Part shown: positions 1 through 64,000 of the stretch, piece by piece | Numbering within the stretch: the stretch's first letter is position 1 | How the letters are laid out: every line of letters starts with the position of its first letter | Source: Lachnospiraceae bacterium | GTDB lineage: Bacteria; Bacillota; Clostridia; Lachnospirales; Lachnospiraceae | Assembly (NCBI GenBank): GCA_017405805.1 | Contig: JAFQZU010000034.1 | Location: 1-64,000, forward strand | Reading direction: 5' to 3' | DNA length: 64,000 nucleotides | Notes under the pieces: model-generated | Seen by the model: only the letters and a program-made list of their open reading frames with translations | Databases searched by the model: none | What the model was told of the DNA's origin: nothing | Made by a program: the position numbers and the translations under genes

Positions 1-290
1 CACGAAACCGACTTCCTTGACCGCGGCTTGCTCTATGCCTTCTTTGTGGTCATACACTGCTCCTTCGCGGGCACTGTGACCACGAAACCGACTTCCTTGA
101 CCGCGGCTTGCTTTATGCCTTCTTTGTGGTCATACACTGCTCCTTCGCGGGCACTGTGACCACGAAACCGACTTCCTTGACCGCGGCTTGCTTCATATGC
201 TTCACGCGGGCATACACTGCTCCTTCGCGGGCACTGTGACCACGAAACCGACTTCCTTGACCGCGGGCTACTTCATAAGCTTCACGCGGC
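1..290. repeat. 80-bp tandem repeat array, truncated by window edge
   Basis: Copies start at 1, 81, 161 and 241. Copies 1 and 2 differ by one base. Copy 3 diverges around 191-211. Copy 4 degenerates after about 290. The period is not a multiple of three, so this is not a coding repeat. Each unit junction contains an imperfect inverted repeat, GTGGTCA around 47-53 facing TGACCAC around 76-82, so each junction could fold into a hairpin. The array begins at base 1 and therefore probably extends upstream. No gene is seen in bases 1-481. Confidence 0.9.
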
Positions 291-481
291 TTGCTTCAGC
301 AGCTTGCGCGGGCTGCCGCAGCTTGCTTTGTGCGACAGCCCCTTTTCTGTACCCTTCCTCCATACCCGGCTTTACTTCCTTACAGGAGAAAACACTGGTC
401 AAATACTATTAAATAGTGTACAATCCATGTATCTCGGCCTATGACATTTCTTTTACGACGAAGAAGAAAGTGATACCATCT

Positions 482-1693
482 ATGGAAACATGGAAAGAAT
501 CCCTGATCCACTTTTTTGAAAAAGGCATCAAACAGCAGCATTCTGACCGGCTCGGCGTGGAGGTCGAGCACTTTATCGTGACGGGAGGTCCGGATTCCCG
601 CCGCGCCGTCGCCTACTCCGGCGAGGCCGGCATCCGCAGGATCCTCGAGCGACTGATGGCACAGTATCCTGACGCCGTGCCGCTTCACGACGACGACTTT
701 TTCGGTTTTACGGTCCCGGAATTTGCCATCACCCTGGAGCCCGCCGCCCAGCTGGAGATCAGTATCGCGCCTATGAGCGACATTCATCAGATCGGGCGAG
801 TTTACAGTTCCTTCGTTGACACTCTCTCCCCGATCCTGCGGGACTATGGTCATGAGATCGTCTATGCCGGCGGGCAGCCTTACACCAGGGTGTCCGATCT
901 GGAGCTGATCCCCAAGCGCCGCTATGATCTGATGAACGCACATTTTAAAAAGACCGGCACCGGCGGCATGCAGATGATGCGCGGAACGGCCTCCCTGCAG
1001 GTGTCCATAGACTATCTGTCGGAGGAGGATTTCCGCAGGAAAATACAGGCGGCCTATTATTACGGACCGCTCTTTAAGCTTCTGTGCGACAACACCGTTC
1101 AGTTTGAGGGCGCACCGGTCACGGGCCATCTCAAACGCACCGACATCTGGCGCCGGGTCGATCCGGCAAGATGCGGGATCCTGCCGGATATTTTCTCGGA
1201 CTCGTATGGCTTTGGGACCTACGCCGACTTCATCGGCAGCGTGCAGCCGATCTTTCTCAAGTACGGGGACGAAGTCCTTCCGACCGGCCATCAGACTGTC
1301 GCGGAGATCTTTGCGGGCCGGCAGCTCGATGAGACGGAAGCCGCCCATGTCCTGTCCATGGTCTTCCCTGACGTACGGCTCAAGCAGTTTATCGAGATCC
1401 GCTTCGCCGATTCGGTGCCGCAGCCGCGCACCCTTGCCTACTGTGCTCTGATCAAAGGCCTCCTCTACAGGGAGGACGGCATCCTCTGCGCGCAGGACCG
1501 GATCCGCAGCAGGCACCTCACCGCCGACGACATCCGGCGGGCGGAAGACGCCCTCATGGCGGACGGCCTCACAGCAAACCTGTGGGGACAGCCCGTCAGA
1601 GAATACGCAAAGAGCATTCTGGAACTGGCAGAAAAGGGACTCCCTGCCGGCGAACGGCCGCTCCTTACGCCCTTTTACGACATCATTCAATAG
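482..1693 (+). CDS. Glutamate-cysteine ligase, GCS2 family
   Basis: This 403-residue protein resembles the plant/proteobacterial-type glutamate-cysteine ligase family (GCS2), which joins glutamate to cysteine through the gamma-carboxyl in an ATP-dependent reaction. The N-terminal LGVEVEHF segment, the GGQPYTR and LIPKRRYDLMN region and the MMRGTASLQVSIDY strand match the family layout, where EVE and the TAS-Q-S segment contribute to the ATP/glutamate site. The ATG at 482 was chosen because family similarity starts at METWKESL; an in-frame start at 416 would add unlike residues. It is 14 bp upstream of an ATP-grasp gene in the same direction, so the two are almost certainly one operon. No GshB-type glutathione synthetase is in the window. 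The exact product is inferred. Confidence 0.85.
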   Translation: METWKESLIHFFEKGIKQQHSDRLGVEVEHFIVTGGPDSRRAVAYSGEAGIRRILERLMAQYPDAVPLHDDDFFGFTVPEFAITLEPAAQLEISIAPMSDIHQIGRVYSSFVDTLSPILRDYGHEIVYAGGQPYTRVSDLELIPKRRYDLMNAHFKKTGTGGMQMMRGTASLQVSIDYLSEEDFRRKIQAAYYYGPLFKLLCDNTVQFEGAPVTGHLKRTDIWRRVDPARCGILPDIFSDSYGFGTYADFIGSVQPIFLKYGDEVLPTGHQTVAEIFAGRQLDETEAAHVLSMVFPDVRLKQFIEIRFADSVPQPRTLAYCALIKGLLYREDGILCAQDRIRSRHLTADDIRRAEDALMADGLTANLWGQPVREYAKSILELAEKGLPAGERPLLTPFYDIIQ

Positions 1694-1707
1694 AAAGGAA
1701 GCATACC

Positions 1708-3045
1708 ATGCGCCTGCAGCAGCAAGTATTTGAGACCTACAAAAAGCATATCCTGGAGCACCCGGAAGAAAACCGTGCGGGCGCCCTCGCCGTCAAAAAA
1801 GTCCTCGAGGCCTCCCCCCTCAACTACAACGGGGTTCTCGAAAAAACCGTCCACATCCCGAAAGTTTACGACGAGGAGACCATCGCCGATTTCCGCCGGA
1901 TTGCCTCCATCACCCACCGGATCTTCGGCAAGGTGATAAAGGAGTATCGCGAGCACGAGGATTACAGGAAGCTCTTTCCCTTCTCCAAAGAACTGGAGGA
2001 GCTGATCCTGCTTCCCGCGCCCTACGAAGGGTTTCTGCCCATCGCGCGCTTCGACCTGTTCTATCGGGAGGATAACGGGGAATTCTATTTTTGCGAGATC
2101 AATACGGACGGCACTGCCGCCATGTACCGCGATCTGGAAATGCGGAAGGCCCTGATCCACAACCCGGCCCACCAGGAAGTCCTTAAGCACTACGATCTGG
2201 AGCCCTTTGAGCTCTTTGATTCCTGGGTGAAGACCTTCATGGCCCTCTACGAAACCTATCCGAAAAAAAAGGCATCCCCTCACGTTGTCATCGCCGACAT
2301 CATGGAGAATGCCACCACCAAGGAATTCTATGAATTTGAGGACCACTTCAAAAAAGCCGGGATCAGCTGTGAGATCTGCGATATCCGGAAAATGGAGTAC
2401 CGGGACCATGTCCTCTACTCTCCCGCCGGAAAGCAGATCGACGCCATCTACAGAAGGGCCGTGACCGCGGACGTGATGGATCACTACGACGAAGTGACCG
2501 ATTTTCTCGACGCGGTGCGCGACGACGCAGTCTTCCTGGCGGGCGCGTTCGCCACGCAGATCATCCACACCAAGTGGCTCTTCTATGTCCTGCACCTGGA
2601 CCGCACCAAGTCCTTCCTCACGGAAGAAGAACGCGCTTTTGTAGAGAAACACGTTCCGCTTACCGTGGAGTTCTCCCCGGAATTCATCTCTCTCGAGAAG
2701 GTACAGGGGGACAAGGATTCTTACATCATCAAGCCCATGGACGCCTACGCCTCCAAGGGCATCTATGCCGCCGGGCACGAATATACGCAGGAAGACTGGG
2801 AAAAGGTCACGAAGGACCTGTACGGTCAGCACTATATCTGCCAGCAGTACTGCCCCCAGTATATGACCGACAACATCGACTACGCCTGGGGCGACGGCGA
2901 GTGGCATCCCTACATGAATATGCCGGGCCTCTACTGCTATAACGGCGTATTTACGGGGATCCTGATGCGGATGGCCTGCGGGGAGAAGATCATCGTGGCG
3001 CACCAGAATGAGAGGACGGTACCGGTGTTTACTGTCAGGAAGTGA
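1708..3045 (+). CDS. Glutathionylspermidine synthase-like ATP-grasp ligase
   Basis: This 445-residue protein resembles the synthetase half of glutathionylspermidine synthase, an ATP-grasp enzyme that amidates a peptide carboxylate with an amine. FYFCEINTDGTAAMYRD (about residues 128-144) and IIKPMDAYASKGIYAAG (about 343-359) look like the Glu/Asn metal-ATP elements and the lysine/glycine-rich ATP loop. The CHAP amidase domain of the E. coli enzyme is absent, so it would be synthesis-only. The start at 1708 follows AGAAAGGAAG; a longer in-frame start at 1582 lies inside the ligase gene. With the gene upstream it may form a gamma-glutamylcysteine derivative. The acceptor amine or amino acid cannot be read from sequence. 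Confidence 0.75.
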   Translation: MRLQQQVFETYKKHILEHPEENRAGALAVKKVLEASPLNYNGVLEKTVHIPKVYDEETIADFRRIASITHRIFGKVIKEYREHEDYRKLFPFSKELEELILLPAPYEGFLPIARFDLFYREDNGEFYFCEINTDGTAAMYRDLEMRKALIHNPAHQEVLKHYDLEPFELFDSWVKTFMALYETYPKKKASPHVVIADIMENATTKEFYEFEDHFKKAGISCEICDIRKMEYRDHVLYSPAGKQIDAIYRRAVTADVMDHYDEVTDFLDAVRDDAVFLAGAFATQIIHTKWLFYVLHLDRTKSFLTEEERAFVEKHVPLTVEFSPEFISLEKVQGDKDSYIIKPMDAYASKGIYAAGHEYTQEDWEKVTKDLYGQHYICQQYCPQYMTDNIDYAWGDGEWHPYMNMPGLYCYNGVFTGILMRMACGEKIIVAHQNERTVPVFTVRK

Positions 3046-3048
3046 AAA

Positions 3049-3087
3049 AACGCAGTCGGGACTTATGCACCCGGCTGCGTTGTTTTT
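3049..3087 (+). terminator. Rho-independent terminator of the thiol operon
   Basis: A 12-bp stem (AACGCAGTCGGG / CCCGGCTGCGTT, with one G-T pair) and a 9-nt loop are followed by GTTTTT. It starts 4 bp after the ATP-grasp stop codon. Confidence 0.85.
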
Positions 3088-3162
3088 CATTATGATCCGA
3101 TGTTTTCAGGAGAGGGGAAAAACCCGAAGACACCGGATCATGTCGGAATTGGCATTCACCTC

Positions 3163-4305
3163 CTACTTCTTCAAAAGCGCTCTCGATATCACCATCTTCT
3201 GCGCTTCGCTCGTACCTTCGTAGATGCGAAGGATCCTGGCGTCTCTGTACATCCTTTCGATCGGATAGTCCTTCATATACCCATATCCGCCGTGGATCTG
3301 CAGTGCAAGATCCACGCAGGTGCCGGCCGCCTCTGCTGCCTTCCACTTTGCCAGTGCCGCTTCCACAGTGCAGGGTTTTCCCGCCTGGCGGAGCGCAGCC
3401 GCGCGCAGTGTCAGGAGCCAGGCCATGTCTGCCTGCGCTTTCATCTCGGCAAGATACCACTGGATGCCCTGGTTGGCGTTGATGGGCTTTCCGAACTGAA
3501 TTCTCTCTCCGGAGTATTTGATCGCTTCGTCCAGCGCGCCGTACGCGACGCCGCACGCCTGGGACGCAATGCCGATCCTTCCGCCGTCAAGGCCTTCGAG
3601 CGCTGTTCTGACGCCGTTGCCGATGCCGCCGATGATCGCGGTCTCAGGGACCCTCACGTCTTCCAGGATGAGTTCCGAGACGGACGCGCCCCGGATTCCC
3701 ATTTTGTCCTCCACCTTCCCGCAGGAAAGGCCGGGCATGGAACGGTCTACCAGAAATGCAGTGGTTCCCTTCGCGCCGATCCCGGGCTCCGTGACAGCCA
3801 CGCAGATGAAGTGATTGCCTTCTTCCGGTCCCAGGTTGGAGATGAAGCATTTTGCACCGTTGATGATGTAGTCGCTTCCGTCTTTGACCGCTCTGGTCTT
3901 CTGGCCGGAAGCATCTGTTCCGGCTCCCGGTTCCGTAAGAGCGAAGCCTGCCAGCTTTCCTGCGGCCGCCTCGGGAAGATATTTCGCCTTCTGCTCCTCC
4001 GTGCCCCTTCTCATCAGGATGTCGGTGCCGAGATAATGGACGTCTATGATCTCAGCCGTGGACGCACAGGTCCTCGCAATCTCCGCGACCGCGATCGCTT
4101 TCGCGATCTCATCGTCCATTCCGGTCCCGCCGAACTCCTCGGGGATGGTAAGCTGGGTAATCCCTGCCTCCGTCAGAAGGTCAATGTTCTCCTTCGGGAA
4201 AGCGCCCGTCTTATCGATCCTCTCGGCATTCGCTTTGATGGGGCCCTGCGCGATATCTCTCACCAGCTCCTGAATGGCGAGCTGCTCCTGTGTAAATTCA
4301 AACAT
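3163..4305 (-). CDS. Acyl-CoA dehydrogenase (module 1, distal)
   Basis: This is a full-length 380-residue flavoprotein of the acyl-CoA dehydrogenase family, oxidising an acyl-CoA to the 2-enoyl-CoA with electrons passed to electron-transfer flavoprotein. It shows the N-terminal helical domain, the ALTEPGAGTDASG flavin-binding segment, GAKCFISNLG, and the C-terminal IHGGYGYMKDYPIERMYRD and EGTSEAQK elements. The likely catalytic base is a glutamate of the C-terminal IYEGTSE segment, the usual short-chain position. AACGGAGGT precedes the ATG. It is the last gene of the sigma-54 operon starting at 8396. Its paralogue lies 32 bp upstream, suggesting two chain-length or branched-chain specificities. 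The substrate is unknown. Confidence 0.92.
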   Translation of the reverse strand: MFEFTQEQLAIQELVRDIAQGPIKANAERIDKTGAFPKENIDLLTEAGITQLTIPEEFGGTGMDDEIAKAIAVAEIARTCASTAEIIDVHYLGTDILMRRGTEEQKAKYLPEAAAGKLAGFALTEPGAGTDASGQKTRAVKDGSDYIINGAKCFISNLGPEEGNHFICVAVTEPGIGAKGTTAFLVDRSMPGLSCGKVEDKMGIRGASVSELILEDVRVPETAIIGGIGNGVRTALEGLDGGRIGIASQACGVAYGALDEAIKYSGERIQFGKPINANQGIQWYLAEMKAQADMAWLLTLRAAALRQAGKPCTVEAALAKWKAAEAAGTCVDLALQIHGGYGYMKDYPIERMYRDARILRIYEGTSEAQKMVISRALLKK

Positions 4306-4337
4306 CTGATTACCTCCGTTTCAGGGCAGCGCGCTTC

Positions 4338-5489
4338 TTAATTGGTATTCTTCTCGAGGATTCCGGAGACCACCAGCTTCTGGATCTCGTTTGTTCCCTC
4401 GAAGATCGGGAAAATACGTGCGTCTCTGTACAGCTTCTCCATGGGATACTCTCTCATATATCCGTATCCGCCAAAAATCTGCAGCGCCTCATTGACCGCC
4501 CAAACCGTAGTCTCGGAAACAAATACCTTCGTGCTGGGGCTGATATCCTCCATGGGGATCCCTTCGTCCGCCATGGCTGCTGCGTACAGAAGCATGGATC
4601 TTGCTGCAGCAATCTTAATGTGAATGTCCGCCAGTTTGAAGCCAAGCGCCTGGTTCTTGATGATCGGCTTTCCGAACTGCACTCTTTCCTTCGCGTACTT
4701 TACAGCGAGATCAAGTGCATTCTGGGCGGCGCCAAGTCCGCATGCCATGGTCGTAAAGCGCACTCTCTCAAGGTATTGCATGATATAGACAAATCCCTTG
4801 CCCTCATCGCCGACCAGTCTGGAAGCGGGAATGCGTACATCCTGAAGGATCACTTCCGATGTGCTGGAAAGACGGATACCCATTTTTTCTTCTTCTTTTC
4901 CGATCTGCACGCCGTCAGATTTCTCTACCAGGAATAAGGAGATGCCCTTTGCGCCTTTGTCCTTATCTGTTTTGGCGAGTACCAGGAAAATATCTGCCAA
5001 AGGAGCGCCTGAGATAAAGGACTTTGTGCCGTTGAGCACATATTCGTCGCCGTCGCGGACCGCTGTGGTCGTCATGCCGGCTGCGTCGGATCCCGCATTG
5101 GGCTCTGTTATGCAGACCGAGCAGAGCGCGCGGTCCTGCAGGATCTTCTTTGCGATATACTTCTTCTGCTCTTCGTCCTTGGCAAAACGGATCACGATGT
5201 CCGCGTTGTCCGCGTTGATGAAGAAGGCAAAGGAAAAACCGGCGTCTACACGGCCGAGCTCCTCATGGAGCATGACCTGCGTCTTGAGATCGACGCCGAG
5301 TCCGCCGTACGCTTCGGGGATATTCAGGCCGTAGAGACCCGCGTCGCACATCTTATTGAATACGTCCATAGGGAACTCGCCCTTGACGTCGAGCTCCGCC
5401 ACCCTGGGCGCCAGCTCTTTCTCCGCAATCTGCTTGAAAAGATCGATATAATCCTTCTGCAAAGGGGTTGCAAGCTTATAATTATTCAT
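4338..5489 (-). CDS. Acyl-CoA dehydrogenase (module 1, proximal)
   Basis: A 383-residue acyl-CoA dehydrogenase similar to the short-chain and butyryl-CoA types. Visible elements are IPEAYGGLGVDL (N-terminal domain), CITEPNAGSDAAG (flavin contact), GTKSFISGA, FGGYGYMREYPMEKLYRD and FEGTNEIQKLV, the last holding the probable catalytic glutamate region. Its start follows AGGAGGAGAAAA. It sits 24 bp downstream of the CoA-transferase, giving a sequence of uptake, activation to CoA thioester and oxidation. No etfAB pair is adjacent, so the electron acceptor protein must be encoded elsewhere. Confidence 0.93.
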   Translation of the reverse strand: MNNYKLATPLQKDYIDLFKQIAEKELAPRVAELDVKGEFPMDVFNKMCDAGLYGLNIPEAYGGLGVDLKTQVMLHEELGRVDAGFSFAFFINADNADIVIRFAKDEEQKKYIAKKILQDRALCSVCITEPNAGSDAAGMTTTAVRDGDEYVLNGTKSFISGAPLADIFLVLAKTDKDKGAKGISLFLVEKSDGVQIGKEEEKMGIRLSSTSEVILQDVRIPASRLVGDEGKGFVYIMQYLERVRFTTMACGLGAAQNALDLAVKYAKERVQFGKPIIKNQALGFKLADIHIKIAAARSMLLYAAAMADEGIPMEDISPSTKVFVSETTVWAVNEALQIFGGYGYMREYPMEKLYRDARIFPIFEGTNEIQKLVVSGILEKNTN

Positions 5490-5513
5490 TTTTCTCCTCC
5501 TGCTCTCTTTTAT

Positions 5514-7079
5514 TCACTCGATCGTAAGGCCCATTTTCTCGGGACGGAAGATGCGCTCATCCATTAATTTCAGGTCATCCGCAATAATAGGGGTGAACTC
5601 CATCTGGTCGAGAACATCCTTCTGAAGATCGATGCCGGGCGCGATCTCCGTGAGGACCAGGCCCTTCTCGGTCAGCTTGAATACGGCGCGCTCCGTGATG
5701 TAAATGACGGTCTGCCCGTTCTCAAGGGCGCTGGAAGCCGAGAAAGTAAGCTGCTCCACTTCATTGAGGAACTTCTTGATCTTGCCTTCCTTCACGATGG
5801 TGAGCTTGCCGTCGCCGATCTCCTCCTTGAGTCCGACAGCCGTAAATGTGCCCAGGAAGCAGACTTTTTTGGCGGTCTGCGAGATGTTGATGAAGCCGCC
5901 GGGGCCTACCATTCTGCCCGAGAACTTGGAGACATTGACATTTCCCTTGCAGTCAAACTGCGCTGCGCCGAGGAAGGTGATGTCAAGGCCGCCGCCGTCG
6001 TAAATGTCAAAAATGTCGCACTGCTTGTTGATGGCTTCAAAGTTGAAGTTGGCGCCCATGCCTGCCCCGCCGAGCGGTACGCCGCCAAGTGGCCCCGCCT
6101 CCGTGGAGAAGGTAAATTTATCGGAAAGGCCTTCCTCTCCGGCTACATTGCCGACCGCTTCGCCCATGCCGACGCCGACATTGACGAGCACGTCCTTCGT
6201 GATCTCCATAGCGCCGCGTCTTGCGCAGACCTTGCGGTTATTGAGCGGAAGGGGCTCGATCGCGGAGAGCGGGATCCTCTGCTGGCCGGAGATCTCCAGG
6301 CGATAGGCCGGATGATCATAGACCTGCATATTGTTCTCAGGGCTGCCGACGACCACATAGTCGACCAGGAAATTGTGGATGGCGATGTTCTTGGGCGCGA
6401 TAGATCCGTTCTTGAGGACCTTGTTGACCTGGACGATCACGATTCCGCCCGAATTGTGCGTAGCGGCCGCGAACTCCAGATGGTCGGACAGGACGCCTTC
6501 CTCTTCGAGGGAGATATTGCCGTCTTCGTCCGCGTAGGTTCCTTTCAGGAAGCAGACGTCGACCGGGAAGGTCTTATAAAACAGATATTCTTTTCCGCCG
6601 TAGGTAAAGAGCTCTACCACTTCCTCGCCGGAATCGATGGCTGCCTGATTGCCCTTGCAGCCTTCAATGCGGGGATCCACATAGGTGCCGACGCCGATAT
6701 TGCTGATGATGCCGGGCTTGTGGCCTGCGATCCCTCTGCACAGCGCTCCGATAATGCCCTGGGGCACCATGAACAGTTTTACCTTGTTCTGATTGGAGAG
6801 TTCCCCGAGCTGCGGCGTCAGGCCGACGTGTGCGCAATACAGCTTGTCAAGGAGGCCTTCGTGCGCCAGATGGCATACGCCGTATTCCGCATTCCCGTTG
6901 CCTGCCGCATACATAAGCGTCAGGTTCTTAGGAGCGCCTGTATCCAGAAACCTTTTTTCCAGCGCCTTATTCAGTTCTTCGGGCAGGCAGGTTCCGACAA
7001 AACCGCCCATTGCCAGGGTTGCCCCGTCCTTAATATAAGAAACAGCTTCTTCTGCTGATACAAACTTTGTACGTCCCAT
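5514..7079 (-). CDS. Family I CoA-transferase, fused alpha-beta type (module 1)
   Basis: A 521-residue single-chain CoA-transferase of the propionate/acetoacetate CoA-transferase group (YdiF-like), moving CoA from an acyl-CoA donor to a free carboxylate. The N-terminal half has the GGFVGT glycine loop and the second half carries the beta-type active site FSTEAGPLGGVP. Glu327 is the expected residue that forms the glutamyl-CoA thioester intermediate. AAGGAGA precedes the ATG. It is 12 bp downstream of the permease gene. It is a clear paralogue of the protein at 15692-17251. The acid handled is not identifiable, but the neighbours point to a short or medium-chain monocarboxylate. Confidence 0.92.
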   Translation of the reverse strand: MGRTKFVSAEEAVSYIKDGATLAMGGFVGTCLPEELNKALEKRFLDTGAPKNLTLMYAAGNGNAEYGVCHLAHEGLLDKLYCAHVGLTPQLGELSNQNKVKLFMVPQGIIGALCRGIAGHKPGIISNIGVGTYVDPRIEGCKGNQAAIDSGEEVVELFTYGGKEYLFYKTFPVDVCFLKGTYADEDGNISLEEEGVLSDHLEFAAATHNSGGIVIVQVNKVLKNGSIAPKNIAIHNFLVDYVVVGSPENNMQVYDHPAYRLEISGQQRIPLSAIEPLPLNNRKVCARRGAMEITKDVLVNVGVGMGEAVGNVAGEEGLSDKFTFSTEAGPLGGVPLGGAGMGANFNFEAINKQCDIFDIYDGGGLDITFLGAAQFDCKGNVNVSKFSGRMVGPGGFINISQTAKKVCFLGTFTAVGLKEEIGDGKLTIVKEGKIKKFLNEVEQLTFSASSALENGQTVIYITERAVFKLTEKGLVLTEIAPGIDLQKDVLDQMEFTPIIADDLKLMDERIFRPEKMGLTIE

Positions 7080-7091
7080 TTTTTTCTCCTT

Positions 7092-8396
7092 TTAGTGAAT
7101 GTAAACGGTGTTGGTAACTACGTGGAACAGGATCGTCAGAAGGGTGTAGGAAATCGGTGCAAGCACGGAAACCACGAACACATCCTTATAAACGTCTTTC
7201 ACTTTTACGTGCGCATAGTTCAGAAGACCTGTCAGAACGCCGTTATGAGGCAGAGAGTCAAGGCTGAGGCACGCGAAGGAGCAGACTCTGTGCAGCGCAA
7301 CCGGATTGACACCCTGCGGAACGAAGAGGTCTGCCACGATCGGCATGGCGATGGAAAGACCGCCGCCGGCGGAAGCCGCGATACCTGCCATGACGGCTAC
7401 GATGATCGCCGCAACGAGCAGAGGGTTCATCTTCAGTGTCGTGACCGCATTCTGAAGAAGCGTATATCCGTCAGTAGAAGTAACGACGCCGCCAAAAGCA
7501 ACGGCCGCACCGACGTTAGCGAGCATTCCCATGCAGTCCTTCGTTGTTGCGCCCAGATGAGAGGTGATCTCCTCAAAGCTCTTGGGCAGATACTTCCAAT
7601 AGCAGATGACCGCAGCGACGATCGCGATCACAAGTCCGGCCTCGGCTACGATGCCAAAGGCATTGACCACTACCAGCATGATAATAATGGGGAGAATGCC
7701 CAGAACCAGGCCCGGTGCATCCTTATCGTTCGCAACGTCGATCTTTTCTCCTTCGATCTCTTCAAATCCGATCCCTTTTTCTTTGAACTTCGCAGCCTGG
7801 CGGTAAATATACCAGAGGTAGAAGGGAATATAGATGATCAGCATTGCCAGGGAAGGAACCCAGTCTGCTGCCAGTGTCGTTCCCAGATATTTGGTCGGCA
7901 CGACATTCCAGATACCGACTGTCCAGGCACATCCTGTATAGACACAAAGACCTGCGAAGTAAATGATGATAAACAGTCTTCTAGACAGGTTCGCCTTTTT
8001 GAACATGACCATCGCAATGGGGTACATGGTAAAGATCTGCACGTACGAGTTCACTGCGCCAAAACCAAGGATAACCGTCATAATGAAGATCGCCGCAAGA
8101 ATGTATTTTTCGCCAAAACGATCTACGATCGCCCTTGAAAGGGTCGTCGTCACATTGCCAAGTTCCAGTACCTTTCCGAAAATGGAAGCAAGAAACATCA
8201 GGATGAAGTAACTCTTGAAGAAATTACCAAAAGATGTCGACCAAGTTGTCAAATAACCTTCCGTAAGGCCGATCCCGCAGGCCAGGATCACAATGCCGCT
8301 GATCACAAGCGATGCGACCGGCATCTGGAAGCCCCTGAGGATGAGTACCGTCAGCAGCGCTATGGCTATAACGATGACTATGATTTGATAAGACAT
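7092..8396 (-). CDS. Multi-pass carboxylate permease, GntP/citrate-type (module 1)
   Basis: A 434-residue integral membrane protein with about 11-12 hydrophobic segments and a polar central loop (KFKEKGIGFEEIEGEK). The fold and length resemble GntP and related ion-coupled organic-acid symporters. The conserved-looking stretches GFGAVNSYVQIFTMYPIA and ASAGGGLSIAMPI contain the glycine-rich re-entrant features of that superfamily. It is the first gene of the sigma-54 operon; the site at 8454-8469 is just upstream and GAGGG precedes the start. The substrate is probably the acid activated by the next gene. Assignment to a precise family is tentative. Confidence 0.8.
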   Translation of the reverse strand: MSYQIIVIVIAIALLTVLILRGFQMPVASLVISGIVILACGIGLTEGYLTTWSTSFGNFFKSYFILMFLASIFGKVLELGNVTTTLSRAIVDRFGEKYILAAIFIMTVILGFGAVNSYVQIFTMYPIAMVMFKKANLSRRLFIIIYFAGLCVYTGCAWTVGIWNVVPTKYLGTTLAADWVPSLAMLIIYIPFYLWYIYRQAAKFKEKGIGFEEIEGEKIDVANDKDAPGLVLGILPIIIMLVVVNAFGIVAEAGLVIAIVAAVICYWKYLPKSFEEITSHLGATTKDCMGMLANVGAAVAFGGVVTSTDGYTLLQNAVTTLKMNPLLVAAIIVAVMAGIAASAGGGLSIAMPIVADLFVPQGVNPVALHRVCSFACLSLDSLPHNGVLTGLLNYAHVKVKDVYKDVFVVSVLAPISYTLLTILFHVVTNTVYIH

Positions 8397-8453
8397 TTTT
8401 CCCTCGCTTTCTTAAATAGATATACGGATCCGTTTTGGTTACACCAGTTATTA

Positions 8454-8469
8454 AGCAACACCCATGCCA
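8454..8469 (-). promoter_or_regulatory. Sigma-54 (-24/-12) promoter of acyl-CoA module 1
   Basis: On the minus strand the bases read TGGCATGGGTGTTGCT, a perfect fit to the TGGCAYR-N4-TTGCW sigma-54 consensus with correct GG-GC spacing. Transcription would start near 8442, about 45 bases before the permease ATG. The sigma-54 activator gene lies immediately upstream. Confidence 0.9.
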
Positions 8470-8481
8470 AAAAAAAGCGAC

Positions 8482-8509
8482 AAAAAAAGCCCCGTTTTTA
8501 AGGGCTTTT
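8482..8509 (-). terminator. Rho-independent terminator of sigma-54 activator 1
   Basis: AAAAGCCC and GGGCTTTT (8485-8492 and 8502-8509) enclose a 9-nt loop, and a run of T follows on the minus strand. It ends the activator transcript just before the sigma-54 promoter, insulating the structural operon from read-through. Confidence 0.8.
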
Positions 8510-8531
8510 CTCACATTACCAGTATACGCTT

Positions 8532-8549
8532 TGTGCCATATCCGGCACA
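8532..8549. promoter_or_regulatory. Candidate upstream activator site (inverted repeat)
   Basis: TGTGCC-N6-GGCACA is a perfect 6-bp dyad 63 bp upstream of the -24 element, a usual distance for an enhancer bound by a Fis-type sigma-54 activator. The activator is encoded next door, but the pairing is inferred. Confidence 0.55.
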
Positions 8550-8628
8550 TATATTTTGACATTTTTGCCAATTATCTGTATATTTGCGGTATTTTCTAAA
8601 GTACCGGTTTTGGCACGCTTTGTACCGC

Positions 8629-9996
8629 TTATGGCTGCCTGTTCATGTAGGCGATCCGCTTTCTCTCGTAAGTCGTTACTGCCATCCCCAAAGATGCTGC
8701 CGCTTTGCGGACATTCCCCTGCTTTTCATATGCTTTCAGGATATACTCGCGCTCGATCTGGCACAGACGCTCTTTAAGAGAAATATTCTCTCCGAGGTAT
8801 TCCTCCCTGTTTTCTGAAAAGGGAAAGTCCGCGCCGCCAATCCGTTCGCCTTTATTGGTGACCGCGACTCTCTCCATCACATTTTTCATTTCCCGTACAT
8901 TTCCCGGCCAGGAATAGCCCAGAAGCGCCTTATATGCAGACGGGTCCAGAGACCGGTGCAGGTTATATCTGCTGTTCACGTCCGAAAGGAAGTGATCCGC
9001 GAGCGGTATGATATCGTCGACTCTTTCCCGGAGCGGCGGTACCTGAATGGGGATGACCGCGATCCTGTAATAAAGATCCTCCCTGAAGGTCCCCTCACTG
9101 ACCATGGTCGAAAGATCCCGGTTGGTGGCGCTGACCAGCCTGAAATCAACGTCACACTCTTTCTTTCCGCCGACCCGCATCAGCTTTCCGGTCTGCAGGA
9201 CACGCAGAAGCCGTACCTGCATCGAAAGCGACAGTTCGCCGACCTCATCCAGAAACAGCGTCCCGGTATTGGCCAGTTCGATCAGGCCCTTTTTGCCCGT
9301 GCTCAGCGCGCCGGTAAATGCGCCCTTCTCATAGCCGAACAGCTCACTCTCCGCAATCGATTCCGGTATGGCGCCGCAGTTGATCGTTATAAAAGGCCGG
9401 TCCGATCTCGCGCTGTTCTGATGAATATACTTGGCGATCTTCTCTTTTCCGGTCCCCGTCTCTCCCGTGATCAGAACGGAGGAGTCCACCATGGCAACCA
9501 TTTTTGCCATTTCCAGTATTTGCAGCATACTGTGGTCATTGACGACAAAATCATCCAGCAGCTCCCTCTGCCGCAGTTCGGCAATGGTCCTTTCATACTG
9601 GCTGCGGAGCTCTCTCTCCTTAAAAAGATGTTCCTTGAGCTCATTGAGCTCCGTGAGATCCCGGACGTTCATCACAGTCAAGACAATGTTATGATCGTCG
9701 TCAAACACGGGGGTTCCCGTCACCAGTGCGGATTTATTCGTAGAAACATAGTTTACGTATTCTGTAACGACTCTTTTCTCACGAAGAGTTCGAACGACGC
9801 AGCTGTTTTTCACTTCTCCGCTTTTTTCCATCTCAAAATGGCTCTTGCCGATCATCTGCTCCCGGCTCATCCCGGAAATACGGATGTAGGCGTCATTGAC
9901 CTTAAGACAGATTCCATTGCCGTCCGTGATCACGATCCCGTCGATACTGAGATCATATGCATTTTCAAGAAGAAAAACATCCTCTAATTTCGTCAT
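8629..9996 (-). CDS. PAS/AAA+/Fis sigma-54-dependent activator 1
   Basis: A 455-residue enhancer-binding protein. Residues about 10-115 form a PAS sensor domain, followed by a short helical linker (to about 150). The AAA+ domain has Walker A GETGTGKE (178-185), the sigma-54 contact loop GAFTGA (225-230) and Walker B TLFLDEV (246-252). The C-terminus has a Fis-like HTH ([21 protein letters not shown]). The ATG at 9996 follows AGAGGAAA; a longer start at 10032 lacks such a site. It is transcribed in the same direction as the permease operon and separated from it by a terminator and a sigma-54 promoter. It most likely senses the acid or its CoA ester through the PAS domain. Confidence 0.93.
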
Positions 9997-10112
9997 CGTT
10001 TTTTCCTCTGCAGTGCATTTAAGAATTATCATAATTCTATCACACAGGCCTGTAATACGTCATACCGGCGCCGCTCCTATTTCATCAGACTCACTCTCCC
10101 CTGTTTATGTGA

Positions 10113-10118
10113 TATAAT
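10113..10118 (+). promoter_or_regulatory. Candidate -10 element for the alpha/beta hydrolase gene
   Basis: A perfect TATAAT lies 46 bases before the hydrolase ATG. No good -35 hexamer is visible, so only the -10 is reported. Confidence 0.4.
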
Positions 10119-10163
10119 TTCTCCGGAAGAATATCTCAGCTCCTTCAAAGGTGGTACAAATCA

Positions 10164-10964
10164 ATGAAAACCATGATACAGACTGTAACGACAGATCACT
10201 TTCAAATGCGCTACTTCCGCTTCGGAACCGCGGGTAAACAGACCATGGTCATCCTCCCCGGGCTGAGCGTCAAAAGCGTGATGGACTCCGCGGACGCCGT
10301 CGTGGCCGCCTACCAGCTGGCTGCGCCCGACTATGATATCTACCTGTTTGATCGACGCTCGGACCTTCCTTCTGTTTACAGCATTCATGACATGGCAGAG
10401 GATACTGCTGCTGCCATGAAGGCCCTTGGACTCAGGGACGTCTGCCTTTTCGGCGTCTCCCAGGGCGGCATGATCTCCCAGATCATCGCGATCGAGCATC
10501 CGGAGCTGGTAAAAGCCCTGGTTCTTGCCTCCACGACCGCAAAAGTCTCCGAAACGGCCCGGGCAGGAATGGAAACATGGCTCCCTCTGGCCAAGGCCGG
10601 TGACGCGAAAGGGCTTACGGAGGCCTTCATGCACCTGCTCTACTCAGAGCAGATGCTGGCCAACAACCAGGATGTCATCACATCCCTGAGCGAAGGCGTT
10701 ACGGCGGAGGATATGGCGCGCTTCAGCATTCTTGCCAAAGCGGCGGAAAACTTTGACATCCTCGATCGACTGGGTAAGGTGCAATGCCCGGTGCTGGTCC
10801 TCGGCGCAAGACAGGACCGGGTCCTGGGACCGGATGCCTCTGAAGAGCTGGCGCGGGCGCTTGGCTGCGAATCGTATATCTACGAGGAATACGGGCATGC
10901 CGTCTACGATGAAGCGCCGGATTTTCTGGCGAGGGTATGCGCATTCTTCGGGAAAGTGTATTAA
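10164..10964 (+). CDS. Alpha/beta-hydrolase fold protein
   Basis: A 266-residue alpha/beta hydrolase. The nucleophile elbow GVSQGGM (Ser about residue 97), an acid candidate in LGARQDRV and a C-terminal histidine in GHAVYDEAP make a plausible catalytic triad. No signal peptide is seen, so it should be cytosolic. The ATG follows AAAGGTGG. It is divergent from the sigma-54 activator and appears monocistronic, since a strong hairpin follows. The substrate (ester, lactone or thioester) cannot be told from sequence. Its place between two acyl-CoA modules is suggestive only. Confidence 0.85.
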   Translation: MKTMIQTVTTDHFQMRYFRFGTAGKQTMVILPGLSVKSVMDSADAVVAAYQLAAPDYDIYLFDRRSDLPSVYSIHDMAEDTAAAMKALGLRDVCLFGVSQGGMISQIIAIEHPELVKALVLASTTAKVSETARAGMETWLPLAKAGDAKGLTEAFMHLLYSEQMLANNQDVITSLSEGVTAEDMARFSILAKAAENFDILDRLGKVQCPVLVLGARQDRVLGPDASEELARALGCESYIYEEYGHAVYDEAPDFLARVCAFFGKVY

Positions 10965-10973
10965 CAATGGAAC

Positions 10974-10997
10974 AGCGGCCTGCTGGTGCAGGCCGCT
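10974..10997 (+). terminator. Hairpin terminator after the hydrolase gene
   Basis: A perfect 10-bp stem AGCGGCCTGC / GCAGGCCGCT closes a 4-nt loop 10 bp after the stop codon. The T-run that follows is weak. Confidence 0.6.
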
Positions 10998-11002
10998 GCT
11001 TT

Positions 11003-11088
11003 GGTTTTCGGGCGGTTCCGGGCGGTTCCGGGGCCGGTTCCGGGGCGGTTTTCGGGGCGGTTCCGGGCCGGTTTCGGGGCCGGTTCCC
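11003..11088. repeat. GGTTCCGGGG-type short tandem repeats
   Basis: About seven imperfect copies of a 10-14 bp unit (GGTTCCGGGGC with variants GGTTTTCGGGGC and GGTTTCGGGGC). It is extremely G+C rich and low in complexity, and no gene is seen in it. Confidence 0.75.
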
Positions 11089-11388
11089 ATCAAATATGTG
11101 ATTCTTGGTTTTGGTCGGGGTTTTTTTGAAGTCGTTTCCACTCAAATATGAGATTTTCAAGTTCTGGTCGGGACTTTTTTTCAATTCATCCCAATCAAAA
11201 GTTCAAATATCTCGATTTAGTCGGGACGTTCATCCCCAAATCAACCACTCAAATGATTTGTTTGCCCATTTTGGTCGGAACAGCCCCAAAAATTTCACCA
11301 ATCAAATTGGGAAATCTGCCCAAATGGTCGGGAATTCCAATTTTGCCGCAGGAAAACTGTCCCACTCAAATGCCAGATTCAGCCAATT
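11089..11388. repeat. Degenerate 53-bp tandem repeat array
   Basis: Six units are aligned by two conserved blocks, TCAAAT (at 11090, 11142, 11195, 11249, 11302, 11366) and GGTCGGGA (at 11113, 11166, 11219, 11273, 11326, 11389). The distance between blocks is always 23-24 bases and the period is 52-54, with one of 64. TCAAAT is usually preceded by TCCCA, complementary to the GGGA of the previous block. The sequence between blocks is not conserved. The period is not divisible by three, so the short reading frames crossing it are unlikely to be genes. Confidence 0.75.
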
Positions 11389-11495
11389 GGTCGGGAAACC
11401 CCGACTGCGAGGCCCGTAAAGCTTGGTCGGGAAACCCCGACCGCGAGGCCCCCAAAGCTTGGTCGGGAAACCCCAACCGGAAGCCCCGTAAAGTC
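11389..11495. repeat. 36-bp tandem repeat, three copies
   Basis: Copies begin with GGTCGGGAAACCCC at 11389, 11425 and 11461. The first two carry a 7-bp hairpin, GGTCGGG-AAA-CCCGACC-like; the third is decayed. The block directly continues the 53-bp array and shares its GGTCGGGA core, so it looks like a recent amplification of part of that unit. Confidence 0.8.
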
Positions 11496-11506
11496 AGGCA
11501 ACCCTC

Positions 11507-13228
11507 TCACTCCTTCTCCGGCATCACCGATGCCCCACTCAGATCCACCGTATCCTCGTACGTATCCACTGTAATGGTATAGCTGCTGTCGCCCTGCACA
11601 TAGACCGTTCCGTCCGATCCCGCGATCGTAACTGTCTTGCCGCTCTCGTCGACGATGGTACCTTCACTGTAAAGCGCCGTCAGGACACTGTCTCCCGTCA
11701 CGACCCACTTGCTGTCACTGCTGATATACAGGCTGCAGGTCCCTTCTCCGCCTTCTCCCGCACAGCTCTCGTCATCGATCACCGCACCGGTGAGAACGCT
11801 TCCCTCCGTCATATAAAAATCAAGTGTGCTGATGGAGTCCCAGATCACGTCGCCTTCCATATCCTGATCGATCGCCGTGAAGAGGCAGTCAGCGCCGTTG
11901 GCGCCTGTGCTTCCCCAGCCTCTGGCATTGCTGTTTCCGGTGCATTTGAGGAAAAATGCGCTGTCCTTGGAATAGGTGATGTCCACATCCTCCAGGATAA
12001 TGGTGGACTCCGTATTGGTCGTATAGAACATGCCGCCGTTCTGCGCTGTCAGCGTGCCGCCGTCCATGGCGAAAGTGCTGTTGCCTTCCTCCGCGTCGCC
12101 GGACATGCTCTGATACAGGATCACGTTCCAGGTGCAGTCGTTCTGCTCATTTTCCGGCATGTTGCCGGTCAGGTCGCAGTCCTCAAGATAGAGGGAATTG
12201 AGCCCCTCGATGCAGATGGCTTCGGAATTTGTCGCCGTGAGCACTGCGTCAGAAACCGTGATATCAGCCGTGCAGTAAACTGCGGGAGAACCGGTGCCGT
12301 TGGAGGTGTAAGAGCCTCCTTCCACGACCATCGTACCGCCGCCGCGGTCACTGCGGATCGCTGCGGAGGATTCGCCCTGCGTGGTCGCTGTCACGTTGGT
12401 CGCGTACAGCGTGCCGCCGCCTGCCGCGTGGATCCCGCCGGAGGTATCCTGCTGCGTCGTGATCGTCGTATCCGATACATAGATGGTGCTGTCGCCGTAT
12501 GCAAAGACGCCTGCGCCGCCTGCCGCGTCCGTGCTGATCTCACTGCCGGAGATGTTCAGCGTACCGTCTGTGGCGAGCACTGCTGCGCCAACCCCGTAAA
12601 AACTGGAACTGTCCCCTCCGGTACTGTCCGAGGATGTCCTGGTGATGGTCATATCGTCAAGTGTTACGGTTCCGCCGCTCACCAGCACAGCGTTCTCATC
12701 CGTGCCCGTGGACTGGATGGTCAGGCCGCTGTCCTGACTGTCTGCACTGTACTCCGTGGCTGCGTCATAACTTGTCGGTGCAGAACTCTGACTGCCGCCC
12801 GGTGCGCCGCCCGGTGTGCCGCTCTGTCCGTCTGCCTCGGAAGAGGATTCACCCGGTTTTGCCGGGGGCTCGCCGTCAGGTCTCTCGCCTCCGGGGCCTC
12901 CGGGGCCGCCTTCGGGCATCTCTCCGTCAGGCATCTCGGGCGGTTCTCCGTCGGGCTTTTCTCCCTGCTGCGCCGTCCCCTGCTCTGTATCTGCCGCAGC
13001 TGCTTCCGTGTCGGAGGCATCCGCCTCTGACGCCTCTGCCGCGTCTGCCTGGGCAGTCTCTTCCGCCGACTCCGCCGCCGCTTCCTCCGAACCGGAGGAC
13101 TGCGTCTCTTCCGCCGACTCCTGCTGTACGCCTGTATCGGCAGTGCCTGTGCTTCCCGCACATCCTGTCGCTGCCATCATAACGCTGAGTGAAATGCCGA
13201 GTATCATTGCCGCTGCTTTGTTCTTCAT
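11507..13228 (-). CDS. Secreted lipoprotein with right-handed beta-helix repeats
   Basis: This 573-residue protein starts with a lipoprotein signal ending in a lipobox-like MAATGCAG (Cys about residue 23). A long acidic, Ser/Ala/Glu-rich tether (to about 90) and a Pro/Gly-rich segment with repeated DGEPPEMP-like motifs (about 90-150) follow. The remainder is Gly/Thr/Ser-rich with short repeating strands (GGTLYATNVTATTQG, GGTLTAQNGGMFYTTN) typical of a parallel beta-helix of the pectate-lyase-like kind. No catalytic site is recognised. It probably sits on the outer face of the membrane, as an adhesin or carbohydrate-binding protein. It is a single gene; the upstream direct repeats suggest control by an OmpR-type regulator. 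Confidence 0.75.
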   Translation of the reverse strand: MKNKAAAMILGISLSVMMAATGCAGSTGTADTGVQQESAEETQSSGSEEAAAESAEETAQADAAEASEADASDTEAAAADTEQGTAQQGEKPDGEPPEMPDGEMPEGGPGGPGGERPDGEPPAKPGESSSEADGQSGTPGGAPGGSQSSAPTSYDAATEYSADSQDSGLTIQSTGTDENAVLVSGGTVTLDDMTITRTSSDSTGGDSSSFYGVGAAVLATDGTLNISGSEISTDAAGGAGVFAYGDSTIYVSDTTITTQQDTSGGIHAAGGGTLYATNVTATTQGESSAAIRSDRGGGTMVVEGGSYTSNGTGSPAVYCTADITVSDAVLTATNSEAICIEGLNSLYLEDCDLTGNMPENEQNDCTWNVILYQSMSGDAEEGNSTFAMDGGTLTAQNGGMFYTTNTESTIILEDVDITYSKDSAFFLKCTGNSNARGWGSTGANGADCLFTAIDQDMEGDVIWDSISTLDFYMTEGSVLTGAVIDDESCAGEGGEGTCSLYISSDSKWVVTGDSVLTALYSEGTIVDESGKTVTIAGSDGTVYVQGDSSYTITVDTYEDTVDLSGASVMPEKE

Positions 13229-13281
13229 ATCTGCCTCCCTCCCCGGTCCTCACCGGACGTCTGTTTTCTTGTGATGAGACA

Positions 13282-13313
13282 ACTATAAGCAGCGAACCTT
13301 AGACATTCCTTAA
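13282..13313 (-). promoter_or_regulatory. Candidate promoter with OmpR-type direct repeats
   Basis: On the minus strand TTAAGG and CTAAGG (13308-13313 and 13297-13302) are spaced exactly 11 bases apart and overlap where a -35 would be; TATAGT (13282-13287) serves as -10. This class II layout is known for OmpR/PhoB-family activators. The regulator is not in the window. Confidence 0.45.
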
Positions 13314-13363
13314 AAACCAACCCTTTCTGCTTTTTTTCGCTCTCTCCGGAAGCCGCAGGACGC

Positions 13364-13415
13364 AAAAAAACAGCAGGCAGTGTCTCCTTCTGTCGCCGGG
13401 ACATCTGCCTGCTGT
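13364..13415 (-). terminator. Rho-independent terminator of acyl-CoA module 2
   Basis: A 10-bp perfect stem CAGCAGGCAG / CTGCCTGCTG is followed on the minus strand by seven T. It lies 22 bases after the last gene of the second sigma-54 operon. Confidence 0.88.
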
Positions 13416-13436
13416 AAAATATGGGGAATTTTGGAT

Positions 13437-14585
13437 TTATCTCAGTCCCATGAACCTGGCGATCGTGTGCTTCTGCACTTCGGTCGCGCCTTCAAAAATG
13501 GTGAAGATCCTCAGATCGCGATACATCTGCTCGAGAGGATACTCCTTGGAGTAGCCATATCCTCCCCAGAGCTGCATGCAGCGGTACACGACCTGATTTG
13601 CCGTCTCCGTTGCAAACCATTTTGCCTCGGAGCAGAGCATCGCCGCGTCCTGGCCCTGATCGAGCATGACGCAGGCGTTCCTGACCAGTAGCCTGGCCGC
13701 GTCGATCTGTGTCTGGCACTCTGCGAGAACAAACTGCGTGTTCTGGAAGGCGGCAAGTGTTTTGCCGAACATCTTTCTGGTCTTTGCGTATTCCACAGTG
13801 AGATCGATCGCCCGCTGCGCCACGCCGATCGCCTCGGAAGAGAGGGCTGTACGGCCGGGATTGAGTCCGCACATGGCCGCCTTGAAACCATCGCCGGGCT
13901 TTCCGAGAATATTTGCCGCAGGGATCCTGAGATCGTCAAGGAAAATATCATTCGCATCGGCCCCGTTCATGCCCATTGTCTTCTCTGGGCTGCCCACGGT
14001 ATAGCCTGTGGTGTTTTCATCGCGTTCAAGGATAAAGGCGGTGATCTCTTTTTTGGGCGCATCTTTAGGGCTGGTGACCGCAAAGAGCATGATCAGGTTC
14101 GCATACTCCGCCCCGGAGATAAAGCACTTCTGCCCGTTCAGAATATAGTCATCCCCATCCCTGACTGCGGACGTGGACATGGCGCTGTTGTCGGATCCGG
14201 CGTTGGGCTCTGTGAGGGCAAATGCGCAGTAGGCATCGCCGTTTGCGATCCTGGGAAGCCACTTTCTCTTCTGCTCCTCCGTGCCGAATTTCAGGATCGG
14301 AAGGATCAGGTTGCAGTTGGACATATTCAGGTGCTCAGCGATCGCCGGGCTGTACTGTCCAAGCGTCTCCATGACGAGGGAAAGCTGGAGATAAGTGCAG
14401 CCGGGCCCATCGTACTCCTCCGGGACGACCATGCCGGTCAGTCCGGCGTTTGCCAGTCCTTCGTATGCCTCTACGGGATGCTCTCCCGCCTCAGCCCGCT
14501 CCGCCCAGGGAGCGACCACCTTTTCGCCGACTTCTTTTGCAAGGCTCAGGATATCTTCATCTGCTTCTGTCAGTCTAAAATCCAT
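13437..14585 (-). CDS. Acyl-CoA dehydrogenase (module 2)
   Basis: A 382-residue acyl-CoA dehydrogenase with FALTEPNAGSDNSAMS (flavin contact), GQKCFISGAE, LWGGYGYSKEYPLEQMYRD and FEGATEVQK (region of the usual catalytic glutamate). GGAGG precedes the ATG. It is the last gene of the second sigma-54 operon and is followed by a clear terminator. It is more distant from the two module 1 dehydrogenases than they are from each other by eye, so the substrate may differ. Confidence 0.92.
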   Translation of the reverse strand: MDFRLTEADEDILSLAKEVGEKVVAPWAERAEAGEHPVEAYEGLANAGLTGMVVPEEYDGPGCTYLQLSLVMETLGQYSPAIAEHLNMSNCNLILPILKFGTEEQKRKWLPRIANGDAYCAFALTEPNAGSDNSAMSTSAVRDGDDYILNGQKCFISGAEYANLIMLFAVTSPKDAPKKEITAFILERDENTTGYTVGSPEKTMGMNGADANDIFLDDLRIPAANILGKPGDGFKAAMCGLNPGRTALSSEAIGVAQRAIDLTVEYAKTRKMFGKTLAAFQNTQFVLAECQTQIDAARLLVRNACVMLDQGQDAAMLCSEAKWFATETANQVVYRCMQLWGGYGYSKEYPLEQMYRDLRIFTIFEGATEVQKHTIARFMGLR

Positions 14586-14635
14586 TTTCTGTCCTCCATT
14601 ATGTTCTCACTGTGACAGCCTCTCCGATGACGACG

Positions 14636-15595
14636 TCAGAACTGCGGCATCGTGGACACAGCGGCCTTGTACTCTTCCATCATGGAATCGATGATCTCTT
14701 TCGCGGAGCGCAGTTCTGTGATGGCACCTGCGACTTCTCCCATAGGAAGCAGCGCCTCATCGACTTTCCCATCCCTGAGAAGCTGTTCGTCACGGGCCGC
14801 GGCAAAACGTTCCATGTAGACAGCGCTCTGCGCATCGTTTCCGTTCTCGTAGTTCTGCAGGTCTGTGACGATCTGCGTCTTAAGGCAGCGCAGGTGCGGG
14901 CCTCTGCGGAACATCGCGTCCACCGCTACCGCTTCTTTGGATTTGGCTGCGAGCATCGCTGTTTTGACATTTTCAGGGATCGTGCAGTCCGTCGAGAGCA
15001 TGAACCGGGTGCCCATCTGGACGCCGCTCGCGCCCATGGCTATGGCTGCTGCCATGCCGCGTCCGTCATAAATACCGCCGGCGGCGATCACAGGAATCTT
15101 TACCGCTGCCGTAACCTGGGGAAGGGAAACCATGGTCGATACGGTCCCGACGAAGCCGCCGCCTTCCATACCGGAGCAGACGACCATATCCGCGCCGAGT
15201 TTCTCCATCCGGAGAGCCGTTTTCGCATCCGGGACGACCGGGCACACCAGGACGCCCGCTTCTTTGAGCTTTGCGATGTGCTCTGTGGGATCACCTCCGC
15301 CGGAAGTGATGATGCGAACATTTTCCTCGCAGATAACGTCGACAAAACTGGCGATCTTGGAAGATCTCATTGCCAGGTTCACGCCAAAAGGCTTATCCGT
15401 CATCTTGCGAAGCGCCCTGATCTCCTCGCGAAGCCAGGCGGCATCTCCTTTCGAAGAGTCGTCTCCGGGTGCGAAGATCCCGAGACCGCCGGCGTTCGAG
15501 ACTGCTGCGACGAGGTTTTTGTCGGTTACAAATGTCATAGCGCCCTGAAAGATCGGATACTGGATCCCAATCTTACTGCAAATATCAGTATACAT
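14636..15595 (-). CDS. Nitronate monooxygenase / FabK-like FMN enzyme
   Basis: A 319-residue TIM-barrel flavoprotein of the nitronate monooxygenase (2-nitropropane dioxygenase)/FabK family. The N-terminal IQYPIFQGAMTFVTD, the AAVSNAGGLGIFAPG strand-loop, the EGGGFVG segment and the phosphate-binding IAAGGIYDG and GASGVQMGTRF motifs bind FMN. In this family members either oxidise nitroalkanes or reduce enoyl thioesters. Sitting between a CoA-transferase and an acyl-CoA dehydrogenase, an enoyl-CoA reductase-like role is at least as likely as nitronate oxidation. AAGGAGG precedes the start. Its presence distinguishes module 2 from module 1. Confidence 0.82.
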   Translation of the reverse strand: MYTDICSKIGIQYPIFQGAMTFVTDKNLVAAVSNAGGLGIFAPGDDSSKGDAAWLREEIRALRKMTDKPFGVNLAMRSSKIASFVDVICEENVRIITSGGGDPTEHIAKLKEAGVLVCPVVPDAKTALRMEKLGADMVVCSGMEGGGFVGTVSTMVSLPQVTAAVKIPVIAAGGIYDGRGMAAAIAMGASGVQMGTRFMLSTDCTIPENVKTAMLAAKSKEAVAVDAMFRRGPHLRCLKTQIVTDLQNYENGNDAQSAVYMERFAAARDEQLLRDGKVDEALLPMGEVAGAITELRSAKEIIDSMMEEYKAAVSTMPQF

Positions 15596-15691
15596 TTTTA
15601 GTCCTCCTTATCGGCAGGAATGCGGGCGCCGCGCCGAGGCGGCGCCGCAAACCGGGAATGCTTCTGTGCAGAAAACCGGAACAATTCCGGA

Positions 15692-17251
15692 TTATGCCTC
15701 CAAGCCCATGGGCTGGTCCGTGAAGATCCGCGCATCCATCAGCTTCAGGTCATCGGCGATAATGGGCTTGAACTCCATCTGATCCAGAACGTCTTTCTGC
15801 AGGTCCACGCCGGGGGCGATCTCGATCAGCTTCAGGCCCTGTTCGGTGAGTTTGAAAACTGCTCTCTCTGTCACATAGAGAACGTTTTTGCCGGTCTTGG
15901 CTGCATATTCTCCGCTGAAGGTGATCTGCTCGACCTGCTTGACGTACTTCTTTACTTTGCCTTCCTGCTTGATGGTCAGCTTGCCGCCGCCGATCTCATA
16001 CTTCGCGCCGCCTGCGGTCAGTGTCCCGACAAAAATGATATTCTTCGTGTTGGTCGTGATGTTGATGAATCCGCCGGGGCCGACGATCCTGCCGTTGAAT
16101 TTGCTGACATTGACGTTGCCGTGCTCGTCGATCTCGGCGCCGCCCATGACAGTGAGATCGACACCGCCGCCGTCATACATGTCGAACGTGCTGACCTGGC
16201 TGATGATGCACTCCGGATTGTGTGCGGAGCAGATCTTCATACCGCTCATCGGAACGCCGCCAAAAATGCCGCACTCGACGCTCATGGTCAGGGTGTCCGC
16301 GAAGCCTTCCTCCGCCGCGACGCCTGCGACCGATTCCGGCATGCCGATGCCGAGGTTCACATGATAGCCCCTTCTGGCTTCAAACGCGGCGCGTCTGCCG
16401 CAGACTTTGCGGACGTTCAGGGCGGGGATCTCCATCTCTCCGACAGGGACCTTCGCCTCTCCGCACCACTCCGGATGGAAGTCCGGATCCGCGAGGCACT
16501 GCAGATGCTGCTCCGGCTTCGCAACGACGATGTGGTCGATCAAAAAGCCGGGAACAACGACACTGTGGGGGTTCAGGGAACCGGCTTCCACGTAGCGCTC
16601 GACCTCGGCGATGACAATGCCGCCATTGTTGTGGACCGCGAGAGCCATCTCGATCTGATCGTAGTGGATGGATTCTTTTTCAATCGAAAGATTTCCCTTT
16701 TCATCGGCGCTCGTGCCGCGGATAAAGCAGATATTGATCGGGAAGGGCTTGTAGTGCAGATATTCCGTGCCGCCGATGGTGAGAACATCCACGACTTCCT
16801 CTCCGCAGTCCCTGGCCGCCTGGTTGATCTTGCAGCCTTCCACGCGGGGATCCGCAAAGGTTCCGAGTCCGACGTTGGTGATGACGCCGACCTTGCCGCC
16901 GGCGATCGCCCTTGTCATCTGTGCATTCACGCCCTGCGGGAACAGGAATGCAGGGAACTTATTTTCGTTGATCATCGCGGCGAGCTTGGGCGAAGTCCCG
17001 ACATGGGCACATTTGAGCTTGCCGATGAGACCGTCCAGAGCCAGGGCGTTCATGCCGCCCTCCGCGTTGTCACCAAGGCTTGCCTCGTAATAGATCGTCA
17101 GATTTTTGGGGGAAGCGGTCTTTTTATACCGCTCTGCCAGAGCGTCGACCAGGTACTGGGGGATCGACGTCGCTACGATTCCCTGAATACCGAGTGTATC
17201 ATTATCCTTAACCAGTTCTGCTGCCTGTGCTGCGCTGATAACCTTAGACAT
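15692..17251 (-). CDS. Family I CoA-transferase, fused alpha-beta type (module 2)
   Basis: A 519-residue paralogue of the CoA-transferase at 5514-7079, collinear over its whole length. Glu326 in MSVECGIFGGVPMSG occupies the glutamyl-CoA position. The N-terminal GIQGIVATSIPQYL loop and the middle PQGVNAQMTRAIAGGK segment match the module 1 protein with many substitutions, pointing to old duplication rather than a recent copy. It lies between the permease and the FMN enzyme in the second sigma-54 operon. The acid substrate is not identifiable. Confidence 0.92.
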   Translation of the reverse strand: MSKVISAAQAAELVKDNDTLGIQGIVATSIPQYLVDALAERYKKTASPKNLTIYYEASLGDNAEGGMNALALDGLIGKLKCAHVGTSPKLAAMINENKFPAFLFPQGVNAQMTRAIAGGKVGVITNVGLGTFADPRVEGCKINQAARDCGEEVVDVLTIGGTEYLHYKPFPINICFIRGTSADEKGNLSIEKESIHYDQIEMALAVHNNGGIVIAEVERYVEAGSLNPHSVVVPGFLIDHIVVAKPEQHLQCLADPDFHPEWCGEAKVPVGEMEIPALNVRKVCGRRAAFEARRGYHVNLGIGMPESVAGVAAEEGFADTLTMSVECGIFGGVPMSGMKICSAHNPECIISQVSTFDMYDGGGVDLTVMGGAEIDEHGNVNVSKFNGRIVGPGGFINITTNTKNIIFVGTLTAGGAKYEIGGGKLTIKQEGKVKKYVKQVEQITFSGEYAAKTGKNVLYVTERAVFKLTEQGLKLIEIAPGVDLQKDVLDQMEFKPIIADDLKLMDARIFTDQPMGLEA

Positions 17252-17331
17252 AATAAACTTCCTTTCTTTTTTGCAATTTTTGCGATGACTGAATGATTGA
17301 CTGTATGACTAAAACCAATTGGCGTTGTTTT

Positions 17332-18642
17332 TTATCCTAAAAGCATGCACAGCGGGACCTCGAAGCAGAATACCGCGATCAGGGGGATCAGCACCGTGGT
17401 CACGAAAACATGTCTGTAAGCCTGCTTATGATCCAGTTTGCATACGCCGAACGTCACAAGAAGCGCGCCGCAGTGAGGAAGCGTGTCCAGCGTGATCGCC
17501 GCCTGGCAGGTCAGCCTGTGGATAAAGCCCATGTTGTAACCAGCTTCTCCGAAGGTCCGGAAGATGTCTCCCAGTGTCTCCATCGACAGCGCGATGGAAC
17601 TGGAGGAGGAGCCCAGGATACCGGCGAACAGTGCACTTGCGACAGGCGCCAGGATGTAGGGATTCCAGCTGCATTTTGCGACCCAGTCGATCACGGCTGT
17701 GTAGAAGGGCGTTGCGGCCACGCAGGCGCCAAAACCGATGATCAGGGCAATATTGAAGGTCACTTCGATGGAGGATGCTGCGCCTTTACTGAAGACATCG
17801 ATCCACTGCTTCACATTCAGATACTTCCACATCAGGATCAGGGAGACGATATCGCCGGCGGCAACCGCCAGAGTAACGTTGACTTTCGCGACATTGAAGA
17901 GAACGACGGTCAGAATGACCGGTACCAGTGCCATCCACATGGGCGGGATCTTTGCCTGATCGTCGGCGAACGCGCCGAGCTCGTCATAAGAGTCGAATAC
18001 GATCCCTTCCTTCGCTTCTCTTTTGGTCTCATACCGCAGATAGAGAAGCATGAGAACGCCCATCAGCGCTGCCGTAAGAAAGCCGGGTACCGTGCCCGCC
18101 ATGGAGGATGTTCCGAGATAGTCCATCGGCACGATATTGTGGATCTGCGTGACGCCGGGCGCCACCTGGGTCATCGCCCATGCGGAGCAGCAGAAGCAGG
18201 CCGGGATCAGTCTCTTGTTGATATTGGCCTTCCTGCAGAGCTCCAGTGCGATCGGATAGATCGCGTAGATCGTTACGAAATTGCTGATGCCCGCATAACC
18301 GAGCACGATCGTTGCCAGCATGATCGGGATAAACGGATTATTTGCACCGAAAATCTTCGCCAGTCCGTCTGCGATGGTCTTGGCTGCGCCTGTGTCCTGA
18401 TAGATCCTTCCCAGAATGGCGCTGAATGCAAACAGCAGGAGGTACTGTCCCACATAACCGCCTGTCTTGGCAGCGAAAACATTCAGCAGCGTGTCATAAA
18501 ACGGAAGTCTTGCACACACAATGACAATAATAGAAGCAACGATGGAAAATGCGATCGGCGTGATCTGTTTGTACGCCAGATACATAAGTGCGATGACTGC
18601 AAGCAGGCAGCCAAACGCCGACAAAGCAACACCTGTCCCCAT
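17332..18642 (-). CDS. Multi-pass carboxylate permease, GntP/citrate-type (module 2)
   Basis: A 436-residue integral membrane protein with about 11-12 hydrophobic segments and a charged central loop (YETKREAKEGIVFDSYDE). It is the positional counterpart of the module 1 permease and shares features such as a short N-terminal helix pair and a GSSSSSIALSMETLG re-entrant-like stretch near the C-terminal third. AGGAAAGG precedes the ATG. A sigma-54 promoter 104 bp upstream makes it the first gene of its operon. Family assignment at the superfamily level is reasonable; the substrate is unknown. Confidence 0.8.
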   Translation of the reverse strand: MGTGVALSAFGCLLAVIALMYLAYKQITPIAFSIVASIIVIVCARLPFYDTLLNVFAAKTGGYVGQYLLLFAFSAILGRIYQDTGAAKTIADGLAKIFGANNPFIPIMLATIVLGYAGISNFVTIYAIYPIALELCRKANINKRLIPACFCCSAWAMTQVAPGVTQIHNIVPMDYLGTSSMAGTVPGFLTAALMGVLMLLYLRYETKREAKEGIVFDSYDELGAFADDQAKIPPMWMALVPVILTVVLFNVAKVNVTLAVAAGDIVSLILMWKYLNVKQWIDVFSKGAASSIEVTFNIALIIGFGACVAATPFYTAVIDWVAKCSWNPYILAPVASALFAGILGSSSSSIALSMETLGDIFRTFGEAGYNMGFIHRLTCQAAITLDTLPHCGALLVTFGVCKLDHKQAYRHVFVTTVLIPLIAVFCFEVPLCMLLG

Positions 18643-18745
18643 AAGCCTTTCCTCTCTTTCCCCTTGAAAGCTTCGGGCTGCCCCGCATTGCAGGGTTCCC
18701 GCATATCATTGATACCCGGCCGGGATATCTGTCTGATAATAAATA

Positions 18746-18761
18746 AGCAAACGACATGCCA
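18746..18761 (-). promoter_or_regulatory. Sigma-54 (-24/-12) promoter of acyl-CoA module 2
   Basis: The minus strand reads TGGCATGTCGTTTGCT, a perfect match to TGGCAYR-N4-TTGCW. The expected start near 18734 leaves a leader of about 90 bases before the permease. The cognate activator gene is divergent at 19183. Confidence 0.9.
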
Positions 18762-18810
18762 ATCTTTCCCACCGGCAGGAATCATGACTTCCTAAACTGC
18801 ATATGTGGCT

Positions 18811-19037
18811 GTGAAAAGCTGAAATTTCCTACAGTTTTTCACTTTTATAGATAATCTGATTCTTGTTGAATTTTTTTTCTTCCTGCCGAAATAGCGCCCA
18901 TTACAATCGATTTAAAAATGGATCGCCCGACAGCATCCATACTCCGGAAAGACTGGATCGGATCAATATTTCCCCGTGTTTGACGGTTTTCTCCCTATGA
19001 AAAGTCAAAAATGAATACTAATCATTTTTGGATCATT
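18811..19037. promoter_or_regulatory. Candidate activator-binding repeats in the 540-bp divergent region
   Basis: Two dyads lie between the sigma-54 promoter and the activator gene. One is GTGAAAA-N-CTG facing CAG-TTTTTCAC at 18811-18842. The other is AAAAATGA-N5-TCATTTTT around 19006-19027, followed by a further TCATTTTT. Either could be the enhancer for the activator. Nothing else gene-like is seen in 18643-19182. A TATAAT at 19094-19099 is a plausible -10 for the activator gene. Confidence 0.4.
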
Positions 19038-19182
19038 TTTCATCCGAATCTCTTCATGGCATATTCTTGGGTGAGAAAGCGGACAGATGATGTTATAATG
19101 ACAGTGAAGTGCCGCAAGCCGGGACGCCCCGGCATAAAACAGATATGGACGCATTGGCTGATTATGTCGAAGGGAGGCTCAA

Positions 19183-20601
19183 ATGAATGAGCAGAACCTG
19201 AGAGAGCAATTCAAGACCAAAGAAGAAGCGGAGAATCGTGTCGCATACTACCGTCAAATCATTGAATCTGCACCGGACGGCATCTACATCACAGACGGAG
19301 ACGCGAACGCGGTCCTGATCAATCCGGCCTTTGAGAGAATCTCCGGCCTGGACCGGGACAAGCTCCTTGGCAGGAACCACCGGGAACTGGAGAAGAAAAA
19401 GATCATTCGTGAATCCTGCGCCCTCAAGGCCATTGACAGGAAGGAACCGGTGACCATCATCCACGAATACCTGACGACCGGCAAACAGGCTCTGGATACC
19501 TGTGTACCGGTACTGGACGAGAAGGGAGAAGTGGCGTTTACCGTCAGCTGCATCCGTGACGTGACCGATCTGTACGACCTGCGCCTGCAGCTGGAAAAGG
19601 AGCATGCGCTCCGCCAGAAATATGAAGGCCTGCTCCAGCAGATGCAGGAACAGGCCAGTGAGGAAAAACTGATTGCACACGACAAAAAAATGATCAATAC
19701 CCTCTTTCTCGCAAATCGCGTCTCTGCAACCGATTCGACCGTTCTGATCTCCGGGGAGACCGGGGCGGGAAAGGAGGTCGTTGCCAATTACATACACGCA
19801 CACAGCTTCCGGAAGGGCGGTCCTTTTGTTGCCGTCAACTGCGGCGCCATCCCGGATTCCCTCGTGGAGAGCGAACTGTTCGGATACGAGGAGGGCGCTT
19901 TCACCGGCGCACAGCGAGGCGGCCATAAAGGCATGATCGAATCGGCTTCGGGCGGCACTCTTTTTCTCGATGAAGTCGGGGAACTGCCCCTCAATGTACA
20001 GGTAAAACTCCTGCGCGTACTCCAGGAGCGGCAGCTGGTGCGGGTGGGCGGCAATAAGCCGGTCCCGGTCGATATCCGCGTGATCTCTGCGAGCCACAGG
20101 GATCTGGTGAAAATGGTAGAGGAGGGATCCTTCCGACAGGATCTTTTCTACCGCCTCAACGTGGTTCCCATCACAATTCCGCCGCTTCGCGAGCGGAAGG
20201 ATGATATCATCCCGCTGGTCAATGCATTTTTAAAGGATATCGAAGAAAAATACGGTCTGCACCGCACTTTCACACAGATGTCTTTCCGCACCTTGATGGA
20301 ATACGCCTGGCCAGGCAACATCCGTGAATTGCAAAATGTCGTGGAACGGGCCGCCGTCATGTGCCCCGAGGAAGTGATCACGTCCGATTACCTGCCGATG
20401 TATCCCGAGAATATCGGCAGCAGTACAGCGGCCGTAGAGAGCGGGACGATCAAGTCGCGCGTGGAACAGTACGAATATGCTCTGATGAAGGAGGCCTTCT
20501 CCCTGTATCCCTCGGCGCGGAAGGCCGCGAAGTACCTCGGCATGTCGGAGCCGACCTTCGTTCGAAAACGTAAGGAGTACCGAAAAAAATATGGCGGCTG
20601 A
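19183..20601 (+). CDS. PAS/AAA+/Fis sigma-54-dependent activator 2
   Basis: A 472-residue paralogue of the activator at 8629-9996. It has a PAS domain at about residues 25-130, a coiled linker to about 165, Walker A GETGAGKE (191-198), the sigma-54 loop GAFTGA (238-243), Walker B TLFLDEV and a C-terminal Fis-type HTH (SARKAAKYLGMSEPTFVRKR). GGGAGG lies just before the ATG. Unlike activator 1 it is divergent from the operon it probably controls. The PAS domains of the two proteins differ enough to suggest different ligands. Confidence 0.93.
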   Translation: MNEQNLREQFKTKEEAENRVAYYRQIIESAPDGIYITDGDANAVLINPAFERISGLDRDKLLGRNHRELEKKKIIRESCALKAIDRKEPVTIIHEYLTTGKQALDTCVPVLDEKGEVAFTVSCIRDVTDLYDLRLQLEKEHALRQKYEGLLQQMQEQASEEKLIAHDKKMINTLFLANRVSATDSTVLISGETGAGKEVVANYIHAHSFRKGGPFVAVNCGAIPDSLVESELFGYEEGAFTGAQRGGHKGMIESASGGTLFLDEVGELPLNVQVKLLRVLQERQLVRVGGNKPVPVDIRVISASHRDLVKMVEEGSFRQDLFYRLNVVPITIPPLRERKDDIIPLVNAFLKDIEEKYGLHRTFTQMSFRTLMEYAWPGNIRELQNVVERAAVMCPEEVITSDYLPMYPENIGSSTAAVESGTIKSRVEQYEYALMKEAFSLYPSARKAAKYLGMSEPTFVRKRKEYRKKYGG

Positions 20602-20737
20602 CCTCGGGAGCCGACCGCGTCATAATCGTCATCCTTCTGTGCTTAAAGAAACCTGTTCATGTCGCTCCCCATGTTTACCGCCGTAAGATCTGAAGAGACA
20701 TTTCAGTTTAAGCATATCCAATCATAGCACAAAAAAC

Positions 20738-20764
20738 GCAGCGCAGACTCCCAGTCTGCGCTGC
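20738..20764 (-). terminator. Terminator of the polyol/sugar ABC operon
   Basis: A perfect 12-bp stem GCAGCGCAGACT / AGTCTGCGCTGC with a 3-nt loop is followed on the minus strand by CGTTTTTT. It lies 37 bp beyond the dehydrogenase stop codon. Confidence 0.9.
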
Positions 20765-20800
20765 GCCCGAACGGATTGATCAAACCGTCATCTTATTTTT

Positions 20801-21823
20801 TCATGCCTCGATCTCGGAAAGCTTGACAGGTCTGCCCTCTTTCAGAGACTTCTTCGCGGCAATGGCGATGCGGACGGGCTCAAGGCCGTCCTTGCCGCCT
20901 ACCGGGACTTCCTTGTTATTGAGGACTGCGTCCACAAATGCCTTTGTCTCGGCGACAAATGCGTCATTGTAACGCTCCAGGAAGAAGTAGGTGGGCTTTG
21001 CGGACTCAACGGTCTCGGCGGTGCTGATAAACGCCTCGTTCTCGAGATGGTTGTTGTCCTGCACAGCGCCCTTCTCGCAAAGGACTTCGACTCTCTGGTC
21101 ATAGCCGTAAGGGGCCTGACGGCAGTTGTCGATCACGCCGATGGCGCCGTTTGCAAACTTCAGGGTAACGATCGCCGTGTCGACATCGTCATAATCGGCA
21201 TAGCCGGGATCCGTAAGGACTGCGCCGGTCGCGGATACTTCCGTGACATCACTGCCGGACAGATAGCGGACCATGTCAAAGTCATGGATCATCATGTCCG
21301 TAAAGATACCGCCGGATACAGCGACATAGGACATGGGCGGGCCTGCGGGATCGCGGGAGCAGACCTTGACGACATAAGGCTTGCCGAGCTTGCCGGAAGC
21401 GACTACGTCACGGACTGCCTTGTGGCTTCTGTCAAAGCGGCGGACGAAACCGACCTGCAGCTTGACGCCTGCCTTCTCAACTTCTGCCAGCGCCTCATTG
21501 ATCTTTGCCACTTCCGTGTCAATGGGCTTCTCGCAGAAAATGTGCTTGCCGGCCTTTGCTGCACGGATCATGAACTCCGCATGCGTGTTTGTGGAGGAGC
21601 AGATAAATACCGCATCCACATCCTCAGCGGAAAAGACATCTTCGGGATCCTTGGAGCATCTTGCGATTCCGATGCTCTTAGCCCAAGCTTCCATCTGCTC
21701 GTTCATAAAAGGATCTGCGACGATCACAACCTCTGCATCCGGAACGAAGTTCTGGATGTTAGTGCCATGCAGGTTGCCGATACGGCCGGCACCCAGAAGA
21801 CCGATTCTCAGTTTTTTACCCAT
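20801..21823 (-). CDS. iolG: Inositol 2-dehydrogenase-like Gfo/Idh/MocA oxidoreductase
   Basis: A 340-residue NAD(P)-dependent dehydrogenase. The Rossmann GLLGAGRIGNLHGTNI motif is at the N-terminus. EKPIDTEVA (Lys about residue 95) and the GGIFTDMMIHDFDMVRYL segment hold the Lys, Asp and His that serve catalysis in inositol dehydrogenases. Length and sequence style match IolG, which oxidises myo-inositol to scyllo-inosose. It is the last gene of a five-gene operon that supplies an ABC importer and a TIM-barrel isomerase. The rest of the canonical iol pathway is not here, so another polyol or sugar substrate remains possible. Confidence 0.8.
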   Translation of the reverse strand: MGKKLRIGLLGAGRIGNLHGTNIQNFVPDAEVVIVADPFMNEQMEAWAKSIGIARCSKDPEDVFSAEDVDAVFICSSTNTHAEFMIRAAKAGKHIFCEKPIDTEVAKINEALAEVEKAGVKLQVGFVRRFDRSHKAVRDVVASGKLGKPYVVKVCSRDPAGPPMSYVAVSGGIFTDMMIHDFDMVRYLSGSDVTEVSATGAVLTDPGYADYDDVDTAIVTLKFANGAIGVIDNCRQAPYGYDQRVEVLCEKGAVQDNNHLENEAFISTAETVESAKPTYFFLERYNDAFVAETKAFVDAVLNNKEVPVGGKDGLEPVRIAIAAKKSLKEGRPVKLSEIEA

Positions 21824-21886
21824 TTTTTTCTCCTTAAGCTATACTTTGGCGCAATCGCCTGTATTAATTGTTTTTACTGTGTACTA

Positions 21887-22873
21887 TCAAGCCTTAGCGC
21901 CCGCTTCTTTTCTGCGTGCCTTGGCTGCCATAGCCTCACGGGTGACGTCGAGCAGGACCGCGCCGATGATAACGAGACCCAGGACCATGTTCTGGACTGC
22001 GGAGTCGACGGACAGCAGTGTGAAGCCGTTTCTCAGCGTTGCGATGACAAGCGCGCCGATGATGGTTCCGAACATCGTTCCCTTGCCGCCCATGAAGGAT
22101 GCGCCGCCGATGACGCAGGATGCGATCGCGTCTGTATCATAGGGCTGGATCGCGTTCGCGCCGTTGCAGATGCCCGAACGGCCGATGGATACGATACCTG
22201 CGATGGCTGCCATGAAGCCGGACAGCGCGTAGCAGAAGGTCAGGACGTTGGCGGAGTCGATACCGGAAAGTCTGGTCGCCTCCATGTTCCCGCCCGCGCA
22301 GTAGATCGAACGCCCCAGCGCCGTTCTGGTCAGCAGAATGTGCATGATCACGTAGATGATCACGACTACGATGAAGCTCACCGGGAAGCCGCCGATCGTC
22401 GCGGAGCCGAGCGCCATCACGCCGTCCGGGAAACCGGAGATCATCTGGGAGCCCGTTACCAGAAGGGCTGCGCCCCACAGGAAGTTCTTCATACCCAGCG
22501 TGGATACGAAGGGGTGAGGCAGGTGCAGTCTTGTCAGAAGGGTTCCGTTGATCAGGCCGATCAGGGTACCCGCGATCAGCGCGATCAGGATCAGCAGGAC
22601 GGGGTTGGTCATGCCGTTCTTGACCAGCATGCCGCACATGCATGCGCAGAAGGTCGCGTTCGCGCCTACGGACAGGTCGATACCGGCCGTGATCAGGCAA
22701 AGGAGCATGCCGGTCGACAGAAGCGCCGTGAAGGTCGTCTGCTTAAGCACAGACATGATGTTGCTGTATGTAAGGAAGTTCTTGCTCGCGATCGTCAGCA
22801 CGACGCAGAGGATCACCAGTGCGCCCAGCGTGCCAAGATACGCTGAAAATCCGCCTAATTTATTCTTTTTCAT
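21887..22873 (-). CDS. Sugar ABC transporter permease (RbsC-like)
   Basis: A 328-residue membrane protein of the ribose/xylose/galactoside permease family with about 8-10 hydrophobic helices. GIDLSVGANATFCACMCGML and the cytoplasmic loop RTALGRSIYCAGGNMEATRLSGI (coupling helix with the EAA-like motif) are typical. It forms the membrane channel of the importer with the ATPase encoded 27 bp upstream. It is a single permease, so a homodimer is expected. A short basic C-terminal tail (KARRKEAGAKA) faces the cytosol. Confidence 0.92.
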   Translation of the reverse strand: MKKNKLGGFSAYLGTLGALVILCVVLTIASKNFLTYSNIMSVLKQTTFTALLSTGMLLCLITAGIDLSVGANATFCACMCGMLVKNGMTNPVLLILIALIAGTLIGLINGTLLTRLHLPHPFVSTLGMKNFLWGAALLVTGSQMISGFPDGVMALGSATIGGFPVSFIVVVIIYVIMHILLTRTALGRSIYCAGGNMEATRLSGIDSANVLTFCYALSGFMAAIAGIVSIGRSGICNGANAIQPYDTDAIASCVIGGASFMGGKGTMFGTIIGALVIATLRNGFTLLSVDSAVQNMVLGLVIIGAVLLDVTREAMAAKARRKEAGAKA

Positions 22874-22900
22874 CTTCTGTGTATCCTTTCTTTATCGCTG

Positions 22901-24406
22901 TCAGTCATCCAGTGTCCCGCCCCAGGCAGCCTTCATCAGGCTCTCCTGGTTGAAGTGTTTGCTGTCGCGGTCCACGACCGCCTTCACTTCACCTTCCCGC
23001 ATGACTACCACGCGGTCCGACATGCCGAGGATCTCAGGCATCTCCGATGACACCATGATCACACATTTGCCTTCCTTGACAAGGCGGTTCATGACGTTGT
23101 ACACCTCGATCTTCGCGCCTACGTCGATACCTCTTGTCGGCTCGTCGAAGATGAAGATCTCCGCGTCCGTGTTCACCCACTTGCCGATGACCACCTTCTG
23201 CTGGTTTCCGCCCGAAAGCTGGCCCACGATCTCGTCGATCGACGGCGTCTTGATACGCAGCGATTCGATGTTTTTCATTCCCGCTTCAAGGATCTTCTTC
23301 TGGTCCAGGAAGATCCCGTTGCAGAAGCCCTTGAGGTTGGCAAGGATCAGGTTGTTGCGGATCGGCTCGCCCAGCACCAGGCCCTGTCCCTTCCGGTCCT
23401 CGGTCAGGAACGCGATGCCTGCCTTGATGGCCTGCGCAGGGTTCTTGATCGTCACTTCCTTGCCGTTGATGTAGATCTTGCCGCTGTCCAGCGGATCCGC
23501 CCCGAAGATCGCGCGCATCGTCTCCGTACGGCCCGCGCCGACCAGGCCCGCAAAACCGAGGACCTGTCCGCGGTATGCCTCGAAGCTCACGTCGTGCAGG
23601 ACGCCGCCCTCTTCCAGGTGCTCCGCCTTCAGTGCCACTTCGCCCTTTACGCCGAACTCCTTCGGGAACAGGTTGTCCAGGGAACGGCCGACCATGGCCG
23701 CGATCAGCGAGTCGTTGTCCCAGTCCTTGATATCCCTTGTGTCGATGTACTGCCCGTCGCGGATGACTTCCACGCGGTCACACAGTTCGAACAGCTCTTC
23801 CAGTTTGTGGGAGACGAATACGATCCCGATCCCCCTGTCGCGCAGGTCGCGGCAGGTCTTCATCAGCTGCTCGACTTCCTTCTCGCCCAGCGATGACGTG
23901 GGCTCGTCCATGATGATCATCTTCGCGTCGATCAGGACCGCCTTGGCGATCTCGATCATCTGCTGCACGCCCATGCCGAAGGTGCCGGCTGCCTTGGTCG
24001 GATCCACGTCCTGGCCCAGGGAGGCCATGACTTCTTTTGCCTTCTTGTGCATGGTCGCATAGTCAAGGAGTCCGCCGGGACCCTTGATCCACTTATTGAT
24101 AAAGATATTGTCCGTGATGCTCAGGAGCTTCTCGATGTTCAGCTCCTGGTACACGCATGCGATGCCCGCCGCCGCCGACTCGTTCGGGTTGTGGAAGGTC
24201 ATCTGCTTCCCGTCTACATAGATCTCCCCCTCATCCGGCTTGTGTACGCCGGTCAGGACCTTGATCAGTGTCGACTTCCCTGCGCCGTTCTCTCCGATCA
24301 GCCCGAGGATCTCGCCCGGCTTGACCGAAAGCTGCATTTTGTCAAGTGCCTTGACGCCCGGAAATATCTTTGTGCAATTTTTCAATTCCACAATATATTC
24401 GCTCAT
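22901..24406 (-). CDS. Sugar ABC transporter ATPase with two nucleotide-binding domains (RbsA/MglA-like)
   Basis: A 501-residue tandem ATPase. The first domain has Walker A GENGAGKST (about residues 37-45), Walker B MIIMDEPTSSL and a variant signature region (FGMGVQQMIEIAK). The second has a degenerate Walker A region (GLVGAGRTE), signature LSGGNQQK and Walker B IFIFDEPTRGID. This matches RbsA/MglA, where the second site is often impaired. The ATG at 24406 is chosen because the protein family begins with this MSEYIVELK-like segment and AGGA precedes it. It energises uptake with the permease and the binding protein of the same operon. Confidence 0.93.
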   Translation of the reverse strand: MSEYIVELKNCTKIFPGVKALDKMQLSVKPGEILGLIGENGAGKSTLIKVLTGVHKPDEGEIYVDGKQMTFHNPNESAAAGIACVYQELNIEKLLSITDNIFINKWIKGPGGLLDYATMHKKAKEVMASLGQDVDPTKAAGTFGMGVQQMIEIAKAVLIDAKMIIMDEPTSSLGEKEVEQLMKTCRDLRDRGIGIVFVSHKLEELFELCDRVEVIRDGQYIDTRDIKDWDNDSLIAAMVGRSLDNLFPKEFGVKGEVALKAEHLEEGGVLHDVSFEAYRGQVLGFAGLVGAGRTETMRAIFGADPLDSGKIYINGKEVTIKNPAQAIKAGIAFLTEDRKGQGLVLGEPIRNNLILANLKGFCNGIFLDQKKILEAGMKNIESLRIKTPSIDEIVGQLSGGNQQKVVIGKWVNTDAEIFIFDEPTRGIDVGAKIEVYNVMNRLVKEGKCVIMVSSEMPEILGMSDRVVVMREGEVKAVVDRDSKHFNQESLMKAAWGGTLDD

Positions 24407-24445
24407 TCGGAAGTGTTCCTTTCTGTCCTGCAATGTTTAGAGAAA

Positions 24446-24488
24446 GGGCGGCCTCGTGGCTCCCTGACGGGAGACACAGAAGCCGCCC
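24446..24488 (-). terminator. Intra-operon hairpin between binding-protein and ATPase genes
   Basis: GGGCGGC and GCCGCCC (24446-24452, 24482-24488) enclose a second stem GGGAG / CTCCC. The minus-strand tail is only TTTCTCT. Position after a binding-protein gene suggests a stabilising or partially terminating hairpin that keeps that mRNA segment more abundant than the transporter segment. Confidence 0.6.
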
Positions 24489-24542
24489 CCTGCCTCTTTC
24501 ACTTACATTTCATGTGAAATGCTTCGATCTACATTCCTCGGA

Positions 24543-25604
24543 TTATTTGCCGGAATAGCTGTTCAGAGTATCGATATGCTCCTGAGCGTTCTCGGCTGTG
24601 ATGATCGTATAACCGGAGTCAACAACTGCATCGACCTGCTCGCCGTTCAGATGCTTCACCATGGTATCCACTGCCATGTATGCCATGTTATAAGGGTTCT
24701 GAGCGGTGGACATGGTCATCTTGCCGTCCAGGATAGCCTGTGCTGCAGGGATCTGGCCGTCGAAGCCAAGGAAGATGGTGTTCTTGTAGCCTTCCAGACC
24801 GACCTCAGCTGCCTTGTTCGCGGCTGCCAGAGCCATGTCGTCGTTGTTCGCGCAAATGATTGCGACTCCTTCAGGGTGATTCGACATGATAGCTTCCATG
24901 CAGGTAACAGCCTTGTCAGCGACAGCATCTGCATACTGCACTTCGTCCTCAAGGAAGTCGCCGCCATTCTCCTCGATACCTGCAATGTAGCCGTTCATAC
25001 GGGCCGTGTTGGTGCCGTCACCCTGAACGCCTGCGATCTCGATGCACTTGATCTCTTCCCAGCCGGCTGCCTTTGCGGCTTCGACTGCTGCAGCAGCGCC
25101 TGCTTTAGCAGCCTCTTCGTTACCGGTTCCGATGAAGGAAATAACCTTGTCGGATGCGATCTTACTGTCGAGAGCCATGACAGGCTTGTCAGTGTCAGCG
25201 ATCAGAGTTGCGACCGTATCAGTCTGAAGAGGTGCAATGATGTATCCATCATATGCGCCGGAGCCCAGATCAGTCTGGATCATGTTCATCTGCTCGTCGT
25301 AAGAAGTCTCAGACGGCGGTCCCTTGACGTCAACGGTTACACCGGGATGCTCCTTGGCATACGCTTCAGCACCGGCCTTGATGTAGCCCCAGTACTCGGA
25401 AGAAAGGGTCTTGCAGATGACGTCGATGTGATACTCGCCGCCTGCTGCCTCGCCTTCTGCCGCCTCACCCTCTGCGGGTGCTGCCTCTTCCGTCTTCTCC
25501 TCAGAAGCTGCGGAGCTGCCGGAAGAACTGCTCGAACCGCCGCATGCCACCATGGAGATGGCGACTGCACCGGCGAGTAGAGTTGCGAATAATCTGCGTT
25601 TCAT
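24543..25604 (-). CDS. Sugar-binding lipoprotein of ABC transporter (ribose/galactose type)
   Basis: A 353-residue periplasmic-binding-protein-fold lipoprotein (Peripla_BP_4 type). The lipoprotein signal MKRRLFATLLAGAVAISMVACGG has its lipobox cysteine at about residue 21. A Ser-rich then Glu/Ala-rich linker (about 25-60) tethers the ligand domain to the outer membrane face. The ligand domain shows EYWGYIKAGAEAYAKEHPGV and the hinge-type strand VAIICANNDDMALAAANKA. The start at 25604 follows GGAGG; a longer frame from 25703 would place residues before the signal peptide. The ligand is probably a polyol or pentose/hexose, judged from neighbours. Confidence 0.92.
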   Translation of the reverse strand: MKRRLFATLLAGAVAISMVACGGSSSSSGSSAASEEKTEEAAPAEGEAAEGEAAGGEYHIDVICKTLSSEYWGYIKAGAEAYAKEHPGVTVDVKGPPSETSYDEQMNMIQTDLGSGAYDGYIIAPLQTDTVATLIADTDKPVMALDSKIASDKVISFIGTGNEEAAKAGAAAAVEAAKAAGWEEIKCIEIAGVQGDGTNTARMNGYIAGIEENGGDFLEDEVQYADAVADKAVTCMEAIMSNHPEGVAIICANNDDMALAAANKAAEVGLEGYKNTIFLGFDGQIPAAQAILDGKMTMSTAQNPYNMAYMAVDTMVKHLNGEQVDAVVDSGYTIITAENAQEHIDTLNSYSGK

Positions 25605-25715
25605 AACTTCTACCTCCTGTTGTTTTGATGTTTTACCTGTTACCCTCTCTATATTCACAAATCCCACGCTGCCGGCTTTTCTGCAGCCACGCGATTTGTT
25701 CAATAGACCGCTTAA

Positions 25716-26498
25716 TTATCGGATGGTCATGATCGCTTTCACTGCTTCCGCCGTAGTCGTTGCGGGGAAGAGTTCATATCCTACATATCCCGTGTAGCCG
25801 ATCTCTTCAAGCGCTCTGTAAACCCTCGGAAAATAGATCTCGCCGGTGCCGGGCTCGTGTCTGCCGGGCGCGTCGGCAATGTGTACGTGTCCGAAGGTAT
25901 CGCCGAAGTTGCGGATCGTATCACAGATGCAGCCCTCATTGATCTGCATATGATATGCATCGTAGAGCACTTTCAGCTTGGGGGATCCGATCAGACGGAT
26001 CATCTCCGCTGCGTCGCTCGTGTATTTCAGGTAGTTGCCGACGTGATCCGTCGTGATGTTCAGCGCCTCCAGATTCATCTGGATACCGCTCTTCTCGGCC
26101 AGTGCCGCGCACTTCTCAAGATTGCGGAACATGGTGCAGGTCTTTACCGTATCAGACAGATTGTCGTAATGATTGATGACAATGCCGCCGTCTCCGAGGC
26201 CGTTGGAATGGATGGTCACGCAGGGAGAGCCGAGGAACTTGGCAGTCTCGACAGACTTCTCAAGATATTCCATGTAAGCGTCTGTCTGTTCGGGATCGAT
26301 CAGGGAAAGATCCGCGTCACCGTTAAATCCGCAGATAGGGATTCCGGCCTTCTCTGCGGCTTCCTTGACCGCGTTCAGATCCTTCTCCGGCCATCCCCAG
26401 AACTCGACCGCGTCAAAACCGTCATCCTTAGCAGCCTGAAATCTGTCTAAAAAAGGAATCTCTCCGTATAAAGCATCGATGCAAGCAGAAGTTTTCAT
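25716..26498 (-). CDS. Xylose isomerase-like TIM-barrel protein (hydroxypyruvate isomerase/IolI-like)
   Basis: A 260-residue TIM-barrel sugar-phosphate isomerase/epimerase family protein. MNLEALNITTDH, LYDAYHMQINEG, HVHIADAPGRHEPGTGEI and GYVGYELFP carry the Glu, Asp, His and Glu residues that bind the metal in hydroxypyruvate isomerase and tagatose epimerase relatives. The ATG at 26498 is preceded by GGAGG; the earlier in-frame ATG at 26516 overlaps that site. It is the first gene of the ABC/dehydrogenase operon, downstream of the TTGTGC box cluster. It probably isomerises the keto product of the dehydrogenase. Confidence 0.82.
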   Translation of the reverse strand: MKTSACIDALYGEIPFLDRFQAAKDDGFDAVEFWGWPEKDLNAVKEAAEKAGIPICGFNGDADLSLIDPEQTDAYMEYLEKSVETAKFLGSPCVTIHSNGLGDGGIVINHYDNLSDTVKTCTMFRNLEKCAALAEKSGIQMNLEALNITTDHVGNYLKYTSDAAEMIRLIGSPKLKVLYDAYHMQINEGCICDTIRNFGDTFGHVHIADAPGRHEPGTGEIYFPRVYRALEEIGYTGYVGYELFPATTTAEAVKAIMTIR

Positions 26499-26562
26499 GC
26501 TCTGTTTTCCCTCCATATCATAGAATGATCATAATACAGGAACGCTTTTATTGTTTCCGTGC

Positions 26563-26815
26563 AGTGCACAATAATGCTGTGCTATGCACATTTTAATACA
26601 TTTTTCCGCAGAATACAAAGTGTAATATGTGCCATATTATTGTGCCTTCTTTTAGCTAAAATGCACAATTCCAATTCTTAATTCTGTTTCGCACACATTA
26701 CCTGGTCTTTTTAACGTATTGTGCTTCCAAATCCATCATTTTAGGGAAATTGTTCCGTGCTTTGCACAATTGTGTTTACACACAAAAATAAAGCGGTGCG
26801 GCAAATGTGCCACAA
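26563..26815. promoter_or_regulatory. Cluster of TTGTGC/GCACAA operator-like boxes
   Basis: Within about 250 bp the motif ATTGTGC or its complement GCACAAT occurs, with small variation, at 26565, 26579-26590 (a near-palindrome TGTGC-TAT-GCACA), 26628, 26640, 26662, 26691, 26718, 26763 and 26806. The stretch is AT-rich apart from these boxes and lies upstream of the polyol/sugar operon. No regulator gene is adjacent. Nothing else gene-like is seen in 26499-26868, which also holds the 3' flank of the PfkB gene. Confidence 0.65.
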
Positions 26816-26868
26816 CCGCTTCTCTTCTATACTAATATACTGCCTCTATCCGCTGCATACGTGCCTTT

Positions 26869-27759
26869 TCACGTCGCCCCCACATGCTGCACGCTCAGCG
26901 CGGCCTGCTCCAGCCCCGCCCTGCAGCATTCCTTCACGGCAAGTCCCCGCAGCAGCCCGTCAATGAAACCTGCGACAAAATTATCGCCCGCCCCGGTCGT
27001 ATCCACCACGGGCACCTCGATGGCCGGGAGTTCATATGGCTTCCCGTCCCCAAAGACCAGACAGCCCCTTTCACCCGCCTTGATAATGACATGCCTGAAG
27101 CCGCGCTGTAGAAGCGTCTCCCCCATGTCGAAAAGATCTTCTTTTCCGCTGTAATAGGCAGCTTCGGTCTCGTTGGGAAAGAAATAGTCGATCATGGGCA
27201 GGACTTCTTCCAGTTCCTCCAGCTTCAATTGACGGAAAGTGGGGAGTTTGCAGTCCGCACAGACAACCGCCCCGGCTGCATGGGCGGCGCGCACCAGCCC
27301 GCAGACGATTTCTGCCTGGTCCAAAGGCGCGCGAAAAAGACTTGCCAGCGACATCACCTTGACGCCCCGCAGGTCGCCGGGATCCGGAATATAGCCTTCC
27401 AGGAGCGTCGCAAGGCTGGAGACGGAGCTCCGGCTCCCGTCCGCCGCGACGAACATATTTGCCACCGGCGTCTGCATGCCCGGGACCACCTGTGCCCTGT
27501 CCGTGCCGACACCTTTCTGCCGTGCCTGGTCCAGCAGATACTGCCCGGCAAAATCATCCCCGGTCCCGCAGACCAGCTCCGCCCGGCGGCCCATCCCCGC
27601 CAGCACGCAGGACTCGTTCATGGCGTCGCCGCCCGCGTTCAGCGTGATGCTCCTTGCCCGCGCCTTGCCCTCGCTGAAGGGCGCCCGATCCATCTCTCTC
27701 GTGATGCAGTCGATGACCGCCTGTCCTATGCAGATCACTTCCGGCGTCATATGATTCAT
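26869..27759 (-). CDS. PfkB-family carbohydrate kinase
   Basis: A 296-residue ribokinase-like kinase. GGDAMNESCVLAGMGRRAELVCGTGDD is the N-terminal PfkB signature region, and DTTGAGDNFVAGFIDG the C-terminal signature with the anion hole and catalytic Asp. It would phosphorylate a sugar or nucleoside with ATP. The ATG at 27759 follows GGGAGG; a longer upstream frame overlaps the YkgJ gene and has no such site. It is transcribed 37 bp after that gene. A role in the sugar pathway downstream is plausible but they are separate transcription units by the regulatory layout. Confidence 0.88.
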   Translation of the reverse strand: MNHMTPEVICIGQAVIDCITREMDRAPFSEGKARARSITLNAGGDAMNESCVLAGMGRRAELVCGTGDDFAGQYLLDQARQKGVGTDRAQVVPGMQTPVANMFVAADGSRSSVSSLATLLEGYIPDPGDLRGVKVMSLASLFRAPLDQAEIVCGLVRAAHAAGAVVCADCKLPTFRQLKLEELEEVLPMIDYFFPNETEAAYYSGKEDLFDMGETLLQRGFRHVIIKAGERGCLVFGDGKPYELPAIEVPVVDTTGAGDNFVAGFIDGLLRGLAVKECCRAGLEQAALSVQHVGAT

Positions 27760-27796
27760 ACTCTTAAGACCTCCCATCCTGCTCTGCCGGACGCGA

Positions 27797-28456
27797 TCAG
27801 ACAAAAAGCGCCCTGATCCGCCCCAGCCTCTCCTCGAAGGCATTGTAAAAATCCTCCGGCGGATAGGGCCGCACGAAGAACTGCTGCAGCAGGTAAACAT
27901 TGATCTGGCGGACCGTCTCCGGATCCGCGGGTTCCTCCTGCGTCCCGGCGAACATGGCCTTCATCTCCTTTGTAAAGGCGTGCCACTCTTTCTTAAAGGC
28001 TTCGTAGCGGCGAAGGCCCTCTTTTCCGCCGGGGATTCCAAGCCACTTGTCGATCCGTGTTTTTGTTTTGCCGGGTTCGGTGCATCCGCCTTCCACGACA
28101 AAATACAGACTCTCCCCCTCCGTATACTGCCTCCCCAGGGGAAAGAGCCGGCAGATGCCGGGCCTCGCCTCGTGGATGCCGCACAGCCCGTCTTCTCCCA
28201 GAAAAGCGCAGGCCTGTGTCCCTTCCTGCATCTTCAGGTGCGGAACGATCATTCCCTCTTCCGCGTGCAGGTCAACTTCCCGATCCAGCATGGAATCGAA
28301 GGGCTTTCCCAGGCGCGCCGTCAGATGCGCCGCGTCCCAGGGATCCAGGACGATGGTGTCGCCCATGCCCCGGCAGCACTTGCCGCAGCCGGCGCAGGTA
28401 GCGCCGGCGATCCGGACCATATCCGCGGGTGTATAAAATCGGTTGATATCGTTCAT
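27797..28456 (-). CDS. YkgJ-type cysteine-cluster protein
   Basis: A 219-residue protein of the YkgJ/CxxCxxCC family. Cysteines are spaced CAGCGKCC (about residues 21-28), then CAF, CGIHEARPGICRLFPLG (about 83-107) and GGC, a set expected to bind a zinc ion or Fe-S cluster. The C-terminal half is charged and helical with no known motif. It has no signal or membrane segment. Function in this family is largely unknown. GGAGAG precedes the start, and the gene is likely co-transcribed with the PfkB kinase after it. Confidence 0.8.
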   Translation of the reverse strand: MNDINRFYTPADMVRIAGATCAGCGKCCRGMGDTIVLDPWDAAHLTARLGKPFDSMLDREVDLHAEEGMIVPHLKMQEGTQACAFLGEDGLCGIHEARPGICRLFPLGRQYTEGESLYFVVEGGCTEPGKTKTRIDKWLGIPGGKEGLRRYEAFKKEWHAFTKEMKAMFAGTQEEPADPETVRQINVYLLQQFFVRPYPPEDFYNAFEERLGRIRALFV

Positions 28457-28481
28457 AGACTTCTCTCCATGCCGTAAAAAC

Positions 28482-29357
28482 TCATATATTGCGGTAAGTC
28501 TCCAGAATGTGCCTGTACAGCGTGCGGACGGCCGGCGCCATGAGCCCCGCCCCGCGCACCGCGAGGCCTATGATCCGGGCGGCGTCCGGCTCCATCCGGT
28601 AGCTCCGCACCTTGTAGGGGATGTCGTTCATGACCAGCTCCGGCATGATGCAGATCCCGAAACCGGCCTCGACCATCACTACGGTGGACAGGTCGTCCAC
28701 CACGTGGTAGCGCGTCGAGACATCCAGATTGTTCTCCCGCAGATAGTTCTGCACGTCGGCGTCCGTGGATTCGCGCTGCACGACAAAACGGCGCTTCGCC
28801 ATCTCCGTCGTCGTCATGCGCTCCCCGGCCTCCTCCTTCACGTAATCGCCCGGCACGATGCACAGGAGCGGATCGCGGTAGAAGGGTTCGATCAGCAGGT
28901 CCCCCGCGCTGGATGTGGACAGAAAGCCGAAGTCCACGACTCCATTCTTGATCCAGTAGGAGACATCGTCATAGGTCCCCTGGAAGAGCTCGATCTCGAT
29001 CCCCGGATACTTCTCGCCGAAGGACTTGATGATCTCCGGCATCCAGCTGGTGCAGACACTGGAAAAGACGCCCACTTTCACGGTCCCCTGCTTGAGGCCG
29101 TTGAACTCGGCCACCGCCTGCTGCAGGCTCTCGTCGCTGTTGAGCACCGCGTTGACGTAGGGCAGAAGATGGTCGCCGTAGGTCGTGAGCTTGACACCGG
29201 TCTTGCCCCTGGTGAATACGGAAAAACCCAGCTCCTTCTCCATGGAGGAGACCGCGTGGCTGATGGCGGAGGGCGTCAGCCCCAACAGGTCCGCCGCCTT
29301 GTGAAAGCTGCCGGCCTCGGAAACAGTTTTGAAGATCTGATAGGTAAGCAATGTCAT
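28482..29357 (-). CDS. LysR-family transcription regulator
   Basis: A 291-residue LysR-type regulator. The N-terminal winged HTH (about residues 2-60) shows the usual AGSFHKAADLLGLTPSAISHAVSSME, and the rest is the effector-binding fold (TVKVGVFSSVCTSWMPEIIKSF start, GICIMPELV near the end). The ATG at 29357 follows GGTGGAG; the upstream in-frame extension crosses a terminator. It lies just after the oxidoreductase operon and is transcribed in the same direction after a terminator. LysR proteins usually control neighbours, but no divergent partner exists here, so its target is not clear. Confidence 0.9.
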   Translation of the reverse strand: MTLLTYQIFKTVSEAGSFHKAADLLGLTPSAISHAVSSMEKELGFSVFTRGKTGVKLTTYGDHLLPYVNAVLNSDESLQQAVAEFNGLKQGTVKVGVFSSVCTSWMPEIIKSFGEKYPGIEIELFQGTYDDVSYWIKNGVVDFGFLSTSSAGDLLIEPFYRDPLLCIVPGDYVKEEAGERMTTTEMAKRRFVVQRESTDADVQNYLRENNLDVSTRYHVVDDLSTVVMVEAGFGICIMPELVMNDIPYKVRSYRMEPDAARIIGLAVRGAGLMAPAVRTLYRHILETYRNI

Positions 29358-29412
29358 CGTCTCCACCCTCCCTGCGGTTTTGTTCCTTTCCATGATACCA
29401 CATCGGACACGC

Positions 29413-29454
29413 AAAAAGCGACCTGCCGGCACCTGGCCGGCGGATCGCCTTTTT
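29413..29454 (-). terminator. Terminator of the porGDAB operon
   Basis: Stem AAAAAGCGACC-GCCGGC / GCCGGC-GG-TCGCCTTTTT, with small mismatches and A/T runs on both sides, so it may work in both directions. It begins 39 bases after the beta-subunit stop codon. Confidence 0.75.
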
Positions 29455-29492
29455 CCTTCCATATTTTATGACCGCGCCAAAACCGCGCTTTC

Positions 29493-30452
29493 TCACCCCT
29501 GCGCGCAGCGGTACTGCAGATCCTCCCACCTGCGGTCGACCTCCTCCTGAAAGAGGGCGAGCAGATGCTCGTTCTCCGGCTTGAAAAGGTGCTTGAACCT
29601 TCCCTGGGGACGAAGGAAATCCTCGATGGGGAGTTTGTTTTTTGGCGTATAGCTGAGGATCCACTTCCCGTGGTCCACTTCGAACAAAGGCCAGTAGCAG
29701 GTCTCCACCGCCAGCCGGCAGATCTCCATGATCTCGCTGGTCTCATACCGCCAGCCGCGGGGGCAGGGCGTCATGACGTTCAGAAAGCAGGCGCCCTCCG
29801 TGTAGATGGCCTTGGACGCCTTCCGGTGCAGGTCCGTGAAATCCCGCGTGAACGTGGTCTGGGCCGCATAGGGAACGTGGTGCTCCGCGATGATGGCCGT
29901 CAGGTCCTTGCGGTACTGGACCTTGCCCGCAGAGCACTTGCCGGCCGGCGTCGTGGTGGTGTCCGCGAACATGGGCGTGGCCGAGGACCGCTGTATGCCG
30001 GTGTTCATGTAAGCGCCGTTGTCGTAGCAGACATACACCATGTCATGCCCTCTCTCCATGGCGCCGGACAGGGACTGGAAGCCGATGTCATAGGTCCCGC
30101 CGTCCCCGCCAAAAGTAATGAACTTAAAGTGCTCACTCTCCGGGAGCCGCCCCCTCTTGCGGAGCGCCCGGTAAGCCGTCTCCACGCCGCTCAGGGTCGC
30201 CCCTGCGTTTTCGAAGGCGTTGTGAATGTAGCTGTCCTCCCATGCGGTGTAGGGATACATGTAGGAGGAGACCTCCAGACACCCCGTCGCGTTGCCGATC
30301 ACGGCCCGGTCCTCCTCGTGCAGGGCGCGCAGCACTGCGCGCACGCCTATGGTCGCGCCGCACCCCGCGCACATCCTGTGGCCCGGGGCAAGCCGCTCCG
30401 GACGCGACAGCATGGACTTCAGATTATAGTTTTCCGCTGCTCCTGTACTCAT
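29493..30452 (-). CDS. porB: 2-oxoacid:ferredoxin oxidoreductase, beta subunit
   Basis: A 319-residue thiamine-diphosphate-binding beta subunit of the pyruvate/2-ketoacid:ferredoxin oxidoreductase family. It has GHRMCAGCGATIG (cluster cysteines), GCLEVSS, GGDGGTYDIG (ThDP/Mg motif) and YDNGAYMNTGIQRS. A GTG at 30458 overlaps the alpha stop codon, but the ATG at 30452 is better spaced from GAGGGAG and is used here. The enzyme decarboxylates a 2-oxoacid to an acyl-CoA with reduction of ferredoxin. Pyruvate is the likeliest substrate, though branched 2-oxoacids cannot be excluded. Confidence 0.9.
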   Translation of the reverse strand: MSTGAAENYNLKSMLSRPERLAPGHRMCAGCGATIGVRAVLRALHEEDRAVIGNATGCLEVSSYMYPYTAWEDSYIHNAFENAGATLSGVETAYRALRKRGRLPESEHFKFITFGGDGGTYDIGFQSLSGAMERGHDMVYVCYDNGAYMNTGIQRSSATPMFADTTTTPAGKCSAGKVQYRKDLTAIIAEHHVPYAAQTTFTRDFTDLHRKASKAIYTEGACFLNVMTPCPRGWRYETSEIMEICRLAVETCYWPLFEVDHGKWILSYTPKNKLPIEDFLRPQGRFKHLFKPENEHLLALFQEEVDRRWEDLQYRCAQG

Positions 30453-30454
30453 GA

Positions 30455-31651
30455 TCACTGCTCCCTCAATCCCACGTATGCGTGCCGCGCCGCGGGGATT
30501 TTTCCGTCCGCCGCGTCCCTGAGCTGCGCAAAGATCTCTCTCGCATGCTCCACGGTAAAATCTCTTCCTGCCAGGCCGTAAATATAATCGGCCGTCTCGA
30601 TCATCACCTTGTTTCGGTAAAGCGCCGCGGGGATCTCCATGCCCAGCGGTCCGCTGCAGCCGTTATAGCTCTCGCACCGGTCCATAATGGCCGCCGCCCG
30701 GCAGTTCTTCAGTGCCTCTGCGATTTCCTGATCCGGAAAAGGCCGGAAGACGCGGAGCTTTAACACGCCGACCTTCCAGCCCTCTTCCCTGAGCTGGTCG
30801 GCCGCCTCTTTGGCCGTGCCCGCGGCCGATCCCATGATAACCATGATGTAATCGGCGTCCCCCGTTCGATATTCCTCAAAAAAGCCGTACTGCCTGCCGG
30901 ACAGTTCCCCGAACCGCGCCGCCACCTCGGCGATCACCGCGCGGGACTGCTCCATGGCGTCCTCCTGGGCTTTTTTGGCTTCCATGGCGTAGGCCGAGAT
31001 GGAATAGGGCCCCACCGCAACCGGTTTCCCCGGGTTCAAAAGGAACTCCTCCGGCTCGTACTGTCCGACAAAATCCCGGACCGGCCCGTCCTCCAAAAGC
31101 TCGATATTCTCCACCGCGTGGCTCGTGATGAAGCCGTCCTGGCAGACCATGACGGGCAGGTGCACCCGCGGATCCTCCGCGATGGGAAACGCCTGGATGT
31201 AGTTGTCATAGGCCTCCTGGTTGTTCTCGGCGTAGATCTGGATCCAGCCCGTATCCCGCGCGCCCATGCCGTCCGAGTGGTCGCAGTTGATGTTGATGGG
31301 CCCCGACAGCGTCCGGTTGACCAAGGTCAGCACGATCGGAAGGCGGTTGGAAGCCGCAAGGAGCAGTTCCTCCCACATGAGGGCGAGACCTGCCGAAGAG
31401 GTCGCCGTCATGGTCCTCGCGCCGGCCGACTCCGCGCCGATGGCGGCGGACATGGCGGAGTGCTCGCTCTCCACCGGGACGAATTCCGTGTCGATCTCCC
31501 CGTTCGCGATATAGGCGGATACCATCTGCGGGATCTCCGTGGAAGGCGTGATGGGGAAGGCCGGCATCACGTCGGGGTTCACCTGCCGGATGGCGAAGGC
31601 CACGGCCTCGTTCCCGGACATTCTCTCCCGGATAGCTTTTGCTCTTTTCAT
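30455..31651 (-). CDS. porA: 2-oxoacid:ferredoxin oxidoreductase, alpha subunit
   Basis: A 398-residue alpha subunit of the four-subunit oxidoreductase. MSGNEAVAFAIRQVNPDVMPAFPITPST at the N-terminus and the EFVPVESEHSAMSAAIGAE and TSSAGLALMWEE segments are the classical ThDP-facing parts. The C-terminal third is the transketolase-like domain II (VGVLKLRVFRPFPDQEI). GGAGGGG precedes the ATG, which overlaps the ferredoxin stop codon by four bases (ATGA), indicating translational coupling. Together with the beta subunit it forms the catalytic core. Confidence 0.93.
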   Translation of the reverse strand: MKRAKAIRERMSGNEAVAFAIRQVNPDVMPAFPITPSTEIPQMVSAYIANGEIDTEFVPVESEHSAMSAAIGAESAGARTMTATSSAGLALMWEELLLAASNRLPIVLTLVNRTLSGPININCDHSDGMGARDTGWIQIYAENNQEAYDNYIQAFPIAEDPRVHLPVMVCQDGFITSHAVENIELLEDGPVRDFVGQYEPEEFLLNPGKPVAVGPYSISAYAMEAKKAQEDAMEQSRAVIAEVAARFGELSGRQYGFFEEYRTGDADYIMVIMGSAAGTAKEAADQLREEGWKVGVLKLRVFRPFPDQEIAEALKNCRAAAIMDRCESYNGCSGPLGMEIPAALYRNKVMIETADYIYGLAGRDFTVEHAREIFAQLRDAADGKIPAARHAYVGLREQ

Positions 31652-31956
31652 GGCTCGATCCCCTCCTTCATTACTATGGCGTCAAAAGGACACACACTGG
31701 CGCAGATCCCGCACCCCTTGCAGTGGTCATAGTCAAACGCGCCCCGCTTTCCCTCCAGCACCGGGATGCTGGAGTCGGGACAGACCGGCACGCACAGAAG
31801 GCACTGCCTGCACTTGTCCTCTATAAGGACCGGCGTATTGGTCCTCCACTCGCCCGTGGCAAAGAGGCGGGAAGTCCCGCCCGCAAACATCTGCAGTCCC
31901 TCGGTAAGGCCTTGCCAGGGCGTCCTCTCATTGATCTTTGTGATATCCGTTCGCAT
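31648..31956 (-). CDS. porD: 2-oxoacid:ferredoxin oxidoreductase, delta (ferredoxin) subunit
   Basis: A 102-residue 2x[4Fe-4S] ferredoxin-type subunit. The two cluster motifs are CRQCLLCVPVCP (about residues 47-58) and CKGCGICASVCP (about 78-89), each followed by conserved hydrophobics. It passes electrons from the catalytic core to soluble ferredoxin. The ATG at 31956 was chosen because the delta subunit family has a short N-terminal extension and an AGGAG site precedes it. A 235-bp gap separates it from the gamma gene, which is unusual for this operon. Confidence 0.9.
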   Translation of the reverse strand: MRTDITKINERTPWQGLTEGLQMFAGGTSRLFATGEWRTNTPVLIEDKCRQCLLCVPVCPDSSIPVLEGKRGAFDYDHCKGCGICASVCPFDAIVMKEGIEP

Positions 31957-32024
31957 ACTCTCTTGTCTCCTGGTCCCTTTTCGATCGTCCGGCGGCCGTT
32001 TTCCGCGTTTTTGCGCGAGGAAAA

Positions 32025-32046
32025 GCCTCCGGACAGCGCCGGAGGC
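32025..32046 (-). terminator. Candidate attenuator hairpin in the porG-porD gap
   Basis: A perfect 8-bp stem GCCTCCGG / CCGGAGGC with a 6-nt loop is followed on the minus strand by TTTTCC. The U-tract is short, so partial termination or RNA processing is as likely as full termination. The gap (31957-32191) also holds direct repeats GACAGCGCAGCCCGTCA near 32139 and 32179. Confidence 0.5.
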
Positions 32047-32191
32047 CCGTACCCTCAAATCTATCCCTCTGTTTGCATGTTTGCAGCCGTTTCAGGTCCC
32101 GCGCTTGCGCGCGTGGACGCCGGAACTCTTTTTCAATGACAGCGCAGCCCGTCAAGCATCCGTGCAGTCCGTCACACGACAGCGCAGCCCG

Positions 32192-32791
32192 TCACGCGAT
32201 CTTCGTCATGCCCGCGGCGCTCTCGACAGCCCGGAAGGCCATGCGCAGCGCTCTCATGTTGCCGTCGATGACTTCCGGTTTTCTCGCGAACTTATGGGCG
32301 AAGGACGCCCGCATCTGCTCCGTGAAATCCTTCTTGTCCATCACGCCGGTCACTGCCACGGCGGCGGCCAGCATGGGCGTGTTGGGGAAATTCTTTCCCA
32401 GCGTCTCCTCGGAGATCGCCCTTGCGTCTACGGTATAGACCGCTCCCTTGTATCCCCTGAGCAGCGGACGGATCTCCTCTGCCGTGCGGGAGGTGTTGAC
32501 GATGATGGCGCCGTCTCTCTTGAGCCCCTCGGTCACATGCACCGAGTGAAGAAGCATCTCGTCCACTACAACCACGAAATCAGGATGGTAAATATTGGAA
32601 TGCACGCGGATCCGCTCCCTGCTGATCCGGTTGAACGCCGTGATCGGTGCACCCATGCGCTCCGGGCCGTACTCGGGAAAACCCTGTACGTTCTGTCCGG
32701 TCTTAAAGGCCGCGTCCGCAAGAAGAAGCGCCGCCGTCTTGGCCCCCTGACCGCCTCTGCCATGCCATCTGATTTCGAGTGTGTTGTCCAT
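32192..32791 (-). CDS. porG: 2-oxoacid:ferredoxin oxidoreductase, gamma subunit
   Basis: A 199-residue gamma (domain III) subunit that binds CoA. The GGQG loop in EIRWHGRGGQGAKTAA at the N-terminus and the FPEYGPERMGAPITAF region are diagnostic. It is the first gene of the operon, giving the order gamma-delta-alpha-beta found in many anaerobes and archaea. A good vegetative promoter is visible about 80 bases upstream and GGAG precedes the start codon. Confidence 0.92.
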   Translation of the reverse strand: MDNTLEIRWHGRGGQGAKTAALLLADAAFKTGQNVQGFPEYGPERMGAPITAFNRISRERIRVHSNIYHPDFVVVVDEMLLHSVHVTEGLKRDGAIIVNTSRTAEEIRPLLRGYKGAVYTVDARAISEETLGKNFPNTPMLAAAVAVTGVMDKKDFTEQMRASFAHKFARKPEVIDGNMRALRMAFRAVESAAGMTKIA

Positions 32792-32870
32792 AGATCCAAT
32801 TCTCCATCATCAGTGAATTTTGTTCATCGCCAAAATGAATGTATATCATCTTTTGACGCCAACAAAACTC

Positions 32871-32898
32871 ATTATATACTCTTTTTCGTGAATGTAAA
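32871..32898 (-). promoter_or_regulatory. Sigma-A-type promoter of the porGDAB operon
   Basis: On the minus strand TTTACA (32898-32893) and TATAAT (32876-32871) are separated by 16 bases. The 5' leader would be about 73 bases. The region between the sbcC terminator and porG is otherwise empty. Confidence 0.7.
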
Positions 32899-32931
32899 TA
32901 ATTTTAATGATGAATCATTTTCACTATAAAA

Positions 32932-32968
32932 GGACCGGCAGTGAAATTCCTCCACTGCCGGTCCATGC
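32932..32968 (-). terminator. Terminator after sbcC
   Basis: A perfect 12-bp stem GGACCGGCAGTG / CACTGCCGGTCC with a 9-nt loop is followed on the minus strand by TTTTATAG. It begins 12 bases after the sbcC stop codon. Confidence 0.88.
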
Positions 32969-32979
32969 GACCTGCTTGC

Positions 32980-35900
32980 TCAGCTCAGGATCCACTCCGC
33001 CCTGCTGCCGCCCTTATCCTTGACGACCACGAGCTGATCCTCGATCTCCTGCTTCATCTCGGTCACGTGGGAAATGATCCCGATCAGCCGCTCACTGCCG
33101 GCCATCTGCTTGAGCACCTTGACCGCCTGCTCTCTGGCCGTGCTGTCAAGGGAGCCGAAGCCCTCGTCGATAAACATGATGTCCAGTCCGATCGCCGCCG
33201 TACTCTCGCGGATCTGGTCGGACATGCCCAGCGCCAGAGATAAGGCCGCCATGAAGGATTCCCCACCAGAGAGCGTCCTGACTTCCCGCTCCCGCCCGGT
33301 CACGTTGGAGTAGACCATGAGATCCAGCCCGCGGTTTCTGCCCGCGCCGGCTTCCTCCTCGCTGCACAGACGCAGCTCGAACTGGCCGGAGGACATGGCC
33401 TGGAAGCGAAGATTGGCCGCATACAGGATCCGCTCCAGATAATAGCGCTGCACATAGGTCTCGATGTCCATCCGTCCGCCGGTGATTTTGCCGGCCAGAC
33501 GGTTATAAAGCTTCTCGACCAGGGAAAGCTCTCTCGTCAGAGCGTCCCGCTCCTCCTTCCCGGAGAGCAGATTGTCCAGCGCTTTCCTGTCCGCCGCCGC
33601 GCATTCCCTGTACCGCTCGAGGCTGTCCGCCGTCTCCTTCAGCTTCTTCTCGGCCTCCTCCAGGGAGGCTTTTAAAAGCTCCAGCACAGGACGTTCCCTC
33701 TTGCCGATCGCCTTGTCCGCTTCCTCCAGGGCGCGCTCTGCCGCGGCCTTTTTGGCTGTGTACGCGTTGATCTCCTCCTGGAGCGCCTGTGTCGCCTCCG
33801 GCCTGTACCTGCCTGTCAGCTCCATCCACTGCGCCCCGGTCAGGCCGCTCTTTTCAAGGGCCTCCGCATAGGCCTTCTCCATGTCTTTTTTTCGGGCCGC
33901 AAGCGACGGCAGTTCCTTTTCGTACCGCGCGATCAGCGCCTGCGCCTGTTCCGACGCGGTCTTTGCGGCGCGCGCCGCCGCCGCCTCTCTCTCGTGTGCC
34001 TGCTGCGCCTTGTCCCTTGCTTCCCGCTCTTTTTGCAGCGCTTCCCGGGCCTCCTTCTCTGTCTTATAATCCAGCGCCGATTCCAGCTGTTTGAGCATGG
34101 CGCTGCTCCGCGCAAAGCTTTCCGCGGAATCCTTCGCCGTTTTAGCGGCCTCCTCCGCCTCCCGGCGCAGACGCACTTTGTCTTTGGCCGCCTGCTCCAA
34201 CTGCTCCCGGATCTTCCGGCTCAGCGCCTGATCCCTCTGCAGAGCGCGGTTTTCCTGCTCCAGCGCCGCTTTCCAGCTCTCCAGCTGCGCCTGCAGCCCC
34301 TCCGCTTCCGACATCCGGAAATCGGGTACACTCTTTTCCATGCGCGCGGTCAGCTTTTTCCAGCGCTCCTCGAAGTTCCTTCTCCCCGCCTTGCACAGCT
34401 CCTGGGCCGTGTTGGCGCTCTGCGCGGCGTTTTCCCACGCTTTGCGCAGCTTTTCCGCCTTCTCCCTGAGCTGGTCAAGGCTTTCCCTGGTGATATTTTC
34501 CGCGTGGGCGGGAACGGTACAGGGAGCGGGGTGATGGACCGAACCGCAGACCGGACAGGGCTTTCCCTCCTCCAGATCCGCAGCGAGGATCCCCGCCTGC
34601 GCGTCATACCAGGCCTTCTCTTTGGCCGCGTACTCGGTATTAACCGCCTGATAGAAATCCGCCGCTTTCTTATATTGCTTCTTCAGCTCCTCGTATCTGC
34701 GGTAATCCTCCCACAGCTTCCGGTTCTCCGCCTGCGCCTGCGCAAGTTCCTCCTCGATCTCCCGCGCCTCTTCCCTGCGCACGGTCCACCTGGCGATGCG
34801 CTCTCCCAGGTCACGCAGCCTCTCATCCTCAGCCCTCCAGGCTGTCTCTTTTTCCTCCAGCTGTGCAAAGGCAGCGGAAGCTTTTCCGCCGCGGTCTTCC
34901 GCCTCTTTTTTGTCCCTTTCGGCGACCTTCACGGCAGCGCGCGCCGCCTGCACCTTCCCGAGGTTCTCCAGCGCTCTCGACACCCGCTCTTCCGTCTTGG
35001 TATAGACCTCCGTGCTGACGTCCAGGTCTCCCCGCGCCTTTTGCTCCGCCTGCGCGCTCCTTTCTGCCTCCCTCCGCAGGCCCGGCAGTGCCTCTTTTTG
35101 TTCCGCCAGCCCTTTTTCCGCCGCATCCGCCGCCCGCCGGGCGTCACTGAGCCTGTCATGAACGGCCTTCACGGCATGCGCCGCCCCGATCTCCCGGATC
35201 AGCCGGCCTTTTTCTTCCATCTTATCCTTCTGCCGGGCGCACTCCTCCAGCTCCCCGGCAGCCCTGTCCCTTCCGGTAAAAGAACGCTGCAGCGCCTCCG
35301 CGCTCTGATAAGCGTCCCTGGCCTTGTCCCGGACGGCGGACGCCGCGCTGCTCTCTTTGTGCGCCCGCTCCAGTTCCCGCTCCAAAAAGGCGCAAAGCGC
35401 CTCCAGCCCGTCCGTGAACTTCTCCAGATCCGCGCCAAAAGTCCTCTGTTCCCCCAGCAGCCTCTCTTTCTCCTCCCCGAGCTCCGCAGCCTGCGCGTAC
35501 TCCGCAGGGATCTGCACGTGGGCCGCCTCCGTCCGGCAGGCCACCCGGATCCGGTCCGCCGTGACCGTCATCTCATGCCGCCTTCTCCCCAGCTCCTCCG
35601 TGATCGCAGAGTACATCTGCGTGCCGAACAGTTTGCGGAAGATCTCCTTTTTGGCGTCTGACTTTGCGCGCAAAAGCTCCATGAACTCCCCCTGGGCGAT
35701 CATGGCCACCTGCATGAACTGGTCCTTGGTCAGTCCCACGATCTCCTCGATCTTCTCGTTGGTCTCCCGTATATTCTGCGCATACTCCGCGCCGTCCGGC
35801 ATAGTGAGGGAGACGCCCTCCTTCACCTCCACGTGGTCCCGCTTGCCCCTTCTTTTGGTAGGGCGTAGATGCCGCGGCACCCTTCTTACCGCATATTCGA

Positions 35901-36177
35901 GGGGCACGCCGCCCGTGCGCTCCGTAAAGACCAGCTCCACAAAGGGTTCCGCCCCCTGCTCCGCGAACTGGCTCTGCAGCTCCGCCCCCGCCTTTACGTT
36001 GCTCGAGGAACTGGCCTGCCCGTACAGCGCAAAGACCATCGCGTCAAAAATCGTCGTCTTCCCCGCTCCCGTATCCCCGGTGATCAGAAAAAGATTCTGC
36101 TCCGGCCTCGTAAAATCGATCACCGTCCTGGCCCCGTAGGAACCGAAGGCCTCCATTGTCAGTTTAACCGGTCTCAT
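32980..36177 (-). CDS. sbcC: SbcC nuclease ATPase subunit
   Basis: A 1065-residue SMC-like ATPase of the SbcCD (Mre11-Rad50) complex, which opens hairpins and processes double-strand breaks. Residues about 1-190 contain Walker A GDTGAGKTT and the Q-loop region; long coiled coils follow. The zinc hook CPVCGSVHHPAP is near residue 540, and the C-terminal part carries the signature LSGGESF and Walker B LDIMFIDEGFGSLD. A strong AGGAGG precedes the start. It follows sbcD by 18 bases. Length is normal for the family. It is the longest gene in the window. Confidence 0.95.
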   Translation of the reverse strand: MRPVKLTMEAFGSYGARTVIDFTRPEQNLFLITGDTGAGKTTIFDAMVFALYGQASSSSNVKAGAELQSQFAEQGAEPFVELVFTERTGGVPLEYAVRRVPRHLRPTKRRGKRDHVEVKEGVSLTMPDGAEYAQNIRETNEKIEEIVGLTKDQFMQVAMIAQGEFMELLRAKSDAKKEIFRKLFGTQMYSAITEELGRRRHEMTVTADRIRVACRTEAAHVQIPAEYAQAAELGEEKERLLGEQRTFGADLEKFTDGLEALCAFLERELERAHKESSAASAVRDKARDAYQSAEALQRSFTGRDRAAGELEECARQKDKMEEKGRLIREIGAAHAVKAVHDRLSDARRAADAAEKGLAEQKEALPGLRREAERSAQAEQKARGDLDVSTEVYTKTEERVSRALENLGKVQAARAAVKVAERDKKEAEDRGGKASAAFAQLEEKETAWRAEDERLRDLGERIARWTVRREEAREIEEELAQAQAENRKLWEDYRRYEELKKQYKKAADFYQAVNTEYAAKEKAWYDAQAGILAADLEEGKPCPVCGSVHHPAPCTVPAHAENITRESLDQLREKAEKLRKAWENAAQSANTAQELCKAGRRNFEERWKKLTARMEKSVPDFRMSEAEGLQAQLESWKAALEQENRALQRDQALSRKIREQLEQAAKDKVRLRREAEEAAKTAKDSAESFARSSAMLKQLESALDYKTEKEAREALQKEREARDKAQQAHEREAAAARAAKTASEQAQALIARYEKELPSLAARKKDMEKAYAEALEKSGLTGAQWMELTGRYRPEATQALQEEINAYTAKKAAAERALEEADKAIGKRERPVLELLKASLEEAEKKLKETADSLERYRECAAADRKALDNLLSGKEERDALTRELSLVEKLYNRLAGKITGGRMDIETYVQRYYLERILYAANLRFQAMSSGQFELRLCSEEEAGAGRNRGLDLMVYSNVTGREREVRTLSGGESFMAALSLALGMSDQIRESTAAIGLDIMFIDEGFGSLDSTAREQAVKVLKQMAGSERLIGIISHVTEMKQEIEDQLVVVKDKGGSRAEWILS

Positions 36178-36195
36178 TTGATGTCCTCCTGCGCT

Positions 36196-37362
36196 TTACC
36201 GCCCCGCGCGAACTGTGTTGATGACGTCCTGCAGCACTTCTTTCTCCCGGTCGGACGGTCCCTCCCCGTCCTCTCCCGACAAAAAAGCGCAGCACAGTTC
36301 AAAGGGATCCATCTCCCTGGCCTTGGCCGCACCGACATTTCCGTAATTCACCTTGTACCGAAGTTCCCTCCGGATCTCCAGCAGATTGGGAAAGGCCGCA
36401 TTCACCTGCTCCTGCATGGCAATCACGTCCAGATCCTCCGTGTCCGTCAGCTCCACCCGCACGTAGTCCTCACACGCTTCTTGCAGCACTTCCTCGAGCG
36501 TCCCGCGCACCACGCGCACCTGCCGCAGCGGCGTCAGCGGCAGGACCGTCACTTCGACATTCCCTTTCTCGCGCAGCTCCACCATCAAAACGCCCTTCTG
36601 CTGCCCCGCCTCGTCCACAGAGCACGCAATCGGCGTCCCGCAATATCGCCAAAAATCACTCCCCACCTTCATCGGCTTATGGATATGCCCCAGCGCGGCA
36701 TAGTCAAACTCTTCCAGAACGTCCGCGCGCACCTGGTCGATATTCCCCACCGTGCAGATCTCGGACTCCATCCGCTCCACATCCTCCGCCTTTTCTCCGA
36801 CAGGAAGATAGAATTGATGGCTCACCAGCACATTTCTCTCCTCCGTATCGATCTCTTCCCGGCCAATCAGTCTGTGCAGGGTCTCGTCGTAGGACAGGTT
36901 GTTCCCCGCCTCATCCGTGCCAACGATTTGTTTCACCATAGAAGGTTTCACAAAGGGCAGCAAATAGAAATGCACCGGCCCGAACGCGTCGGCCAGTGTC
37001 ACCTTCTCGATATGTTCCTCTTCCTTTACGGGCGGCATTCCGATCATCCGGATCTTCTGCTGTGCCAGCACATTCCGGAAAATATTGACGCGTGGCGCGC
37101 TGTCATGATTGCCGCTAATCATCATGATCTCCGCCTGCGGCGCCGCCTCCCGTAGCTGCATGATAAACCGGTCGAACAGCGTCACGGCCTCGGCCGATGG
37201 AACTGCCTTGTCATAAATATCACCCGCGATCAGGATCGCGTCGGGCTGCTCGTCCTTTGCCCTGTCCGCGATCTGCTGCAATATATAGGCCTGGTCTTCT
37301 GCCAGGTCATGCCCGATCAATTTAAGGCCGATGTGGAGGTCGGAGAGATGGAATAGTTTCAT
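36196..37362 (-). CDS. sbcD: SbcD nuclease subunit
   Basis: A 388-residue metallophosphoesterase, the nuclease partner of SbcC. The phosphoesterase motifs are all present in order: LSDLHIG (residues 6-12), AGDIYD (about 47-52), SGNHDSAPR (about 79-87), VSHQF and LGHIHKP. The C-terminal region (about 260-388) is the capping and SbcC-binding part. Its start follows AAAGGAGC. It forms a two-gene operon with sbcC, which ends at the terminator 32932-32968. Confidence 0.95.
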   Translation of the reverse strand: MKLFHLSDLHIGLKLIGHDLAEDQAYILQQIADRAKDEQPDAILIAGDIYDKAVPSAEAVTLFDRFIMQLREAAPQAEIMMISGNHDSAPRVNIFRNVLAQQKIRMIGMPPVKEEEHIEKVTLADAFGPVHFYLLPFVKPSMVKQIVGTDEAGNNLSYDETLHRLIGREEIDTEERNVLVSHQFYLPVGEKAEDVERMESEICTVGNIDQVRADVLEEFDYAALGHIHKPMKVGSDFWRYCGTPIACSVDEAGQQKGVLMVELREKGNVEVTVLPLTPLRQVRVVRGTLEEVLQEACEDYVRVELTDTEDLDVIAMQEQVNAAFPNLLEIRRELRYKVNYGNVGAAKAREMDPFELCCAFLSGEDGEGPSDREKEVLQDVINTVRAGR

Positions 37363-37421
37363 GGGGCTCCTTTCTTGCTTTTATCTGTAGGCCTCTGCCA
37401 GTCCTCTGCCAGATAAAATTC

Positions 37422-38960
37422 TTATTTGATCTCTTCTAAAAACCCCCTCGCATCCTTAATAAAACTCGCAATGATCAGCACAATCACCATCGCCAGCGGA
37501 AACGCCGCAATGATCGACACCGTCTGCATGTTGTTCATGGACCCCTCCGAGAAGATCAGGGCGATGGGCAGCAGGATCAGCAGGATGGCCCAGAAGAACT
37601 TCATTCCCTTGCCGGCCTCTTCGTTCTCTTTGAATTCCTTGTAGCTGTACTGGGAGGCCACCAGCGTGATGCTGTCGAAGCTGGTCGCGTAGAAGGCGAT
37701 CATGGAGACGCACAGAAGGACCAGGACCAGCTGGTGAAGGGGAAGCGTGGACAGGATCCCGATCACGGTGTGGTAGAGATTTCCGGTGCTCTCGTACAGG
37801 GCCAGGATGTCAAATTTGCCCGTCATCTGCATGCCCAGACCGTAGTTGCCCAGGACGATGAAGGAGATCAGCGTACTGCTGACGCCAAAAATATAGGTGC
37901 CCAGAATGACCTGTTTGACCGTGCGCCCGCGGCTGATGCTGCCCATGAAGAAGGGGGAGGCGACTGCCCAGACCATCCAGTAGGCCCAGAAGAAAATAGT
38001 CCAGTTCTGCGGGAAATTCGTCTCGCGCAGGGCGTCCGTCCAGGTGCTGAGCACGATGAAATTCTGGGTCATGTTGCCGAGGGCGGAGAAGCCCGTCTCG
38101 ATGATGTATCTGGCCTCGCCACCGAAGAGGAGGACATAGACCAGGAGGGCGCCGAACAGGTACATGCAGGCGTTGGCCAGCCAGGAGACGCCCTTTATCC
38201 CCTTCATGACCGCCGTAGTGTAGACGATGCAGGTCACGACCAGGATCCCGATGGTGACGAACTTGGAGTCCGCCGTGCCGAAGAGGTTGGTCAGGGCTGC
38301 CGACAGGAGAGGCGTCGCCACGGAGAAGGTCGTCGCCGTGCCCGCGATCAGGGCAAAGACGGCAAGCACGTCGATGAGTTTGCCGGCTGCGCCGTCGGTT
38401 CTTTTGCCGAGGATGGGGCGGCAGGCCTCGGAGTATTTCTGCTTGTGCACGCCCCGCACGTGGAGCATGAAGCCGAAGCAGGCCGCCAGGATCGCGTAGA
38501 AGCTCCACGGGATCGGGCCCCAGTGAAAGAGCGGGTAGGTGGACGCCCAGTCCTGGATGGAGCCCATGTCCTGGATGTGGGGCTCGAGCGCGTAGGAGAT
38601 CCACTCGCACATGGAGTAGAAAAGGATGTCCGCCGCGAGGCCGCAGGTGAAGACCATGGCGCCCCAGGTCCAGAAGTTGTACTGGGGCTTCTCGTCCTGC
38701 CCGCCCAGGCGGATTTTGCCGATGTCCGAGAAGGAGATCCACAAAGACACGATCAGGACGCCCAGGCCAATGACCAGGTAGTAGGTGCCGAAGGTATCTC
38801 CCAAAAAGAAGCGGATCTGCGTCAGCGCATCCGTGGAGCCCACCGGGTTCACGATAAAAAAGACGCACAGCACAAGGATGGCCCCGAAGGGCACCACCGT
38901 CGTCCAGGGATCCAGCCTGCGCAGGGTTTCTTCGTTTTTCTGATTGCCGTTCTTGTTCAT
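37422..38960 (-). CDS. BCCT-family choline/betaine/carnitine transporter
   Basis: A 512-residue betaine/carnitine/choline transporter with about 12 membrane helices. The signature helix region TIFFWAYWMVWAVASPFFMGSISRG and the preceding aromatic-rich stretches form the trimethylammonium cage in BCCT proteins. Because the two next genes upstream encode choline-phosphate activating enzymes, choline is the likeliest cargo, and the protein would then replace LicB of the classical lic operon. It is the last gene of its cluster and overlaps no neighbour. The start follows GAGGGAAG. Confidence 0.88.
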   Translation of the reverse strand: MNKNGNQKNEETLRRLDPWTTVVPFGAILVLCVFFIVNPVGSTDALTQIRFFLGDTFGTYYLVIGLGVLIVSLWISFSDIGKIRLGGQDEKPQYNFWTWGAMVFTCGLAADILFYSMCEWISYALEPHIQDMGSIQDWASTYPLFHWGPIPWSFYAILAACFGFMLHVRGVHKQKYSEACRPILGKRTDGAAGKLIDVLAVFALIAGTATTFSVATPLLSAALTNLFGTADSKFVTIGILVVTCIVYTTAVMKGIKGVSWLANACMYLFGALLVYVLLFGGEARYIIETGFSALGNMTQNFIVLSTWTDALRETNFPQNWTIFFWAYWMVWAVASPFFMGSISRGRTVKQVILGTYIFGVSSTLISFIVLGNYGLGMQMTGKFDILALYESTGNLYHTVIGILSTLPLHQLVLVLLCVSMIAFYATSFDSITLVASQYSYKEFKENEEAGKGMKFFWAILLILLPIALIFSEGSMNNMQTVSIIAAFPLAMVIVLIIASFIKDARGFLEEIK

Positions 38961-38978
38961 GTTTCTTCCCTCATTTAT

Positions 38979-39707
38979 TTACAGATACTTTTCATAACTT
39001 GGATCGATGGCCGCCAGTTCCTTCACGTCGTCGATCTCCACGATATCCCCGCGGGACATCTCCCGGATTCCCAGCTGATACTCCTTTGGGTGGCAGAACA
39101 GCGCCACGTCGTCCCAGAAGATCTGCCGGTTCCCCTTCTCCTCAAACTCGAGCTCCAGGTGCCTGCGGAGCCGTGCGCCGTCCTCCTCTGACCAGCAGCT
39201 GACGCTGTAAAGCTGCCAGCCCCGGCTGCCGCCGGTCCGCGAGCAGGACGTCACAATCCCGTCTTCCACGGTCATGAGCCACTCCCGGGTCTCCTCCTCG
39301 GTCCAGACCGCGTTGTAGCCGGACCGTGTGAACTCCGGCGACAGGATCTTCGGATTGTAGATGATCTGATCGCCGTCCAGGATGATCACGTCCTGCAGAT
39401 GGTCCCTTGCGCAGTAAAGCGAGGAGATGTTGTTGCAGGTGTCGTACCAGGGGTTTTCGATCAGCTTCAGGCCCGGATACTGGTCCTCCAGCACCCGGAA
39501 CTGCTCCTTTAAATAGCCGACCACCACATAGATTTCCGTGATCCCGTTCTCATGCAGCGCGCCGATGACCGTGTCAATCATGCGGACGCCTCCGACGCGG
39601 ATCAGGGGCTTGGGGGTCGTCAGCGTCAGCGGGCGCATTCTCTGGCCCGACCCGGCCGCCATGATGATGGCTCTTCTTGCAAGATGGATCTGTGAAGCAT
39701 TGTCCAT
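38979..39707 (-). CDS. licC: LicC-like CTP:phosphocholine cytidylyltransferase
   Basis: A 242-residue sugar-nucleotidyltransferase fold protein. IIMAAGSGQRMRPLT is the nucleotide-binding loop, TTPKPLIRVGG the substrate loop, and ILDGDQIIYN the metal-binding Asp region. Sequence style resembles LicC, which makes CDP-choline from phosphocholine and CTP. It lies 18 bp upstream of the BCCT transporter and 30 bp after a fused HTH-LicC-LicA gene in the same operon, so two nucleotidyltransferases are encoded side by side. GGAGG lies 12 bases before the ATG. Confidence 0.8.
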   Translation of the reverse strand: MDNASQIHLARRAIIMAAGSGQRMRPLTLTTPKPLIRVGGVRMIDTVIGALHENGITEIYVVVGYLKEQFRVLEDQYPGLKLIENPWYDTCNNISSLYCARDHLQDVIILDGDQIIYNPKILSPEFTRSGYNAVWTEEETREWLMTVEDGIVTSCSRTGGSRGWQLYSVSCWSEEDGARLRRHLELEFEEKGNRQIFWDDVALFCHPKEYQLGIREMSRGDIVEIDDVKELAAIDPSYEKYL

Positions 39708-39737
39708 TGTTCAGTAATTCCTCCAGGATGTCGTATT

Positions 39738-41585
39738 CTATATGCTCTGCCGCGCATCAGTTCCGCCGCGCATCAGCTCCGCCGCATACCGGCTGAAATC
39801 CTTCGCGTAGCGGTACTGGCGCAGGGAGTACTCGCCGAACTCCACGCCCAGCCTTCTCTTGTACTCGCACCAGTTGGACCAGAGGAGGCCGCAGGCGGCG
39901 ATGTAGCAGTATATTTTGGCGCGTGTCGCCGTGTCGCACGCCCCGTCAAAATACAGGTCGATCAGCCGGTCAGCCTGCTCCTTCTCGTAGAGGCTGTAGA
40001 TGCAGAACATGGCGATGTCCACGTGGGGATCCTGCATGCCCGCGTATTCCCAGTCGGTCAGCTGCAGGGCCTCTTCCGCCTCCCCTTCCTTGTGATAGAA
40101 GAGGAAATTGTCCGGCACAGCGTCGATGTGGGTCAGGACCCGGTCCTTCCTTAGCCCGTCGATGAAGGGCCTGAGCGCGAGGACCTTCTCTTTGGTCGAG
40201 CGGTAGTCCCGGTAGACGGAAGGATTTCCTTCCCACAGGCTTTCGTAAAAATCGATCTGCCCGAAAATATCGAAGGCGTGATCCACCTTCAGGCCCATCC
40301 GGTGAAAGTCGCGCAGCCGCTTCATACAGCGGGCGAGGTCCGTTTCGCTCTCCGGGTCCGCGGTGCGGACGCCGTCCAGGAACTTCGTGATCTTATAGCC
40401 GTTTTCCGGGTTGATGTAGACCGGATCGTCGCACAGTCCCTTCCCGGAGATGGCCGCGTAGACGGCCGCCTCCTGGCGGCGGTCGATCAGCTGGTCCGTC
40501 CCCTCGCCGGGGATGCGCATGATATACTTCTCATTTCTTACGGTGAACAAAAAGGATCGGTTGGTCATGCCCTTTTTCAGGACCGTGATGTCCACGATCT
40601 CCTCCTTGGACACGCCAAAAGTCTGCGCGATCACATCCAGCGCGTCCGACCGCAGATGCCCCGACTCGCTGTCCAGCTCGCGGAGCTGCTCGTAGGTGTT
40701 GATCTCCACAACGTTCCCGTCCGAAACGACCTTTGCGAGGATCCGCATGCGTCCGTCCTCCCGCAGCAGCGCCGCCTCCCAGTAGTCGCCGTCGTGCGCC
40801 GAATCCGCGGCCATCTCCCGAAGGCGGTCCCGCAGCGCCTCGCAGTCCTCTTCCAGCACATAGGCGATCCCGACAGGTGCGTTGCCGGTCCACTGGCCGC
40901 CCCTGCCGCCGGCCGCACCGGTGCCGCCTCCGTTTCCGGACCCGCTCCGCACATAGCCTGAAACTGCCGTCAGTTCCATCTTCCGGTTGACCCGGATGCC
41001 CGCGTCCGGCGCCTCCCTGTCGCTGACCATGTACCAGGAGTACAGCTCGCGGCGGTGAAAAGGGTTCTGCGCGCACCAGAGGTCGCAGGGTACGATATAA
41101 GTATTGGAAAGCCTGCCTGCTGCCAGGCTCAGCGAATACAGGTTATTCTTAGAGGCATACAGGGGGTTGCATACCAGCTTCACTCCGTACTGGTCGATCA
41201 GATAGTCAAAAGACTCTTTCAGAAAACCGACGACTACGGTGATATCAAAGACGCCCGCCTCGTGAAGCTGCCGGATCTGCCGCTCGATAAGAGGCTCTCC
41301 CTTTACTTCCAGCATAGCCTTGGGCACCAGGGTGTTGATGGGCACCATGCGCATACCAAACCCCGCCGCCAGGATCACCGCGCTCCTGGGCGCTCTCTTC
41401 TGAAAGAGGGCTTCCGCCTTGGCGGTGGGCCGTACGTCCTCGTCCAGATAGCCTTCCTTGCGAAGGATCTTAATTGATCGGTTGACGACGCCCAGCGAAT
41501 GGCCGGTGGTCTCGGCCAGGATCCGCTGATTCACAAATGGCTCCTCTGCCAGTGTTCTCAGAATATCGCATTCCTGTATGTTCAT
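39738..41585 (-). CDS. Trifunctional HTH / LicC-like nucleotidyltransferase / LicA-like choline kinase
   Basis: A 615-residue fusion. Residues about 1-75 form a winged HTH (MNIQECDILRTLAEEPFVNQ, then LAETTGHSLGVVNRSIKILRK). About 76-315 is a nucleotidyltransferase domain (VILAAGFGMRMVPI, LVPKAMLEVKGEPL) interrupted by a Gly-rich insert around residues 235-250. About 340-600 is a choline/ethanolamine kinase-like domain with HIDAVPDN as the Brenner-type motif and LTDWEYAGMQDPHVD as the metal-binding DxD region. Together with LicC and the BCCT transporter it should turn imported choline into CDP-choline. The HTH could allow direct self-regulation. The start at 41585 follows AAGGAG. No LicD-type transferase is in the window. 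Confidence 0.85.
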   Translation of the reverse strand: MNIQECDILRTLAEEPFVNQRILAETTGHSLGVVNRSIKILRKEGYLDEDVRPTAKAEALFQKRAPRSAVILAAGFGMRMVPINTLVPKAMLEVKGEPLIERQIRQLHEAGVFDITVVVGFLKESFDYLIDQYGVKLVCNPLYASKNNLYSLSLAAGRLSNTYIVPCDLWCAQNPFHRRELYSWYMVSDREAPDAGIRVNRKMELTAVSGYVRSGSGNGGGTGAAGGRGGQWTGNAPVGIAYVLEEDCEALRDRLREMAADSAHDGDYWEAALLREDGRMRILAKVVSDGNVVEINTYEQLRELDSESGHLRSDALDVIAQTFGVSKEEIVDITVLKKGMTNRSFLFTVRNEKYIMRIPGEGTDQLIDRRQEAAVYAAISGKGLCDDPVYINPENGYKITKFLDGVRTADPESETDLARCMKRLRDFHRMGLKVDHAFDIFGQIDFYESLWEGNPSVYRDYRSTKEKVLALRPFIDGLRKDRVLTHIDAVPDNFLFYHKEGEAEEALQLTDWEYAGMQDPHVDIAMFCIYSLYEKEQADRLIDLYFDGACDTATRAKIYCYIAACGLLWSNWCEYKRRLGVEFGEYSLRQYRYAKDFSRYAAELMRGGTDARQSI

Positions 41586-41710
41586 GAACTGCTCCTTATG
41601 AATATTTCGTGAACTTAAAGGCATCATAGCACATGTTTTTTCATAATGCAAGAGCACGGCAAAGGGGCTGCCGCATTTGATGACAAATGTGACAGCCCTC
41701 CCTAAGAGTT

Positions 41711-42865
41711 CTACTCATAAGATTTTTCTATTGCATACCGACAAATATCCCGCAGGCAGCACTTGTCGCACTGCGGTCTTCTCGCGACGCAGACTGCCCT
41801 TCCGTGGAGGACGAAGCGGTGGCACAGATCGTTTCCCTCCTCCGGCGGGATGATCTCCCACAGGGCCTTTTCCACCTTGGCGGGCTCCTTGATCCCGTCC
41901 ACAAGGCCGATCAGGTTGCAGAGGCGGATGCAGTGGGTGTCCGTGACGATGGCCGGCTTGCCAAAGATATCGCCCAGGATCAGGTTGGCGCTCTTTCTTC
42001 CCACGCCCGGCAGTGCCAGCAAACTTTTCATGTCGTCAGGCACCCGGCCCCCATACTGGTCCCGGAGGACCCGCATACAGGCTGAGATGTCCCGCGCCTT
42101 GCTGTGGCCCAGCCCGCAGGGCTTGACAATCTCTTCGATTTCGGCGGGATCCGCTGCCGCGAGGGCTTCCACTGTGGGAAACTTCTCATAGAGTTTGGGC
42201 GTCACCATATCCACTCTCGCGTCCGTGCACTGGGCCGCCAGGCGCACGCTCACCAGGAGCTGCCAGGCATCCTCGTAGTTCAGGGTGCAGGCAGCCAGCG
42301 GATATTCCTTTTTTAAGCGGTCGATGACCTCCAGCGCCTTGGTCTTTCGCGCGATCTCGTCACAGATCTGCGGGACTTTCCGGCCGTCCACGGAGACGGT
42401 GAGATCGGCCGCCGCCTCATAGGCCGCCCGCCGCTTCTCCATTAAGGAAGCGATAAATGCGCGGTTCATGTTGCCGTTGAGAATGGGCCTGTCCTTGCTC
42501 TTTCGCACCCGGCGCAGCACGGTGTCCGGCGTCGCCTGCAGGAGGATGATCCACCCAGCCTTCTTCATGAGGCGCACGTTCTCCTCCCGCACGGCGGCGC
42601 CGCCCCCGCAGGAGACGATCAGCCGCGGCGCACCAGGCGCCCGCTCCGCAAGCCGTCTCAAAAGGTCCGTCTCCAGATCGCGAAAATACGCCTCCCCGCG
42701 CTTCTCAAAGATCCCGGTGATGGGCATCCCCTGCTCCTCTTCGATCCGTTGATCCATCTCGATATATTCACAGGGGACTCCCTGCGCTTTCGCCCGCGCG
42801 TGGAGTTCCCGCGCGACGGTGCTCTTTCCCGTCCCCATAAAGCCGATCAAAAAAATATTTCCCAT
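41711..42865 (-). CDS. Shikimate kinase / endonuclease III fusion
   Basis: A 384-residue fused protein. Residues about 1-175 are a shikimate kinase: P-loop GFMGTGKS (8-15), the MDQRIEEEQG shikimate-binding Asp and the SCGGGAAV segment. Residues about 180-384 are endonuclease III: the helix-hairpin-helix LLALPGVGRKSANLILGD with the catalytic Lys, the TDTHCIRLCN Asp, and a perfect C-X6-C-X2-C-X5-C [4Fe-4S] cluster at the C-terminus. No stop codon lies between the halves. GGAGGAG precedes the ATG, 5 bp after aroD. It joins aromatic biosynthesis to base-excision repair in one chain. Confidence 0.85.
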   Translation of the reverse strand: MGNIFLIGFMGTGKSTVARELHARAKAQGVPCEYIEMDQRIEEEQGMPITGIFEKRGEAYFRDLETDLLRRLAERAPGAPRLIVSCGGGAAVREENVRLMKKAGWIILLQATPDTVLRRVRKSKDRPILNGNMNRAFIASLMEKRRAAYEAAADLTVSVDGRKVPQICDEIARKTKALEVIDRLKKEYPLAACTLNYEDAWQLLVSVRLAAQCTDARVDMVTPKLYEKFPTVEALAAADPAEIEEIVKPCGLGHSKARDISACMRVLRDQYGGRVPDDMKSLLALPGVGRKSANLILGDIFGKPAIVTDTHCIRLCNLIGLVDGIKEPAKVEKALWEIIPPEEGNDLCHRFVLHGRAVCVARRPQCDKCCLRDICRYAIEKSYE

Positions 42866-42870
42866 ATTAA

Positions 42871-43638
42871 TCACTCCTCCGCTCCGTGCAGCACCCGCAG
42901 GATCTCCCGCAGCTGCGGCACCGGGATCTGGCCCGGCGCGGACGATCTGCCGGCCGTTCCGAAGGTGGCCGCGCTGCCGAAGGTCTCCCCGCACAGGCGG
43001 CTCACGGCCCCTGTCTTTCCCATGGACATGGTGATCAGGGGCCTGTCCGCATACCGGCAGGCCATCTCCCGCGTCGCGTCGAGAAGGACCAGTACATCCG
43101 ACGGATCCTGCGGCGTCACGGCGATCTTCAAAACGTCTGCTCCGAGCGCCTGCATCTTCTTAAGGCGCCGCAAAATCTCATCCCCGGGCGGCGTCGCATG
43201 AAAATCGTGGCTGGAAGCGATGACCCGCACGCCAAAATGGTGTGCCGTCTCTATGATCTGCCTCACCGTCTGCTCTCCCATGGACAGCTCGACGTCGAGC
43301 AGGTCCGCCTGCCCGCCTGAAGCCGCTTCCCGACACAGCTTCACATAATCCTCCGGACGGATCTCCATCTCACCGCCTTCCGCCGCCGTGCGAAAGGTAT
43401 AAAGAAGGGGTATATTTTCGACTCTCTCCCGGATCTTTCCGAGTACTTCCTTCACCCGCACGCCGTCCATGACCTGCGCGAACCAGTCCGCCCGCCACTC
43501 CACCAGGTCGGGCGCCGCGGCGGCCGCTTTTTCGGTCTCCCGCAGGATCTCTTCCTCTGTTTTCCCGACGATGGGCACGATAATCTTGGGCATGCCTTTT
43601 CCGATCAAGACGCCCCGCACTTCGATGCTTCCTGACAT
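42871..43638 (-). CDS. aroD: 3-dehydroquinate dehydratase, type I
   Basis: A 255-residue type I dehydroquinase that dehydrates 3-dehydroquinate through a Schiff-base lysine. The first beta strand IIVPIVGKTEEEIL, the substrate contact EWRADWF, the catalytic His in VIASSHDFHATP and the Schiff-base Lys in ADVLKIAVTPQ are visible, and the PLITMSMGKTGAVSR loop closes the barrel. It is the first gene of an operon with the shikimate kinase fusion, so two shikimate-pathway steps are co-expressed. GGGGAGA precedes the ATG. Confidence 0.93.
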   Translation of the reverse strand: MSGSIEVRGVLIGKGMPKIIVPIVGKTEEEILRETEKAAAAAPDLVEWRADWFAQVMDGVRVKEVLGKIRERVENIPLLYTFRTAAEGGEMEIRPEDYVKLCREAASGGQADLLDVELSMGEQTVRQIIETAHHFGVRVIASSHDFHATPPGDEILRRLKKMQALGADVLKIAVTPQDPSDVLVLLDATREMACRYADRPLITMSMGKTGAVSRLCGETFGSAATFGTAGRSSAPGQIPVPQLREILRVLHGAEE

Positions 43639-43766
43639 TTTTTTCTCCCCGCACCGCTGCGGGATCCGGCCCGAAAACGGTGTTGAAACGGATTATTGAC
43701 TCAATTTCATGTACATGGGGAAAGTGTATAGCAAGTGAAGCAATTTCGCAAGAGAGGCGGACGCGG

Positions 43767-43795
43767 TTGACTTTATCGCGTTGACGCATTAGTAT
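43767..43795 (+). promoter_or_regulatory. Sigma-A-type promoter of the NhaC-family gene
   Basis: TTGACT (43767-43772) and TAGTAT (43790-43795) are separated by the optimal 17 bases. The leader would be about 34 bases with GAGGGGAATGAA before the ATG. Confidence 0.7.
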
Positions 43796-43835
43796 GGAAA
43801 GGAAATGTTTATTTTTGCACTAAGAGGGGAATGAA

Positions 43836-45476
43836 ATGTCAAAGAAAAACGAAACCTCACCAGTGGAACAGTTCACCGTGGGCAAAAACCCCATCTCCAC
43901 CATCGCCGTGATCGTAGTGATCGCCTTTATGGTGATCGCGGCCTTTGTCACGAGCGCGGACACGGTCCAGCAGACCTTCTGGTCCCTGATCCCGCCCATC
44001 ATCGCGATCGCGCTGGCCCTGATCACCAAGGAGGTGTACAGCTCACTCTTTATCGGAATTCTTTCCGGTGCGCTTCTGTTCTCCGGCTACAGCTTCGAGG
44101 GGACGCTGAGCCACATGTTCAACGACGGCTTTATCTCCGTCCTGTCCGATTCTTATAATGTAGGTATCCTGATCTTCCTGGTCATCCTGGGCATCGTCGT
44201 GCAGCTGATGAACCGGACCGGCGGAAGCGCCGCTTTCGGCGACTGGGCTTCCCGCAGGATCAAGACAAGAGAAGGTGCTCAGCTGGCCACCATCGGCCTC
44301 GGATGCCTGATCTTCATCGACGACTACTTCAACTGCCTGACCGTGGGCAGCGTCATGCGCCCCGTCACGGACAAGCACAAGATCTCCCGCGCCAAGCTCG
44401 CTTATCTGATCGATGCGACTGCGGCGCCCGTCTGCATCATCGCGCCGATCTCCTCCTGGGCGGCGGCGGTCTCCGGCTTTGTCGACGGAGAGAACGGACT
44501 GAGCCTGTTCGTAAAGGCCATTCCTTATAACTATTACGCACTGTTCACCATCGTCATGATGGTCTGCCTGGTCCTTCTCAAGATCGAGTACGGCCCCATG
44601 GCAAAACACGAATACAACGCCATCCACAACGGCGACCTGTTCACCTCCGGCGACCGCCCCTACGACAACGCGGCGGAAGTCGCCATCAACAAGAACGGCA
44701 AGGTCATCGACATGCTCTTCCCCATCATCTCCCTGGTCATCGGCTGCGTGATCGGCATGATCTATACGGGCGGATTTTTTGACGGGGAAACTTTCGTCAA
44801 CTCCTTCGCCAACAGCGACGCCTCTGTCGGCCTGGTACTTGGCTCCTTCTGCGCGCTGATCCTCACGATCTGCTTCTACATGATCCGCCGGGTCATCTCC
44901 TTCAAGGACATCATGGACTGCGTGCCGGACGGCTTCAAACAGATGGTTCCCGCCATCCTAATCCTGACCTTCGCCTGGACCCTGAAGGCAATGACCGACA
45001 GCCTGGGCGCCAAGGAATACGTCGCGGGCATCGTGCAGAACAGCGCGACCGGCTTCGTGAGCCTCCTTCCCTTCATCGTATTTGTCATCGCGGTAGGCCT
45101 TTCCTTCGCGACCGGCACTTCCTGGGGCACCTTCGGCATCCTGATCCCGATCGTAGTTTCCTGCTTCCAGGGAACTGACTACACTATGATGATCATCGCC
45201 ATGTCCGCCTGCATGGCCGGCGCGGTCTGCGGCGACCACTGCTCGCCCATCTCGGATACGACCATCATGTCGTCTGCGGGCGCCCAGTCCAACCACCTGA
45301 ACCACGTGTCCACGCAGATCCCTTACGCGATGACCTGCGCCGTGATCTCGGCCATCACTTACATCATCGCGGGCTTCGTGAAGAATGTCTGGATCAGCCT
45401 GATCCTGGGTCTGGTGATCCTGTTTGCGGCCATGTTCTTCCTCTCCAAGCGGAGCGCAAAAGCAGGCAAGGCATGA
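43836..45476 (+). CDS. NhaC-family Na+/H+ antiporter-like transporter
   Basis: A 546-residue integral membrane protein of the NhaC family with about 12-13 helices. Notable stretches are GLGCLIFIDDYFNCLTVG (an acidic pair in a helix, typical of NhaC), KLAYLIDATAAPVCIIAPISSW, and the C-terminal GDHCSPISDTTIMSSAGA. These match the tetracycline/malate/arginine-type branch of the family rather than a pure sodium-proton antiporter, so an amino-acid or dicarboxylate substrate remains possible. It is monocistronic: a promoter lies upstream and a long perfect hairpin follows 18 bp after the stop. Confidence 0.87.
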   Translation: MSKKNETSPVEQFTVGKNPISTIAVIVVIAFMVIAAFVTSADTVQQTFWSLIPPIIAIALALITKEVYSSLFIGILSGALLFSGYSFEGTLSHMFNDGFISVLSDSYNVGILIFLVILGIVVQLMNRTGGSAAFGDWASRRIKTREGAQLATIGLGCLIFIDDYFNCLTVGSVMRPVTDKHKISRAKLAYLIDATAAPVCIIAPISSWAAAVSGFVDGENGLSLFVKAIPYNYYALFTIVMMVCLVLLKIEYGPMAKHEYNAIHNGDLFTSGDRPYDNAAEVAINKNGKVIDMLFPIISLVIGCVIGMIYTGGFFDGETFVNSFANSDASVGLVLGSFCALILTICFYMIRRVISFKDIMDCVPDGFKQMVPAILILTFAWTLKAMTDSLGAKEYVAGIVQNSATGFVSLLPFIVFVIAVGLSFATGTSWGTFGILIPIVVSCFQGTDYTMMIIAMSACMAGAVCGDHCSPISDTTIMSSAGAQSNHLNHVSTQIPYAMTCAVISAITYIIAGFVKNVWISLILGLVILFAAMFFLSKRSAKAGKA

Positions 45477-45494
45477 GGAAACGATAATTAAAAA

Positions 45495-45573
45495 TACAGC
45501 CGTGTATAAGCACCTTGGGCGCGCAAGCGGAGCTTGCTAAAAAGCCCTGCGGATGCTTATACACGGCTGTTTT
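45495..45573 (+). repeat. Nested-hairpin repeat, copy a (also terminator-like)
   Basis: A perfect 16-bp outer stem (ACAGCCGTGTATAAGC at 45495-45510 pairs with 45554-45569) encloses GGGC/GCCC and then GCAAGC/GCTTGC, and is followed by TTTT. The same nested structure occurs at 49252 and 49691 with nearly identical sequence. This copy can terminate the NhaC-family gene. Confidence 0.9.
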
Positions 45574-45582
45574 GCTGTTTCT

Positions 45583-45911
45583 CCTTGCCGACCGTCCAAA
45601 CATTGATGTTGGAAGATCTCTCTCAATATAGATCAGCAGACAAATTACCCCATCTTCTACGATTAGTCTGCCCAAATCCCTTATGTCAGAAAGGAAAATC
45701 TATAAAGAAGCGGATCATTGAACTCATAATCTTTCTTTCGTCCGCCGCGAAATGGCAAGATCAGAGTCGTGAGGGCTGGTTTTGGCGGACAAAAAATGAT
45801 GAAGTTTCAATCTCGTCCGCTTACATGCTGGGAAAGGCAAAATTGATCGAAATTTGAGCGGATGATACGGATAGAAATGAACAAATAATCTGCTCCTGCC
45901 CATATCCCTGT
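45583..45911 (+). repeat. Interspersed repeat R, copy R1 (four 36-bp inverted-repeat units)
   Basis: Four units of exactly 36 bp begin with GC(A/G)GA and end with TC(T/C)GC: 45636-45671, 45710-45745, 45785-45820 and 45858-45893. Unit starts are spaced 74, 75 and 73 bp. Between copies R1, R2 and R3 most of the whole 300 bp is alike, but within one copy the four units share only their ends. The remaining stretch 45912-46295 is AT-rich and shows no gene, only an alternating-TA tract near 46090. Confidence 0.85.
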
Positions 45912-46295
45912 GAATCATAGTTACGCGCTACTCTTTTCTGACCATAATATACGTACTTCCTTGAGTTCTCAATTCCTCTACACTCTTCCTCCTTCTCAAT
46001 CTGAAAAACTGCCAGTCCGGGCTCAAAATGACACAAACTGCATTGAACAGGACGAAACGCCACACGGATGCAAGCTCCGCATTTGTTTGATATATATATA
46101 TATATGATATAGTTTTACTTGATAGTATTTGAGATTTGTAAGACAGAAAAGATATTTACTACTTGGAGATATGGGGAAAAACCTGTCACATGGAGATGTG
46201 CTTAATTTAAGCATAATATGACAGCCGTGCATAATCTTGTTTTTATAGCATATGTATACATGCGTTTAGTTCATTCATAATAAGCAGGAGGCAAA

Positions 46296-49226
46296 ATGAA
46301 AAAGCAAAGTTTATTATCTGCAATCTTAGTCAGTATTCTTGTAGTAAGCAATCTTACGCCCGCTTTTTCTGCTATGGCTGCCGAAACGACCGAGGCGGTT
46401 CCTGAAATGGAGGAGAACTCTGAAATCTTAGAGGCTGGTGAAGCGGAAGAGCCCGAAGAAGAACTGCCTGTGAACGAAACCGATGAACCGGAAGAAGTAG
46501 CGGCAACGGACGAAACCGATGAACCCGAAGATGTGTCGGCTTTAGACGTAACCGATGAGCCGGAAGAAATGCCGGCTGCGAACGATACTGATGAACCGGA
46601 AGAAATGCCGGCTGCGAACGATACTGATGAACCGGAAGAAATGCCGACTACGGACGATACTGATGAACTGAGAGAAGTGCCGGCCACGGCTGAAACTGAC
46701 AAACAGGAAGAAGTGCCGGCTCCGGGAACAGACATAGAAACGGAAGAAGGCCGGTCTCCTGCGCAGGAAGTCCAAGATGTTCTGTATTATTGGGGCATTA
46801 ATAAAGACGGCGAGCTTCGAATCAGCAGCAAGGAACTGCCGCAGGAATATATCGGCGGAGCAGTGCTTCCTGATTCAAGAATACGAAATCCATGGGTCGA
46901 TGAAGGCGAGGATATCTCGTCTATAGTAGTAGGCGGAGAAGGGGATATCGTCGTTGTCGACAATGTCCGCGGCTTGTTTGGTGGAATGATGGAAATGGAA
47001 ATTACACCTTACCCTTTTTATCCCAATGTAATTTCCATTGACCTCACATATCTGGATACCTCCAATGTGACAGATATGAGCGGCATGTTTTCCTACTGCC
47101 CCAATCTGACAGATCTGACTCTCGGAGATATGGATACTTCCAATGTGGAGAATATGAGTGAAATGTTCTTTGGCTGCTCTTCCCTGACATCTCTGGATGT
47201 AAGCAGCTTTAATACATCGAGCGTAAAGAGCATGTCCTTTATGTTCGCTCGCTGCCGCGCATTGGAGACACTTGATCTAAGCAGTTTTGATACTTCAAAT
47301 GTTCGGGGAACAGCTTACATGTTCTACCGCTGCAGCAATCTGAAGACACTTGACTTAAGTTCTTTCGATGTATCGAATGTGGACTCTATGCAATATATGT
47401 TTTCTGACTGCTCTGCCCTCACCTCACTGGACATCAGCGGATGGAATGCTTCCAAAGTAAAGAACGTATACTACTTATTCAATAACTGCTCCAGCCTGAC
47501 AGATCTGGACACAGCAGTTTTCACTTCTTACGACATAACGGACACACAATATATGTTTTCCAATTGTCAGAAGCTGCGCACTCTGGATCTTAGCAGTTTC
47601 CACACATCGAACGTAACAAACATGAAGGAAATGTTCAGTTACTGCAGTAACCTTATCGCACTGGATCTTAGCAGTTTTGACACATCCAATGTAACGGACA
47701 TGGAGGGCATGTTCAGCTACTGCAGCAGGCTGCCCTCATTGGACCTGGGGCATTTCGATACATCCAGTGTTGTGAATATGAGGCGGATGTTCTACGAATG
47801 CCGGGGACTGACAAGCCTCGATGTCAGCAATTTCGATACCTCCAAAACCACAAATATGCGAGCCATGTTCTATTACTGCTGCACTCTTCCGGAACTGGAC
47901 GTCACGAACTTTGACACATCCAATGTTACAGATTTCGCTTACATGTTTGCCTGCTTACATGTACTCCCGAGGATTGATCTGAGCAGTTTTGACATGGCGA
48001 AGGGAACCAGTGTCGACGGGTTCTTTACCGGCTGCAAGGTGCTGTCCGGGATCATCTCACCTGTTTCAGTCCCCCGTTACTATCCGGTAAAGCTGACAAA
48101 AACCTTCCGGGATATTGCAGACGGGACGGAATATAAGACGTTGCCAGCTGGAAATCTAACGCTGGAGCCCATTAGGGTGACAGGCATTATACTGAACAGA
48201 CCAACGCTTACACTTTCCATGGGAGGTTCTGCTCAGCTTAAGCCTATAGTGACCCCGTCCAGCGCCCCCGATAAGGAAGTCATCTGGTCGACTTCCGATA
48301 AACTTGTTGCTTCAGTCACTTCCGATGGCATCGTAAAAGCAACCGGCGGCGGACGTGCAGTCATTACAGCCACGACAAAAGAAGGCGGCCTGAAGGCGAC
48401 CTGTACTGTTACTGTCAATAATCTTCCAGCTCCGATACTGAAATCTGCCGCCTGTGTATACGGCGGTGTCAGGATCACCTGGGACAAAGTCAACGGGGCA
48501 AGGATGTACCGCGTTTACCGCAAAGAGCCCGGCGGCAAATGGCAGACCATCGCACACACCCCGGGCACTTACTCTACCGATGTAACTGCCGTCTCCGGCA
48601 AAACATATATTTACACAGCGCGGTGCCTGTCACGTGACGAGAGTTTCTCCGTCAGCCCCTATGATGCCAACGGCCTTCGCATCACCTATATCGAAACGCC
48701 GGAGATCATTTCAGGTACCAGCGTCCTCGGTGGAATACAGCTGAAATGGAACAAGCCAAACGGCGCGGTACGCTTCCGTGTCTACCGCAGGAATCAGTCC
48801 GGAGCATGGGCCTGGCTTGCAGATACGACAGGCACAACTTATACGGACAAGACCACAGCTTCAGGCTATGCTTATACTTACACAGTCCGCTGCATGGAGG
48901 CGGACGGCAAGTCCTATGCAAGTTCCTTCAACCATGAAGGCACGACGGTTCTGTATATCGCGGCGCCGGAACTGGTCTCCGCCGTAAAAGTCACCGGCGG
49001 CGTAAAGGTGACATGGAAGAAACCGGCAGGCGCCGTAAACTTCAGGGTCTACCGCAAGAGCGGCACAGAAAGCTGGGAGATCCTGGCGGACACCACCTCT
49101 CTTACCTATACCGATCAGAGTGTCCGCAGCGGAACGACCTACACCTATACCGTCCGCTGTATTCGAAGTGATGGGAAGAAATCTGTCAGTATGTATGACT
49201 ACAATGGGAAGACTGTCAAGTACTGA
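46296..49226 (+). CDS. BspA-like leucine-rich-repeat surface protein
   Basis: A 976-residue secreted protein. A signal peptide (about 1-28, ending near AMAAET) is followed by an acidic region (about 30-150) with 12-residue repeats such as DEPEEMPAANDT. Thirteen BspA/DUF285-type repeats of about 24 residues then run from roughly 245 to 560 (consensus LDLSSFDTSNVTDMxxMFxxCSxL). A Big_2 immunoglobulin-like domain follows (about 620-705), then three fibronectin-III-like repeats of about 88 residues to the C-terminus. No LPxTG motif or C-terminal anchor helix is seen, so attachment is unclear. AGGAGG precedes the ATG. The base composition is lower in G+C than neighbours. It is flanked by direct repeats and is probably an adhesin. 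Confidence 0.9.
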   Translation: MKKQSLLSAILVSILVVSNLTPAFSAMAAETTEAVPEMEENSEILEAGEAEEPEEELPVNETDEPEEVAATDETDEPEDVSALDVTDEPEEMPAANDTDEPEEMPAANDTDEPEEMPTTDDTDELREVPATAETDKQEEVPAPGTDIETEEGRSPAQEVQDVLYYWGINKDGELRISSKELPQEYIGGAVLPDSRIRNPWVDEGEDISSIVVGGEGDIVVVDNVRGLFGGMMEMEITPYPFYPNVISIDLTYLDTSNVTDMSGMFSYCPNLTDLTLGDMDTSNVENMSEMFFGCSSLTSLDVSSFNTSSVKSMSFMFARCRALETLDLSSFDTSNVRGTAYMFYRCSNLKTLDLSSFDVSNVDSMQYMFSDCSALTSLDISGWNASKVKNVYYLFNNCSSLTDLDTAVFTSYDITDTQYMFSNCQKLRTLDLSSFHTSNVTNMKEMFSYCSNLIALDLSSFDTSNVTDMEGMFSYCSRLPSLDLGHFDTSSVVNMRRMFYECRGLTSLDVSNFDTSKTTNMRAMFYYCCTLPELDVTNFDTSNVTDFAYMFACLHVLPRIDLSSFDMAKGTSVDGFFTGCKVLSGIISPVSVPRYYPVKLTKTFRDIADGTEYKTLPAGNLTLEPIRVTGIILNRPTLTLSMGGSAQLKPIVTPSSAPDKEVIWSTSDKLVASVTSDGIVKATGGGRAVITATTKEGGLKATCTVTVNNLPAPILKSAACVYGGVRITWDKVNGARMYRVYRKEPGGKWQTIAHTPGTYSTDVTAVSGKTYIYTARCLSRDESFSVSPYDANGLRITYIETPEIISGTSVLGGIQLKWNKPNGAVRFRVYRRNQSGAWAWLADTTGTTYTDKTTASGYAYTYTVRCMEADGKSYASSFNHEGTTVLYIAAPELVSAVKVTGGVKVTWKKPAGAVNFRVYRKSGTESWEILADTTSLTYTDQSVRSGTTYTYTVRCIRSDGKKSVSMYDYNGKTVKY
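46570..46641 (+). repeat. 36-bp in-frame tandem repeat inside the BspA-like gene
   Basis: Two identical 36-bp copies encode DEPEEMPAANDT twice; diverged copies continue on both sides from about 46480 to 46690. Being multiples of three, they can expand or shrink without frameshift. Confidence 0.85.
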
Positions 49227-49251
49227 GTTTCAAATTCAGGTATAATAATAA

Positions 49252-49328
49252 AGCCGTGTATAAGCACCTTGGGCGCGCAAGCGAAGCTTGCTGAAAAGCC
49301 CTGCAGATGCTTATACACGGCTGTTTTG
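49252..49328 (+). repeat. Nested-hairpin repeat, copy b
   Basis: Same nested hairpin as 45495-45573 (AGCCGTGTATAAGC paired with GCTTATACACGGCT, inner GCAAGCGAAGCTTGC), followed by TTTTG. It lies 25 bases after the BspA-like stop codon and can serve as its terminator. It is shared with copy c upstream for about 25 further bases. Confidence 0.9.
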
Positions 49329-49337
49329 TTTATTCAT

Positions 49338-49668
49338 CCTGCCGACCGCCCGTACATTGATGCAAGATGATTTCCCTCAATATAGCTAGGCAGACGAATT
49401 TCCTCATCTTCAATGATTAGTCTGCCCAAATTCCTTATGTCAGAAAGAAAAATCTATAAAGAAGCGGATCAATTAATTTATAACTATTCTTTCGTCCGCT
49501 GCAAAACGGCAAAATCCGGGTCGTGACCTCTATTTTGGGCAGTCGAAAATTGATGAAGCTGCAATCTCGTCCGCTTACAAGCTGGCAAAGAGCAAATATG
49601 ATCGAATTTTGAGCGGATGATACAGACAGAAATTGGCAAATTGTCTGCACCTACCCATATTCCTGGCT
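49338..49668 (+). repeat. Interspersed repeat R, copy R2
   Basis: Second copy of the element, in the same orientation as R1. The 36-bp units are 49390-49425, 49464-49499, 49539-49574 (left end changed to GCAGTC) and 49613-49648, with starts 74, 75 and 74 apart. It follows hairpin copy b directly, as R1 follows copy a. Confidence 0.85.
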
Positions 49669-49690
49669 TCCAATTCAGGCATAATCATTC

Positions 49691-49767
49691 AGCCGTGTAT
49701 AAGCACCTTGGGCGCGCAAGCGAAGCTTGCTGAAAAGCCCTGCGGCTGCTTATACACGGCTGTTTTG
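49691..49767 (-). repeat. Nested-hairpin repeat, copy c (terminator-like for the membrane protein gene)
   Basis: Third copy of the nested hairpin, with AGCCGTGTATAAGC at 49691-49704 pairing with 49748-49761. It comes 19 bases beyond the stop codon of the minus-strand membrane protein gene, so it can terminate that transcript. Its two arms are nearly symmetric so it can act on both strands. Confidence 0.85.
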
Positions 49768-49785
49768 TATTTTCCTTTTTCCTTT

Positions 49786-50961
49786 TTAATGCAGCCAGGA
49801 AATACACGTGATAATTCCCGAAACGACGATGGTGCTGATCGTCATGGCCGCGACGTTCGGCACTGTTCCATGGATGAATTCAGGACGTCTGTCCTCGATC
49901 CAATGGGCGATCGGTGCACCGATAATGCCGCCGAGAATGCCGGACACCAGAATGATCGGCATCGTGGCTCCGTGAAGGAGGATGCAGGCGGGCGATGTGC
50001 AGACGACCGGGACATAGGTGCCGTACCAACCGCGCTCCTGATACCGGCCGGTATACAAAAAGACGCCCAGACCGCCGGCAATAAACTGCGAGAGGAGGAT
50101 CGCAGGAAGAGCATTTGCTCCGCCGGTAACGAGACTGGGATGGATCATCCAGTCAATGATCACGCCAACGATAACGAAGAGACCGGCAATATCACTGCCG
50201 TAGAACTGGGGTTCCGTGAAATCCGCGATCGTTCTGCGAAGGATCCAGAAAGGGCTCTTATAGTCGATCCCGGGATCATTGATGTTGTTCGTTTCCGGGA
50301 TCGGATTTTTCTTCATCCAGGGGAGAACACGGCAGACACAGCCTGCAATGCATCCTGCGATGACCATGCAAAGAACGTTGTTGGTTGCTCCGGGTATCCC
50401 CAGATTAGCCGTGGCGCTCGAGAGCCAGTAAGCGGTCGGTGTACATAAAAGTGCACCAAGAACGCTGGCTGTCAGGAGGTTTACAATTCCGGGACCGTAC
50501 ATCAGCATCATTGAAGGCGGAACACTGACAATGACGATGAAGGTGGGAATCCAGGTATTTCCGAGATCAAACAGGTGCATATACCCGAACAGATATTCCG
50601 TGAGAAGCAGCGCGAGGATCTGAGACGCAAAAACCCAGGGCCAGATATGCGCACTTCCGTAGCATATCTCAATTCCGGCGTATTTGGACTTTCTGGTGCT
50701 GAGAAACCATGCGAGGATCGCGCCGATAAAAAGGAATATGGTCGAGATCGGCCCCGCAAAGAACTCGGGTTCCGTCCAGTTGATCAGGAACCAGAGAACC
50801 TGATTCTGCGGAGAATGGATATTCTGTACAAGCGCGTCGTATGCCGCCGCGCCCAAAGGACCGTGAACCGCACTGAGAATAAAATATAAGGCGAAACCAA
50901 TGCCGATCGTTAGTGCCAAACCGGCCGGTGAGCCATATTTTTCATATTTTTTTTCTTCCAT
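49786..50961 (-). CDS. Polytopic membrane protein of unknown family
   Basis: A 391-residue integral membrane protein that I do not recognise. About ten hydrophobic segments are visible, with a charged loop near the middle (WMKKNPIPETNNINDPGIDYK, about residues 215-235). The halves on either side share a W(T)EPEFF/FTEPQFYG motif followed by a helix (residues about 63 and 240), suggesting an internal duplication with inverted or parallel repeats as in many transporters. The start at 50961 follows GAGGG. It lies 126 bp after the tandem nitrilase gene in the same direction, so it is probably the importer of that enzyme's substrate or exporter of its product. Confidence 0.75.
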   Translation of the reverse strand: MEEKKYEKYGSPAGLALTIGIGFALYFILSAVHGPLGAAAYDALVQNIHSPQNQVLWFLINWTEPEFFAGPISTIFLFIGAILAWFLSTRKSKYAGIEICYGSAHIWPWVFASQILALLLTEYLFGYMHLFDLGNTWIPTFIVIVSVPPSMMLMYGPGIVNLLTASVLGALLCTPTAYWLSSATANLGIPGATNNVLCMVIAGCIAGCVCRVLPWMKKNPIPETNNINDPGIDYKSPFWILRRTIADFTEPQFYGSDIAGLFVIVGVIIDWMIHPSLVTGGANALPAILLSQFIAGGLGVFLYTGRYQERGWYGTYVPVVCTSPACILLHGATMPIILVSGILGGIIGAPIAHWIEDRRPEFIHGTVPNVAAMTISTIVVSGIITCISWLH

Positions 50962-51087
50962 CTGATTTCCCTCTCTTATTAAAGACATCTGCCGAAAAAA
51001 ACGAGGAGTTCCTGCCCCCCGGCAGAAGGATGTTCTGCCGGGGAGAGAAAGGGGGAGGCCGGAATTACCGGCTATTTCGGAATCCTC

Positions 51088-52890
51088 TTATTTGAAGAAG
51101 TCATACACGGGTGCTTTGGGATCTACGATCACGTCATACATAATCGGGTGACGCATGCAGACCAGATCTTTTCTGCGGACCACATTGGTGGGATAGACAG
51201 AGTCGGGGGAATTGGAATTGTCCATCGTGATACTGATGATGCCTTCATCCGCTGCGCCCATGATCTTCTCGTTTCTGGGGAACAGGAAGGTATCGGGATG
51301 GAAGATTCCGCTGCGGCCGAAGCAGCCGTCTTCTGTGGTATTGGCAAACAGCGAATAGACGTTGTTCTCGCCGCCGCGCACTCTCCACAGATGCCAGTGG
51401 ATCGTGCTGAAGCCCATCGGGATCGGATAGTTGTGCCAGTTCTTCGTGCCTTTGAGGCCATAAGGCTTCGAGGTCTTCATGGCAGAAGGGAAGCAGATCA
51501 GGTCACAGCCCTGCAGGGCAAGAAGTCTTCCGGGCTCCGGGAACTCCGCATCATGACCGATCAGGATACCGACTCTGCCGACAGGCGTGTTGAAGTGCGG
51601 GAAGCCGAGATCGCCGGGGGCCGCCCAGGCTTTGTCCTTCTCCGCCACATGCATCTGTCTGTATTTTCCCGCAAGGCCTTCGGGACCTGTCAGAATTGCC
51701 GTGTTGTAAAGAGCATCGCCGTCCTTCTCCACCATGCCCGCAACGATGTAGATATGGTTCTTCATGGAAATGTCGATGATCTTGTAAACGGAATCGCCTT
51801 CCGCGGACTCTGCGAGCTTGGCTGCGGAAGCTGCGTCTACGGCGCCGGTCAGCATAAGCTCGGGGAATACGATGAGCTCACTGCCGGAAGCAGCTGCCTG
51901 TGCGGCTTTCTCTGCGATGATAGCGATATTGGCCTCTACATCGCCCTTGACAGGATTGACCTGCGCGACGGAGACGACAGATTTCTTTCCGGGCGGAAGC
52001 GGATCATATCCGTAAAGCGAATGGAAATCAAGCGGATTCCACAGATAGGTATTGTGCATGATATCCATATACTCTTTCGGGCGGCGCTCGAGGATCTTAT
52101 TGCCGCTGCCCTCGAAATCTTTCTTTCTCGCCTTCTCGATATCGACTTCCGCATACATGATGGGAGCCGTATCTTCATAAGCAGCGATCGTGCCGTCGGG
52201 GTTGATCAGCACGCTGCCGCCGCCAAACTGCACGGTGCGCTCAAGACCGTTTCTGTTGGACTCGAGGATGTAAACGCCGTTGTCATAGGCACGGGTAAGC
52301 CAGTAAGGGGCAGGCGTTTTCTCGGCCAGCCAGTTGCTGATGTGAACGATGATATCCGCCGCGCGCAGACCCTGAAGCCTTGCGGTCTCAATGAAGTGGA
52401 TATCCATGCAGATGGAGATACCGATGTTTCCGATCGGCGTCTCAAAGACCATGAAATCATGGTCTCCTTCTTTCGCCCACTTAGGCTCTGCGATATACTG
52501 GTGGTTCTTTCTGTGAACGCCTACGATTCCGTCGGGACCGATCAGCGCTGCAGAGTTGTAATAAATATCTGTCTCGGGATCCACTTCCGGCATGCCGACG
52601 ACGATGTAGCAGCCGTATTTTGACGCGATTGCCTGGAAACGATCCGTGGTCTTACCGGGGATGGTCTCGACATAAGGGGCAACTTCCGCACGATTGTACC
52701 AGCAGTAACCGGTCGTGGACATCTCGGGAGTTGCAATCAGCTTCGCGCCGTTTTTCGCAGCTTCTTCTACCAGAGCGACCTGCTCTGACACATTGCGTTC
52801 CACTTCTCCAAGCTTCGGGTCTACCGTCAGGGCTGCCACTTTGTACTTGGTGAATTCGGGCTTCTTAGCGCTTCCTACCTGAATGTTCAT
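51088..52890 (-). CDS. Tandem nitrilase-superfamily protein with inactive second domain
   Basis: A 600-residue protein made of two carbon-nitrogen hydrolase domains. The first (about 15-280) has the complete triad: Glu56 in ATPEMSTTGY, Lys128 in HRKNHQ and Cys161 in SICMDIHF. The second (about 305-590) keeps Glu344 in VFPELMLTG but has Gln412 where Lys is expected (KYRQMHV) and Gly445 where the nucleophilic Cys is expected (LIGHDAEFPE). It should therefore hydrolyse an amide or nitrile in the first domain only. AAGGAGG precedes the ATG at 52890. It is divergent from a histidine kinase with an amide-receptor-like domain and is followed by a membrane protein gene. Confidence 0.9.
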   Translation of the reverse strand: MNIQVGSAKKPEFTKYKVAALTVDPKLGEVERNVSEQVALVEEAAKNGAKLIATPEMSTTGYCWYNRAEVAPYVETIPGKTTDRFQAIASKYGCYIVVGMPEVDPETDIYYNSAALIGPDGIVGVHRKNHQYIAEPKWAKEGDHDFMVFETPIGNIGISICMDIHFIETARLQGLRAADIIVHISNWLAEKTPAPYWLTRAYDNGVYILESNRNGLERTVQFGGGSVLINPDGTIAAYEDTAPIMYAEVDIEKARKKDFEGSGNKILERRPKEYMDIMHNTYLWNPLDFHSLYGYDPLPPGKKSVVSVAQVNPVKGDVEANIAIIAEKAAQAAASGSELIVFPELMLTGAVDAASAAKLAESAEGDSVYKIIDISMKNHIYIVAGMVEKDGDALYNTAILTGPEGLAGKYRQMHVAEKDKAWAAPGDLGFPHFNTPVGRVGILIGHDAEFPEPGRLLALQGCDLICFPSAMKTSKPYGLKGTKNWHNYPIPMGFSTIHWHLWRVRGGENNVYSLFANTTEDGCFGRSGIFHPDTFLFPRNEKIMGAADEGIISITMDNSNSPDSVYPTNVVRRKDLVCMRHPIMYDVIVDPKAPVYDFFK

Positions 52891-52966
52891 GCTTCTTCCT
52901 CCTTTTTTATAAAAAAGCGAACGAAATATGGTACATTTGTCAGATAACACTGACCTTACGCCCACG

Positions 52967-52972
52967 ATTATA
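52967..52972 (-). promoter_or_regulatory. Candidate -10 element for the tandem nitrilase operon
   Basis: On the minus strand TATAAT lies about 77 bases before the nitrilase ATG. The -35 region (TTTGGA-like) is poor, consistent with an activated promoter. Confidence 0.45.
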
Positions 52973-53031
52973 TGAAAAATTAACGCTCTCCAAACAGGTA
53001 TTTTTTTTGTCGGGTCACAGTAAAATATTTG

Positions 53032-53059
53032 TCTATTATGAAATCTCGGACATAATAGA
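53032..53059. promoter_or_regulatory. Inverted repeat in the nitrilase-kinase divergent region
   Basis: TCTATTATG and CATAATAGA form a perfect 9-bp dyad with a 10-base centre. A TATAAT for the kinase gene begins 13 bases downstream (53072-53077), so the dyad covers its -35 region and lies 60 bp upstream of the nitrilase -10. It is a good candidate operator for the AraC-type response regulator. Confidence 0.5.
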
Positions 53060-53159
53060 TTATTTTTTATATATAATTACAATAAAGTAACTGTAACCTC
53101 AGATATGGCTCAGCGAATTGACTGACAATACAGCAACCTAACCGGGCAGGGAGAATATC

Positions 53160-55100
53160 ATGTCAAAAAATGAAGTAAGAAACTTTTCGTCAGAAGAAGA
53201 TGTGGACAGGTATTTTCTGACAGTATCACATGAACTAAAAGCTCCTTTGACAGAGATTGCGGCATACGCGAAGATCGTTGAGGAGGACTGCCGGGAGATC
53301 TTACCCGATCAGGCAAGAGACGACTTGAATTCCATTCGCAGGATCTGTGACAGTACCCTGACGCTGATCCAAGTCTACGTCGAATATTCACGCAGCCAGT
53401 TCTCAAAACTCGAATTGGAAAAGATCAATCTGCGGGAGATGATCGAAGAATCCTTCCGGCAGCTGACGGATCCCTTCCGGGAGAGAGAGATCCGGCTGAT
53501 CCTGCCCGAGAAGGTTCCGGACCTCATAGCGGATCGTATGTTATGTATGCAGCTGATCAATAATATCCTGGCAAACAGCATTAAATTTACAACGTCCCGG
53601 AAAAACGCGCAGATCAGGCTCCGGTATGTCAGGAACGAGAAAATGACGCAGTTCTGTTTTGAGGACAACGGCGAAGGTGTCAGCGAAGAATTTGCGAAAA
53701 GGGCCTTTGATCTTTTTGAAAAAAGTGACGAAGAGAGCAATGCAGGCGGGAGCGGGATCGGACTGAACCTGGTAAAAAGGATCGTAGAACGTTTCCGTGG
53801 AAATGTTTCGATCTCTTCCGTACAGGGAGAAAGTTTTTCAATCCGGGTGGACCTTCCCAACGAAATGGTCGTTATGCCGCTGTCCAGAGAAGGGGATGAG
53901 AACAGCAGAGAGCTTCGGATCGGCGTGATCGGTGCCCTTTCAGGAGACTATTCCGGAATTGCGCCGTGCAGAAGATTTGCATATGAGCTGGCTGTAGAGG
54001 AAATAAACCGGACAGGCGGTATCCTGGGACGAAAAGTGCGCCTTCTGTTCCGGGATTTTCATTCCGATCTGTCGGCGGTTCCGTCGATTGCCTGGGAACT
54101 GGCGGCGGTTGACCGGGTCGACGTACTGATGGGCGGACAGCTCTCCTCTGCCCGTGAATATGTCCGTGACGTCGCTCACAAAATGAAGATCCCCTACTTT
54201 TTCAATGCGTTATATGAGGGGGGACTTGCCGACCACTATACCTTTTGCATCTCCAATACGCCCGAGCAGAATGTCTATCCCATGATCGACCAGATGCTCC
54301 CGGTATACGGCCGAAAGTGCTATATCATTGCAGCGGATTACAATTACGGCGTCCTCTCCGCGGAATGTACGCGGCATTATATTGAAAACAGCGGCGCCTC
54401 CGTCGTCGGGATCGAGTATTTTACGCCGACAAAACCGGATTTTAAAGATTCGATCGAAAAGATCAACGATGCGGATCCGGATATTCTCCTCTCTTTTTGC
54501 GTGGGCAATAATCAGGAGTGCTTCCACGAGCAGTGGTACCGCTTCAAAAAGCGGGATATTCCGCTCATTTCCACGATCGGGATCGGGCTCTCTTCTCTGC
54601 ACAGGACGCTTCCGCCGCCCGTCATGGCAAATACTTTTTTCATGAGTTCGTATATTGAAGAACTGGATACGCCCGAAGCACTCTCTTTTTCCGCCAAAAT
54701 AAGGAAGCGGCATCCGAAGAGCGAAGCTCCGTATATCGAATTCGACGCAGAGACCGCCTATACCGCGGTATATCTTTACAAGAAAGCAGTGGAAGCGGCC
54801 GGGTCGACAAATACAGAGGACGTCATCTCGGCCCTGGAAAGCGGCAGGATCACCTTCCACGGGCCCGGAGGGCAGGTCACCGTGCAGGGGGAGGACCACC
54901 ATGTCATAAGAGACGTCACAATGTTCCGGGTCGATTCACAGCACAAAATAAAAAAAGAAATGTACTTCCCCGGATTGAAAACTAACTTTGTGGAGGAGGC
55001 ACTGAAGGAAGACTGTAAAAGAGATACTAATCTTCGTGACTTGGGGACGGATGCCCCGAACATTCAATACAACGTTCTTTACAACAGAATCGTTCAGTAA
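53160..55100 (+). CDS. Cytoplasmic histidine kinase fused to an amide/urea-receptor-like domain
   Basis: A 646-residue protein with inverted architecture. Residues about 15-85 are a HisKA dimerisation domain with phospho-acceptor His24 in TVSHELKAPLTEI. About 120-235 is a HATPase: N-box ending N139 in NILANSIKFTT, DNGEG at 169-173, GGSGIGL at 196-202. Residues about 250-640 form a periplasmic-binding fold most like Peripla_BP_5 (AmiC/FmdD/UrtA group): RIGVIGALSGDYSG, EINRTGGILGRKVRL, AETAYTAVYLYKKAVEAAG and FHGPGGQVTVQGEDHH. No signal peptide or membrane helix is seen, so the receptor is cytosolic like AmiC. It is divergent from the nitrilase and followed by the response regulator. Confidence 0.9.
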   Translation: MSKNEVRNFSSEEDVDRYFLTVSHELKAPLTEIAAYAKIVEEDCREILPDQARDDLNSIRRICDSTLTLIQVYVEYSRSQFSKLELEKINLREMIEESFRQLTDPFREREIRLILPEKVPDLIADRMLCMQLINNILANSIKFTTSRKNAQIRLRYVRNEKMTQFCFEDNGEGVSEEFAKRAFDLFEKSDEESNAGGSGIGLNLVKRIVERFRGNVSISSVQGESFSIRVDLPNEMVVMPLSREGDENSRELRIGVIGALSGDYSGIAPCRRFAYELAVEEINRTGGILGRKVRLLFRDFHSDLSAVPSIAWELAAVDRVDVLMGGQLSSAREYVRDVAHKMKIPYFFNALYEGGLADHYTFCISNTPEQNVYPMIDQMLPVYGRKCYIIAADYNYGVLSAECTRHYIENSGASVVGIEYFTPTKPDFKDSIEKINDADPDILLSFCVGNNQECFHEQWYRFKKRDIPLISTIGIGLSSLHRTLPPPVMANTFFMSSYIEELDTPEALSFSAKIRKRHPKSEAPYIEFDAETAYTAVYLYKKAVEAAGSTNTEDVISALESGRITFHGPGGQVTVQGEDHHVIRDVTMFRVDSQHKIKKEMYFPGLKTNFVEEALKEDCKRDTNLRDLGTDAPNIQYNVLYNRIVQ

Positions 55101-55160
55101 CCGGAAAAAACATCGACACGCGCATCTGAAAGCCCGCTATTATGCTCTCGGAGGTGGTCT

Positions 55161-56225
55161 ATGTTCAGGATAATGGTAATAGATGATAAGGAAGTATTTC
55201 TGAGAGTGGTCAGCAGAATGCCGCTCTTTAATAATAATGCTTCGAAAGTGAAGGTTGCCTGGACATTAAGAAGCGCGGATCAAGCACTGTCCATACTGCG
55301 GAATGATCAGGTGGATATTGTCATAACGGATATCCGGATGCCCAAGATGAGCGGTCTTGATCTGCTGAGAGTCATACAGAGAGAGAAACTATGTAATTGC
55401 ACGATCCTTATGAGTGAATATACAGAGTTTTCCTATGCCAGGCAGGGCATTCTTCTCGGCGCCTTTGACTATATGGTCAAACCCTTGGATGAAGATTCCT
55501 TCGAGACAGCCATAGCAAGAGCAGTGCGGTATCTGGAGAAACTGGAAACCATGCGCAAAAAGGATACTGTATCCTCCGAGAAACTGTTTCGAATGCTGCT
55601 GTTCAGCAGCAAAGAGGAGCTGTCTGAGAAGTTTTCCCAGATTGAAGAGCAGCAGCTCAGGAAAATGGATCCGGAAGAGATCCTCCAGATCGTGGAACAG
55701 GTCCGGAAACAGCTTCTGGATTCCTTCTCGGCTAACTATCCTTATCTCGAAAGATATCTTCCCATAAAGGAGCTGCTCTCCGCTCCCCTCCCGGGAGAAC
55801 CTGAGGATGCAGCCTCCGCCTTTTTGCGTCTGAAAGAGAGCCTCCTGTTCCTGCACCGAAAACTGCCGCTGTTTTATACCAAATCCGAAAACCGCCAGGT
55901 GCAGAACATCTGGTACTATACCATCATGAACGCGGACAGTCCCTGCAGACTGGCTGATACGGCAGGGCGTTTTTTCCTGAACACCAGTTATCTGAGCAGC
56001 CTGTTCAGGAAGGAAACCGGGATCTCTTATAAAAGCTTTGTTCAGGAACTGAAAATGGAGCGTGCCCGATACCTGCTGGGGTTTTCGAGCTTGCGGATCT
56101 TCGAGATCGCGGCGCTTCTGAATTTTACGGATGCGGAGTATTTTCGGAAGAGTTTTAAGGCCTCCTCGGGGATGTCTCCTGCAAAGTTTGATTATGTGGA
56201 TTATATACGCCGTACTATACAGTGA
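55161..56225 (+). CDS. AraC-type response regulator
   Basis: A 354-residue two-component regulator of the YesN type. The receiver domain (1-120) has the acidic pair Asp8/Asp9, phospho-acceptor Asp57 in IVITDIRMPKMSG and the Lys of DYMVKPL. A helical linker (about 130-240) leads to a C-terminal AraC-type double HTH (about 250-350: GRFFLNTSYLSSLFRKETGISYKSF, then IFEIAALLNFTDAEYFRKSFK). GGAGG precedes the ATG. It is 60 bp after the kinase gene and should be its partner. The likely targets are the divergent nitrilase and membrane protein genes. Confidence 0.92.
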   Translation: MFRIMVIDDKEVFLRVVSRMPLFNNNASKVKVAWTLRSADQALSILRNDQVDIVITDIRMPKMSGLDLLRVIQREKLCNCTILMSEYTEFSYARQGILLGAFDYMVKPLDEDSFETAIARAVRYLEKLETMRKKDTVSSEKLFRMLLFSSKEELSEKFSQIEEQQLRKMDPEEILQIVEQVRKQLLDSFSANYPYLERYLPIKELLSAPLPGEPEDAASAFLRLKESLLFLHRKLPLFYTKSENRQVQNIWYYTIMNADSPCRLADTAGRFFLNTSYLSSLFRKETGISYKSFVQELKMERARYLLGFSSLRIFEIAALLNFTDAEYFRKSFKASSGMSPAKFDYVDYIRRTIQ

Positions 56226-56258
56226 AGGGATAATTCTTGTAATCTCCTCAGCGGATCG

Positions 56259-56540
56259 GCGGATCGGCGGACGAATTCCCTCATCTTCATTGATTAGTCT
56301 GCCAAATTCCTTATGTCAGAAAGGAAAATCTATAAAGGAGCGGATCAATGAACTCATATTCTTTCTTTCGTCCGCTGCAAAATGGCAAAATCAGAGTAGT
56401 GAGGGCTAGTTTTGGCGGACAAAAAATGATAAAGCTTCAATCTCGTCCGCTTACAAGCCGGGAAAAGGCAAAATTGATCGAATTTTGGGCGGACGATACA
56501 GACAGAAACAGGCAAATAGTCTGCTCCCGCCCAAATCCAA
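56259..56540 (+). repeat. Interspersed repeat R, copy R3
   Basis: Third copy of the element, in the same orientation as R1 and R2. The 36-bp units are 56267-56302, 56340-56375, 56415-56450 and 56489-56524, starts 73, 75 and 74 apart. No nested hairpin precedes this copy. A 67-codon frame (56348-56551) with a perfect AAAGGAG site lies inside it but is broken in R1 and R2. Nothing else is seen between 56226 and the terminator at 56574. Confidence 0.85.
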
Positions 56541-56573
56541 ATGAACCATAACAAATGAACCACAACAAGAAAA

Positions 56574-56610
56574 CAAAAAACCCCGCAGAACTTCAAAAGC
56601 TCCGCGGGGG
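56574..56610 (-). terminator. Terminator after ptb
   Basis: CCCCGC and GCGGGG arms (56581-56586, 56603-56609) with extra pairs inside are followed on the minus strand by TTTTTTTG. It lies 27 bases past the ptb stop codon. Confidence 0.8.
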
Positions 56611-56636
56611 TCCTTCATAAGAACGCTTCAATTCAT

Positions 56637-57557
56637 TCACTTCACCGTCTGCGCCGCGCAGGCCGCCAGCGACAGGTACGCCTGCTCCTTGGACTCGCTT
56701 CGTCCGACCAGGGCGATCGGGACCTTTGCGCCCATCAGCATGCAGCAGCCCTGTGCGTGAAGGTGGGTATCCAGCATCTTGCAGATGAGGTTGCCCGCGA
56801 GCAGGCTGGGCACGACGATGCCGTCGAACTCGCCGCAGTAAGGGCAGTCATATTTCTTGAGCTCGGCGGCTTCCTTGCTCATGATCAGGTCATAAGTGAT
56901 CGGTCCGACCAGCGTGCAGTCCGCGATGGGATCCTCTCTGTGGTGCAGCACAATGGTCTGCGCCTCGACGGTGTCACGCATGTGGAAGCTTGGCTTTTCA
57001 ACCAGTGAAAGAAGACCGATAATGGGGTTCTTGACGCCGATGATATTGAGGGCCTTGACCATATTGCGGATGACTTCTTCGCGCTGTTCGATGGATGGCT
57101 CCACAAGCAGTGTGCAGTCCGAGATCGCGATCGGCTTCTCCAGGCCGGGAACCTTGTAGATATTCACATGCGTGAGGAGGCCGTCCTCTTCGATCATATG
57201 ATTCATCTTGTTCAGTATGGGCAGCAGGAAATCCCTGGTCTGGGTATTGCCGCGCATGAGCGCGTCCGCCTGCCCCGCCTGCACCATTTCAAGAGCGTAC
57301 TGGACGGCGTTGACATCTTTGCTGATGGGCTGGAAGTCGTAGCTTTTGTCCGCAAGGCCAAGCTTCTCCAGCACCATGTTGACTTTCTTGAAGTTGCCGA
57401 TCAGCACGGGCTCGACAAAACCATCGTCCGCCGCCTCAAACATGCCGGCCAGGATGTTTTCCACATCCGCCGCCGCAAGCGCTACGCGCAGGGGCTTCTT
57501 CACCTGCTTGGCTTTCTCTACTATTCCCCTGAATTCTTCCGGTATTGTATCGTACAT
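56637..57557 (-). CDS. ptb: Phosphate butyryltransferase-like enzyme
   Basis: A 306-residue phosphate acyltransferase. It converts butyryl-CoA (or another short acyl-CoA) and phosphate to the acyl phosphate. ADALMRGNTQTRDFLLPIL, ISDCTLLVEPSIEQREEVIRNM, LSLVEKPSFHMRDT and the C-terminal VGRSESKEQAYLSLA are typical of Ptb rather than Pta, which is longer. No buk (butyrate kinase) gene adjoins it; the pyrophosphatase gene precedes it by 52 bases. AAAGGAT precedes the ATG. Confidence 0.85.
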   Translation of the reverse strand: MYDTIPEEFRGIVEKAKQVKKPLRVALAAADVENILAGMFEAADDGFVEPVLIGNFKKVNMVLEKLGLADKSYDFQPISKDVNAVQYALEMVQAGQADALMRGNTQTRDFLLPILNKMNHMIEEDGLLTHVNIYKVPGLEKPIAISDCTLLVEPSIEQREEVIRNMVKALNIIGVKNPIIGLLSLVEKPSFHMRDTVEAQTIVLHHREDPIADCTLVGPITYDLIMSKEAAELKKYDCPYCGEFDGIVVPSLLAGNLICKMLDTHLHAQGCCMLMGAKVPIALVGRSESKEQAYLSLAACAAQTVK

Positions 57558-57609
57558 TTCGTTATCCTTTCCCTTTTCTTATTCCCTTCTAAACGGTGTG
57601 CAAATAAAA

Positions 57610-59595
57610 TCAGAATAATCCGCCGAATTTCAGAAACAGCGGTGCGAACACCAGCGACACCACGGTCATCAGCTTGATCAGGATGTTGATGGAAGGACCG
57701 GACGTATCCTTGAAGGGATCGCCGACCGTATCACCCACGACCGCCGCGTGATGGGCATCACTTCCCTTGCCGCCGTTGTGGCCGTCCTCAATGTATTTCT
57801 TGGCATTGTCCCAAGCGCCGCCGGCGTTGGACATGAAGATCGCAAGCATGACGCCGGTCACCAGTGCACCGGCCAGAAGGCCGCCCAGCGCATCAGGGCC
57901 GAGAATGAGGCCGACCACCAGGGGTGCAATGACGGACATGATGCCGGGCACCAGCATTTCTTTCAGCGCCGCATGGGTGGAGATTGCCACGCAAGTTGTG
58001 TAATCCGGCTTGCCGGTTCCTTCCAGGATACCGGGGATAGTGCGGAACTGCCTGCGGACTTCCTCGATCATCTTATAGGCCGCCTTGGACACGGAGTCCA
58101 TGGTCAGCGCGGAGAACATGAAAGGCAGCATGCCGCCGATAAAGAGGCCGACGATGACCTTGTAGTCCAGAAGGTCGATGCCGCTCTCGAACAGGCCGAC
58201 GGCCTGCGCGTAGGACACGAACAGCGCCAGCGCCGTGAGGGCTGCCGAGCCGATCGCAAAGCCTTTGCCCATTGCCGCCGTGGTGTTTCCCACCGCATCG
58301 AGCTTATCGGTGATCTTACGGACCCCCTTGGGGAGATGTGCCATCTCGGCAATACCGCCCGCATTATCGGCGATGGGACCGTAAGCGTCCACGGCGACCG
58401 TGATGCCGGTCGTGGAGAGCATGCCGACGGCTGCCAGCGCGATGCCGTACAGGCCAAAGCACAGATATGCGCCGATGATGCCGACGGAGATTAGCAGGAT
58501 CGGGATAGCCGTGGACTGCATGCCGACGGCGATACCGCTGATGACGGTCGTCGCGGGGCCGGTCTCGGACTGCTGGGCGATCTTTTTGACGAAGCGGTAG
58601 TCACCGGAGGTATAGATCTCTGTGACGATACCGATGATCAGACCCACGATCAGGCCGAAGATAATGGCCAGCGCCGCTCTGGGCGAACCGAAAAAGACAA
58701 AACTGAACACAAGGGAAGCGACCACGACGACGCCTGCCGAGACATAGCTGCCCATCTTCAGCGCCTTGTGGGGATTAGCGTTATCGTCGCCCTTGACGAA
58801 GAAGCATCCGACGATGGAAGCTGCGATGCCCATAGCCGCGATGATCAGCGGGAAGAAAGCGCCCTTTGCCTCATAGGTCACGACGCCCAGCGTGATAGCG
58901 GAGACGATGGAACCGACGTAGGACTCGAAGAGGTCCGCGCCCATGCCCGCGACGTCACCGACGTTATCGCCGACGTTATCCGCGATAACGGCAGGATTTC
59001 GGGGGTCGTCCTCCGGGATACCGGCCTCGACCTTACCGACCAGGTCCGCGCCGACGTCAGCCGCTTTGGTATAGATACCGCCGCCCACGCGCGCGAACAG
59101 CGCGATGGAGGAAGCGCCCAGGGAGAAACCGGAAAGCGCGTCGGGGCTGCCCGTGACCATGTAGATCACGCAGGCGCCAAAAAGGCCGAAACCGACCACG
59201 CACATGCCCATGACCGCGCCGCCGGAGAAAGCGACGGACAGCGCTGCGTTCATGCCGTGATCTTTCGCGGCAGCAGCCGTGCGGACATTGGCTCTCGTGG
59301 CGATATTCATGCCGATATAGCCGGCCGCAGTAGAGAAAGCCGCGCCGATGATGAAGCAGACTGCGGTGATCCAGCTGATGCCGATCGCGATCAGCACACA
59401 CAGGATCACGACAAAAATGATCAAAATCCTATACTCTGCCATCAGGAACGCCTTTGCGCCCTCATGGATAAAATTGGCGATTTCTTTCATGCGGTCCGTA
59501 CCGGCGTCAGCTCTGGATACCTTCTGGATCAGGTAATACGCAAACGCCAGGGCGCATAAGCCCAGCACAGCCGCAATTCCTCCGTAGATGTACAT
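57610..59595 (-). CDS. hppA: Membrane-bound pyrophosphatase, K+-dependent type
   Basis: A 661-residue ion-pumping pyrophosphatase with about 16 membrane helices. [20 protein letters not shown] (residues 207-226) and the [19 protein letters not shown] segment are the pyrophosphate/Mg site. [10 protein letters not shown] (436-445) has Ala at 440 and Gly at 443, which in this family marks K+-dependent enzymes; many of these pump Na+. The ATG at 59595 follows AGGAGG; a longer frame to 59769 gives non-family residues. A promoter lies upstream at 59689-59717. The enzyme conserves energy from biosynthetic pyrophosphate. Confidence 0.95.
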
Positions 59596-59688
59596 GATGT
59601 GACTCCTCCTTAAAACTTTCTCGCATCTCCTCCCGATGCAGCATCCACAAAATGCACGCTTACAAAGCACGCACTTGAAATATCTTAT

Positions 59689-59717
59689 ATTATAGACGAA
59701 TTTACTAAATTTGTCTC
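59689..59717 (-). promoter_or_regulatory. Candidate promoter of hppA
   Basis: On the minus strand GAGACA (59717-59712) and TATAAT (59694-59689) have a 17-base spacer. The leader is about 88 bases. The 220 bp between hppA and carD are AT-rich and show no other feature. Confidence 0.55.
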
Positions 59718-59815
59718 TATAATTTTGTGTTAATTTGCTAACAAGCTGTCTATTTACACAAAAAATCAAATTTGCTTTTGGTATTTTTTTGACAAAATTT
59801 GAATGCTTTGAAAAG

Positions 59816-60310
59816 TCACTTTCCCAGTCTCTTTTTTATGTAACCCGAAACTTCTTCCGGACGAATTCCCAGGCTGTAGGCCAGTTCCCTGTTGATCGCC
59901 GTCTCGGCCCTCCGCAGGTTCTGTATATCCGCAGCGCGATGGTCCTTTCCCTGCTTTCTTCGCTGTACGCCCCTTTGATACAGTATGGACACCTCTCCCA
60001 TCAAAGACTCCAGATCTCCATCCCTGAGAAGGCTGCCAACCTGGACAGCGTCGTGATCCGGACCGTCCAACCGCCGCTCTGATTCCGGGATCGCGTCGAT
60101 CATGGCGTCTGCTTCATCCTTTGTGAGCGGCGCGCGAAACCGGTTCTGCGCGTCCTGTATCTCCATATACACCGTCGTTCCTTCACTGTAAACAGGTTTG
60201 AGAATAAAGTACTCCTTCTTCACGCCGGGCATGAGCGTCAGGATCTGCCTGTCCTCGATCTTACAGACGCCGTCCGCCCCGCATCTCACCATGTCACCGA
60301 CCTTCCACAT
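59816..60310 (-). CDS. CarD/CdnL-family transcription factor
   Basis: A 164-residue protein of the CarD_CdnL_TRCF family. The N-terminal Tudor-like RNA-polymerase-interacting domain ([29 protein letters not shown]) spans about residues 1-65. The all-helical C-terminal DNA-binding region has [21 protein letters not shown] and the [17 protein letters not shown] helices. Such proteins stabilise the promoter open complex. In clostridia a stand-alone copy is common. A symmetrical hairpin lies on its upstream side. Confidence 0.9.
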
Positions 60311-60375
60311 TTTTCTTCCGTATCCTCTCTTTTTTCAAAAACCCGTCCGCCTGTTCTTACAGGCCTTATGTATAA

Positions 60376-60425
60376 CAAAAAGCGTGCTGCAAAGCTGGAT
60401 TTACGCACCAGTGCAACACGCTTTT
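60376..60425. terminator. Bidirectional hairpin upstream of carD and downstream of the pseudouridine synthase gene
   Basis: AAAAGCGTG and CACGCTTTT arms (60378-60386, 60417-60425), with internal TGCA pairs, are flanked by A and T runs. It most likely ends the minus-strand rluA/nudix transcript. Confidence 0.65.
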
Positions 60426-60458
60426 ATATGGTAATATTACATTATTTTTACGTTTTTT

Positions 60459-61514
60459 TCAAGTTGTCTCCGGCAGCCACGGAGGAAGCGGCGCCTCTAT
60501 TTCGATCGTTTCTCCCGTAAAAGGCTGCAGCAGGCGGAGCCTGCGCGCGTGCAGGCAGATCCCCGGATAGCGTCCCTGATCCCTTCTTCCTTCTCCGCAG
60601 GGGAGCGGTACTTCCCGATTGCTTCCGTACAGTCTGTCCCCCACAATGGGGCATCCCATAGAGGAGAGGTGCACCCGGATCTGATGGGTCCTGCCGTGCT
60701 CGATCGTGCACCGCAAAAGACAGATGGCGCCGTCCTCCGTTGAGGACCGGCGCAGTACCTTATAGAAGGTGCGCGCCGCTTTTCCGTCCGGTGCGGCGAT
60801 CATTTTGAAGGATCCCGGATATTCCCTGCGAAGGGGCAGGTCGATGACGCCGGTTACGGGGACCGATCCGGACGCCAGGTCAGACGCAGCGCCGGAAGCA
60901 GCGCCCGCACCCGGCACGCCCTCCGTCAAGGCCAGATACTCCTTGACCAGCGTCCCGCTCCCCCGCTGTCTCTGCAGTGCGGCGGCGGTCTCGGCGTTTC
61001 GCGCGAAGGTCACGATTCCGGACGTCTCCCGGTCCAGCCGCCCCGTGACGCGGATGTCCAGTGCGGTTCCCGCCGCGCCCAGATATACGGCCGCCTGATT
61101 GGCAAGCGTGTCGCTGTAGTGGCCCGGTGAAGGATGGCATACGATCCCCGCCGGCTTGTTGACGATCAAAAGATCCTCGTCCTCGTACAGGATCTCCAGC
61201 GGGGGGAGCTGCGCTTCCCGGGGCGGGGCTTCCCAGATTTTTGGCGGCTTGGCCCCCTCCGTGTCCCGCAGGTCCTTCTGCAGGGTGAGCCCCACTTCCA
61301 GCAGGTCCCCCGCCTCCAGTATGCGGTTCACATAGGCCTTCTCCCCGTTGACCCGGATGCCCGGCGTGCTGAATTTGAGCCGGCTGATCTGCGCGGGACG
61401 CAGGCCCAGTTCACGTAAAAGAAACTGCCGGACCGATTGTCCGGCAGCATTCCCGTCAACTATGCGCCGGATGATCCTTTCCGGTGCCCTTTCATGCCTT
61501 TTTTGCTCTTCCAT
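60459..61514 (-). CDS. RluA-family pseudouridine synthase
   Basis: A 351-residue RNA pseudouridine synthase of the RluA/RluD type. An S4-like N-terminal segment (about residues 15-75, QSVRQFLLRELGLRPAQISRLK) is followed by the catalytic domain with VTGRLDRETSGIV (catalytic Asp at about 160) and the C-terminal HGRTHQIRVHLSSMGCPIVGDRLYG motif. An insert rich in Gly, Ala and Ser around residues 201-214 is longer than usual. It lies 7 bp after the Nudix gene. Specificity (23S rRNA versus tRNA) cannot be inferred from sequence alone. Confidence 0.93.
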   Translation of the reverse strand: MEEQKRHERAPERIIRRIVDGNAAGQSVRQFLLRELGLRPAQISRLKFSTPGIRVNGEKAYVNRILEAGDLLEVGLTLQKDLRDTEGAKPPKIWEAPPREAQLPPLEILYEDEDLLIVNKPAGIVCHPSPGHYSDTLANQAAVYLGAAGTALDIRVTGRLDRETSGIVTFARNAETAAALQRQRGSGTLVKEYLALTEGVPGAGAASGAASDLASGSVPVTGVIDLPLRREYPGSFKMIAAPDGKAARTFYKVLRRSSTEDGAICLLRCTIEHGRTHQIRVHLSSMGCPIVGDRLYGSNREVPLPCGEGRRDQGRYPGICLHARRLRLLQPFTGETIEIEAPLPPWLPETT

Positions 61515-61521
61515 ATCCGCC

Positions 61522-62184
61522 TCAGCGGTCCTCCCGCGTCTTTTCCAGACGCTCTCCCCACAGGGACGATGTGCGCACCGTCTCGAGAAACTGATACAAA
61601 AGCTCAGCGGTGAAGCCCCAGATCACGCCGAATTCTGTTTTGAAAAAATAGTAGTTCCGCGTGATCTTCTGAAAGGGATAGGGCTGCCCGTTCTTCTCGA
61701 TCAGGTCGAAAGGAAAATCACTTCGCGGCGAAATAACCATATCCGCCTCGTGGATCTCCGGGGAGTAGTCCAAAAGCCATTGCAGCGGGAGCCGGAAAAT
61801 ATGGTCCACCTCCGAGAGCCGGAAGGTATCGTGATAGTCGTGCAGAAGTCCTACATAGGACCGCACTTCCGCGCCGCCGGGCCCGGTGGAAGAATACATA
61901 GGGCCCAAGACTTCCACCTTGTCCTCGGGGAGCAGAAGTTCTTCCGAGGTCTCCCGCACGGCCGTGTGCCGGGCACTCTCTCCCTCCTCGATCCTGCCGC
62001 CGGGAAAACAGACCTCCCCGCCCTGCCGGATCTTCTGATTGCGCACCTCGAACAGGACGTCCAGCCGGCCGTCCTTTTCCACCAGCGGAATGAGCACCGC
62101 CGAATCTCTTCTTTTATTCAAGCTGAAGCGGTTCATCTTCCTGCCGGAGATGATCTCGCGGATATCCTTTTCCTGTCTGTTCAA
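61522..62184 (-). CDS. Nudix hydrolase, CoA pyrophosphatase-like
   Basis: A 220-residue Nudix hydrolase. The Nudix box, PGGRIEEGESARHTAVRETSEELL (about residues 61-84), is complete, and PMYSSTGPGGAEVRSYVG and the LPLQWLLDY region resemble CoA diphosphatases such as NudL. It probably cleaves CoA or acyl-CoA to acyl phosphopantetheine and ADP. The start at 62184 is a TTG with GAGG upstream; an in-frame ATG exists 16 codons later, so the first residues are uncertain. Confidence 0.85.
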   Translation of the reverse strand: MNRQEKDIREIISGRKMNRFSLNKRRDSAVLIPLVEKDGRLDVLFEVRNQKIRQGGEVCFPGGRIEEGESARHTAVRETSEELLLPEDKVEVLGPMYSSTGPGGAEVRSYVGLLHDYHDTFRLSEVDHIFRLPLQWLLDYSPEIHEADMVISPRSDFPFDLIEKNGQPYPFQKITRNYYFFKTEFGVIWGFTAELLYQFLETVRTSSLWGERLEKTREDR

Positions 62185-62215
62185 TGTCTGCCTCTTCCGG
62201 AGCCGGTCCGGCTCC

Positions 62216-63382
62216 TCACCTGATCCTTCTGACGCGGAATACGCCCGGGATCTCCAGTACCTTTTCCTTGAGTGTCTCCGAAGCCGGCGCGTCCAGATCC
62301 ATCATGGTATACTCCACGTCGCCCTTATTCTTGCTTGTCATGCCCGTGATGTTGCAGCCGCCCTCACCGACGACCTTGGAGAGGAGATTGAGCATGCCGG
62401 GCTTGTTGGCGTGGAAAACGGCGACTCTCCCCGCGGCCTCGCAGGGTCCCATGCTGCAGGCGGGATAATTCACGCTGTTGCGGATATTGCCGTTCTCCAG
62501 GTAATCCCGCAGCTCGTCCACCGCCATGATGGCGCAGTTGACCTCCGACTCCTCCGTGGAAGCGCCCAGGTGGGGCGTCGTGATGCACTTTTTATGCCCC
62601 GCGACGGTCGGATTGGGGAAGTCGGACACGTAGCAGCGGATGGCGCCCTTGTCGAGCGCACTGAGCACGGCCTTCTCGTCCACGACCTCGTCCCTTGCCA
62701 TGTTGATCAGAATGGCATCCTTTTTCATCAGACCGACCATCTCTTTGCTGATCATTCCCTTTGTGGAGGGGAGAGCCGGTACGTGAATGGTCATGATATC
62801 GCATTTTTCAAAGATGTCCTCCAGCTTCAGCACGTGGCTGATGCGGCGGTGCAGCCTCCAGGCCGCGTCGACGGAGACATAGGGGTCATAGCCGTAGACC
62901 TCCATGTCGAATTCCTGGGCCGCGTTGGCGACGCGCACGCCGATGGCGCCGAGGCCTACGACGCCCAGTTTTTTGCCGGCGAGCTCGGTGCCCGCAAAAA
63001 GCTTCTTCTCCTTTTCCGCTTTTTTGCCCAGGTCCTCTGCCCCGCTGTTGTCGCGGACCCACTTGATGCCGCCCGCCACGTCGCGGGAGGCCAGAAGCAT
63101 CCCGGCAAAAACCAGCTCCTTCACGCCGTTGGCGTTGGCCCCGGGCGTGTTGAAGACGACGATCCCCTTCTCAGTACACTTGTCCAGCGGAATATTATTG
63201 ACGCCGGCGCCGGCCCTGGCGATCGCCAGGAGGTGCTTTGAAAAATCCATGTCGTGGAGGGAGGCGCTGCGAACCAGGATCCCCTGCGCCTCTTCCATCT
63301 TGTCTGTCTGCTCATAAGCGGATGCAGGAAATCTGCACAGTCCCTCTTCCGCGATCGGATTCATACAACCGTATCTGAACAT
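62216..63382 (-). CDS. serA: D-3-phosphoglycerate dehydrogenase
   Basis: A 388-residue D-isomer 2-hydroxyacid dehydrogenase. The Rossmann GVVGLGAIGVRVAN (about 140-153), the catalytic Arg of INMARDEVV, Glu of the substrate-domain segment and the His of TPHLGASTEES are visible. The C-terminal portion (about 315-388) is an ACT domain (HANKPGMLNLLSKVVGEGGCNITGM), so serine feedback control is expected. Length agrees with the short SerA type. AAGGAGAG precedes the ATG. It makes the first step of serine synthesis and is followed on the strand by the Nudix gene. Confidence 0.93.
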   Translation of the reverse strand: MFRYGCMNPIAEEGLCRFPASAYEQTDKMEEAQGILVRSASLHDMDFSKHLLAIARAGAGVNNIPLDKCTEKGIVVFNTPGANANGVKELVFAGMLLASRDVAGGIKWVRDNSGAEDLGKKAEKEKKLFAGTELAGKKLGVVGLGAIGVRVANAAQEFDMEVYGYDPYVSVDAAWRLHRRISHVLKLEDIFEKCDIMTIHVPALPSTKGMISKEMVGLMKKDAILINMARDEVVDEKAVLSALDKGAIRCYVSDFPNPTVAGHKKCITTPHLGASTEESEVNCAIMAVDELRDYLENGNIRNSVNYPACSMGPCEAAGRVAVFHANKPGMLNLLSKVVGEGGCNITGMTSKNKGDVEYTMMDLDAPASETLKEKVLEIPGVFRVRRIR

Positions 63383-63431
63383 CCTCTACTCTCTCCTTCT
63401 TTTTTCGTTAAAATCTTATGCTCGCGCCCCC

Positions 63432-64000
63432 TCACAGGCATCCGAAGTCGATCATGGCCTTTTTGAGTCGCTCCCTGTGGGCGGGCTCCAGAGGCGTCAG
63501 CGGAAGGCGCGGCCTTCCCACGGCAAAACCCTGCATCTCCAAAGCCGCCTTGACCGGGATCGGATTGACCTCGCTGAAAAGACAGGCCACCAGCTCGTTG
63601 GCCTTAAGCTGGATCTCGCGCGCCTCCTCGTAACGGCCTTCCAGGCACAGCTCCACCATGTCGTGGGTCTTCTGCGGCGCCACGTTGGACAGGACCGAGA
63701 TCACGCCGACCGCGCCGACGGAGCAAAGGGGAACGACCTGGTCGTCGTTGCCCGAATAGATATCGATGCACCCTTCCGCCATGGCAGCCAGGGTCACCAC
63801 CTGGGAGATATTGCCGGAGGCCTCCTTGATGGCCACGATATTGTCCACGTCCTTTGCCAAGCGGACTGCCGTCTCCGGAAGGATGTTGGACCCCGTTCTG
63901 GAAGGGACGTTGTACATGATGCAGGGAATGTCGACCGCCGAGGCGATGGTCTTAAAGTGTTCGTACAGACCGTTCTGGGTCGCTTTGTTGTAGTAGGGCG
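63432..64000 (-). CDS. dapA: 4-hydroxy-tetrahydrodipicolinate synthase, 5' end outside window
   Basis: The frame runs from the stop at 63432 to the window edge and holds 188 C-terminal codons. The visible residues match DapA: PYYNKATQNGLYEHF, then MYNVPSRTGSNILPE with the conserved Tyr, then VAIKEASGNISQV with the Schiff-base lysine, and YSGNDDQVVPL. It condenses pyruvate with aspartate semialdehyde on the way to lysine and diaminopimelate. The N-terminal third (about 100 residues) lies beyond base 64000. It appears to be an upstream neighbour of serA on the same strand. Confidence 0.92.
   Translation of the reverse strand, partial: PYYNKATQNGLYEHFKTIASAVDIPCIMYNVPSRTGSNILPETAVRLAKDVDNIVAIKEASGNISQVVTLAAMAEGCIDIYSGNDDQVVPLCSVGAVGVISVLSNVAPQKTHDMVELCLEGRYEEAREIQLKANELVACLFSEVNPIPVKAALEMQGFAVGRPRLPLTPLEPAHRERLKKAMIDFGCL

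Follow-up and report, generated by a model that had tools for sequence, protein, structure and literature searches.

A histidine kinase core and a binding-protein receptor domain lie in a single soluble protein, kinase first and receptor second, in a 64,000-nucleotide stretch of DNA from a Lachnospiraceae bacterium (GCA_017405805.1, contig JAFQZU010000034.1, positions 1-64,000, forward strand; hereafter the window), and the same fusion is found in seven species, this one included. The gene is followed by a response regulator gene and diverges from a gene for a double-domain nitrilase. We think it reasonably probable, reading from the sequences, that these genes form a cytosolic amide-sensing two-component system that controls the nitrilase. 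The arrangement that was originally predicted is confirmed as an observation; its first interpretation, as a whole, is partly supported.

Domain architecture and neighbouring genes

Pfam places HisKA (E 1.4e-6; 28.7 bits against a cut-off of 26.9), HATPase_c (E 4.6e-19) and Peripla_BP_6 (E 1.1e-60) along the protein in that order (Table 1), and Peripla_BP_5 also matches the C-terminal part (residues 252-594, E 1.6e-50). The original prediction, in which a kinase core with His24 and an ATPase domain ending near residue 235 precedes a Peripla_BP_5-type ligand domain at 250-640, is borne out. When crystal chains were searched with a profile built from three homologues, AmiC chains 1qnl/1pea matched residues 253-581 (E 3-4e-30), UrtA chains 7s6e and 8tg1 matched at E 8e-39 and 2.6e-54, and histidine kinase chains such as 2c2a matched residues 16-235 (E 8e-25); both predicted folds, kinase and binding protein, are supported by this strong homology. 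The boxes of a HisKA kinase are complete, with His24, the N box NILANSIKF at 135, G1 DNGEGV at 169 and G2 GSGIGL at 197. In the window and in its relative G008, Ala28 of HELKAP occupies a position that is usually T or N in what we take to be the phosphatase motif.

Table 1. Positions of the fused gene, its domains and its neighbours in the window
Feature	Coordinates	Strand	Details and basis
Fused histidine kinase / binding-protein receptor gene	53160..55100	+	646 aa (stop included); ORF, Pfam, common to seven species
HisKA (DHp) domain	53220..53396	+	Residues 21-79, His24; Pfam and box alignment
HATPase_c (CA) domain	53532..53858	+	Residues 125-233; Pfam and box alignment
Peripla_BP_6 receptor domain	53913..54944	+	Residues 252-595; Pfam, profile search, pocket alignment
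C-terminal tail	54945..55097	+	Residues 596-646, QYN motif; alignments
Response regulator	55161..56225	+	Receiver 55170-55514, AraC-type HTH 55962-56189; Pfam, alignment
Double-domain nitrilase/amidase-superfamily enzyme	51088..52890	-	Divergent from kinase; ORF list, Pfam
Membrane protein	49789..50961	-	391 aa; ORF, hydropathy
Candidate operator in divergent intergenic region	53020..53058	.	Block GTAAAATATTTGTCT kept in L024, overlapping CTATTATG-10 nt-CATAATAG; function inferred

As had been claimed, hydropathy reveals no membrane or signal segment in the 646-residue protein (maximum 1.04; no stretch above the threshold of 1.6). Because an in-frame stop lies six codons 5′ of the start codon, an N-terminal extension bearing a signal peptide or membrane helix is impossible in frame; by these sequence features the fused kinase is soluble and cytosolic. 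Only 23 residues stand ahead of His24 and no extension can be added to them, which leaves no visible candidate sensor but the C-terminal domain. By inspection, free amide-type binding proteins end in QYT, QFT or QYV, resembling the QYN of the fused tail.

The response regulator gene starts 60 bases past the fused gene. An AraC-type partner had been predicted, and its AraC HTH is present; however, a receiver domain (residues 4-118, E 9.8e-20) with the acceptor Asp57 in TDIRMP precedes it, and the gene therefore encodes a response regulator of the receiver-AraC (YesN) type and not a plain AraC protein. Pfam gave no match to an ANTAR domain in this regulator. On the divergent side, the enzyme carries two CN_hydrolase stretches and is the nitrilase-type amide hydrolase that was expected there. 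The ORF list starts it at a GTG at 52965; an ATG at 52890 is likelier. The membrane protein matches nothing in Pfam at E 0.1 or in NCBIfam at 0.01, and is possibly a carrier. No ABC permease was seen beside the fused gene, by inspection of the ORFs and a family scan of five neighbouring proteins.

Distribution of the fusion

The seven species comprise two Lachnospiraceae (the window and G008), one member of the Gracilibacteraceae (L027) and four members of the Eubacterium callanderi genus (G794, G1482, G1483 and G1484). Among 61 relatives of the window's genome, full-length fused proteins occur in the window and G008, and the membrane protein is present in the same two of the 61. A third match, in G004, is a free binding protein, 24% identical. 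Wider samples that include the window's own genome contain one full-length protein in 392 genomes (order), two in 391 (class), one in 398 (phylum) and one in 348 (family), the remaining matches being to the kinase part only or the receptor part only. In the family of G794, four of 40 genomes encode it, all from one genus and making up four of the five genomes of that genus. A contig scan with an alignment as query returned 35 loci, three of them full-length (L026, on the same contig as G008's; L027; and L028, from Eubacterium callanderi FD, which by its coordinates is G1482 and is counted once); the other 32 match inside query residues 1-286. With a single sequence as query, the contig scan found no relative. 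These scans relied on a small number of seed patterns and on strict E-values, often with three candidates scored per genome, and may miss remoter members. Of 72,556 plasmid records, 3363 matched, none of them at a place that spanned 80% of the query. In Variovorax paradoxus, a match to query residues 181-595 looked like a fusion but was rejected, since the protein is a Tat-type exported binding protein and carries no kinase.

With the window's genome in 40 contigs and 84% complete, an assembly or annotation error might in principle have joined two genes. Against this, all seven species have the same fusion, one of them known from a strain record (Eubacterium callanderi FD, a strain kept in culture), and three of the seven align across the junction with short gaps only. 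We give such an artefact a vanishingly small chance; this is a conserved architecture and not a chance one.

Conservation extends to the surroundings of the gene. The kinase-receptor proteins of the window and G008 are 69% identical, and the four-gene set is kept in G008 in the same order, with the membrane protein 84% identical; by inspection, genes outside the set differ from those of the window. Between the window and L024, the receptor is better conserved than the kinase (77% versus 60%). The Eubacterium callanderi homologues are about 40% identical. The L027 locus has a four-base overlap between the regulator ORF and the fused ORF, and genes for an FmdA_AmdA amidase and a major-facilitator carrier come next. 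The Eubacterium loci L023 and L028 have the order regulator, C69-family hydrolase, a gene that we take to resemble glycerate kinase, and fused kinase. The L027 homologue contains one hydrophobic stretch (442-460, peak 1.74), which lies inside the receptor domain and is read as a probable core strand.

A search of the window's genome with the full protein at E 0.001 gave 13 matches, 12 of them other kinases, and no separate receptor among those matches in this 84% complete genome. The genomes of L027 and L028 have one distant second receptor match each (24% and 23%), and G008 has none at E 1e-8. The cassette's GC content is 0.508, against a window mean of 0.557 with an SD of 0.042 in 2-kb windows; this difference is too weak to argue for transfer.

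Relatives of the kinase and receptor halves

In a receptor tree of 36 rows (identical copies were left out, as was a Variovorax row, L113_free_424, from the same gene as the Tat row), the five fused rows make one clade (100/100), which falls, together with five exported binding proteins, in a group of ten rows (97/93). The fused domain nests among the binding proteins of amide-type ABC importers, and this amide-type subgroup is the closest kin found for it. The five exported kin are L102 (Lachnospiraceae SIG333), L104/L114 (G1274), L116 (a Klebsiella plasmid), L012 (G397) and the Variovorax protein. The domain itself is the same as in UrtA and the urea- and amide-type importer proteins (TIGR03669, TIGR03407), but those proteins are exported and encoded next to an ABC permease, whereas the fused domain is cytosolic with no permease alongside and does not keep the urea pocket residues.

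The original prediction had called the receptor AmiC-like. This stands for the fold, which the AmiC chains match, but not for AmiC as closest kin. In Pseudomonas, AmiC is a cytosolic amide receptor that acts with the antiterminator AmiR, as described in passages of PMC5259723. AmiC and the fused receptor share a cytosolic binding-protein fold, a Val at the UrtA Asn246 position and amide-degrading enzymes nearby; however, AmiC exists as a protein of its own and sequesters an antiterminator, while the fused receptor is joined to a kinase with a receiver-AraC regulator, and the two belong to different receptor clades. AmiC groups with a second Klebsiella receptor (100/99), apart from the fused clade. 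Orthology is rejected, since uniting AmiC alone with the fused clade gives p-AU 5.8e-7, and forcing AmiC and its Klebsiella relative together with the fused rows gives p-AU 1.6e-4; AmiC is a long row of unusual make-up, which may pull the model in both tests.

The kinase tree was built from the best 42 distinct rows, leaving out matches with E above 1e-15 or covering fewer than 150 query residues. The five fused kinases and two membrane kinases, L029 (SIG333) and L111 (G1274), form a clade at 100/100; the fused five alone are united at 87/78, and the kinase half taken alone may reflect more than one fusion, or a loss. L029 and L111 resemble the fused protein in their HisKA kinase core and their receiver-AraC type of partner, but they have N-terminal membrane segments and a C-terminal core, whereas the fused kinase is soluble, with its core N-terminal and its sensor following. 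In a regulator tree (ORFs outside 250-460 aa left out), the five partners of fused kinases are not united (2 changes; the single-group form appears in 0% of 200 bootstraps); the regulator tree is compatible with the other two trees, yet this lack of unity counts against the favoured reading.

In the receptor and kinase trees, close unfused kin of each half thus come from one pair of operons, those of SIG333 and G1274. That of SIG333 encodes a lipoprotein receptor, two permeases, two ATPases, an FmdA amidase, a glutamine-synthetase-like protein, a double nitrilase, a second nitrilase, a regulator and a membrane kinase (amidase, double nitrilase, regulator and kinase by Pfam; the rest by inspection); the window's double nitrilase is 57% identical to the enzyme of this operon over 579 aligned positions. 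The G1274 operon has a C69-like hydrolase, lipoprotein receptor, permeases, ATPases, FmdA-like gene, regulator and membrane kinase (names by inspection, also for L114; receptor by NCBIfam). The fusion looks like the capture of an importer's binding protein by its own operon's kinase. Whether an extracellular binding protein was in this way captured, moved to the cytosol and made into a sensor that acts from the far side of the ATPase domain, so that the AmiC strategy was invented a second time, independently and with phosphorelay in place of antitermination, we regard as evenly balanced. The unfused relatives in amide-type importer operons offer a before-and-after pair for the conversion of a transport protein into a sensor.

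These neighbourhoods also bear on the idea that the nitrilase lies next door only incidentally and that the receptor's ligand is some metabolite with no link to it, for example a branched-chain amino acid. The Eubacterium glycerate-kinase-like neighbour does not point to amides. On the other side, the operons of the close free receptors include amidase-type, nitrilase, glutamine-synthetase-like or nitrile hydratase genes (the neighbours of L116 are annotated as nitrile hydratase, amidase and acetamidase/formamidase, and a receptor/ANTAR pair is there too), the membrane protein accompanies the fused kinase wherever it occurs among the 61 genomes, and the L027 amidase and the Eubacterium C69-family hydrolase speak for an amide system. 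We consider an unrelated metabolite very unlikely.

Ligand pocket and proposed signalling

The residues of UrtA that contact urea have been described together with mutants, and in the portions of PMC10392092 that report them, mutants of W120 and N246 lost or greatly lowered urea binding. We compared nine UrtA residues (W-S-Y-Q-E-Y-F-N-S) on the 36-row alignment; all nine are kept in 19 rows. All five fused rows keep the Ser122, Glu146 and Tyr190 equivalents (S329, E353, Y394), and in all five Trp120 is replaced by Q or T and Asn246 by V, where AmiC carries Y and V. Six of the nine differ in the window, with Q, F, L, Y, V and G at W120, Y141, Q144, F192, N246 and S274 (the last is G476 by MAFFT and G474 by a hand count of the profile alignment), and the pocket set W120, S122, Q144, Y190 and N246 reads Q, S, L, Y and V.

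It is quite unlikely that the same machine senses urea through a UrtA-type domain. The NCBIfam names suggest this ligand: TIGR03669 (urea_ABC_arch) is the best NCBIfam model for the window, the UrtA chain 7s6e is matched strongly, and the Gln144 equivalent is kept in three of the five fused rows. However, the TIGR03669 score of 291.2 bits is far under its cut-off of 494.8 (TIGR03407 gives 138.4 against 492.75), the two residues whose UrtA mutants bound urea poorly or not at all are missing from the fused rows, and TIGR03669 scores above its cut-off for a receptor that likewise lacks the W120 and N246 equivalents and whose annotated neighbours are nitrile hydratase and amidase genes. Urea was set aside on the pocket residues; because W120 and N246 are replaced and the neighbours are of amide type, an amide is the favoured ligand.

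Six changed urea-site residues and the long branch to the fused clade (1.27 in the receptor tree) could alternatively indicate a domain that no longer binds a ligand and has become a dimerisation or protein-docking module, the kinase being driven by another input, for example a partner protein. This is unlikely: Ser329, Glu353, Tyr394, Tyr396 and Val448 are invariant in four aligned fused proteins and the five rows of the pocket alignment, and the receptor domain is more conserved than the kinase. We predict that these five residues line an amide-type pocket. The pocket varies among the fused proteins, with F348/L351 in the two Lachnospiraceae and N or D348 with Q351 in the other three rows. 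This counts against a single ligand; ligands may differ across the group, and there are possibly two ligand subtypes.

In the amide-sensing system that we favour, the C-terminal Venus-flytrap domain, with an amide-type ABC importer's substrate-binding protein as its ancestor, would bind a small amide-like compound in the cytosol. By closing on its ligand, the receptor would change the freedom of the neighbouring CA domain, and this change would shift the balance of autophosphorylation at His24, from which phosphate would pass to Asp57 of the adjacent receiver-AraC regulator.

The proposed route of signal entry can be set beside those of known systems. In LuxPQ and XylFII-LytS, a binding-protein fold informs a histidine kinase. 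The same is described for BvgS/EvgS in parts of a review (PMC8534201), according to which the domains of kinases that sense cytoplasmic signals are usually PAS or GAF, and which describes binding-protein sensors in the periplasm. All of these binding-protein systems sense outside the membrane, whereas here such a sensor lies inside the cell and downstream of the ATPase domain. In CheA, input also enters via a domain C-terminal to the CA domain; this domain, P5, is an SH3-like coupling domain and not a ligand receptor. In cyanobacterial NrtC, a cytosolic ATPase carries at its C-terminal end a regulatory domain with a putative nitrate site, and passages of PMC6603209 propose that this domain senses the intracellular state. 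NrtC differs in that it regulates a transporter ATPase, without a phosphorelay. Its C-terminal domain is kin to the binding protein NrtA. We found no description of the fused domain order in the open-licence papers searched, in agreement with the original claim of no described system; domain databases may list the combination already. If true, the input topology is new for histidine kinases, and a soluble 646-residue kinase with a flytrap domain as its sole visible input is a test case for signal entry via the CA domain. It is also a possible start for small-amide biosensors.

The phosphorylated regulator would act on the roughly 270-bp divergent intergenic region; its targets would be the genes for the membrane protein and the double-domain nitrilase, with its own operon as a possible third. 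The target promoter and the sign of control, like the ligand class, the CA-side coupling and the phosphotransfer partner, are what we infer from this arrangement. The operator search yielded only a block conserved in two sequences, the window and L024 (53020-53034), and an 8-bp inverted repeat in the window (53033-53040/53051-53058) that is not clearly kept in L024. We regard the block and the repeat as candidate regulatory sites.

Features of the kinase and nitrilase genes

Positions of the features discussed, in the window or in the named locus
Feature	Location	Coordinates	Strand
Repeat protein, 976 aa	window	46296-49226	+
Double-domain nitrilase	window	51088-52890	-
Fused kinase	window	53160-55100	
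Tandem repeats	L024 (G008 homologue)	8871-8910	
Importer receptor	L116 (Klebsiella plasmid)	8863-10155	
AmiC-like second receptor and ANTAR-domain protein	L116	14750-16553	
Importer receptor	L114 (G1274)	5933-7246	

The H-box of the fused kinase reads HELKAP in the window and in its Lachnospiraceae relative G008, and HELKTP in the Eubacterium (L023, L028) and Gracilibacteraceae (L027) homologues. Residue 28 is the phosphatase-motif position, and the Ala found there may make the window and G008 kinases hard to switch off. Immediately 5′ of the start codon of the G008 homologue lie four tandem copies of AATATCTCAAA, spaced 9-10 nt apart; a search for direct repeats in the corresponding region of the window found none.

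In the divergent nitrilase, the second CN_hydrolase domain seems from its sequence to lack the catalytic Cys, because, as judged by eye, GILIGHDAEFPE stands where the first domain has GISICMDIHF, a stretch that we take to be the catalytic-Cys motif. The GHD of this second domain is also present, again by eye, in the L024 copy.

The urea name of a receptor model

Both importer receptors score above the cut-off of the NCBIfam model TIGR03669 (urea_ABC_arch), and the urea residues Trp120 and Asn246 are missing from their pockets. The Klebsiella receptor adjoins annotated nitrile hydratase and amidase genes, and the L114 receptor an FmdA-like gene. The ‘urea’ label may be wrong for the subgroup to which these receptors belong.

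Possible related modules and a repeat protein

In the amide/nitrile cluster of the Klebsiella plasmid, the importer receptor is accompanied by an AmiC-like second receptor, which lies next to an ANTAR-domain protein; therefore, AmiC/AmiR logic may run the same kind of pathway there. In other genomes of the phylum (L091, L092, L093 and L094), genes that by inspection encode a urea-type importer and urease-like proteins have as neighbours a receiver-HisKA kinase and a receiver-AraC regulator, together with a large membrane kinase; this may be a related urea-control module.

Elsewhere in the window, the repeat protein, whose start is signal-like, carries acidic DTDEPEE repeats as well as numerous SSFDTSNV-type repeat units, and by eye appears BspA-like.
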